Source: an uncultured Gammaproteobacteria bacterium
Lineage (GTDB): Bacteria; Pseudomonadota; Gammaproteobacteria; Nitrosococcales; Methylophagaceae
NCBI GenBank assembly: GCA_905479985.1
Contig: CAJQOM010000004.1
Coordinates: forward strand, 1 to 34,050
DNA length: 34,050 bases
Direction: 5' to 3'
In this document: positions 1 to 34,050 of the stretch, one piece after another
How positions within the stretch are numbered: the first letter of the stretch is position 1
Layout: every line of letters begins with the position of its first letter
Notes under the pieces: model-generated
What the model was told of the DNA's origin: nothing
Seen by the model: the letters and a program-made list of their open reading frames with translations, nothing else
Databases searched by the model: none
Program-made: the position numbers and the translations under genes

Positions 1-2
1 TT

Positions 3-98
3 AACAGTGAGGTAGGTCACGGGTCGACGTTCACATGTTGTTTTCCCATTCGCAGTGTCGTCAGTAAGCCTCAGGGGCTTAATATCATCGACGCTTAG
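3..98 (+). CDS. phoR: C-terminal end of a PhoR-like sensor histidine kinase (5' partial)
   Basis: A reading frame is open from the window edge to TAG at 96-98. It encodes NSEVGHGSTFTCCFPI followed by a short tail ending NIIDA. The pattern S-E-x-G-x-G-S-T-F-x(4)-P is the final G-box and last strand of a histidine kinase ATPase domain. The gene lies just upstream of a Pho-box promoter and pstS, so the natural reading is PhoR, the phosphate-responsive kinase paired with PhoB (probably further upstream). Only about 31 residues are visible. The kinase-end call is fairly solid; the PhoR identity is inferred from context. Confidence 0.7.
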   Translation, partial: NSEVGHGSTFTCCFPIRSVVSKPQGLNIIDA

Positions 99-110
99 TT
101 TTTATTTTTT

Positions 111-150
111 TGTCATACAATTGTCATAATTTTTTCATATCCTTGTCATA
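111..150 (+). promoter_or_regulatory. Tandem Pho boxes (PhoB binding sites) upstream of pstS
   Basis: Four 7-mers start at 111, 122, 133 and 144, reading TGTCATA, TGTCATA, TTTCATA and TGTCATA. Each is separated by an A/T-rich 4-bp spacer, giving an exact 11-bp period. A Pho box is two such direct repeats (consensus CTGTCAT) with 11-bp spacing, so this is two adjacent boxes on one face of the helix. It implies PhoB-P activation of the pst operon when phosphate is scarce. Confidence 0.92.
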
Positions 151-159
151 TTAAATCTC

Positions 160-165
160 GATACT
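160..165 (+). promoter_or_regulatory. Candidate -10 element of the pstS promoter
   Basis: GATACT matches TATAAT at 4 of 6 positions and begins 10 bp after the last Pho half-site. That is the usual layout where the Pho box replaces the -35 element. There is no transcript evidence. Confidence 0.5.
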
Positions 166-216
166 GAGTGCAGTAAGTTTCATTACTACACATTTTAATT
201 TGGGAGTTGGACAATC

Positions 217-1170
217 ATGTTTATGAAAAAACTGGCACTTTTAGGGACTGCGGTCTCAATGACTTTTTCTGCAGCAGCTTTTGCAGATGTCGATGCTGCA
301 TTGCCTGATTATCAGAAGTCGAGTGGCGTTTCTGGCAAGCTGTCTAGTGTGGGTTCGGATACGCTGGCTAACTTGATGACGCTTTGGGCGGAAGAGTTTA
401 AACGTGAATACCCCAATGTGAGTATTCAAATTCAAGCGGCAGGTTCATCCACTGCACCACCAGCATTGACTGAGGGGACAGCCAGCTTTGGACCTATGAG
501 TCGGAAGATGAAAGACAAGGAAACAGGGGCATTCGAAGCTAAATTCGGCTACAAACCTACCCCCATTCGTGTTGCCATTGATGCGTTAGCTGTTTATGTA
601 CACAAAGATAACCCAATCGAAGGGTTAAGCATTTCTCAAGTGGATGCCATCTTCTCTGCGACACGTAAATGTGGTTACCCAGAAGATATTCGTAACTGGT
701 CACAATTAGGCAGCAATTTGGGTAGTATCCAAATTTACGGCCGTAACTCAGTGTCTGGCACCTACGGCTACTTTAAGAAGAAAGCGCTTTGTAAAGGTGA
801 CTTTAAAGATAATGTGAACGAGCAGCCTGGTTCAGCTTCTGTTGTGCAGGGTGTGACTAAATCTTTAAATGGACTTGGTTACTCGGGTATTGGTTACAAA
901 ACATCGGGTGTTAAAGCATTGGCTTTAACTAAGAAGCCAGGTGGTGAGATGATTCCTGCGACAAAGGCCAATGCGGCGAATGGCTCTTACCCATTATCAC
1001 GATACCTTTATGTTTATGTTAATAAAGCCCCGAACAAACCTTTGTCACCCATTGACCGTGAATTTATTAAATTGGTGCTTTCTAAAATCGGTCAGAAGGT
1101 AGTGGTTAAGGATGGTTATGTGCCATTACCTATCGCGGTAGTAGAAAAAGAATTGGCTAAAATACAGTAA
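217..1170 (+). CDS. pstS: PstS, periplasmic phosphate-binding protein
   Basis: Phosphate-binding subunit of the high-affinity Pst ABC importer; 317 aa, close to the family norm. A signal peptide ([10 protein letters not shown]..., cleavage likely after AFA near residue 23) exports it to the periplasm. The mature protein shows typical PBP-like motifs: GSDTL near 47-51, [18 protein letters not shown], and [17 protein letters not shown] in the second lobe. The ATG at 217 follows GGGAG (202-206) by 10 nt; a second ATG six bases later is also possible. It is first in pstSCAB-phoU and directly downstream of the Pho boxes. A 128-bp gap separates it from pstC. I found no convincing terminator or promoter in that gap. 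Confidence 0.96.
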
Positions 1171-1298
1171 GTTTCTATTGTAAGAAAAGTGAGAATGCCT
1201 TGTACTTGCATGTATGGGGTGTTTTTACATTCAACGTTTTAAAGTTGGTTTTAATTATGTTCGTTATTTCATCAGTCTGGGTTGTGAGTTGTTAAATC

Positions 1299-3572
1299 AT
1301 GGTTGAACATTCATCAATTGGCAGTGTATTACCTGCTGCAAATTCACCGGTCGCGATGAGACGGCGCGCATGGCGTGAGTTTAAAGATCGGACTGCACGG
1401 TATGGCGTTGCACTAGGTGGCGTCTCGGTTATTTTTGCCATTGTCTTGATTTTCTTTTATCTGTTGTATGTGGTGATGCCGTTATTTAGTGGCGCTGACA
1501 TAGCAACTGAAGCTGAATACAGCATGACAGAAAATAAAGCAGTTCATATTGCACTCAATGAATATAACGATGTGGCGTTTTCTGCTGATGCGTCAGGACA
1601 TGTCCATTTTTTTGATGCGGATTCTGGTAAGGGAATCTCAACCCCCGCTTTGCCGCTTGCAGAAGATGCGGTAGTGCGTAGCTTTAGTAAAGGTGATTTC
1701 AGCACCGGTGTCATGGCTTACGGTTTAGACGATGGTCGGGCCTTGGTGTTCAAACGAGATTATAAAATTAGCTATCCTGATGATAAGCGTCAGGTGACAC
1801 CTTTGATTAGTTATCCTTTGGGAGAAAGGTTAGTCAATGTTGCGGCTCAAGATGAGTCGCTGGTTTTGTTAACGGTACAAAGCAATGATGAGCAAACCAC
1901 GCTTGTTGGTTTGACGGGAAAAAATACATTGGCTGTTTTGGGTCTGGTGCGTGAAGAAAACTTCATGGATGAAGATGCGTTTACGATCGAAGAAAAACGG
2001 TCTGAGATTCAGTTGTCAGAGGCTGAGAATATCACCCATATGCAGATGGATATTGATCAACGTGAATTGTACTTGGTCGATGCTGCCGGGTTCTTAATTT
2101 ACTACGATATCAGCGATATCACGCAGCCGCGTTTGATACAGAAGGTTAAGGCTGTACCGCCGGGTGTTGACGTGACAGCATTTGAGTTTTTAACCGGTGG
2201 TATTTCGATTTTAGTGGGCCGGAGTGACGGCCAGATTGATCAGTGGTTTCCACTACGAGACCAAGATAATAATTACACCTTACATAATGTGCGCCATTTT
2301 AAAGATCAGACTGCGGCTATTGTTGCGTTGGCACCTGAATATTCACGAAAAGGATTTTTAGCGCTAGATGCGGATGGTCAATTAGGCATTTATCACACGA
2401 CAGCAGAGCGGACTTTATTAGTCGAACCTTTGCTCGACAATGCGAATGCGGTGATGGGACTTTCTCCGCGTGCGAATGGCTTATTGACGTTATCTAATGA
2501 TGGTAAAGCAATTTTAACGGCATTAGATAATGAGCACCCAGAAGTCTCTTGGCATTCTTTGTGGCAAGAAGTCTGGTATGAAAGTCGTGATAAACCAGAA
2601 TATATTTGGCAATCATCTTCGGCGAGTAATGATTTTGAGCCTAAATTCAGCTTGAGTCCGCTGACATTCGGTACGATCAAAGCGGCTTTTTACGCCATGA
2701 TGGTGGCGGTCCCGTTAGCGATTATGGGGGCCATTTATACCGCTTACTTCATGTCGCCAAAAATGCGGACAATGGTCAAGCCAACCATTGAAATTATGGA
2801 AGCATTACCCACCGTTATTTTGGGTTTTTTGGCTGGGTTATGGTTAGCCCCGATTGTTGAGGGTAATTTGCCCGGGGTGTTCTCTATTCTGGTGATGTTG
2901 CCCATTATGACGATATTAACGGCCTATTTGTGGACGAAACTACCGGCTTCATTTCGTGAATCTATTCCTGATGGTTGGGAGGCGGCGATCTTAGTCCCAG
3001 TTGTGATTATGGTCGGTGTTGTGTCGATGTTGATGAGCCCGACGCTTGAGCTCTGGTTGTTCAATGGTGATATGCCAAGGTGGCTTGATGATATCGGTGT
3101 TGGCTTTGATCAGCGTAATTCATTGGTGGTGGGCTTGGTCATGGGGTTTGCGGTGATTCCCACTATTTTTTCGATTACAGAAGATGCGATTTTTGGGGTG
3201 CCGAAACATTTAACCATTGGCTCGTTGGCATTAGGTGCCACGCCATGGCAAACCTTGACCCGCGTCGTGTTATTGACGGCGAGTCCGGGCATCTTTTCTG
3301 CGGTGATGATTGGTTTAGGTCGTGCCGTGGGTGAAACGATGATTGTGTTGATGGCGACCGGTAATACGCCGATTATGGACTTTAATATTTTTGAAGGTTT
3401 CCGTGCTTTGTCTGCCAATATTGCGGTTGAAATGCCTGAGGCTGAAGTGGCCAGTACGCATTACCGTGTCTTGTTCTTGGCGGCTTTAGTGTTGTTTATG
3501 GCGACGTTTATCTTTAATACGGTTGCTGAGGTTGTTCGTCAGCGTTTACGTGTTAAATACAGTAGTCTTTAG
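1299..3572 (+). CDS. pstC: PstC, phosphate ABC permease with large periplasmic domain
   Basis: One of the two inner-membrane permeases of the Pst phosphate importer. At 757 aa it is more than twice the classic E. coli length of about 320 aa. One transmembrane helix lies near residues 36-62. An extracytoplasmic region of about 390 residues follows, with repeated short beta-rich stretches resembling propeller blades (for example DVAFSADASGHVHFFDADSGKG and LALDADGQLGIYHT). The permease domain starts near residue 457 (IKAAFYAMMVAVPLAIMG) and carries the ABC-contact EAA-type loop LALGATPWQTLTRVVLLTASPGI near 643. Long PstC proteins are known in Vibrio, Pseudomonas and other marine gammaproteobacteria, but the added domain's role is unclear to me. 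The start has only a weak SD (GTGAG). It abuts pstA. Confidence 0.95.
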   Translation: MVEHSSIGSVLPAANSPVAMRRRAWREFKDRTARYGVALGGVSVIFAIVLIFFYLLYVVMPLFSGADIATEAEYSMTENKAVHIALNEYNDVAFSADASGHVHFFDADSGKGISTPALPLAEDAVVRSFSKGDFSTGVMAYGLDDGRALVFKRDYKISYPDDKRQVTPLISYPLGERLVNVAAQDESLVLLTVQSNDEQTTLVGLTGKNTLAVLGLVREENFMDEDAFTIEEKRSEIQLSEAENITHMQMDIDQRELYLVDAAGFLIYYDISDITQPRLIQKVKAVPPGVDVTAFEFLTGGISILVGRSDGQIDQWFPLRDQDNNYTLHNVRHFKDQTAAIVALAPEYSRKGFLALDADGQLGIYHTTAERTLLVEPLLDNANAVMGLSPRANGLLTLSNDGKAILTALDNEHPEVSWHSLWQEVWYESRDKPEYIWQSSSASNDFEPKFSLSPLTFGTIKAAFYAMMVAVPLAIMGAIYTAYFMSPKMRTMVKPTIEIMEALPTVILGFLAGLWLAPIVEGNLPGVFSILVMLPIMTILTAYLWTKLPASFRESIPDGWEAAILVPVVIMVGVVSMLMSPTLELWLFNGDMPRWLDDIGVGFDQRNSLVVGLVMGFAVIPTIFSITEDAIFGVPKHLTIGSLALGATPWQTLTRVVLLTASPGIFSAVMIGLGRAVGETMIVLMATGNTPIMDFNIFEGFRALSANIAVEMPEAEVASTHYRVLFLAALVLFMATFIFNTVAEVVRQRLRVKYSSL

Positions 3573-3584
3573 GTGAGTAAAACG

Positions 3585-5255
3585 ATGGCTAATCAATCTA
3601 TTTCTTCTTGGTTTAAAAACGGTACACCTTGGGTTTGGCTTAATGCGGGTGCAGTGAGTATCAGTTTGGTCATGGTGGTTGGCTTGTTAGGGCTGATTGC
3701 GGTTCGTGGCTTAAGTCATTTCTGGCCTGCTGATATTGTGGCAGTTGATTATACCGAGCCTGGTCGCGAGTCGATTCAGTTACTGGGTGAGTTTATAGAT
3801 AAGGAAACGGTGTCGGCCTTACGTTTGAAAAGTGCTGGTGTTGATTTGCCAGAGGGACAAACGTCGGCACAACGTTTCTTATTAAAAATTGGTAACCGAG
3901 ATTATTTTGGCTTGGACTTTAGATGGGTTGTTGGCCCCTGGATGTCTGAGGGGAGCTATCCTGAAAATGTGGTTGCGGTTGAGCGTCGTGAGTGGGGCCA
4001 TTTTTATGGTTATTTGAGCGGCGTTAAAGAAGATGGTCAAGTGGTTGCCAGTGATGGCGCGGCTTGGGATGAACTGCAAAGCCGGCTTGAGCGTGCGAAT
4101 GGCTTGGTCGATCAAATCAAAGCGATTGAAAAACACGAGATTGGTGACATTAATCATGGCTTAGAATCTCTGCGTTTAGAGGCACGAGAGCTTGAGATGG
4201 CAGGTGTTAATGAAAGTGCTTTGCAGCACCAAGAAATTGCACAATCGCGGCAAGGATGGAATGAACAATATAAGGTGCTACAGAAAGCACTAGCAGGCCT
4301 TTATACCGCATTGAACCGTGATCAAATGATGATGACGATGTCAGATGGCCGTGAGGTTGAGATTCCTTTGTCGAAAGTGGTTGATGCCTATCGCCCGAAC
4401 GCGATGAGCACATTGGATAAATTGGCTTTTTATTTCCATGAGGTCTGGAAGTTTATTTCTGGCGATCCACGAGAAGCCAATACTGAAGGCGGTATTTTCC
4501 CCGCTATTTTCGGTACCGTGATGATGGTGTTAATCATGGCTGTTTTGGTCACGCCGTTTGGTGTGGTGGCAGCCGTGTATTTAAAAGAGTATGCGACGCA
4601 AGGCCCAATGATTCGTCTGATTCGCATTGCAGTGAACAATTTGGCTGGTGTGCCGTCGATTGTCTACGGTGTGTTTGGGCTTGGATTCTTTGTTTATTTT
4701 TTAGGTGGTAATATTGATGAGCTGTTTTTTGCTGCCAGTTTGCCATCACCGACTTTCGGTACGCCGGGCTTATTATGGGCGTCATTAACCTTGGCAATTT
4801 TGACCGTGCCGGTGGTGATTGTGGCGACGGAAGAGGGCTTGTCTCGCATCCCCCGAAATATCCGTGAAGGGAGTTTGGCCTTGGGTGCAACGAAAGCCGA
4901 AACATTATGGCGGACGGTCTTGCCGATGGCAGCGCCGGCGATGATGACGGGGTTAATTTTAGCTGTTGCACGGGCAGCGGGTGAAGTGGCCCCCTTGATG
5001 ATGGTGGGGGTGGTCAAACTGGCACCGGCTTTAGCTGTTGATACCATTGCGCCCTATTTACATTTAGACCGCCAATTTATGCATTTGGGTTTTCATATCT
5101 ATGATGTGGGTTTCCAAAGTCCTAACGTCGAGGCTGCAAGACCTTTGGTTTATGCAACGGCCTTATTATTGGTCATGATTATTATTGTGTTAAATATCAC
5201 CGCGATTAGTATTCGTAATCGTTTACGTGAAAACGCTAAAGCAAGTGAGAATTAA
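3585..5255 (+). CDS. pstA: PstA, phosphate ABC permease with periplasmic coiled-coil insert
   Basis: Second inner-membrane permease of the Pst importer; about 556 aa against roughly 300 aa in E. coli. One helix lies near residues 20-45. A periplasmic segment of about 255 residues follows, with charged heptad-like helices around residues 165-250 ([20 protein letters not shown]) that suggest a coiled coil. The permease domain begins near 303 ([19 protein letters not shown]), and the EAA-like loop reads [27 protein letters not shown] at 3573 abuts the pstC stop but has no SD. The ATG at 3585 is preceded by AGGTGAG (3571-3577) with 7-nt spacing, so I use it. Both permeases being enlarged suggests the two inserts work together. 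Confidence 0.95.
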
Positions 5256-5256
5256 G

Positions 5257-6102
5257 ATGGAAGCAACGAATTCACAACAGACTACTGCCGCTAGAGCGAT
5301 TGACATTGAGTCATTGCAGCGGGGACAAAAGCTGGATATGGCCAATGAAACGACTTGCTTAGAAGTCAATAATTTCAATTTGTTTTATGGCAAAAAGCAG
5401 GCTTTGTTTGATGTCAATATGAAGATTGCTAAGCATCGCGTAACGGCTTTTATAGGGCCGAGTGGTTGTGGTAAATCAACGTTATTACGGAGTTTTAATC
5501 GGATGAATGATTTGATTGATTCGGTAGAGATTTCAGGCGAGATGTTACTAGAAGGTCAAGATTTAAATAAGCCTTCGGTGAATGTCGCTGATTTACGACG
5601 CCAAGTGGGCATGGTGTTTCAAAAGCCTAATCCTTTCCCCAAATCTATTTATGAGAATGTCGCTTATGGTTTACGGCTACAAGGCATTAATGACCGTTCG
5701 ACGTTAGATAAAGTGGTTGAGAAGTCATTGAAAGGGGCGGCATTATGGGATGAGGTGAAGGATCGCCTACAGGAATCGGCAATGGGACTATCGGGTGGTC
5801 AGCAACAACGTTTGGTGATTGCGCGTGCGATTGCGATTGAGCCTGAAGTGTTGTTGTTGGATGAACCAGCTTCAGCCTTGGATCCGCTTTCTACATTGAA
5901 GATTGAAGAACTCATTTATGAGCTTAAAGAACAATATACGATTGTTATCGTGACACACAATATGCAACAAGCAGCCCGTGTTTCTGATTACACCGCGTTT
6001 ATGTATATGGGTGAGCTGATTGAGTTCGGTGCGACGGATGAGTTGTTTACCAACCCGGCGAAAAAGCAAACAGAAGATTATATTACAGGCCGTTATGGAT
6101 AA
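5257..6102 (+). CDS. pstB: PstB, phosphate import ATPase
   Basis: Cytoplasmic ATPase that drives the Pst phosphate importer and, with PhoU, signals phosphate status to PhoR. All ABC motifs are present: Walker [10 protein letters not shown] near residue 67, Q-loop [17 protein letters not shown], signature LSGGQQQR near 177, Walker [17 protein letters not shown], and the H-loop [18 protein letters not shown]. The family end ITGRYG is intact. The ATG at 5257 follows the pstA TAA (5253-5255) by one base, with GTGAG (5245-5249) upstream; the upstream in-frame GTG at 5227 inside pstA is less likely. This gives 281 aa. The first 35 residues before the ABC core are a poorly conserved polar tail. Confidence 0.97.
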
Positions 6103-6127
6103 GGCTAAAGGCGAATAGGAGTTTTTT

Positions 6128-6844
6128 ATGGTGACAAGTTCACAGCATATCTCTCAACAATTTGAGAAAGAGTTACAAGATATTCGTTCATTGGTTTTAG
6201 CGATGGGTGGGTTAATCGAGCAACAAGTCGCGAATGCACAGAAAGCATTATTAACCGGCGATAGTGAGTTGGCCCGCAGTGTGATTGCGTTGGATGAGGA
6301 CGTTAATGACTTTGAAGTTCGTATTGATGAAGAATGCATTCAAATCATTGCACTGCGTCAGCCAACGGCAAGTGACTTACGTTTGGTGGCAGGTATTTTG
6401 AAGACGATTACTGATTTAGAGCGCATAGGCGATGAGTCGGTGAGTATCGCTCGAATGGCGATGAATTTATCTGAAAAAGATCGGCCTAAGAAAAATTACC
6501 GTGAGTTACAGTCAATGGGTAACCATGTTTTGGGTATGTTGCGTGATGCCTTGGATGCCTTTGCCCGTTTTGATGCAGAGCAGGCGATTAAAGTGGCGCA
6601 CGAAGATCGTGATATCGATTCTGAGTATGAGGGCATTATTCGCCAGTTGATTACGTATATGATGGAAGACCCTCGTACCGTGACACAGGCGATTGATATG
6701 ATGTGGTCAGCGCGTTCTTTGGAGCGTATTGGTGATCATGCGTCTAATATTTGTGAGCACATTATTTATTTAGTTGAAGGTAAAGATGTGCGTCATTTGA
6801 GTCTTGAAAAGATGGCGGAGGTAGTTCGAGAAGGCAAACGTTAA
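6128..6844 (+). CDS. phoU: PhoU, phosphate signalling regulator
   Basis: Cytoplasmic helical protein that links PstSCAB to PhoR and restrains Pho signalling when phosphate is plentiful; 238 aa, the normal length. It shows the two PhoU repeats with metal-binding E/D-rich motifs: DEDVNDFEVRIDEECIQIIALRQPTASDLR and LERIGDESVSIA in the first, DSEYEGIIRQLITYMMEDPRTV and LERIGDHASNICEHIIYLVEG in the second. The start is well supported by AGGAG (6117-6121) with 6-nt spacing. Last gene of the pst operon, ending just before an intrinsic terminator. Confidence 0.97.
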   Translation: MVTSSQHISQQFEKELQDIRSLVLAMGGLIEQQVANAQKALLTGDSELARSVIALDEDVNDFEVRIDEECIQIIALRQPTASDLRLVAGILKTITDLERIGDESVSIARMAMNLSEKDRPKKNYRELQSMGNHVLGMLRDALDAFARFDAEQAIKVAHEDRDIDSEYEGIIRQLITYMMEDPRTVTQAIDMMWSARSLERIGDHASNICEHIIYLVEGKDVRHLSLEKMAEVVREGKR

Positions 6845-6872
6845 GCGTATATTTGATTGTTGTTGCTTTATG

Positions 6873-6896
6873 AAGCCCGCTTTTAGCGGGTTTTTT
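6873..6896 (+). terminator. Rho-independent terminator of the pst-phoU operon
   Basis: The stem CCCGC (6876-6880) pairs with GCGGG (6886-6890) across a TTTTA loop. It extends by G-U and two A-U pairs, and a run of six T follows (6891-6896). It begins about 30 bp after the phoU stop. Confidence 0.9.
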
Positions 6897-6963
6897 ATGT
6901 GGCCAATATTTTTATCTGGGCTAAAGCTTGGCAGACATTGGTTTAGTCATGCAGAATAGGCCC

Positions 6964-8472
6964 ATGGAAAAACAGACTGAACAGACAATCTTAGCGGCTG
7001 TAGATTTGGGATCTAACAGTTTTCACATGGTGATCGCGAAGTTACGGGATGATCATTTTCAAACTGTTGATAAATTAAAGGAGATGGTTCAGCTTCGCGC
7101 GGGTTTAGATAAGCAGGGTCGTTTAAGCGGACCTGCACAAGAACGTGCTTTAGCGTGTTTAGAGCGGTTTGGTCAGCGTATTAGAAACTTGCCGAAAGGC
7201 AGTGTCCGTGTCGTGGGTACCAACACGTTGAGGGTCGCTAAAAATAGTGACGCTTTTTTAAAAAAAGCGAAAAAAGCGCTAGGACATTCTATTGAAATTA
7301 TAGAAGGTGAGGAAGAAGCGCGACTTATTTATTTAGGTGTCGCGAATGCGCTGAGTTTTGATGATACGAGACGTTTAGTGATGGATATTGGTGGTGGCAG
7401 TACTGAGTTCATTATCGGCGAGCGGTTTGAAGGGCTCGAGCGTGAAAGTTTGGGTATGGGGTGTGTTAGTTTCTCCCAGCAATTTTTTGCTGATGGTATT
7501 TTATCTCATGACCGTATGAAGACCGCTATTATTGCTGCTGCAACGCGGTTAAGGGCGATTCAAAAACGTTACCGGGATGTCGGCTGGGAAGAAGCGGTTG
7601 GTGCTTCAGGGACGATCCGGTGTGTTGCTAGTATCGTGAAAGACGCCGGTTGGGCTATTGATGGCACGATCACGCTTGAATCTCTAGATAAGCTGATTGA
7701 AGTGATGATCAGTTCAGGTCATATGGCTTCAGTGAATTTGGCTGGTTTAAGCGACGAACGTCGTTCCGTTTTGCCGGGCGGGGTGGCTGTTTTAAAAGCG
7801 TCGTTTGAGCAATTAAAGATTAAACAAATGACGGTGTCTGATGGTGCGTTGAGAGAAGGGCTTTTGTATGACCTACTGGGTCGAATTAGTCATGATGATG
7901 TGCGTGATCATACCGTTTTTGCGATGGCTAGGCGCTATCATGCGGATCAAAAACAGACTGAGCGTGTTGTGCTTATGTTGGATCAGTTTTTTGATCAGGT
8001 CGCGAAATCATGGCGGTTTGAGCCGTATCATCGTCAGCAGCTTCACTGGGCAGCTAATTTGCATGAGATAGGATTATCTATTGCACATCACCAATATCAG
8101 AAGCATTCTCACTATCTGTTAGCCAATTCTAATTTGCCGGGCTTTTCGCGTGAAGAGCAAGCAGCTTTAGCGGTTATTGTCCGAGGCCAAAGACGGCGTT
8201 TTCCTATTAAATATATTAAACGTCTACCAAAAGGAACACAGCTGGTCACACAACGGTTAACGGTGTTGCTGCGTTTAGCGATGGTGTTTAATCGGGGGCG
8301 TAGTGTTGTTGGTACGACACCCGTTAAAATTCAAGTAACAGCAAAAGAAGTGAGGCTATTTTTACCTGTCGGTTGGTTAGCCGAACACCCTTTAACCGAG
8401 GCTGATTTATTGCAAGAAGTCGTTTATTTGCAAGCGACTGATTTGCGTCTAACGATTCGGGAAGAGGCTTAG
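6964..8472 (+). CDS. ppx: Exopolyphosphatase (Ppx/GppA family)
   Basis: Releases orthophosphate from polyphosphate chains (GppA-type members also act on pppGpp). About 502 aa, close to E. coli Ppx. The ASKHA-fold motifs are clear: AVDLGSNSFHMVIAK at the N-terminus, a GxxTLR-like GTNTLRVAKN, IEGEEEARLIYLGVANAL, the phosphate-loop DIGGGSTEFI, and GASGTIRCV. An HD-like helical C-terminal domain follows (LHEIGLSIAHHQYQKHSHYLL). The ATG at 6964 gives the family N-terminus; TTG 6928 and ATG 6949 are alternatives without a better SD. It lies after the phoU terminator, so it needs its own promoter or readthrough. Its stop overlaps the stop of the opposing reductase gene. Ppx is likelier than GppA from sequence and context. 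Confidence 0.93.
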   Translation: MEKQTEQTILAAVDLGSNSFHMVIAKLRDDHFQTVDKLKEMVQLRAGLDKQGRLSGPAQERALACLERFGQRIRNLPKGSVRVVGTNTLRVAKNSDAFLKKAKKALGHSIEIIEGEEEARLIYLGVANALSFDDTRRLVMDIGGGSTEFIIGERFEGLERESLGMGCVSFSQQFFADGILSHDRMKTAIIAAATRLRAIQKRYRDVGWEEAVGASGTIRCVASIVKDAGWAIDGTITLESLDKLIEVMISSGHMASVNLAGLSDERRSVLPGGVAVLKASFEQLKIKQMTVSDGALREGLLYDLLGRISHDDVRDHTVFAMARRYHADQKQTERVVLMLDQFFDQVAKSWRFEPYHRQQLHWAANLHEIGLSIAHHQYQKHSHYLLANSNLPGFSREEQAALAVIVRGQRRRFPIKYIKRLPKGTQLVTQRLTVLLRLAMVFNRGRSVVGTTPVKIQVTAKEVRLFLPVGWLAEHPLTEADLLQEVVYLQATDLRLTIREEA

Positions 8473-9482
8473 TCCGCGTCGCAATTGACGGCAATATCGT
8501 TGCCGAGCGGTAATGATTGGCATAATAAGATTTTGCCTTTTTCTTTATCGTTATCCGATAATATTTCACTACTACGCATCACAACATCGCCGGCAGTTTT
8601 GATGACGGTACACATGCCACAGCGTGCTTTTTGACAAAAGTAGGCGGGCTTTAAGTCGTGTGCGAGCATGCTTTCTAATAGTGTTTGTCCAGCAAGATAA
8701 GGCACAGTGTGATTTTCGCCGTCTAATAATGCATCGAAACTGGCGATATCATTAGCGACTTCAACGTCGATATTCGCAGCAGGCTCGGCGTCAGAAATGA
8801 AGCGTTCAAGGGCAATGTTTTGATCAGCAACGCCCAATTTTTGCAGGGCATTTTCGGTTAAATCCATAAAGGGTGTTGGGCCACAAATGAAGAAGTCTTG
8901 TTCTAGTTGGCTTTCGATGAACTGGTTGATGGTGTTTTCGTTGACGCGGCCCTCTTCATTACTGAGGTGATGGTGGCAGTTAAAGCGTTCTGGGTAGCGT
9001 TGACTCAATTCCTCTAATGGCTGCTCGAAAATGATCTGTTGTTGATTTGAGTTGGCGTAAAACAGCGTGACGGCTAATTCTGTATTGGCCAAGGTGTGTT
9101 TTATGATTGAAATGATGGGTGTAATACCGCTGCCAGCAGCAAAGAGTGTCAGAGGACGGTGATGGCTTGTTGGTACAAAGCGGCCGCTAGGTGGGGCGAT
9201 ATCAATGATGTCACCGACGTTGATGCTATCGTTAAGTAAGTTAGAGGCTCTGCCGTCTTTGACGCGTTTTACTGTGATGGTGTGTCGGTTTTTATCTGGG
9301 CTGCTAGACAATGAGTAGCAGCGGTCAAGATAGCTGTCTTCCCAAGGTAGGCGTAAGGATAAAAACTGGCCAGCTTGAAACTGGAAAAGGCGTTGATACT
9401 TCTCTTCTATTTCAAAAGTAAATGATTTTGCAAGCGACGTCTCTTCAATGATATCACTGACGACAAGTGGGTAAAAATTCAT
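8469..9482 (-). CDS. Ferredoxin-reductase-type flavoprotein with C-terminal 2Fe-2S domain
   Basis: Soluble electron-transfer reductase, 337 aa, of the FNR superfamily with a plant-type ferredoxin domain at the C-terminus (the PaaE/KshB/Hcr architecture). The FAD-binding motif is DRCYSLSSSP near residue 53. The NAD(P)-binding stretch is LTLFAAGSGITPIISIIKHT near 110-130, followed by FFICGPTPFMD near 205. The 2Fe-2S ligands are in FCQKARCGMC (C-x4-C-x2-C), with the fourth cysteine in LLCQSLP. It would take electrons from NAD(P)H; the acceptor is not evident. The ATG at 9482 follows AAAGG by 8 nt. The neighbour is a metal-type TonB receptor, so metal reduction is a possible but unproven role. 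I do not recognise a specific gene name. Confidence 0.9.
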   Translation of the reverse strand: MNFYPLVVSDIIEETSLAKSFTFEIEEKYQRLFQFQAGQFLSLRLPWEDSYLDRCYSLSSSPDKNRHTITVKRVKDGRASNLLNDSINVGDIIDIAPPSGRFVPTSHHRPLTLFAAGSGITPIISIIKHTLANTELAVTLFYANSNQQQIIFEQPLEELSQRYPERFNCHHHLSNEEGRVNENTINQFIESQLEQDFFICGPTPFMDLTENALQKLGVADQNIALERFISDAEPAANIDVEVANDIASFDALLDGENHTVPYLAGQTLLESMLAHDLKPAYFCQKARCGMCTVIKTAGDVVMRSSEILSDNDKEKGKILLCQSLPLGNDIAVNCDAD

Positions 9483-9499
9483 TATTTGAGCCTTTAAGA

Positions 9500-9523
9500 T
9501 TAAACAGTTTTTTAACTGTTTAA
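9500..9523. promoter_or_regulatory. Perfect 10-bp inverted repeat upstream of the reductase gene
   Basis: TTAAACAGTT (9500-9509) and AACTGTTTAA (9514-9523) form a perfect dyad around TTTT, ending 18 bp before the reductase start codon. Its position fits an operator or a leader hairpin. It lies 5' of the gene, so it is not that gene's terminator. The TonB receptor transcript also runs through it, so a terminator for that transcript cannot be excluded. Confidence 0.5.
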
Positions 9524-9528
9524 ATTTT

Positions 9529-9547
9529 GAAAACGATTATTATACCG
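9529..9547. promoter_or_regulatory. Weak Fur-box-like sequence
   Basis: GAAAACGATTATTATACCG matches the 19-bp GATAATGATAATCATTATC consensus at about 11 positions, mostly in its left half and centre. Location beside a reductase and a TonB receptor makes metal control plausible, but the match alone is weak. Confidence 0.25.
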
Positions 9548-9620
9548 CGAAGGCAAGATTTGTTCAGTTGTCGATATTAAAGTGGGAGGCTGCAGTGAGG
9601 AAGGGAAGTTTACTAGGTGC

Positions 9621-9646
9621 ATCCCCTCTCCAGATTGAGAGGGGAT
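9621..9646. repeat. Perfect 10-bp stem hairpin after the TonB receptor gene
   Basis: ATCCCCTCTC (9621-9630) pairs perfectly with GAGAGGGGAT (9637-9646) across a 6-nt loop. It lies 23 bp beyond the receptor stop on the minus strand. No T-run follows on either strand, so it is not a canonical terminator. It resembles the CCCCTCTC/GAGAGGGG palindromes often dispersed between genes, and could act as a transcript-stabilising 3' hairpin. Confidence 0.55.
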
Positions 9647-9668
9647 AGGAGATGATGAATAAGATTGC

Positions 9669-11744
9669 TTAGAAGTCGACGTTGACGTTGACGTAAGCAC
9701 TACGTCCGAAGCCAGGTATTTTGTCGCCCATCGCAAGGTCAGTGTTACCACCGGCTCTATTGATTCCACCTAAGTGGCTAACATAGTAACGATCGAAAAG
9801 GTTATTGACGCCACCCATTAACGTAACAGCAGGTGTGACTTGGTATTGGCTGGAGATATTAAACAGCGCGTAACCCCCAGTTTTTTGTTCATTGTTTTCT
9901 GATGAAACTTTGTTCTGTCTAGCAACGGTTTCAGCTTCAACACTGACTTGCCAGTCAGGTTGTACATAAGTTAACGATGTGATCGCATTGAGTGGTGCGA
10001 TACGGTAAAGATCATCGCTAGTATCACGGCGTTCACCACGGACATAGCTGACGGTACCGGCTAATTGCCAGTCTGATGAAAGGGCTGCAGACCAGTTAGT
10101 ATCGATTCCGTATAACTTGGCATCGACATTACTGAATTTAAGCAGTGTTGATGGTGTGCCACCTAGCATTGTCGCGATGGCATTTGCCACCATTTGCTGT
10201 TGTGCGGTAGCATTTCCAGCAACGCCTTGGATGTAGTCATTGATGTGATGGTAGAAAATACGTGGTGAGATGGCAAACTTATGCGTATGCCAATCTAGAC
10301 CTAATTCAAACTGGTAAGCGACTTCATGATCTAAGTTGATATCACCGACATATTGCCTACCATCAGCTAAGCCACCTGTGCTTTGCAATGGAGCCCATAG
10401 GTAACGTTCTTGATAGCTTGGTGCGCGGGTTTTTCTGGCAAAGCCAATTTCGATATCAGCTTGTTGTGAAATTTCATGTGTGAAAGTGGCAAAGACATCG
10501 ACTAAGTCTTCATCTTGGCTAAGATCAGAGTTGTTAAAGTCAGTATTTAATGTCACTAGAGGTGCTGGTGTTCCTCCAAGGTCGGCATTGCCTGAATCCA
10601 TTTCCACACGGCTATAACGCAGGCCTGTTTCTACATTCCACCCTTGGGAAACGGCTCCTTTCCATTCAGCGAAGAGGCTGTACCTATCGCGTTCGGCATC
10701 TTTAAAATTTTCGATGAAGAAAGCTGCATTATTTGGATTGTAAATGGTTGCATTATGCTTTGCTTGATCTAAATCAAGACCAAACAACCAGTTCTGGTGT
10801 TGATAATGCAAACCAAAACCTTCGCCTTGTACTTCTGCAAAGACTTGTCGAGCCCTCGACGCTACGAGCCCATTCGAACGGTGTGAGAAATTATCCATTT
10901 CATGCTCAACATCTTGGTGATGTAATTTGATGGTGTAGTTATCGCCGTTATTCAAATAATCGGTGAAGCTACCTTTGATGTTCTCACCACGGAAGTAAAG
11001 AATGTCCATGGGTAATGCTGCTGTCCCTGTATCACCCATATCAAAATGTTCAATGTCAAGACCGATTGCTTTGCCACTGCCTTGGTAACCGTAGTGTAGT
11101 CCGACAGTATCTCTATCATGCTCACTTGAACGAACTCTGCCGCCGTCGAAGCTTTGATTATCGCCACGATCTGAACTACCTGTTAGTTGTAGTCTGTGAT
11201 GTTGATTAGTTATGGCTGTTGTTAGGTTCAATTGTCTGGTATTACCATTGCTAGCGTAAGCGGCATTAGCTGTACCATGCAGTTCTGCTTCTTCTGTTTG
11301 TCCGAAATCGAGTTTTTTTGAATTAGCAGAGATGGTACCGCCAATTGTTTCGATACCTGTTCGAACCGGTGCGATGCCCCTATATACAGCGACGTGATCC
11401 GTTCTAGATGCAGGTAAATAGCTTAGTGGAGAGTCCATGCTATTTGGACCTGCTTCGTGTTGGCTGAAGCCATCTAATACAACGTTAACACGGCGGCCAA
11501 ATAAGCCGCGGTATTGTGGAATGCTGGTGACGACACCATTACTGTTCACATTCGCACCAGGAAGACGCTTTATAAGTGCGCCGATGTCTGTCGATGCTGC
11601 AGGTACGGTAGGCAAAGCAAAAGGAATTTCTTCAGCTGATGCACCTTGTACTGACATAGAAGGTAGCGATATCGTTTCAGCATGAGCGACGGATAATGCC
11701 GTGGCTAATAGAAGGAGGAGGGGTAGCAATTTAAAATGTTTCAA
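9669..11744 (-). CDS. TonB-dependent outer-membrane receptor, OprC/NosA copper-receptor-like
   Basis: Outer-membrane beta-barrel that imports a scarce ligand using TonB energy; 691 aa. A signal peptide ends near A22, and a TonB-box-like ETISLPSMSV follows. The plug contains IPQYRGLFGRRVNVVLDGF and AGPNSMDSPLSYL (99-110), closely resembling the copper receptor OprC segment around CPNRMDAP. MDNF (283-286) and a histidine at 330 fall in places where I recall OprC's other copper ligands. The OprC cysteine position is G99 here while M103 is kept. The barrel ends with the beta-signal SAYVNVNVDF. The start is TTG, supported by AGGAG with 7-nt spacing and by the signal peptide. The receptor call is firm; copper as substrate is an inference. 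Confidence 0.88.
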   Translation of the reverse strand: MKHFKLLPLLLLLATALSVAHAETISLPSMSVQGASAEEIPFALPTVPAASTDIGALIKRLPGANVNSNGVVTSIPQYRGLFGRRVNVVLDGFSQHEAGPNSMDSPLSYLPASRTDHVAVYRGIAPVRTGIETIGGTISANSKKLDFGQTEEAELHGTANAAYASNGNTRQLNLTTAITNQHHRLQLTGSSDRGDNQSFDGGRVRSSEHDRDTVGLHYGYQGSGKAIGLDIEHFDMGDTGTAALPMDILYFRGENIKGSFTDYLNNGDNYTIKLHHQDVEHEMDNFSHRSNGLVASRARQVFAEVQGEGFGLHYQHQNWLFGLDLDQAKHNATIYNPNNAAFFIENFKDAERDRYSLFAEWKGAVSQGWNVETGLRYSRVEMDSGNADLGGTPAPLVTLNTDFNNSDLSQDEDLVDVFATFTHEISQQADIEIGFARKTRAPSYQERYLWAPLQSTGGLADGRQYVGDINLDHEVAYQFELGLDWHTHKFAISPRIFYHHINDYIQGVAGNATAQQQMVANAIATMLGGTPSTLLKFSNVDAKLYGIDTNWSAALSSDWQLAGTVSYVRGERRDTSDDLYRIAPLNAITSLTYVQPDWQVSVEAETVARQNKVSSENNEQKTGGYALFNISSQYQVTPAVTLMGGVNNLFDRYYVSHLGGINRAGGNTDLAMGDKIPGFGRSAYVNVNVDF

Positions 11745-11772
11745 AAGTGATCTCCTAACGGTTTATAGGTGA

Positions 11773-11778
11773 ATTATA
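11773..11778 (-). promoter_or_regulatory. Candidate -10 of the TonB receptor promoter
   Basis: On the minus strand this reads TATAAT, a perfect -10, 29 bp upstream of the TTG start. The -35 position (about 11796-11801, AATAAA on the minus strand) is poor, so an upstream activator would be expected. Confidence 0.5.
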
Positions 11779-11820
11779 GAATCGAGGAAAGACTTTTTAT
11801 TGTGTTTTTTAGAGATAAGT

Positions 11821-11849
11821 TGTGTCAAATGACACAGTTTTTGTCATTT
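11821..11849. promoter_or_regulatory. Two overlapping inverted repeats in the divergent promoter
   Basis: Dyad 1 is TGTGTCA (11821-11827), AA, TGACACA (11830-11836). This is TGTG-N8-CACA, the spacing of CRP-family sites. Dyad 2 is AAATGACA (11827-11834), a 7-bp spacer, and TGTCATTT (11842-11849), sharing its left arm with dyad 1. If transcription of the receptor starts about 7 bp after its TATAAT, dyad 1 is centred near -62, the classic class-I activator position. TTGTCA at 11841-11846 could be a -35 for the rightward gene. The regulator is unknown. Confidence 0.6.
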
Positions 11850-11903
11850 TCGCCATGTTATTGTACTAAGTAGTTAATTTTTCAATTATTTAGGATTAGT
11901 GTC

Positions 11904-12635
11904 ATGGAAGCCATCACAGGTTCCTATATAACGGCTTTTTTATTAGGGCTTTTTAGTACAGTGCATTGTTTGGCGATGTGCGGTTCAGTTATTGGTGCGT
12001 TGACATTGAGTTTGCCGGTTGAGGTGCGTGAGAGTCAACGGAAAATGTTGCCTTATGTGTTCAATTATAATTTGGGCCGTATTTTAAGTTATACGATGGC
12101 GGGGGCGATTGTTGGTCTGTTAAGTTCTCCTTTAGCGACGATCGATGGCCATACATTTTTACGTTATTTATCGATTGTGGTGATGATCGGGATGGGCCTT
12201 TATTTAGCCGGCTGGTTTCCAAAGTTTGCCAAAATGGAAAGTTTGGGGGCACCAATATGGCGCTGGTTGCAACCTATTGGTCAGAAGTTTTTACCCGTTA
12301 AGGCATTTTCACAAGCTTTTTGGTTAGGTATGGTTTGGGGTTGGCTGCCTTGTGGCTTGGTCTATGCCGCCTTAGCAGTAGCCGCTACGGTGGGTGATCC
12401 GGTTAAAGCGTCATTGGTGATGTTGTCATTTGGGTTAGGGACGTTACCGGCTGTCATGGGCGCCGGGATGTTTACGGGTTTATTGGCATCATTAGCGCGT
12501 GCAAAGCATATGCGGAAAATAGCCGGTGTGTCGATTATCGTGATGGCTTTAATGACGTTACTTTTGCCTCACCAACATATGGCTGAGCAGCATGATATTG
12601 AGTTTCATCACATTAACGATGAGGCAACAAAATGA
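11904..12635 (+). CDS. TauE/SafE (DsbD_2-like) membrane protein with His-rich tail
   Basis: Polytopic inner-membrane protein of 243 aa with about six transmembrane segments. It belongs to the group annotated as sulfite exporter TauE/SafE or cytochrome-biogenesis DsbD_2/UreH_2. Characteristic motifs are VHCLAMCGSVIGALTLSL near residues 20-37, with two cysteines and a methionine in a membrane helix, and GWLPCGLVYAALAVAAT in the second half. The C-terminus HQHMAEQHDIEFHH is histidine-rich and looks metal-binding. Relatives often sit near cbb3 oxidase assembly genes and have been linked to copper supply, but substrate transport here is unproven. The sulfite label should not be taken literally. 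Its TGA overlaps the next gene by 4 bp (ATGA), so the two are co-translated. Confidence 0.85.
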   Translation: MEAITGSYITAFLLGLFSTVHCLAMCGSVIGALTLSLPVEVRESQRKMLPYVFNYNLGRILSYTMAGAIVGLLSSPLATIDGHTFLRYLSIVVMIGMGLYLAGWFPKFAKMESLGAPIWRWLQPIGQKFLPVKAFSQAFWLGMVWGWLPCGLVYAALAVAATVGDPVKASLVMLSFGLGTLPAVMGAGMFTGLLASLARAKHMRKIAGVSIIVMALMTLLLPHQHMAEQHDIEFHHINDEATK

Positions 12636-13555
12636 TTAAGGGTATTTTAGGACAGTCTCCTGAGTTAATGCATCTGTTGCGGACGTTGCCGATGATTGCA
12701 TTGAGTGATGCCAGTGTTTTGATTCAAGGTGAGACTGGTACAGGCAAGGAGCTGATTGCTCAAGCCTTGCATTTTGAAAGCCGGAGAAAAGACAAGCCGC
12801 TGGTGACGATAAATTGTGCTGCCTTGCCGGAAGATAATATTGAGGCCGATTTATTTGGTCAATGTAATGTGACGGGTGAGGTGATACACCGCGGTCGTTT
12901 ATTAGCGGCAGAAGGCGGGACGGTATTTTTTGATAATGTTGAGTCTTTGCCGCAATCTGTTCAAGCAAAAGTGCTGCGTTTTTTAGAAGCGGGCGAATGT
13001 CAATTGCAAGGGTGTCACAAATTACAGATTGTCGATGTTCGTATCATTGCTGCCAGTAGCGCTGACTTGCAGCATTTGGCCGATATTGGACGGTTCAGAC
13101 GAGATTTGTTTTATCGTTTGCAAGTTGTGCCGTTGACGGTATCTGCTTTGCGAGATCGGGCAGATGATATTCTGATGTTATTACGTCATTTTGGCCGTGA
13201 GTTTGCAGGCAGTAATGCCGTGGTGCGTTATAGCAAGCAAGCCGAACACTGTTTGTTGACTTATGCTTGGCAGGGTAATGTTCGAGAACTTATGAATTTT
13301 TGCCAGAGAATGGCTTTATTATATCCTGGCAAGGCAATTCAGCCTGATGATTTACCACCAGAAATGATGCCAGAAGTGGCTGCTGGTAACCAGGTTTTTA
13401 CCTTACCGCCAACGGGGATAAAATTGGCGCAGGTTGAATTAGATTTGATTGAGCAGGCACTTGAGATGGCGTCGGGTAACCGTTCGAAAGCAGCGAGGTT
13501 ACTGGGTATTAGCCGTGACACGTTGCTTTATAGGATGCAAAAACACGCGCTCTAG
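12632..13555 (+). CDS. Degenerate sigma54-activator-like AAA+ / Fis-type DNA-binding protein
   Basis: 307-aa protein consisting of a bacterial enhancer-binding AAA+ domain and a C-terminal Fis-type helix-turn-helix, with no N-terminal sensory domain. Walker A is intact (GETGTGKE, 33-40). The arginine-finger region GRFRRDLFYRLQVVPL (153-168) and the helix-turn-helix NRSKAARLLGISRDTLLYRM (283-302) are clear. The sigma54-contacting GAFTGA loop is missing: after DLFG (73-76) the sequence reads QCNVTGE and is about three residues short. Walker B reads VFFDNV, with N102 where catalytic Glu is expected. It is therefore unlikely to activate sigma54 and may act as a DNA-binding repressor or a sigma70-type regulator, as TyrR-like proteins do. 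It overlaps the TauE/SafE gene by 4 bp. Confidence 0.88.
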   Translation: MIKGILGQSPELMHLLRTLPMIALSDASVLIQGETGTGKELIAQALHFESRRKDKPLVTINCAALPEDNIEADLFGQCNVTGEVIHRGRLLAAEGGTVFFDNVESLPQSVQAKVLRFLEAGECQLQGCHKLQIVDVRIIAASSADLQHLADIGRFRRDLFYRLQVVPLTVSALRDRADDILMLLRHFGREFAGSNAVVRYSKQAEHCLLTYAWQGNVRELMNFCQRMALLYPGKAIQPDDLPPEMMPEVAAGNQVFTLPPTGIKLAQVELDLIEQALEMASGNRSKAARLLGISRDTLLYRMQKHAL

Positions 13556-13593
13556 CCTAAAGTAAGTGGATATTCATATTATTTAGGTGGGTT

Positions 13594-14427
13594 ATGAAGC
13601 AGTATCTAGCGTTGTTACAAGATGTGATGGATAACGGTGTTGAGAAAGGCGACCGGACAGGAACGGGGACGCGTTCAGTGATGGGCCGTCAAGTGCGTTA
13701 TGATCTTGCTGAAGGGTTTCCTTTATTAACCACTAAAAAGTTACATATCCGCAGTATCTTGCATGAACTGCTCTGGTTTTTGAGTGGTGAAACGAATATT
13801 AAATATTTGCAGGATAATGGTGTCTCTATCTGGAATGCTTGGGCAACGGAATCAGGCGAATTAGGGCCGGTTTATGGCGCACAATGGCGTCGTTGGCAGG
13901 GGGCTGATGGTCAAGTCTTTGATCAAGTGACTGCCTTAGTCGAAGGTCTGAAAAATAATCCAGATAGCCGACGTCATATTATCAGTGGTTGGAATGTTGC
14001 CCTGTTGCCCGATGAATCAAAAAAGCCATGGGAAAATGCGGAGGCTGGTTTGATGGCATTACCACCATGTCATCTGCTTTATCAATTTTATGTGGCCAAC
14101 GGTAAATTGAGCGCGTCTTTGTATATTCGTTCGAATGATTTGTTTTTAGGCAATCCATATAATACGGCCTCACTCGCTTTTCTGACGCATATGTTGGCAC
14201 AGCAATGTGATTTAGAGGTGGGTGAAATTGTGATGAGTATCGGGGACGCGCATATCTATACCAATCATTTTGAGCAAGTGGCAACACAGTTGAGTCGAAC
14301 GCCAGGTGCGTTACCGAGGCTGGTCATCAAACGGAAGCCGGACTCAATTTTTGATTATCAATTTGATGATTTTGAGATTGTTGATTATGTGTCACAGCCA
14401 CATATAGCGGCACCTATTGCTGTGTAG
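13594..14427 (+). CDS. thyA: Thymidylate synthase ThyA
   Basis: Converts dUMP to dTMP using methylene-tetrahydrofolate, in the cytoplasm. 277 aa, slightly longer than the 264 aa of E. coli. Motifs run in order: [13 protein letters not shown], the active-site region [12 protein letters not shown] with nucleophile C159, [17 protein letters not shown], the dUMP-binding HIYTNH, and [17 protein letters not shown] short insertion (about residues 139-152, [14 protein letters not shown]) precedes the catalytic cysteine; I recall similar inserts in other gammaproteobacterial ThyA proteins. The ATG follows AGGTGG (13585-13590). It is 38 bp after the regulator gene, and probably shares transcription with the hemerythrin downstream. 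Confidence 0.97.
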
Positions 14428-14450
14428 GAATAAGGGAATGGAGAAAAGGA

Positions 14451-14849
14451 ATGGGAAAACCACTGTATTTGAGCTGGCAGGACGAATTTTCGCAAGATGA
14501 TGGGCATATTATTGATGAGCAACATCGGGGGGTACTTGCTTCGATTAATTCTTTGCATTATTTCTTACAACAAGGACATGGCATAGAAGCTTTATTGCCA
14601 ACGGCAAAAATTGTGTTGCAATACCTGCAATTTCACGCGAAGACCGAGGAAGGGATTCTACGGGATGCGGGTTATGGCGAGATTGAGCAATTTATAAAAC
14701 AGGCCGCTCAGGATGTTACAGCCTATAAAGAGGCTTGTCGTGAAGCAATAACACATCAAGATCCCCTTTTTTTGTTGATTTTTTTACGAGACTGGTGGTC
14801 GCGGCATTTGGAAGATCATAAAAATTTTACTGTTTATTTAAACGACTGA
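14451..14849 (+). CDS. Hemerythrin-like protein with incomplete diiron site
   Basis: 132-aa single-domain protein with the four-helix layout of bacteriohemerythrins. Recognisable parts are W9, IDEQHRGVLASIN (H25), QFHAKTEEGIL (H62 and E66), and DWWSRHL (H119). In a normal hemerythrin the next helix carries HxxxH after GYP; here GYGEIEQFIKQA has F81 and A85 instead. The final D after HIxxxD is K124. So about four of seven iron ligands remain, and oxygen binding by a normal diiron centre is doubtful. It may bind one metal, or have become a structural or sensory domain. The SD is a GGAGAAAAGGA stretch just before the ATG. It lies 23 bp after thyA and converges on radC with a 3-bp gap. Confidence 0.85.
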   Translation: MGKPLYLSWQDEFSQDDGHIIDEQHRGVLASINSLHYFLQQGHGIEALLPTAKIVLQYLQFHAKTEEGILRDAGYGEIEQFIKQAAQDVTAYKEACREAITHQDPLFLLIFLRDWWSRHLEDHKNFTVYLND

Positions 14850-14852
14850 GTT

Positions 14853-15527
14853 TCAAAGTTGGCCTGTTTGTGAAAAAGAGACATTTTTTGCATCCCCGAC
14901 AATAATGTGGTCAAGCACGCGAATATCGACGAGTTTGAGTGCTTTTGTTAGTTGTTGAGTGATGGCAATATCGGCCTGACTGGCCTCTGGGTTACCAGAA
15001 GGATGATTATGGGCAAAAATAACGGCTGAGGCATTGTGATACAAGGCTTGTTTAAGGACTTCTCTGGGGTAAATATTGGCGCTGTCGATGGTGCCACGGA
15101 ATAATTCTTCGAAGGCGATCATTCGGTGTTTAGTATCTAGCCATAAACAGGCGAAAACTTCATAGGGGTAGGCGCGTAGGCGCTGCTTTAAGAATAATTG
15201 TGTCGTTTGTGTGTCGGTGAAGGCGTTTCCATGATTGAGTGTTGATGCCATATGACGTCGACTCATTTCCATCACCGCTTGTAGCTGGGCGAATTTGGCC
15301 GGGCCAAGACCATGCTGTTGGCAAAATTGTTTTTTATCGGCGTCGAGCAGAGCTCTTAGGCTGCCAAATTGTTCGAGTAGTTGGCGCGCGAGCTGTACGG
15401 CAGAAATACCTGTGACCCCGGTGCGCAAAAAGATGGCGAGTAATTCAGCATCAGATAATATTGCAGCACCATGTTGTAACAATTTTTCACGTGGGCGTTC
15501 ATCGGCAGGCCAGTCTTTGATTGCCAT
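14853..15527 (-). CDS. radC: RadC family protein (JAB1/MPN+ JAMM domain)
   Basis: About 224 aa, the usual RadC length. The N-terminus [37 protein letters not shown] and the helix-hairpin-helix-like region [15 protein letters not shown] precede the JAMM metal site. That site has the conserved glutamate in EELFRGTI and the [14 protein letters not shown] signature. The family is widespread; its original link to DNA repair is disputed and its exact activity is unsettled. I place the start at the second ATG (15527), because AAGGA (15536-15540 on the plus strand) overlaps the first ATG but sits 8 nt from the second. Convergent with the hemerythrin gene, with no room for a separate terminator. Confidence 0.95.
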
Positions 15528-15598
15528 TTTATGCATCCTTGCATTGAGACCAGTGGCTTAAGTTAACATAGTGTTTTTAACAAAAACAATCACTTGTT

Positions 15599-15627
15599 TT
15601 GAATTAGATGGCTAAAAAGAGTATTCT
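15599..15627 (+). promoter_or_regulatory. Candidate sigma70 promoter for the miaB-lnt run
   Basis: TTGAAT (15599-15604) and TATTCT (15622-15627) are separated by exactly 17 bp. Each matches its consensus hexamer at 4 of 6 positions. It lies 27 bp before the miaB start. Confidence 0.5.
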
Positions 15628-15653
15628 AAGCGACCTTTTTTGTCGAATGAATT

Positions 15654-16994
15654 ATGGCCGGTAAACTATATATTAAGACCTTTGGCTGCCAGATGAATGA
15701 ATATGATTCATCTAAGATGGCAGATGTCCTTGCAGCGTCTCATCAGTTAGAAATCACGCAGGTGGCTGAAGAAGCTGATGTGCTGTTATTGAATACCTGT
15801 TCGATTCGAGAGAAAGCCCAAGAAAAGGTATTTCATCAGCTTGGCCGTTGGAAGCGCTGGAAAGATGATAAGCCAAACTTAGTGATTGGCGTGGGCGGCT
15901 GTGTGGCCAGTCAGGAAGGGGATGCGATTCGTCGTCGTGCGCCTTTTGTTGATTTGATTTTTGGCCCTCAAACCTTACATCGCCTACCGTCAATGCTGAC
16001 TGATGTGCATAAAAGCCATCAGCCGCGCATGGATATTTCGTTTCCCGAAATTGAAAAGTTTGATAACTTACCTGAAGCTAAGGCCGATGGCCCAACGGCA
16101 TTCGTGTCGATTATGGAAGGCTGTAGCAAATACTGTACGTTTTGTGTTGTGCCTTATACCCGCGGTGAAGAAGTAAGTCGGCCTGTTGATAAAGTATTAA
16201 CAGAGATTCGGGGTTTGGCAAAACAAGGTGTACGCGAAGTTAATTTGTTAGGTCAGAATGTGAATGCTTATCGCGGTGAGCTTGATGGCGAGGATAGTGC
16301 AGATCTGGCGTTATTGATTCATTATGTGGCGGCGATTGACGGCATTGATCGGATTCGATTTACGACGTCTCACCCGGTCGAGTTTTCAGATAGTTTGGTT
16401 GATGCGTTTGCCGAAGTACCCGAGTTAGTGAGTCATTTACATTTACCAGTGCAATCGGGTTCAGATCGTATTTTAACGATGATGAAACGAGGCCATACGG
16501 TACAAGAATACAAAGATAAAATTACGCGTATTAGAGCGGCTAGGCCTGATTTGAGTATGTCGAGCGACTTTATTATTGGTTTTCCGGATGAACAAGATGC
16601 TGACTTTCAGGGCACCGTTGATTTAATTAAAGACATTGGCTTTGACCATTCGTTTAGCTTTATTTATAGTGCCCGGCCCGGTACGCCGGCCTCTGCTTTC
16701 ATTGATTCGGTGACGGATGAGACGAAGAAAGCGCGCTTGAAAATAGTGCAAGATCAGTTGCGTGAGTTAGAAAAGCAGCATAGTGAAAAGATGTTAGGGT
16801 CAACACAGCGTTTATTGGTTGAGCGTTTAGCCCAGCGGCATGAAGGTGAGCTGGCGGGTCGGACTGAAAATAATCGTGTGGTTAATTTTGTCGGTGATAA
16901 GGCGTTGATTGGCAAATTTGTTGATGTGCATATTACTGAGGCGTATACCAATTCATTGCGTGGCGAGATGTTGGCCGACAGTGTCGTTGTTTAA
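15654..16994 (+). CDS. miaB: MiaB, tRNA-2-methylthio-N6-isopentenyladenosine synthase
   Basis: Radical-SAM methylthiotransferase that adds the 2-methylthio group to i6A37 in tRNAs. 446 aa, standard length. The N-terminal domain holds the three auxiliary-cluster cysteines C12 ([12 protein letters not shown]), C49 ([11 protein letters not shown]) and C83 ([11 protein letters not shown]). The radical-SAM C-x3-C-x2-C is C157, C161 and C164 in [19 protein letters not shown]-terminal TRAM domain follows ([23 protein letters not shown]). No strong SD is visible before the ATG; the family N-terminus fixes the start. First gene of a seven-gene rightward run. Confidence 0.97.
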
Positions 16995-17012
16995 TTTAAG
17001 GAATCACAATTT

Positions 17013-17987
17013 TTGACTGCTTCTTCTGCTCCACTTGAGTCCATCAGCTTTGAACTAAGCCCGATTGATAACGCACGTTTGGCTAATCTATGTGGCCATT
17101 TAGATGAACATTTACGCATGATGGAACGTGGTTTTGGCGTTGAGGTGAATAACCGAGGTGGCAAGTTTCAAGTGATTGGTCCGGCGTTGGTGTTAGCTGA
17201 TGTACAAGGTGTCGTACATGACTTGTATGCCGAGACATCACAATCCGTTTTAGAGCCAGAGCAAGTCCATTTGGCGATTCGTGAAGTGGGTGGATCAGAA
17301 ACGATTGTCGTGCCAGAACAAAAAGAAATCATGATTAAAACGAAGCGTGGCTTGGTCAAAGCACGTGGCGAGAATCAGCATGCTTACTTACGTCGTGTGA
17401 TGACACATGATATTAATTTCGGCATTGGGCCGGCGGGTACGGGTAAAACGTATTTGGCTGTCGCCTGTGCGGTTGAGGCATTAGAGCGTGATTTTGCACG
17501 CCGTATTGTCTTGGTACGTCCAGCAGTCGAAGCAGGAGAGAAACTGGGTTTCTTGCCGGGTGATTTAACGCAAAAAGTCGACCCTTATTTACGACCACTT
17601 TATGATGCTTTGTATGAAATGTTGGGCTTTGAGCGCGTCGCCAAGTTGATAGAGCGTAATGTGATTGAAGTGGCACCATTGGCTTATATGCGTGGTCGTA
17701 CGCTCAATGAATCCTTTATTATCTTGGATGAAGCGCAAAATACGACGGTAGAGCAAATGAAGATGTTTTTGACGCGTCTGGGTTATAACTCGACAGCGGT
17801 CATTACGGGTGATATTACGCAAATTGATTTACCTAAGTCACAGAAGTCGGGTTTGCGTGATGCGATTGAGGTGCTTAAGGGCGTTGAAGGCATAGGGTTT
17901 ACCTTCTTTCAAGCCAAAGATGTTGTGCGGCACTCTTTAGTTCAAAAAGTGATTGTGGCTTATGAAAAGGCGGGCAGAGACAGTTAA
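17013..17987 (+). CDS. ybeZ: PhoH-like ATPase YbeZ
   Basis: Cytoplasmic PhoH-family P-loop ATPase, 324 aa, typically next to ybeY and thought to work with it in ribosome or RNA quality control. A KH-like N-terminal region ([19 protein letters not shown]) is followed by [19 protein letters not shown] (Walker A near residue 139), [32 protein letters not shown], and Walker B-like [11 protein letters not shown]. The start is TTG at 17013, with AAGGA (16998-17002) 10 nt upstream. The next in-frame ATG is about 35 residues in and would cut the conserved N-terminus. The stop overlaps the ybeY start (TAATG). The PhoH name does not by itself mean phosphate control. Confidence 0.95.
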
Positions 17988-18451
17988 TGGCTGTAACAGT
18001 TGATATTCAGCAAGTTTTTACGGGTGATGTGCCGGATGAGGCGTTGATACAGCGCTGGGCCGAGCATGGCTTACAGGAAGTGACTGAGGATTGTGAATTA
18101 AGTATCCGCTTGGTTGATGAAGCTGAAAGTGCTGATTTAAACGCGACTTATCGTGGTAAAACAGGGCCAACTAATGTGTTGTCATTTCCTTTTGATGCTG
18201 ATGTCAAACTAACGCCGGTGCTGTTAGGTGATTTGGTTATTTGTGTGCCAGTTGTTGAGCGTGAGGCGAAAGAACAAGCGAAGTTGAGTGAACATCATTG
18301 GGCGCATATGGTGGTACATGGTTGTTTGCATTTGTTAGGTTATGATCATATCGATGATGCGGATGCGGTGGAGATGGAAACGATAGAGACACAGGTTTTG
18401 ACATCATTGGCGATTAAAGATCCTTATCAAGTGCAGGGTGATGAGCTATGA
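17987..18451 (+). CDS. ybeY: YbeY, rRNA maturation endoribonuclease
   Basis: Zinc-dependent single-strand endoribonuclease needed for 16S rRNA 3' maturation and ribosome quality control. 154 aa, as expected. The metal-binding signature [11 protein letters not shown] lies near residues 109-119 and is followed by DAVEMETIE. The upstream core has [19 protein letters not shown] and [15 protein letters not shown]. The ATG overlaps the ybeZ TAA, and the TGA overlaps the corC ATG by 4 bp, so translation is coupled along the operon. Confidence 0.97.
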
Positions 18452-19308
18452 GTGAGGGACCGCAGAGTCGACCGAAAATACAGTCGTGGTCGCAACGGCT
18501 AAGTAAGCTGTTTTTGGAGCCGCAAGATCAAGAGCAATTAGTCGAGTTGATTCGTTCTGCTTCGGAACGACATATTCTAGATGCAGAAGCATTATCGATT
18601 GTTGAAGGTGCTTTGAGTGTGGCCCAAATGCAAGCGAGAGAGATTATGATTCCGCGCTCGCAAGTGGTGATGGTGTCACGTGATGCTTCGCCAGAAGCGA
18701 TTCTTAAGTTGATCACGGAAACGGCGCATTCTCGTTTTCCTGTTGTTGATGATGATCGCGATGATGTGATTGGCATTTTGTTGGCCAAAGACGTGTTATC
18801 GATGGTAGTGTCTGCTGGGAAATTTGAGTTTGATCTACGAGAATTGTTGCGCCCTGCGGTGTTTATTCCAGAGAGTAAGCGTCTGAATGTGTTGTTGAGT
18901 GAGTTTCGAGTTCGGCGTAACCATATGGCGATTGTGGTGGATGAATATGGCGGTGTCGCAGGGATGGTGACGATCGAAAATGTGCTTGAGCAAATCGTTG
19001 GCGAGATTGAAGATGAACACGACATTGATATAGATGCGCCCATTTTGCAACGTGATGAATCTACTTATGCGATTAAAGCGCTGACCGAACTTGAAGAATT
19101 CAATGATCGCTTCGGTGCTGATTGGAGTGATGATGGTTTCGATACGGTTGGCGGCTATGTGACGAATCAATTTGGTCATTTACCGGAACGGGGCGAGATG
19201 GTGACCATTGGTCATTTTGCTTTTACGGTGATTCGTTCTGATAATCGGCGGTTACATTTGCTGGAAATGAAGGTGCTCGCAGACTCTGATTCTGCTAGCG
19301 ACAGTTAA
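18448..19308 (+). CDS. ybeX: CorC/YbeX CBS-domain protein
   Basis: Cytoplasmic protein of 286 aa without transmembrane segments. Two CBS domains (about residues 66-125 and 130-190; [24 protein letters not shown], then [15 protein letters not shown] with [33 protein letters not shown]) are followed by a CorC/HlyC domain ([40 protein letters not shown]). It is historically called CorC (magnesium/cobalt efflux) and more recently linked to ribosome function, in line with its position between ybeY and lnt. The start overlaps the ybeY stop (ATGA). Confidence 0.96.
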
Positions 19309-19310
19309 TA

Positions 19311-20828
19311 GTGAACGCAAGCGCTGTCAATTTAAAGCCAAATTGGCAGGGACATCTGGTGGCGCTTTTCGCGGGCTTGTTATTGCCTTTGGCTTTTTCA
19401 CCTTTTGATTACTATCCGATTGCGCTTGTTAGTTTAACGTTACTGTTTTTAAGCTGGCAGCATGTGGATGCGCGTACTGCGGCGTTACGTGGTTTCTTAT
19501 TTGGTTTAGGTCTGTTTGGTGTGGGGGTGTCATGGATTTACGTGGCTATCCATGTTTTTGGCCAAGCCAGCGTGCTACTCGCCGGTGTTTTGACGGCGAT
19601 CTTTGTTGCTTTTTTATCGTTATATACGGCGGGCTTGGGCTGGATAGTGAAACGTGCTACGCAAGGCGTGACCTTTTCTGGCGCTGACTTTGTGTTGTTG
19701 TTGCCCGTCGCTTGGTTAGGGTTTGAATGGTTTAAAGCCTGGTTTTTGACTGGATTCCCATGGTTAGAAGTTGGGGTGAGCCAAATTCCTGGCCCATTGA
19801 GTGGTTATACACCTGTTGTTGGTGCTTTGGGTGTGTCGTTGATTATGGCATTTTCTGCAGGCTTATTGGCGTATTCTTGGGAATCTAAGAAGCTATCTGC
19901 TGTATTCGTTATTGTGTTGGTTTGGGCTGGCGGTTTTGCGTTGGAGTCTGTGGAATGGACATCTGAGAAAGATTTGCCGTTAACGGTGACGATTGTGCAG
20001 GGCAATGTGCCGCAGGATATTAAGTGGAATAAGGAGCAGGTGATAAAGACGCTTGCTCTCTACCAAGCTGAGACGGAGAAACATTGGTCAAGCGATTTGG
20101 TGGTCTGGCCCGAAAATGCGGTGACGGCTTTTTATCATCAGGTGAAAGACTTCTATTTAGACCCATTGGCTGAGGCGGCACGCGAGAATAAGACCGATAT
20201 TTTGTTAGGTCTGCCTATTTATGAGGCGGAGACCGAACGTTATTACAATGGCATGATGTCGCTTGGTTCGGAGATAGGGTTCTATCAAAAACGGCATTTG
20301 GTGCCATTTGGTGATTATGTGCCTTTTGAATGGCTGCGCGGCTTGATTGCATTTTTTGATTTGCCGATGTCGTCGTTTGCGATTGGGTCGGATGGGCAAG
20401 CCTTGTTGACCGCAGCTGGTCAGAAAGTGGGTATTTCTATTTGTTATGAAGATACTTTTTCGAATGAAGTATTAGAGACTGTGCCGGAAGCCAGTTTATT
20501 AGTGAATGCCACCAATAATGCTTGGTACGGCGATTCTTTCGCACCGCATCAGCATTTACAGATTTCGCAAAACCGGGCGCTTGAGACTGGCCGCCCTATT
20601 ATTCGCGCGACGACCAATGGTATTTCGGCTTTGATAGATCACCGTGGGGCATTACAAGCAACGACAGCGCAGTTTGAGCAGGTGGTTTTGACAGGTGAGG
20701 TTCAGCCTCGTCAAGGTGCGACGTTCTATGTGCAGTGGCAGCGATGGCCGTTATTAGGATTAGCGCTGTTCATGTTGTTGGTGTGGGCGTATTATCGGCA
20801 AAATAACTCTAAAACACAGACTCATTAA
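19311..20828 (+). CDS. lnt: Lnt, apolipoprotein N-acyltransferase
   Basis: Inner-membrane enzyme that adds the third acyl chain to the N-terminal cysteine of lipoproteins, the last step before Lol sorting. 505 aa. The N-terminal half holds about six transmembrane helices (HLVALFAGLLLPLAFSPFDY onward); one more lies at the C-terminus (WPLLGLALFMLLVWAYY). The periplasmic nitrilase-type domain has the catalytic triad: Glu in VVWPENAVTAF near 268, Lys in YQKRHLVPFGDYVPF near 328, and Cys in ISICYEDTF near 378. The GTG start at 19311 lies 2 bp after the ybeX stop with little SD, suggesting coupled translation. The stop overlaps the trkH start. Confidence 0.97.
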   Translation: MNASAVNLKPNWQGHLVALFAGLLLPLAFSPFDYYPIALVSLTLLFLSWQHVDARTAALRGFLFGLGLFGVGVSWIYVAIHVFGQASVLLAGVLTAIFVAFLSLYTAGLGWIVKRATQGVTFSGADFVLLLPVAWLGFEWFKAWFLTGFPWLEVGVSQIPGPLSGYTPVVGALGVSLIMAFSAGLLAYSWESKKLSAVFVIVLVWAGGFALESVEWTSEKDLPLTVTIVQGNVPQDIKWNKEQVIKTLALYQAETEKHWSSDLVVWPENAVTAFYHQVKDFYLDPLAEAARENKTDILLGLPIYEAETERYYNGMMSLGSEIGFYQKRHLVPFGDYVPFEWLRGLIAFFDLPMSSFAIGSDGQALLTAAGQKVGISICYEDTFSNEVLETVPEASLLVNATNNAWYGDSFAPHQHLQISQNRALETGRPIIRATTNGISALIDHRGALQATTAQFEQVVLTGEVQPRQGATFYVQWQRWPLLGLALFMLLVWAYYRQNNSKTQTH

Positions 20829-22279
20829 TGCAGTTTTTAACAATACAACGTATTTTAGGCATTTTGTTAGGCTTGTTCAGTTTGACGCTGTTACCGCCGA
20901 TTGCGGTGTCGCTGTTTTATCAAGATGGGTCAACTCAGGCTTTTGTCTCGGCATTCTTTTTATTGCTGATTACCGGCTTCGTATTTTGGTTCCCTGTTCG
21001 CAGGCATCGTAAAGAATTAAAAGTCCGGGATGGCTTTTTAGTCGTGGTGATGTTCTGGGTGACGCTGGGGTTGTCTGGTGCTGTTCCTTTCTTTCTGACA
21101 CAAGTACCGGCGATGTCCTTTACTGATGCTGTCTTTGAGTCGGTGTCGGGTTTGACCACGACAGGTGCGACTGTCTTAGTCGGTTTGGATAATTTGCCGC
21201 AAGCAGTTTTATTCTATCGTCAGTTTTTGCAGTGGCTAGGCGGTATGGGGATCGTCGTGTTAGCGGTAGCGATTTTACCCTTGTTGGGTGTCGGTGGTAT
21301 GCAGCTGTATCGTGCCGAAACGCCGGGCCCGATGAAGGATTCAAAATTAACGCCGCGGATTACTGAGACGGCCAAAGCGCTCTGGTACATTTATCTAACG
21401 TTAACCGTTCTTTGTGCGGTTGCTTATTATTTGGTTGGAATGAGTTGGTTTGATGCGATTGGTCATAGTTTCTCGACGGTGGCGATTGGCGGTTTTTCAA
21501 CGCATGATATGAGTATGGGCTATTTTGATAGTGCAGCTGTGGAAATGGTTGCGGTGTTCTTTATGTTGTTGGCGGGTATGAACTTCTCTTTACATTTCCT
21601 TGCTTGGCGGCATCGATCTATCAAACATTATTGGATGGACTCGGAGTTACGGGTTTATGTCTTGGTTTTGTTGACGATTTCTATTGTTACAGCCACGTAT
21701 CTTTATTTTACGCATACTTTTGAAGAGCCTTGGACGGCGGTGCATCAAGGTGTTTTCCAAGCGGTATCGATTGGGACGACAACAGGATTTACGACGACTG
21801 ATTATTATTTGTGGCCAGGCTTTTTACCTATATTGCTGTTGATGGCGAGTTATATCGGTGGCTGTGCTGGATCCACCGGTGGTGGTATGAAGGTGATTCG
21901 GGTGATGTTGTTATTTAAACAGGGTTATCGTGAAGTATTACGATTGATTCACCCTAATGCGGTTTTTGCCATTAAGGTCAATAATAAGGTTTTGCCATCT
22001 AAAGTGATTGGCGCGGTGTGGGGCTTTTTAGCACTTTATGTCTTTTGTTTTAGTTTTATGCACTTACTCTTGATGTCGACTGGGCTGGATATTGTGACGT
22101 CGTTTTCAGCTGTGACGGCTTGCCTGAATAATTTGGGCCCAGGCTTAGGTGAAGTGGGTGCAAACTATGGCAATATTAACTCTCCTTCAAAATGGGTATT
22201 GTGTATCGCGATGTTATTAGGGCGATTAGAAATTTTTACTTTGCTGGTGGTGTTAACGCCGGCCTTTTGGAAGCGTTAA
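20828..22279 (+). CDS. trkH: TrkH family potassium uptake protein
   Basis: Inner-membrane potassium-translocating subunit of the Trk system, 483 aa, the usual length. Four pore-loop repeats can be followed, each with a filter-like glycine stretch: SGLTTTGATVLVGL, TVAIGGFSTHDMS, SIGTTTGFTTTDY and CLNNLGPGLGEVG. Other signatures are LGGMGIVVLAVAILPLLGVGGMQLYRAE and GGCAGSTGGGMKVIRVMLLFKQG. Trk normally needs the cytoplasmic NAD-binding subunit TrkA, which is not in this window. The ATG overlaps the lnt TAA (TAATG), so trkH is translationally tied to the miaB-lnt run. A methyltransferase gene follows 3 bp later. Confidence 0.95.
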   Translation: MQFLTIQRILGILLGLFSLTLLPPIAVSLFYQDGSTQAFVSAFFLLLITGFVFWFPVRRHRKELKVRDGFLVVVMFWVTLGLSGAVPFFLTQVPAMSFTDAVFESVSGLTTTGATVLVGLDNLPQAVLFYRQFLQWLGGMGIVVLAVAILPLLGVGGMQLYRAETPGPMKDSKLTPRITETAKALWYIYLTLTVLCAVAYYLVGMSWFDAIGHSFSTVAIGGFSTHDMSMGYFDSAAVEMVAVFFMLLAGMNFSLHFLAWRHRSIKHYWMDSELRVYVLVLLTISIVTATYLYFTHTFEEPWTAVHQGVFQAVSIGTTTGFTTTDYYLWPGFLPILLLMASYIGGCAGSTGGGMKVIRVMLLFKQGYREVLRLIHPNAVFAIKVNNKVLPSKVIGAVWGFLALYVFCFSFMHLLLMSTGLDIVTSFSAVTACLNNLGPGLGEVGANYGNINSPSKWVLCIAMLLGRLEIFTLLVVLTPAFWKR

Positions 22280-22282
22280 ACC

Positions 22283-22864
22283 TTGCAATCATTACAAAAA
22301 AAATGGGATAGCGTTTATTCACAACAAAATGGTGAGCCTCGCGTTGCTGAAGTGTTGCAACATAATCATTATTTGTTGCCTCGGCAGGGAGTGGCGTTAG
22401 ACCTGGCTTGTGGCTTAGGCGGTAATGCCTTGAGGTTGGCAGAAAAGGGTTTGCAGGTCATGGCTTGGGACATTTCTCCTGTTGCGATTGCCAGTTTAGC
22501 TCAATCAGCAAGTCAACGGGGATTGGCCATTGATGCTCAGGTGAGAGATGTGATTGCGGAACCACCAGAAGAAAATAGTGTCGATGTATTACTGGTGAGT
22601 TTATTTTTGGCGCGTGAGTTATGTCCTGCGTTGTTGGCGGCATTAAAGCCAGGTGGTTTATTGTTGTACCAGACTTATTGTCAGCAGAAGGTGTCAGACT
22701 CTGGCCCCAATAATCCAGATTATTTGTTAGCAGATAACGAATTGCTGCGTTTGTTTCCGGGCTTGAAATTGCGCGTGTATCGTGAAGAGTCTTTGTTGGG
22801 CCAGCATGATGCGGGGATGCGTAATCAAGCTTGGATGATGGCGGAGAAGCCTTTGAATGTGTAG
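22283..22864 (+). CDS. Class I SAM-dependent methyltransferase
   Basis: 193-aa cytoplasmic protein with a Rossmann-fold methyltransferase core: motif I VALDLACGLGGNALRLAEKG near residues 38-57, the acidic strand end MAWDIS, the segment VDVLLVSLFLARELCPALLAALKPGGLLLYQTY, and a C-terminal MMAEKP strand. It resembles TehB-type small methyltransferases, but the substrate cannot be told from sequence. The start is TTG at 22283, with GGAAG (22268-22272) 10 nt upstream inside the end of trkH; no ATG is available before the conserved N-terminal helix. Probably the last gene of the miaB run. Confidence 0.88.
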   Translation: MQSLQKKWDSVYSQQNGEPRVAEVLQHNHYLLPRQGVALDLACGLGGNALRLAEKGLQVMAWDISPVAIASLAQSASQRGLAIDAQVRDVIAEPPEENSVDVLLVSLFLARELCPALLAALKPGGLLLYQTYCQQKVSDSGPNNPDYLLADNELLRLFPGLKLRVYREESLLGQHDAGMRNQAWMMAEKPLNV

Positions 22865-22879
22865 TGAGTGTAAATAAAC

Positions 22880-22908
22880 TTGCTGTTGTTTTAATAGATC
22901 AGTAGAAT
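22880..22908 (+). promoter_or_regulatory. Candidate sigma70 promoter for rpmE
   Basis: TTGCTG (22880-22885) and TAGAAT (22903-22908) are spaced 17 bp apart. The -10 matches at 5 of 6 positions, the -35 at 3 of 6. It would leave a leader of about 50-60 nt before rpmE. Confidence 0.45.
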
Positions 22909-22975
22909 TATACGGTTCTAACGGCCCTACTTTTAGTCTGGCAGTTTATTAGTCAAATACGATATGAGTAACGAT

Positions 22976-23176
22976 ATGAAAACGGATATCCACCCAGAAT
23001 ATAATGAAATTAATGTGACCTGCAGTTGTGGCAACACATTCAAAACGCGTTCAACACGTGCGAATGCACTCACTTTAGATGTGTGTTCAGAATGCCATCC
23101 GTTTTATACGGGTAAGCAAAAAATGTTAGATACTGCTGGGCGTGTTGATAAATTCCGTCAGAAATACGGAAAATAA
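22976..23176 (+). CDS. rpmE: 50S ribosomal protein L31 (zinc-binding type)
   Basis: Small ribosomal protein, 66 aa from the second ATG. The family pattern is complete: [20 protein letters not shown], then [32 protein letters not shown]. Two cysteine pairs (CSC and CSEC) make it the C+ zinc-binding type rather than the zinc-free paralogue. An ATG at 22964 would add MSND; neither start has a strong SD, so 22976 is chosen by family similarity. Confidence 0.94.
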
Positions 23177-23182
23177 ATACGG

Positions 23183-23201
23183 CTTAGACATTGTGTCTGA
23201 G
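23183..23201 (+). terminator. Weak hairpin after rpmE
   Basis: CTTAGACA (23183-23190) and TGTCTGAG (23194-23201) pair over a 3-nt loop with one G-U. Only a broken T-rich tail follows, so termination would be inefficient and the protease gene may be partly co-transcribed. Confidence 0.3.
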
Positions 23202-23236
23202 TTGATTTAAATGAATTAATGATTGAGGCCGTACTG

Positions 23237-24709
23237 ATGAGTACATGTCGCCGATTATGCCAAAGCCTCCGCTTTTTAGTGGGGGCTTTGTTGCTTCTGA
23301 GTCTAACAGCTTGTGTCCAAAATCCCGTTAGTGGGAAAAGTGACTTTGTGACGATGAGTGAAGATAGTGAGATCAGTATTGGTCGTGCTAATCACCCTAA
23401 AATTGTTGCTGAGTATGGACGTTATGAAGATGAGGCTTTGCAGCAATATGTCCAATCTGTTGGTGATAAATTAGCCGCGGTGAGTCATCGTAAAGGCTTG
23501 ATTTATCGTTTTACGGTGTTGGACTCGCCGGTGATAAATGCCTTTGCTTTGCCTGGTGGATATATTTATATTACACGAGGATTGATGTCGTATTTGAACT
23601 CTGAGGCAGAATTAGCTGCAGTTCTGGGACATGAAATTGGCCATGTGACAGCGCGACACGGTGTCAGGCAGCAGAGCGCGGCACAAGCAGCTAATATTGG
23701 TTATACCATTGGTGCGATTTTAGTGCCGGGATTGGGGAATGCAGCCTCACAAAATTTGTTTAATATGTTAAGTGGGGCCTTATTAAGCGGTTATGGCCGT
23801 GAGCATGAGCTAGAGTCCGATGGCTTAGGTGCTGAATATCTGGCGCGAGCGGGTTATGAGCCTAAAGCAATGTTAGATGTCATTCGGGTACTAAAAAATC
23901 AAGCCTCTTTTGCTGAAGCGGAAGCAAAACGCCAAGGTAAAGAGCCGCGCGCTTATCATGGGGTGTTTGCGAGCCACCCTGATAACGACACGCGTTTACA
24001 AAGTGTCGTGGGCGCGGCAAATCAATATGTTGTACCCAATGCTCAAGTTAGACGCGATGTATATTTTGAGCGCGTTAACGGGATGGCTTTTGGTGATAGT
24101 GCGAAACAAGGTGTGCGTTCAGGCCAGAGTTTTTATCACTTAGAGATGGGCTTTGGCGTTAAATTCCCCGAAGGATGGCAAGTTAATAATCGACCGGACC
24201 GGGTGCAATCTGTTGCAGAGGGTGGAAAGGCTTTTATTGAAATGACGACAGCAGATCAGAACCGTCGTTTATCGCCTGCGCAATTTATGAAGCAGCGTTT
24301 AGGGGTTGAAAGTTTAAAAGCAGGACAAGCGCTTAAGACGCATGGCCTTGATGGTTATACTGGACTTGTGGATGCAGAAGGTGGCGGCTTGGTTCGTATT
24401 AGTGTGCTGTATTTAGATGATAAGGCCTATATCTTTATCGGCGGGACTAAAGATAAGCGTTTATTTAATCAGTTCGATGCGGGATTTTTATCTACAGCTA
24501 AGAGCTTTCACCGCTTACGTCGTGATGAGATGGCTTTGGCAAAAGGCCAAAAACTGGTTGTTAAAACCGTTGGCCGTGGTGATAACTATCAAGCGTGGTC
24601 AAAAACATCACCGATTACAAATAGTCCATTGTTACAACTTAGGTTACTTAATGGGCAATACCCTTCTGGTGAACTGCGTTCAGGCCAAAAAGCAAAATTG
24701 GTGCATTAA
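23237..24709 (+). CDS. M48 family metalloprotease lipoprotein
   Basis: Zinc-dependent protease of the M48 family, 490 aa, predicted to be lipid-anchored. The N-terminal signal ends in the lipobox LTAC. The catalytic motif HEIGH (in LGHEIGHVTARHG) lies near residue 132, and the third ligand is in HELESDGLGAEYLARAGYEP near 192. After ASHPDNDTRLQ the C-terminal half is an unrecognised domain of about 200 residues. Relatives such as BepA and LoiP act in envelope protein quality control, so a similar role is likely; there are no obvious TPR repeats as in BepA. I use the ATG at 23237 because GAGG (23225-23228) is 8 nt upstream; ATG 23219 has no SD. It converges on mrcA with a 10-bp gap. Confidence 0.9.
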   Translation: MSTCRRLCQSLRFLVGALLLLSLTACVQNPVSGKSDFVTMSEDSEISIGRANHPKIVAEYGRYEDEALQQYVQSVGDKLAAVSHRKGLIYRFTVLDSPVINAFALPGGYIYITRGLMSYLNSEAELAAVLGHEIGHVTARHGVRQQSAAQAANIGYTIGAILVPGLGNAASQNLFNMLSGALLSGYGREHELESDGLGAEYLARAGYEPKAMLDVIRVLKNQASFAEAEAKRQGKEPRAYHGVFASHPDNDTRLQSVVGAANQYVVPNAQVRRDVYFERVNGMAFGDSAKQGVRSGQSFYHLEMGFGVKFPEGWQVNNRPDRVQSVAEGGKAFIEMTTADQNRRLSPAQFMKQRLGVESLKAGQALKTHGLDGYTGLVDAEGGGLVRISVLYLDDKAYIFIGGTKDKRLFNQFDAGFLSTAKSFHRLRRDEMALAKGQKLVVKTVGRGDNYQAWSKTSPITNSPLLQLRLLNGQYPSGELRSGQKAKLVH

Positions 24710-24719
24710 GTCGTCTTAA

Positions 24720-27107
24720 TTAAAAAAGATCGATAAGGGGTTCGACGACGCTAGTACCATCTTGGTTAACTGTATTGTAGCTTTCGCTATATTCTACCGG
24801 GGCATATTCACTTCTGAATGTTTCGTAGATACCGCCGGTACCATTTTTTGCCAATAAGCCTGTCTCTGGATCTATCTTAATGGTCACCATGTCTTGAGGT
24901 AGTTCTAATGGCTGTTCAGCCGTGCCTTCAAGGGCGATTTTCATAAAGTCTATCCACATTGGCAATGCCGCTTTACCGCCTGTTTCATAGCGGCCAAGTG
25001 AACGTGGTGAGTCAAAGCCAACCCAGCTGATGGCGACGAGTTTTGGGTTAAAACCGTTAAACCAAGCATCGACTTGATCATTGGTTGTGCCGGTTTTGCC
25101 TGCAAGATCATTACGGCCAATTTGCATGGCATCGCGGCCAGTTCCCTGTTTGACGACATCTCGAAGTAGGCTATTCATGATATAAGCATTTTGTGGTGTC
25201 ATGATGCGCTGCGCTGGGCGAGGCTGGGCTTCTTGTTCATCGGGTAGTGCTTTATCCGTTAAGCAGTATGGGCAGGCAGTGTCAGGTACGGCTTGCATTA
25301 GTGCTGTGCCATCGGCATCTTCTATCCGTTTGATCAGATAAGGTTCTACTCGGTAGCCGCCGTTGGCTAATGCAGCATAGGCGCGCGCCATATCCCACGG
25401 TGCGGCACTGCCACTGCCTAATGCAAGTGATAGATTGCTGGGCATTTGATCTGTTTGGAAACCAAACCGGGCTGCATAGTCAGTTGCAAATGGGGCGGTG
25501 ATATCGCGTAATAAACGGATGGAAACCAGGTTTCGTGAATGGGTGAGTGCGACTCTTAATCTCGTTGGTCCGTAAAATTTTCCACTGTAATTCGATGGGC
25601 GCCATGTGTCTTCTAGGCTAGGGTCATCTAATACGACGGGGGCATCGTTGATGATGCTAGCAGGTGTGTAGCCTTTTTCTAATGCCGCGGAATAGATGAA
25701 GGGTTTGAAGCCAGATCCCGGTTGACGACGTGATTGTGTGACGCGGTTGAATTTACTGTTATAAAACTCAAAGCCACCATTTAGTGCGGTCACAGCGCCA
25801 TCTTCAGGCTCTAAGGCGATTAAAGCGCCTTGCACTTCAGGTAATTGGGCTAATTGCCATTCACCCTTATTGTTTTGATAAAAATAATTGATGTCACCAA
25901 GGGATAGGACATCGGTTACTTTTTTAGGTTTTTTGCCCATGCTGTTGGTACTGAGTTGTTTTCGAGCCCAGGCAATATTTTCGAAGGCGATGTCAGTTAA
26001 GCCTTTGTCTTTTATATAGACGGAAGCCATCTTTTTTTCTGTTTCAAGTACTAAACCAGGGTGAAGGGGGCCAATATTACTGTTTTCGGATAGGAGCGTC
26101 TGGTAGGTGTTTTCCGTTATTTCTTTGGGTAAGGATATTTGTTTTAAAGGCCCGCGGTAGCCGTGGCGGTGGTCATAACTAATGAGGGCTTTTTGTAATG
26201 CTGTGTTGGCGGCTTGTTGATGTTTGGCTTGGATGGTTGTGTAGACGTTTAAGCCCATATTATAGACATTATCACCGTATTGTTCTGTTAATTGGGTGCG
26301 GATGACTTCTGCAACATAAGGTGCGTAAACTTCAATGTCACGGCTGTGGTAGCGTGCAGAAATGGGTAGTTTCATCGCATCACGATAATCTTGTTCAGGA
26401 ATATAATTGACTTCCCACATCCGGCGGAGGACGTAATTTCTTCTTTGTAGTGCGCGCTCTGGATTGGCTATTGGGTTGAACTTGGAAGGGGCTTTGGGTA
26501 GGCCTGCAATCATGGCTGCTTCGGCAAGATTGAGATCCTGAAGGGGTTTTCCGTAGTAAACTTTGGCTGCTGCGCCGATACCATAAGCGCGTTTTCCGAG
26601 ATAAATTTTATTAAGATATAAAGTAAGGATCTCTTCTTTGCTTAAGACCTGTTCAATTTGAATGGCAAGAATGATTTCATTTAATTTTCGTAAGAAGGTC
26701 TTTTCTGTGCTTAGGAAAAAATTACGGGCAAGCTGCATGGTAATCGTACTACCACCTTGGGCTTTTTGGCCTGTTGTTATCAAGCTATATGCGGCTCTCA
26801 GTAGGCCTTGGTAATCGACGCCTGGGTGCTCGAAGAAGCGGTCGTCTTCTGATGCTAAGAAAGCTTGGATGACTTGATTAGGAATTGCTTCATAGCGAAC
26901 TGGGATACGTCTTTTATCACCGAATTCTGCGATGAGTTGGTTTTCTGCACTGTATATTCTCAGGGGGGTTTGTAGCTGAATTTCTTTGAGTGACGCTGTC
27001 GGCGGAAGTTGCGGCGCTAAGACATAATAGATGCTCACGCCAGCGATGATTGACATCAGAAAAGCGATAAAAATGAAGGATAATAGTAGTTTAATGTGAC
27101 GTAGCAT
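24720..27107 (-). CDS. mrcA: Penicillin-binding protein 1A (PBP1A)
   Basis: Bifunctional class A peptidoglycan synthase anchored in the inner membrane; about 795 aa. One N-terminal transmembrane helix (LLLSFIFIAFLMSIIAG) precedes the glycosyltransferase domain, which has catalytic Glu in SEDDRFFEHPGVD, GGSTITMQLARNFFLS, and IQIEQVLSKEEILTLYLNKIYLG. The transpeptidase domain shows SxxK in QPGSGFKPFIYSAAL, SRN (in THSRNLVSIRLL), and KTGT in LAGKTGTTNDQVDAWF. The frame extends upstream to GTG 27167, but the ATG at 27107 gives the usual MLRHIKLLLSF N-terminus. It is divergent from pilM, an arrangement conserved in gammaproteobacteria. Confidence 0.96.
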   Translation of the reverse strand: MLRHIKLLLSFIFIAFLMSIIAGVSIYYVLAPQLPPTASLKEIQLQTPLRIYSAENQLIAEFGDKRRIPVRYEAIPNQVIQAFLASEDDRFFEHPGVDYQGLLRAAYSLITTGQKAQGGSTITMQLARNFFLSTEKTFLRKLNEIILAIQIEQVLSKEEILTLYLNKIYLGKRAYGIGAAAKVYYGKPLQDLNLAEAAMIAGLPKAPSKFNPIANPERALQRRNYVLRRMWEVNYIPEQDYRDAMKLPISARYHSRDIEVYAPYVAEVIRTQLTEQYGDNVYNMGLNVYTTIQAKHQQAANTALQKALISYDHRHGYRGPLKQISLPKEITENTYQTLLSENSNIGPLHPGLVLETEKKMASVYIKDKGLTDIAFENIAWARKQLSTNSMGKKPKKVTDVLSLGDINYFYQNNKGEWQLAQLPEVQGALIALEPEDGAVTALNGGFEFYNSKFNRVTQSRRQPGSGFKPFIYSAALEKGYTPASIINDAPVVLDDPSLEDTWRPSNYSGKFYGPTRLRVALTHSRNLVSIRLLRDITAPFATDYAARFGFQTDQMPSNLSLALGSGSAAPWDMARAYAALANGGYRVEPYLIKRIEDADGTALMQAVPDTACPYCLTDKALPDEQEAQPRPAQRIMTPQNAYIMNSLLRDVVKQGTGRDAMQIGRNDLAGKTGTTNDQVDAWFNGFNPKLVAISWVGFDSPRSLGRYETGGKAALPMWIDFMKIALEGTAEQPLELPQDMVTIKIDPETGLLAKNGTGGIYETFRSEYAPVEYSESYNTVNQDGTSVVEPLIDLF

Positions 27108-27209
27108 AAGGTTTTTATCATTGTTCGCTTGAAAACGGGACGTCCGATGGCTATAAGTATATCTCACGAATTGGTTAAAACAGAACTAAAGAAATTTTAG
27201 GCCAAGATA

Positions 27210-27238
27210 TTGTTTTTTATAGAGACATGCACTATAGT
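27210..27238 (+). promoter_or_regulatory. Candidate sigma70 promoter for pilMNOPQ
   Basis: TTGTTT (27210-27215) and TATAGT (27233-27238) are spaced exactly 17 bp, with the -10 matching at 5 of 6 positions. It lies about 70 bp before the pilM start in the mrcA-pilM divergent region. Confidence 0.5.
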
Positions 27239-27258
27239 CCTAACAAACTACTTTAAGT

Positions 27259-27288
27259 TGTAGCCGTAAGTTATAGTGTGTAGCCGTA
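27259..27288 (+). repeat. Two 10-bp direct repeats in the pilM leader
   Basis: TGTAGCCGTA occurs at 27259-27268 and 27279-27288, a 20-bp period (about two helical turns), between the predicted promoter and the pilM SD. A second partial repeat, AAGTT(G/A)TAG, overlaps it (27255-27263 and 27268-27276). It could be a regulator site or an RNA element; function unknown. Confidence 0.5.
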
Positions 27289-27310
27289 TTAATTGGGAGT
27301 TAAGCCGTTG

Positions 27311-28369
27311 ATGTTTGGACAAAAAAAAACCTCATTGCTTGGGATTGATATCAGTTCATCTGTGGTGAAAATGCTAGAACTCGGCCAAATAAATGGTAAG
27401 TATAGTGTTGAATCTTACGCTGTTGAACCCCTTCCGCTCAATTCGGTCGTTGAAGGCCGTATCGATAATGTAGAGGAAGTGGCTGGTGCAATCAAACGTG
27501 CGCTGAAAAGATCGGGTGCTAAGGCGAAAGATGCCGCTGTTGCGGTCTCGGCTAATTCAGCAATTACCAAGATTATTTCATTTCCTGCTGATATGTCAGA
27601 GCGTGAAATGGAAGAACAGATCATGCTGGAAGCAGACAATTATATTCCTTATCCACTTGAAGAGGTTCGGCTAGACTTTGAAGTGATGGGCCCATCGGCT
27701 GCTGATCCTGAGGCCGTAGACGTATTGTTGGCGGCTTCACGGAGTGAGAATGTTGATGCGCGGACAGATGCGATAGAAGAAGCTGGACTTAAACCAAAAT
27801 TAGTCGATGTCGAAGCCTATACGATTGAAAATGCCTTTGTGTTGATTCGGGAGCAAATGCCTAATCATGGACAAGGTTTAACGGTCGCGGTATTAGATGT
27901 CGGTGCGTCGGTAACGACGTTACATGTCTTAGTTGATGGCAAAATCGTTTTCACACGCGAGCAGACTTTTGGTGGTCGGATGCTGACGGAAGAAATAGAA
28001 CGTCATTATGGTATGTCGTATCAGGAAGCAGGTTTAGCGAAAAAACAGAATAACTTACCAGAAGGTTACGTAGAAAAAGTACTTGAGCCTTTCAAGCGAT
28101 CTATGACGACGACAATGACACGTGCATTGCAGTTTTTCTTTTCAGCGTCGACGCAGTATCAATCCATTGATTATATTTTATTGGCTGGTGGCTGCGCTTC
28201 AATCCAAGGTGTTGATGCCATGATTGAAGAAGAGACGGGTACGCCAACTTCGGTAGCAAACCCATTCTCAGATATGATTTTAGGGTCGAAAATAAAAATA
28301 CAGTCTTTGAGTAATGATGCCCCGTCAATGTTAATTGCTTGTGGTTTGGCGATGAGGAGTTTTGATTAA
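27311..28369 (+). CDS. pilM: PilM, type IV pilus actin-like ATPase
   Basis: Cytoplasmic FtsA/actin-like protein that binds the PilN N-terminus and joins the pilus inner-membrane platform to cytoplasmic parts. About 352 aa. Motifs: LLGIDISSSVVKMLELG (phosphate 1), the conserved PADMSEREMEEQIMLEADNYIPYPLEEVRLDFEV, VLDVGASVTTLHVLVDG (phosphate 2), and LLAGGCASIQGVDAMIEE (adenosine site). GGGAG (27295-27299) lies 8 nt before TTG 27308 and 11 nt before ATG 27311, so either may be the start. A run of nine A (27321-27329) falls in codons 4 to 7. It overlaps pilN by one base. Confidence 0.96.
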   Translation: MFGQKKTSLLGIDISSSVVKMLELGQINGKYSVESYAVEPLPLNSVVEGRIDNVEEVAGAIKRALKRSGAKAKDAAVAVSANSAITKIISFPADMSEREMEEQIMLEADNYIPYPLEEVRLDFEVMGPSAADPEAVDVLLAASRSENVDARTDAIEEAGLKPKLVDVEAYTIENAFVLIREQMPNHGQGLTVAVLDVGASVTTLHVLVDGKIVFTREQTFGGRMLTEEIERHYGMSYQEAGLAKKQNNLPEGYVEKVLEPFKRSMTTTMTRALQFFFSASTQYQSIDYILLAGGCASIQGVDAMIEEETGTPTSVANPFSDMILGSKIKIQSLSNDAPSMLIACGLAMRSFD

Positions 28370-28926
28370 TGGCGCGTATTAACTTATTACCCTGGCGTGA
28401 AGAATTACGTGAGGAAAGAAAGAAGCAGTTTTTGACTTCTGTGGTCGCCGCTGTGCTATTTACGGGTTTGCTTTTTTATGTAGGGGTTTTGTTTGTTAAC
28501 AGTATGATTGATGAACAGAATGACCGTAATACTTTTCTAGGTGGGCAGATTGCCGCTTTAAATGAAGAAATAAAAGAAATCAGTACATTAGAACAGGAGC
28601 GCGATCGTCTGTTGGCTCGGATGCAAGTTATTCAGGAATTGCAGACGAGTCGTCCCAAAGTGGTCAAAATTCTGGATTCGTTAGCGCGTATTGTGCCTGA
28701 AGGAGTCTCTTTGAATAAAGTGTCTCGTCAAGGAGAAGATATTTCTTTTAACGGTGCTGCACAGTCGAACGCACGGGTATCAGTATTTATGCGACAAATT
28801 GATGAGAATAATGAGTTTGAAGACTCTCGCTTGCAGGTTATTCAGCGTGCGAAAACAAAAACAACGAAGAGCTTCACTGTCGATGTGAAAGAGTCGAAGC
28901 CAAAAACTGACGAGGGGGGCTTGTAA
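28369..28926 (+). CDS. pilN: PilN, type IV pilus inner-membrane platform protein
   Basis: Bitopic inner-membrane protein, 185 aa. Its short cytoplasmic N-terminus MARINLLPWREELREERKKQF contains the INLLPWR motif that docks into PilM. One helix follows (VVAAVLFTGLLFYVGVLFVNSM), then a periplasmic coiled coil (LNEEIKEISTLEQERDRLLARMQVIQELQ) and a ferredoxin-like fold that pairs with PilO. Start and stop overlap pilM and pilO (TAATG), so the operon is translationally coupled. Confidence 0.96.
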   Translation: MARINLLPWREELREERKKQFLTSVVAAVLFTGLLFYVGVLFVNSMIDEQNDRNTFLGGQIAALNEEIKEISTLEQERDRLLARMQVIQELQTSRPKVVKILDSLARIVPEGVSLNKVSRQGEDISFNGAAQSNARVSVFMRQIDENNEFEDSRLQVIQRAKTKTTKSFTVDVKESKPKTDEGGL

Positions 28927-29513
28927 TGGAAATGCCTTCATTAAATGAATTAGACATTAATGAGCCCGGCGAGTGGCCGCAGCTTATTAAAACTATTGCT
29001 ACGGTAGCGTTGTGCTTGGCTTTGTTGGTTGCAGGTTACTATGTTGTTATTAAAGATAAACAAGTTGAGCTAGCTGGCTTAGAGCAAAAAGAACAAACGC
29101 TCAAAACAGAGTTTGAAACGAAGCAAGCTAAAGCGTTTAATTTGGATGCTTATCGCGAACAGATGAAAGAAATGCGTGTGGTTTTTACCTCAATGTTGCA
29201 ACAATTGCCCAGAAAAAGTGAAGTGGCTGATTTGCTGATTGATATTTCACGTACTGGCTTAGTGAATGGCTTACAGTTTGAGTTGTTTAAGCCTGAAAGT
29301 GAGCGGCCAGTGGATTTTTATGCTGAGTTACCTATCTCGATGAAAGTGACGGGTAAATATCACCAGTTTGGCGAATTTGTCAGTGCAGTGGCGGCTTTGC
29401 CACGTATTGTCACATTACATAATTTGACGATGTCACCCGTCAGTGAGTCTAGCGGCAAAATGACGATGGACATCAGGGCTAAAACTTATCGTTATTTTGA
29501 TGAAGAAGAATAG
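28926..29513 (+). CDS. pilO: PilO, type IV pilus inner-membrane platform protein
   Basis: Partner of PilN in the alignment subcomplex, 195 aa. A cytoplasmic N-terminus (LNELDINEPGEWPQLIKT) leads to one transmembrane helix (IATVALCLALLVAGYYVVI), a coiled coil (VELAGLEQKEQTLKTEFETKQAKAFNLDAYREQM) and the periplasmic PilO fold ending in KTYRYFDEEE. The pattern MLQQLPRKSEVADLLIDIS...GLVNGLQFELFKP is typical of the family. It contacts the lipoprotein PilP, encoded next. Confidence 0.96.
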   Translation: MEMPSLNELDINEPGEWPQLIKTIATVALCLALLVAGYYVVIKDKQVELAGLEQKEQTLKTEFETKQAKAFNLDAYREQMKEMRVVFTSMLQQLPRKSEVADLLIDISRTGLVNGLQFELFKPESERPVDFYAELPISMKVTGKYHQFGEFVSAVAALPRIVTLHNLTMSPVSESSGKMTMDIRAKTYRYFDEEE

Positions 29514-29554
29514 CGATGATGAGTCAGAAAAAAGCATTAGAAGGAAGGCTTTGC

Positions 29555-30088
29555 ATGGGTAAATTAATGAAAGTGTTTATGCTGATGCCTATTTTGTCAT
29601 TGTCAGCGTGTATGGATGATAAGCCTGATTTAGCACAGTATGTCGCAAAGGTGAAAAACGAGCAAAAGGTTGATATAGAACCGATGCCGGTGATGAAACC
29701 TTATGAAAAATTCTCTTATGACGCATCTAATTTGCGTGACCCTTTTATTGCAACAGTGACTGAGGTTGCGATTCGAGAGGATCAGACGACGGAGCTGATA
29801 GACAATGGCATCCGTCCAGATTCACATAGGAGAAAGGAAGCCTTGGAGTCGTATTCTCTTGGCGAATTACAGTTCGTAGGGACATTAGAGCAGGATGGGG
29901 TTTGGGCATTGGTCAGGGCATCTGATGGGATTATCAATCGTGTCCAAGTAGGTAATTATATGGGACAAAACCATGGCAAGGTACTGGCCATTTCTGAAGC
30001 AAAAATTATGCTTAAGGAAATTGTAGCTGATGGTAATGGTATGTATATCGAACGTGACTCGGCACTCTCGATTGTAGAAGTGAATTAA
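29555..30088 (+). CDS. pilP: PilP, type IV pilus lipoprotein
   Basis: Inner-membrane lipoprotein that links the PilNO platform to the secretin PilQ; about 177 aa. The signal MGKLMKVFMLMPILSLSAC ends in a lipobox (LSAC). The mature protein has a flexible linker, then the conserved NLRDPFIA and the C-terminal beta-sandwich (LGELQFVGTLEQDGVWALVRASDGIINRVQVGNYMGQNHGKVLAI). The frame opens at 29516, but AAGGAAGG (29541-29548) sits 6 nt before ATG 29555, which also places the signal peptide at the N-terminus. Confidence 0.95.
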   Translation: MGKLMKVFMLMPILSLSACMDDKPDLAQYVAKVKNEQKVDIEPMPVMKPYEKFSYDASNLRDPFIATVTEVAIREDQTTELIDNGIRPDSHRRKEALESYSLGELQFVGTLEQDGVWALVRASDGIINRVQVGNYMGQNHGKVLAISEAKIMLKEIVADGNGMYIERDSALSIVEVN

Positions 30089-30100
30089 AGGCAGTTGAAT

Positions 30101-32236
30101 ATGATGATTAGCGATGATGGAATTATAATGAATAAACAACAATTGACTCTTTCTCAACGTCATGGGCGAGCAAATGGGATTAAATCCTTTTTATTGATGT
30201 TGCTGACTTTGAGCTTTTTTTCACTGTCGACTCAGTTAATGGCGGCGGCACTGGAGTCAGTGGGCTACTCTTCACTGCCTGGTGAAAAGGCACAGATTGT
30301 GTTGACTTTTTCTGGTCCAATAGAAGAACCAAGTAGTTTTTCTATTGATGAGCCTGCTCGCGTCGTGCTCGATTTTGCAGGTGTTGAAAATGAGTTAGAC
30401 AAGAAAACCCAGCAAGTGAATATTGGGATGACGCGGAGTATTTCTACGGTTGAAGCCGGTGATCGGACTCGAATGGTGGTCAACTTAGTACAAAAGGCAC
30501 CTTATGTCATTGAGCACCATGATAATGTCGTGATGATTACGGTCGAAGGTGGTAGTCAATATGTGACTGAGCCGGCATCTGGTTTAGGTCGAGAAGTCCT
30601 TGATGTTGATTTCCGTCGTGGTGAGCAGGGAGAAGGCCGCTTAATGATTGAATTAAGTGATGCCGGTGCTGCTGTTGATGTGCGACAAGAAAGAGATACC
30701 GTTGTCGTTGATTTATCTGGTGTCGCTTTGCCTGAGAAATTGCATCGACGTTTGGATGTTGTCGATTTTGCGACACCTGTTCAAATCATAGAAACAGAAT
30801 ATAAAGGTGGTAACACGCGCCTAGTCTTATCGACAAAGGGTCAGTTTGAGCATTTAGCTTATCAATCAGATCGTACCTTGATCATTGAAGTTAAAGCGTT
30901 GAAAAAACAAGAACAAGCTGAAGTGCGTAAAGATCAGTATGGTTATAAAGGTGAGAAATTATCGCTTAATTTCCAAAATATTGAAGTACGGGCTGTTTTA
31001 CAATTATTGGCCGAGTTCACCGGTTTAAATTTAGTGACGAGTGATACTGTGCAAGGTAATGTGACTTTGAGGCTGAAAAATGTGCCTTGGGATCAAGCGA
31101 TGGACATTATTTTGAAAACCAAAGGGTTGGCGATGCGCCAAAATGGTAATGTGATGCTAATCGCGCCGGCGACAGAAATTGCCGCTCGAGAGAAACAAGA
31201 ATTAGAGGCGCAAAAGCAGTTAGTGGAATTAGAACCGCTTTATTCAGAAATTGTTGAAGTTAACTTTGCTAAAGCAGGCGAAATAGCCACGATTTTGGAT
31301 AGTGGGGATGGTGATGATTCTGGTGCAGGCTTTTTATCATCTCGTGGTAGTGTGACGGTTGATGAAAGAACTAATTCTCTTCTCTTGCGTGATACAGCAG
31401 AACAATTAATACAAATTGGTCAGTTGATCGAGAAGCTTGATATTCCGGTTCGCCAAGTATTAATTGAATCAAGAATTGTGATTGCCAATAATGACTTTAC
31501 GGATGAATTGGGTGTCCGGTTTGGTGTGGCTAGTGAAGGCGGGAATAATGCGGTATCGGGGACATTAAATGATATTTCAATATCAGGTGATCAGGTAACC
31601 AGTTCACAGGAGATTGGCGCACTTGTTACCAATAGTGTTGCGACAAACCAAGGTTTGAATGTCAATTTACCTGTTGCAGCACCTGCAGGCTCAATTGGAC
31701 TTGCGTTAGCGAAACTACCATTTGGGACCATTTTGCAGTTAGAATTGTCAGCGATGCAGGCTGAAGGCAAGGGTGAAATTGTTTCTAGTCCACGTGTCAT
31801 TACGTCGAATCAGCAAACAGCCATTATTGAACAAGGTACTGAAATTCCATATCAAGAAGCAAGTTCAAGTGGTGCAACGTCTGTTTCATTTAAGGAGGCA
31901 GTGTTAAAGCTTGAAGTGACACCACAAATCACCCCAGATGATCGTGTTGTGATGGATCTGAAAGTTAATAAAGATTCTGTTGGGCAAATTTTTAATGGCG
32001 TACCAAGTATTGACACTCGTAGTGTAGAGACACAGGTTTTAGTGGATAATGGTGAAACAGTGGTATTGGGTGGTGTTTATGAACAAACTAATCTTGATAG
32101 CGTGACGAAGGTGCCATTCTTTGGTGACTTACCTTATTTAGGCGTGTTATTTAAAACGACTCTAATTCAAGATGATAAAGCAGAATTATTGATTTTTGTG
32201 ACACCTAAAATTGTTAAGGATAGTTTGAATTTCTAG
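30101..32236 (+). CDS. pilQ: PilQ, type IV pilus secretin
   Basis: Outer-membrane secretin through which the pilus emerges; about 711 aa. A long signal region (hydrophobic FLLMLLTLSFFSLSTQLMAAA) precedes two AMIN domains that bind peptidoglycan (roughly residues 50-130 and 160-265). A secretin/TonB short N-terminal domain follows (KLSLNFQNIEVRAVLQLLAEFTGLNLVTSD), then the N1-type domain (IVEVNFAKAGEIATILDSG, VDERTNSLLLRDTAEQLIQIGQLIEKLD) and the secretin core ending VPFFGDLPYLGVLFK and LLIFVTPKIV. AAGG (30088-30091) is 9 nt before ATG 30101; ATG 30128 is an alternative. Last gene of the operon, followed by a strong terminator. Confidence 0.96.
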   Translation: MMISDDGIIMNKQQLTLSQRHGRANGIKSFLLMLLTLSFFSLSTQLMAAALESVGYSSLPGEKAQIVLTFSGPIEEPSSFSIDEPARVVLDFAGVENELDKKTQQVNIGMTRSISTVEAGDRTRMVVNLVQKAPYVIEHHDNVVMITVEGGSQYVTEPASGLGREVLDVDFRRGEQGEGRLMIELSDAGAAVDVRQERDTVVVDLSGVALPEKLHRRLDVVDFATPVQIIETEYKGGNTRLVLSTKGQFEHLAYQSDRTLIIEVKALKKQEQAEVRKDQYGYKGEKLSLNFQNIEVRAVLQLLAEFTGLNLVTSDTVQGNVTLRLKNVPWDQAMDIILKTKGLAMRQNGNVMLIAPATEIAAREKQELEAQKQLVELEPLYSEIVEVNFAKAGEIATILDSGDGDDSGAGFLSSRGSVTVDERTNSLLLRDTAEQLIQIGQLIEKLDIPVRQVLIESRIVIANNDFTDELGVRFGVASEGGNNAVSGTLNDISISGDQVTSSQEIGALVTNSVATNQGLNVNLPVAAPAGSIGLALAKLPFGTILQLELSAMQAEGKGEIVSSPRVITSNQQTAIIEQGTEIPYQEASSSGATSVSFKEAVLKLEVTPQITPDDRVVMDLKVNKDSVGQIFNGVPSIDTRSVETQVLVDNGETVVLGGVYEQTNLDSVTKVPFFGDLPYLGVLFKTTLIQDDKAELLIFVTPKIVKDSLNF

Positions 32237-32259
32237 TCATTACGTTATAGTGACAGAGC

Positions 32260-32287
32260 AAAAGCCGGGCAAATGCCCGGCTTTTTT
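32260..32287 (+). terminator. Rho-independent terminator after pilQ
   Basis: GCCGGGC (32264-32270) pairs with GCCCGGC (32275-32281) over an AAAT loop, extended by four A-T pairs and followed by a run of six T. It begins 24 bp after the pilQ stop. This is the strongest terminator in the window. The A-run on its 5' side may also let it serve the minus strand. Confidence 0.95.
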
Positions 32288-32320
32288 GTTTATGGGTGTA
32301 AAAGTTGAGATAATGTTTAG

Positions 32321-32842
32321 GTGATTACGAGTAATATTTTTCTTGTTGGCCCTATGGGGGCGGGGAAGTCGACGGTCGGTAAACAGTTGGCTAAGGCGTT
32401 AGGCCGCGATTTTTATGATACTGATAAGGAAATAGAAAGGCGGACAGGGGTATCGATTTCCTGGATTTTCGAAATGGAAGGTGAGGCAGGTTTTCGTTTG
32501 CGGGAGCAGAAAGTCGTTGATGAGTTAAGTCGCCGTAAGAATATTGTATTGGCAACGGGTGGTGGTGTGGTGTTATCAGAAGACAATCGACTGGCATTAC
32601 GTTCTCGTGGCTATGTGGTCTATTTGTCAGCGTCGGTTGAGCAATTATTACGGCGAACAAACAAAGATAAAAACCGTCCTTTATTACAGACCGATGACCC
32701 GAAAGAGACAGTTAAAACATTGATGACAGAGCGGGTGCCGTTGTATCAAGGGGTGGCGGATATCGAGTTGCGCACCGGTGAGCAATCCATACAATATGTC
32801 GTATCGGGTTTGATTAAGAAATTAGAGCAGTTAGATCAATAA
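32321..32842 (+). CDS. aroK: Shikimate kinase
   Basis: Phosphorylates shikimate to shikimate-3-phosphate in aromatic amino acid synthesis. 173 aa, as in E. coli AroK. Motifs: Walker [10 protein letters not shown] at residues 10-18, DxD-type [13 protein letters not shown], the shikimate-binding [17 protein letters not shown], and the lid arginines in [12 protein letters not shown]. The start is GTG at 32321, giving the family N-terminus [14 protein letters not shown]; no strong SD is visible. It follows the pilQ terminator and is 5 bp from aroB. Confidence 0.97.
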
Positions 32843-32847
32843 GGTTA

Positions 32848-33933
32848 ATGATGAAAACATTGCAGGTGGCTTTGGGAGAACGTTCTTACCCGATTTATAT
32901 TGGTGAGGGCTTATTGGCACAGGCGGCGTTATTAGCGCAGCATATTCAAGGGCCATCAGTTTGCATTGTGACCAATACGACCGTGTCACCGCTTTATTTA
33001 GAACAGGTAATGGCTGCGCTGTCTTTTGATTTTGAATGTGCATCCGTGGTGTTGCCGGATGGTGAACAATACAAAAATTTAGACGTGTTAAATCAGGTTT
33101 TTGATCAGCTTTTAACGTCCCGTTTTTCACGTGAAGTGACTTTGATTGCTTTGGGTGGTGGCGTCGTTGGCGATATGGCCGGATTTGCTGCGGCTTGTTA
33201 TCAGCGAGGTGTGCCCTTTATTCAAATGCCGACAACTTTATTATCTCAAGTTGATTCTTCAGTGGGAGGTAAAACAGCCGTCAACCATGCCTTAGGCAAA
33301 AATATGATTGGAGCTTTTTATCAGCCGCAATGTGTGATTGCTGATACCGATACATTGAAGACATTAGATGATCGACAATTGTCTTCCGGCTTGGCTGAAG
33401 TGATTAAATATGGCCTTATTAATGATCTTAATTTTTTTGAATGGCTGGAGCAGAATATTGTTGGCTTAGTGGCGCGCGAACCTGCTTTATTAGCTGAGGC
33501 GATTGCACGTTCCTGTCAGGATAAGGCTGATATCGTGGCTGAAGACGAGCGTGAGCATGGCGCTAGGGCTTTATTGAATTTAGGACATACCTTTGGCCAT
33601 GCGATTGAGACTGGTATGGGCTATGGTGAAATATTACATGGCGAAGCCATCGCGATTGGTATGGTGATGGCTGCTGATTTATCACGGCGTGAAGGCTGGC
33701 TAACGGAAGTTGATGTGACCAGAATTAAAGCGTTATTGATTGCAGCAGGATTACCCGTTGAAACACCAGCAGGGATGACAGCGGCTGGGTTTATGGAACT
33801 GATGTCTGTGGATAAAAAAGTACAAGCAGGCGTCATACGTTTGGTGCTATTAAAAGCGGTTGGTCAGGCGATAATGAGTGATGATTATGAGCCTGCTAAA
33901 TTGGCAGAGACTTTGGCACATTTCGAACATTAA
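32848..33933 (+). CDS. aroB: 3-dehydroquinate synthase
   Basis: Converts DAHP to 3-dehydroquinate, the second shikimate step, using NAD and a divalent metal. 361 aa. Motifs: [11 protein letters not shown], the NAD-binding [45 protein letters not shown], metal ligands in [11 protein letters not shown] and in [34 protein letters not shown] 32848 is followed at once by a second ATG; AAGG (32841-32844) is the SD. Operon with aroK and probably with the next gene, as in Pseudomonas. Confidence 0.97.
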
Positions 33934-33951
33934 GAAAGGCGTAATGACGAG

Positions 33952-34050
33952 ATGAGTGAATTAGTCACACCAGCGAGTGAGCCTGCTTACGTTGCGAAGC
34001 TAGCGTTAAGCGCTGCACCCTTTAATCCACTTATTGAGCCTGCACTTTTT
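33952..34050 (+). CDS. Start of a probable ExeA/DamX-type AAA ATPase gene (3' partial)
   Basis: An open frame of 33 codons runs from ATG 33952 off the window. It encodes MSELVTPASEPAYVAKLALS followed by AAPFNPLIEPALF. The pattern Y-x(2)-x-L-x-L-x(3)-P-F-x-P is typical of the N-terminus of ExeA/GspA-like ATPases (YLxxFGLxxxPFxxxP). In pseudomonads, as I recall, aroB is followed by such an ATPase/SPOR gene linked to cell division. No catalytic motif is visible in the part shown. Confidence 0.55.
   Translation, partial: MSELVTPASEPAYVAKLALSAAPFNPLIEPALF

Follow-up and report, generated by a model that had tools for sequence, protein, structure and literature searches.

VpsR of Vibrio cholerae and TyrR are regulators with the bEBP fold that act without sigma54 and carry other N-terminal domains and ligands, and PspF is a bEBP without an N-terminal sensor. 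PspF keeps both GAFTGA and DE and is described as a sigma54 activator (PMC7175178). The NtrC proteins of Rhodobacter capsulatus and Caulobacter have no GAFTGA and are described as acting at sigma70 promoters, the former needing ATP binding rather than hydrolysis and the latter reportedly both (PMC10274813). How bEBPs leave sigma54, and what the ATPase then does, is an unsettled question. With regard to copper, the TonB-PepSY pair of Bordetella (CrtA, CrpH) is described as taking up copper for heme-copper oxidases (PMC12914433, PMC13038864), the first of these sources calling copper acquisition pathways poorly characterised, and a CsoR copper meta-regulon is described as including COG2836 proteins that have HMA and DsbD_2 domains (PMC4938975). 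Literature searches for a copper-linked bEBP or regulator, and for GAFTGA together with Methylophaga, returned no description of the protein presented below at title and abstract level.

The window, that is, the whole stretch of DNA analysed (34,050 nucleotides), carries this protein, the gene ahead of it and a divergent receptor gene, as follows.

9669 to 11744, minus strand: divergent TonB-dependent receptor; best NCBIfam match TonB-copper TIGR01778 at 195 bits, under the cut-off of 472.
11904 to 12635, plus strand: DsbD_2-family membrane protein gene, co-directional partner of the regulator; Pfam DsbD_2 (PF13386) at 172 bits.
12632 to 13555, plus strand: GAFTGA-less, sensor-less bEBP-type regulator, 307 aa; AAA+ 5-168, lid 174-249, Fis-type HTH 265-305.
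12860 to 12880, plus strand: shortened L1 region QCNVTGE, residues 77-83; a conserved [ND]xxG turn, predicted as a short beta-hairpin, replaces GAFTGA.
12935 to 12937, plus strand: codon of Walker B N102; E in 44/51 family members.

The Pfam search of the regulator gave Sigma54_activat (162 bits), AAA_lid_14 and HTH_8 and no domain before residue 5, hence no sensor domain. In the alignment with ZraR, LFGQCN--VTGE stands in place of LFGHEKGAFTGA, and FFDN is found where ZraR reads FLDE. An earlier note on this DNA had described a protein with no GAFTGA, DN in Walker B and no sensor domain, and these two comparisons bear it out. Of the features of a sigma54-activating bEBP, the regulator thus has a Sigma54_activat AAA+ domain with intact Walker A, FRRDLFYRL (which we take to be the R-finger region) and GNVRE (presumably sensor II), and it lacks the GAFTGA loop and the Walker B DE. 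The family alignment puts its sigma54-contact loop three residues short of that of the sister-family orthologues. An AlphaFold2 model (mean pLDDT 90, input alignment of 25 sequences) has a predicted short hairpin (strands 76-78 and 84-87) at the place of the bEBP L1 loop; the nearest solved folds are the AAA+ domains of FleQ, NtrX and NtrC1 (Z 29.9-31.0), with PspF crystal structures aligning at Z up to 28.2 and VpsR at Z 27.8. RpoN is encoded in the window's own genome, as are six other Sigma54_activat proteins (233-256 bits).

Orthologues were searched for in 63 genomes of the order and found at E <= 1e-65 in 57, namely in 51 of the 57 genomes of the window's family and in all six of its sister family. 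GAFTGA is absent and the loop three residues shorter in 51/51 orthologues of the family, all of which read LFG-x-x-[ND]-x-x-G with [ND]79 and G82 kept; all six orthologues of the sister family keep GAFSGA. Of the 51, 44 have DE in Walker B and seven have DN, and the sister family has DE in 6/6, which rules out N102 as a family feature. Invariant in 57/57 are K39, R156, R162, G215, N216 and R218 and, in the HTH, N283, R284, A287, A288, R295, D296 and T297. In a tree of 83 proteins the loopless set forms one clade (100/100), in which the DN set is nested as one clade (97/96). The ratio dN/dS is 0.029 for the pair G000-G003, at a dS of 1.5 that is near saturation, and 0.025-0.058 in six further pairs whose dS was usable (one from the sister family), dS being saturated in four more pairs of the DN clade; judged by these ratios, the regulator is under strong purifying selection. 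Loop loss in 51/51 under such selection agrees with the earlier note's view that the protein was repurposed away from sigma54, and, the replacement turn being shared, the loss is not local decay. The further supposition that the protein hardly hydrolyses ATP is not supported as a general rule, because DE in 44/51 and R156 and R162 in 51/51 indicate continued selection on the catalytic machinery in most of the family; DN is confined to the window's own subclade. Of the two changes whose conservation the earlier note wanted checked in orthologues, loop loss is family-wide and N102 is not.

The class-level search gave a match at E <= 1e-72 in 54 of 370 genomes, four of them belonging to the window's family, and 26 loci were examined. 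The loop is of full length in all 26 (GAFTGA, GSFTGA, GAFSGA, GAFTSA, GSFTSA or GAFTDA), and Walker B is DE in 25; the remaining one, L133, has a GAFTGA-like loop and DK. Orthologues with both a GAFTGA-type loop and DE, which the earlier note would have held against repurposing, are therefore found outside the family (here and in 6/6 of the sister family) and nowhere inside it, and they date the change rather than refute it. No more than 58 open codons precede the match in 22 of the 26 loci, which makes a sensor domain improbable in them; longer upstream frames occur in L116, L121, L136 and L141. A DsbD_2 gene lies within the short flanks of 16 of the 26. Taken with the patterns in the two families, these loci indicate that the absence of a sensor domain in this bEBP lineage is probably old, and, as read from the alignments, that loop loss is an event of the window's family and N102 the latest step, a trait of one subclade. 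A separate scan with peptide patterns that were too general kept 80 loci, many of them bEBPs of other phyla, among which were two Methylococcales at 49%.

The start of the regulator gene overlaps the stop of 11904-12635 by 4 bp. The latter had been labelled TauE/SafE in the earlier note, a name that gives way to DsbD_2 by Pfam; we take its product to be COG2836-like. The suggestion that the regulator acts on this locus is supported as regards a link to it: in 57/57 genomes the regulator gene is preceded by a DsbD_2 gene of the same orientation, and conserved boxes occur inside 11745-11903, the interval proposed for footprinting. By matched ends the two genes are at most 159 bp apart, G026 with about 1.1 kb being the one exception; the DsbD_2 copy of G019 is cut by a contig end. 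The divergent TonB receptor was matched at 45/51 loci of the family, the others being G018, G052, G053, G055, G066 and G019, where the main contig has no TonB receptor match and a second contig has one. Ten of the 45 have, opposite the conserved promoter, a receptor of a distant type with 27-31% identity. On the other side of the regulator, thyA (13594-14427) is 82-97% identical in some relatives, and in its place in most others identity is about 28-35% (41 and 64% in two); two types of thymidylate synthase seem, on these identities, to have been exchanged near the regulator. The protein of 14451-14849 is hemerythrin-like (25.1 bits against a Pfam cut-off of 25.3).

The interval between the two divergent genes holds the following elements.

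11773 to 11778, minus strand: -10 (TATAAT) of the divergent TonB receptor gene; 11773, 11777 and 11778 invariant in 23/23 genus loci.
11801 to 11810, plus strand: box L, TGTGTTTTTT; TGTGTTTTWT by genus consensus; box R follows 20 bp downstream.
11821 to 11836, plus strand: box R, TGTGTCAAATGACACA, candidate operator from a phylogenetic footprint; 0 mismatches here; centred near -42 relative to the start inferred for the 11904 operon.
11856 to 11864, plus strand: extended -10 of the 11904 operon, TGTTATTGT (TGnTAnnnT); 48/50 family upstream regions.

Over the 23 loci of the genus the interval aligns with few gaps across TGTGTTTTWT (11801-11810), TGTGTGAAATRACNCA (11821-11836) and CATGnTAnTnT (11854-11864), with TANAAT on the minus strand at 11773-11778 for the TonB gene; L021 is one base short between box R and the -10, and small gaps occur ahead of box L in L007 and L019. 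With starts inferred at about 11871 for the operon and about 11766 for the TonB gene, box R lies near -42 and near -62, respectively, and a TTGACA-like -35 was not seen at either promoter. The extended -10 is missed in the family by G048 and G062, is present in G019 as read from its second contig, and occurs in 0/6 upstream regions of the sister family. At the aligned place, box R differs from TGTGTSANNTSACACA by at most three mismatches in 47/51 family loci; the exceptions are G018 with four mismatches (and a decayed box L), G049 and G059 with five, and G048 with eight, a count that is mis-anchored, as a site with three mismatches to TGTGTGAAATGACACA is present there. Among the sister-family genomes, only G028 and G029 have a similar core, GTGATTTGAC, ahead of the gene, as seen by eye.

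Scored with what we took to be the sigma54 GG-N10-GC consensus and its weights, the best site in the 260 bp before 11904 reaches 0.64 of the maximum, and no such promoter is conserved in the family; its best score is 0.82 (G071), and the sites of G023, G049 and G071 (0.79-0.82) overlap the extended -10. In the sister family only G027 and G030 score well (0.86). By eye, an extended -10 seems to precede the DsbD_2 gene in several GAFTGA-bearing class-level relatives, so that the sigma70 promoter may predate the loss of the loop, and a switch from sigma54 to sigma70 simultaneous with that loss is unsupported.

Boxes were also sought elsewhere. In the 57 genomes of the family, TGTGTSANNTSACACA at no more than one mismatch occurs at 92 sites, against 27 for the reversed pattern; the home site accounts for 24 and the other 68 lie elsewhere. 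The looser pattern TGTGTSAAATRACNCA at no more than two mismatches is mildly enriched (649 against 449 reversed, 29 genomes). Six early off-locus boxes comprise two before TonB receptors (one of these, by eye, a paralogue of the window's receptor), one before a PepSY_TM gene, two beyond a gene we take to be lysC and one that is intragenic; family models confirmed the PepSY gene and one TonB receptor. The boxed TonB paralogue of G003 (L175:5969-8031) is in two overlapping open frames, a possible frameshift. Twenty further sites were hand-picked among the matches listed, mostly for AT-rich centres: eight stand before pseudoazurin-like genes, four before TonB receptors, one before nosR and one beyond lysC, and six are intragenic. 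Near these 20, Pfam confirmed all four TonB receptors as well as a DUF1775 protein (L190) and a cupredoxin (L185, PF00127), L181 is NosR by family model, and the remaining genes were named by eye; the cupredoxins L185 and L178 score 67-68 bits against the pseudoazurin model, whose cut-off is 110. All eight boxed pseudoazurin-like genes adjoin a presumably Rieske-like gene, and at two of the four TonB receptors the box lies in the interval after a DUF1775-type gene. The nosR gene was set aside as a target, its box overlapping TTGACnnnnGTCAA repeats that look to us DNR/FNR-like. Palindromes like TGTGTSANNTSACACA stand just past the 3' end of lysC in L177, L079 and L080, perhaps before csrA.

A pseudoazurin match is present in 47 of the 57 genomes, 43 of which were examined (G017, G040, G063 and G070 were left out). 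Among 30 orthologues chosen by protein similarity, 21 have a box with at most three mismatches upstream, at -199 to -204 in 18 of the 21, compared with 0/29 control stretches downstream of the gene. Five of the 21 (G048, G053, G054, G055 and G056) were known beforehand and one of these supplied the query; without them the count is 16/25. Thirteen further genomes gave six boxes, three of them (G049, G057, G059) known beforehand. The box is absent in nine of the 30 and in seven of the 13, including the regulator-bearing G044 and G045, and it is present in G057, G058 and G060, which are incomplete and gave no regulator match. Judged by eye from a TATAGT, it stands near -61. No pseudoazurin match was found in the window's own genome or in the other six DN genomes, and Walker B DN and pseudoazurin loss thus coincide in all seven.

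Some relatives were considered as natural experiments. G046, a relative of 1.1 Mb and 100% completeness, has kept the DsbD_2 gene (64% identity), and neither the regulator, rpoN nor an intact CRP-family protein was found in it. TGnTAnnnT is kept as TGTTATTAT at -44, and box R is lost (7/16 mismatches at the aligned place, six at best anywhere upstream). This is a single event in an AT-rich reduced genome, in which five TGnTAnnnT matches within 260 bp mean that the -10 proves little. Its pseudoazurin is uninformative as a second natural experiment, since the sisters G044 and G045, with the regulator, are also without a box there. G013, G040 and G063, which have the regulator and no rpoN match, were not accepted as proof of sigma54 independence, being only 82-89% complete. 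In G008 the DNA-binding domain of rpoN is found in two matches in different open frames (C17:15684-16156), a possible frameshift.

On balance, and with considerable reserve, we favour the reading that the regulator is a sigma54-independent bEBP derivative acting at the sigma70 promoters of a copper-like regulon. From the computed conservation, linkage, footprint and box association we infer DNA binding by the regulator, a copper signal and activation. An NtrC/ZraR-type AAA+ protein with a Fis HTH would have ceased to act on sigma54-RNA polymerase, its sigma54-contact loop having been lost once in the window's family in exchange for a tight conserved turn, and one subclade would later have lost the catalytic Walker B glutamate as well. 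The regulator most likely binds the TGTGT boxes beside sigma70-type promoters; its targets would be its own operon (the DsbD_2 gene and itself) and the TonB receptor gene that diverges from it, joined in relatives by genes for pseudoazurin, PepSY and additional TonB receptors, putatively genes of copper acquisition and copper proteins. Boxes near -42, -62 and -61 of the inferred starts, together with a -35 that is weak or absent, suggest that ordinary RNA polymerase is activated through contact, and the evidence of box position and missing -35 leans to activation over repression. The signal would probably be copper limitation, and nucleotide binding, with hydrolysis in DE members, may serve oligomerisation. 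Counted against this reading are the weak boxes of the regulator-bearing G018, G049 and G059, the CRP-site length of box R, the extended -10 elements of GAFTGA-bearing class-level relatives, the pseudoazurin genes that lack a box or have one in a genome with no regulator match, the absence of that pseudoazurin from all seven DN genomes and the retention of rpoN in the window's own genome. Cys123 (51/51 in the family, 6/6 in the sister family, 18/26 class-level loci) and Cys224 (49/51, 6/6 and 25/26) are candidate ligands. A fuller version, in which a sensor-less, sigma54-free regulator of copper acquisition would sense Cu(I) or redox state in the AAA+ ring through these two cysteines, and in which the series GAFTGA+DE, [ND]xxG+DE, [ND]xxG+DN would mark sigma54 contact and then ATP hydrolysis becoming dispensable, is speculative and, taken whole, improbable.

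The main rival, which we consider unlikely, is that the boxes are owned by a CRP/Vfr-family activator, the bEBP-like protein regulating something else or co-regulating. Box R has the form TGTG-N8-CACA and the length of a CRP site, the positions near -42 and -62 are CRP-like, and the window's own genome encodes one HTH_Crp_2 (CRP/Vfr-like) protein with a CRP-like recognition helix. However, by the CRP consensus as we take it to be, A and T are wanted at the fifth positions, whereas box R has T at its fifth base and A at the mirror position in 23/23 genus loci, and its centre AAAT is nearly invariant where the N6 of CRP sites is free. The boxed operon, moreover, holds the partner of the bEBP gene in 57/57 genomes. 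G018 (1.5 Mb), with no HTH_Crp_2 match, has kept the regulator and 12/16 bases of box R, which moderately favours the regulator as the owner of the box.

It is possible, if doubtful, that the regulator is instead a nucleotide-locked repressor, ATP being bound and not hydrolysed and an oligomer on the boxes blocking RNA polymerase. The seven subclade members with DN have intact Walker A and R-finger arginines, and the boxes abut the promoters. Against this, 44/51 family members have DE, mostly with the same boxes, so that locking would not be the general mechanism, and promoters without a -35 would be more usual among activated ones. That the regulator joins hexamers of other bEBPs and poisons or tunes sigma54 activation is very improbable: RpoN and the six other Sigma54_activat proteins would offer partners, but its own conserved HTH, the candidate boxes and the fixed gene partner point to a dedicated regulator. 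A functionless, decaying bEBP gene, for which the loss of two signature motifs might speak, is hardly credible with dN/dS at about 0.03, one replacement turn conserved in 51/51 and retention in small genomes such as that of G018, and decay of this single gene is ruled out by family-wide loop loss and purifying selection.

If the preferred reading, a sigma54-independent regulator at sigma70 promoters, is set beside the known systems, the closest include the class-level bEBPs (L116-L141) beside DsbD_2 genes, which are about 47-52% identical to the regulator and mostly have no room for a sensor of usual size; they differ from it in their GAFTGA-like loop (26/26) and DE (25/26). With the sigma70-acting GAFTGA-less bEBPs of the NtrC, TyrR and VpsR type it shares the bEBP fold without GAFTGA, and unlike them it has no N-terminal sensory or receiver domain. 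The NtrC proteins of R. capsulatus and Caulobacter are described, in contrast to the regulator, with a receiver domain and phosphorylation site, other loop deletions and a role in nitrogen control. Action at sigma70 promoters is described for the NtrC type; the corresponding observation here is a conserved extended -10 with adjacent boxes. The Bordetella CrtA/CrpH operon offers the same set of TonB receptor and PepSY_TM genes as is found behind boxes here, but its first gene is cruR, indicating copper regulation (PMC12914433); no bEBP relative is mentioned in the accessible text of PMC12914433 and PMC13038864. The NtrC precedents in Caulobacter and R. capsulatus mean that the GAFTGA-less, sigma70-acting kind is already known. 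New here are the lack of a sensor, the conserved turn that takes the place of the loop, the loss of first the loop and then the catalytic residue, and a gene set of copper-like character. With one loop loss in 51 proteins and a later catalytic change in seven, mostly with the same boxes, the role of hydrolysis becomes testable on natural proteins, and, if the copper link holds, the regulator is a candidate regulator of copper acquisition.
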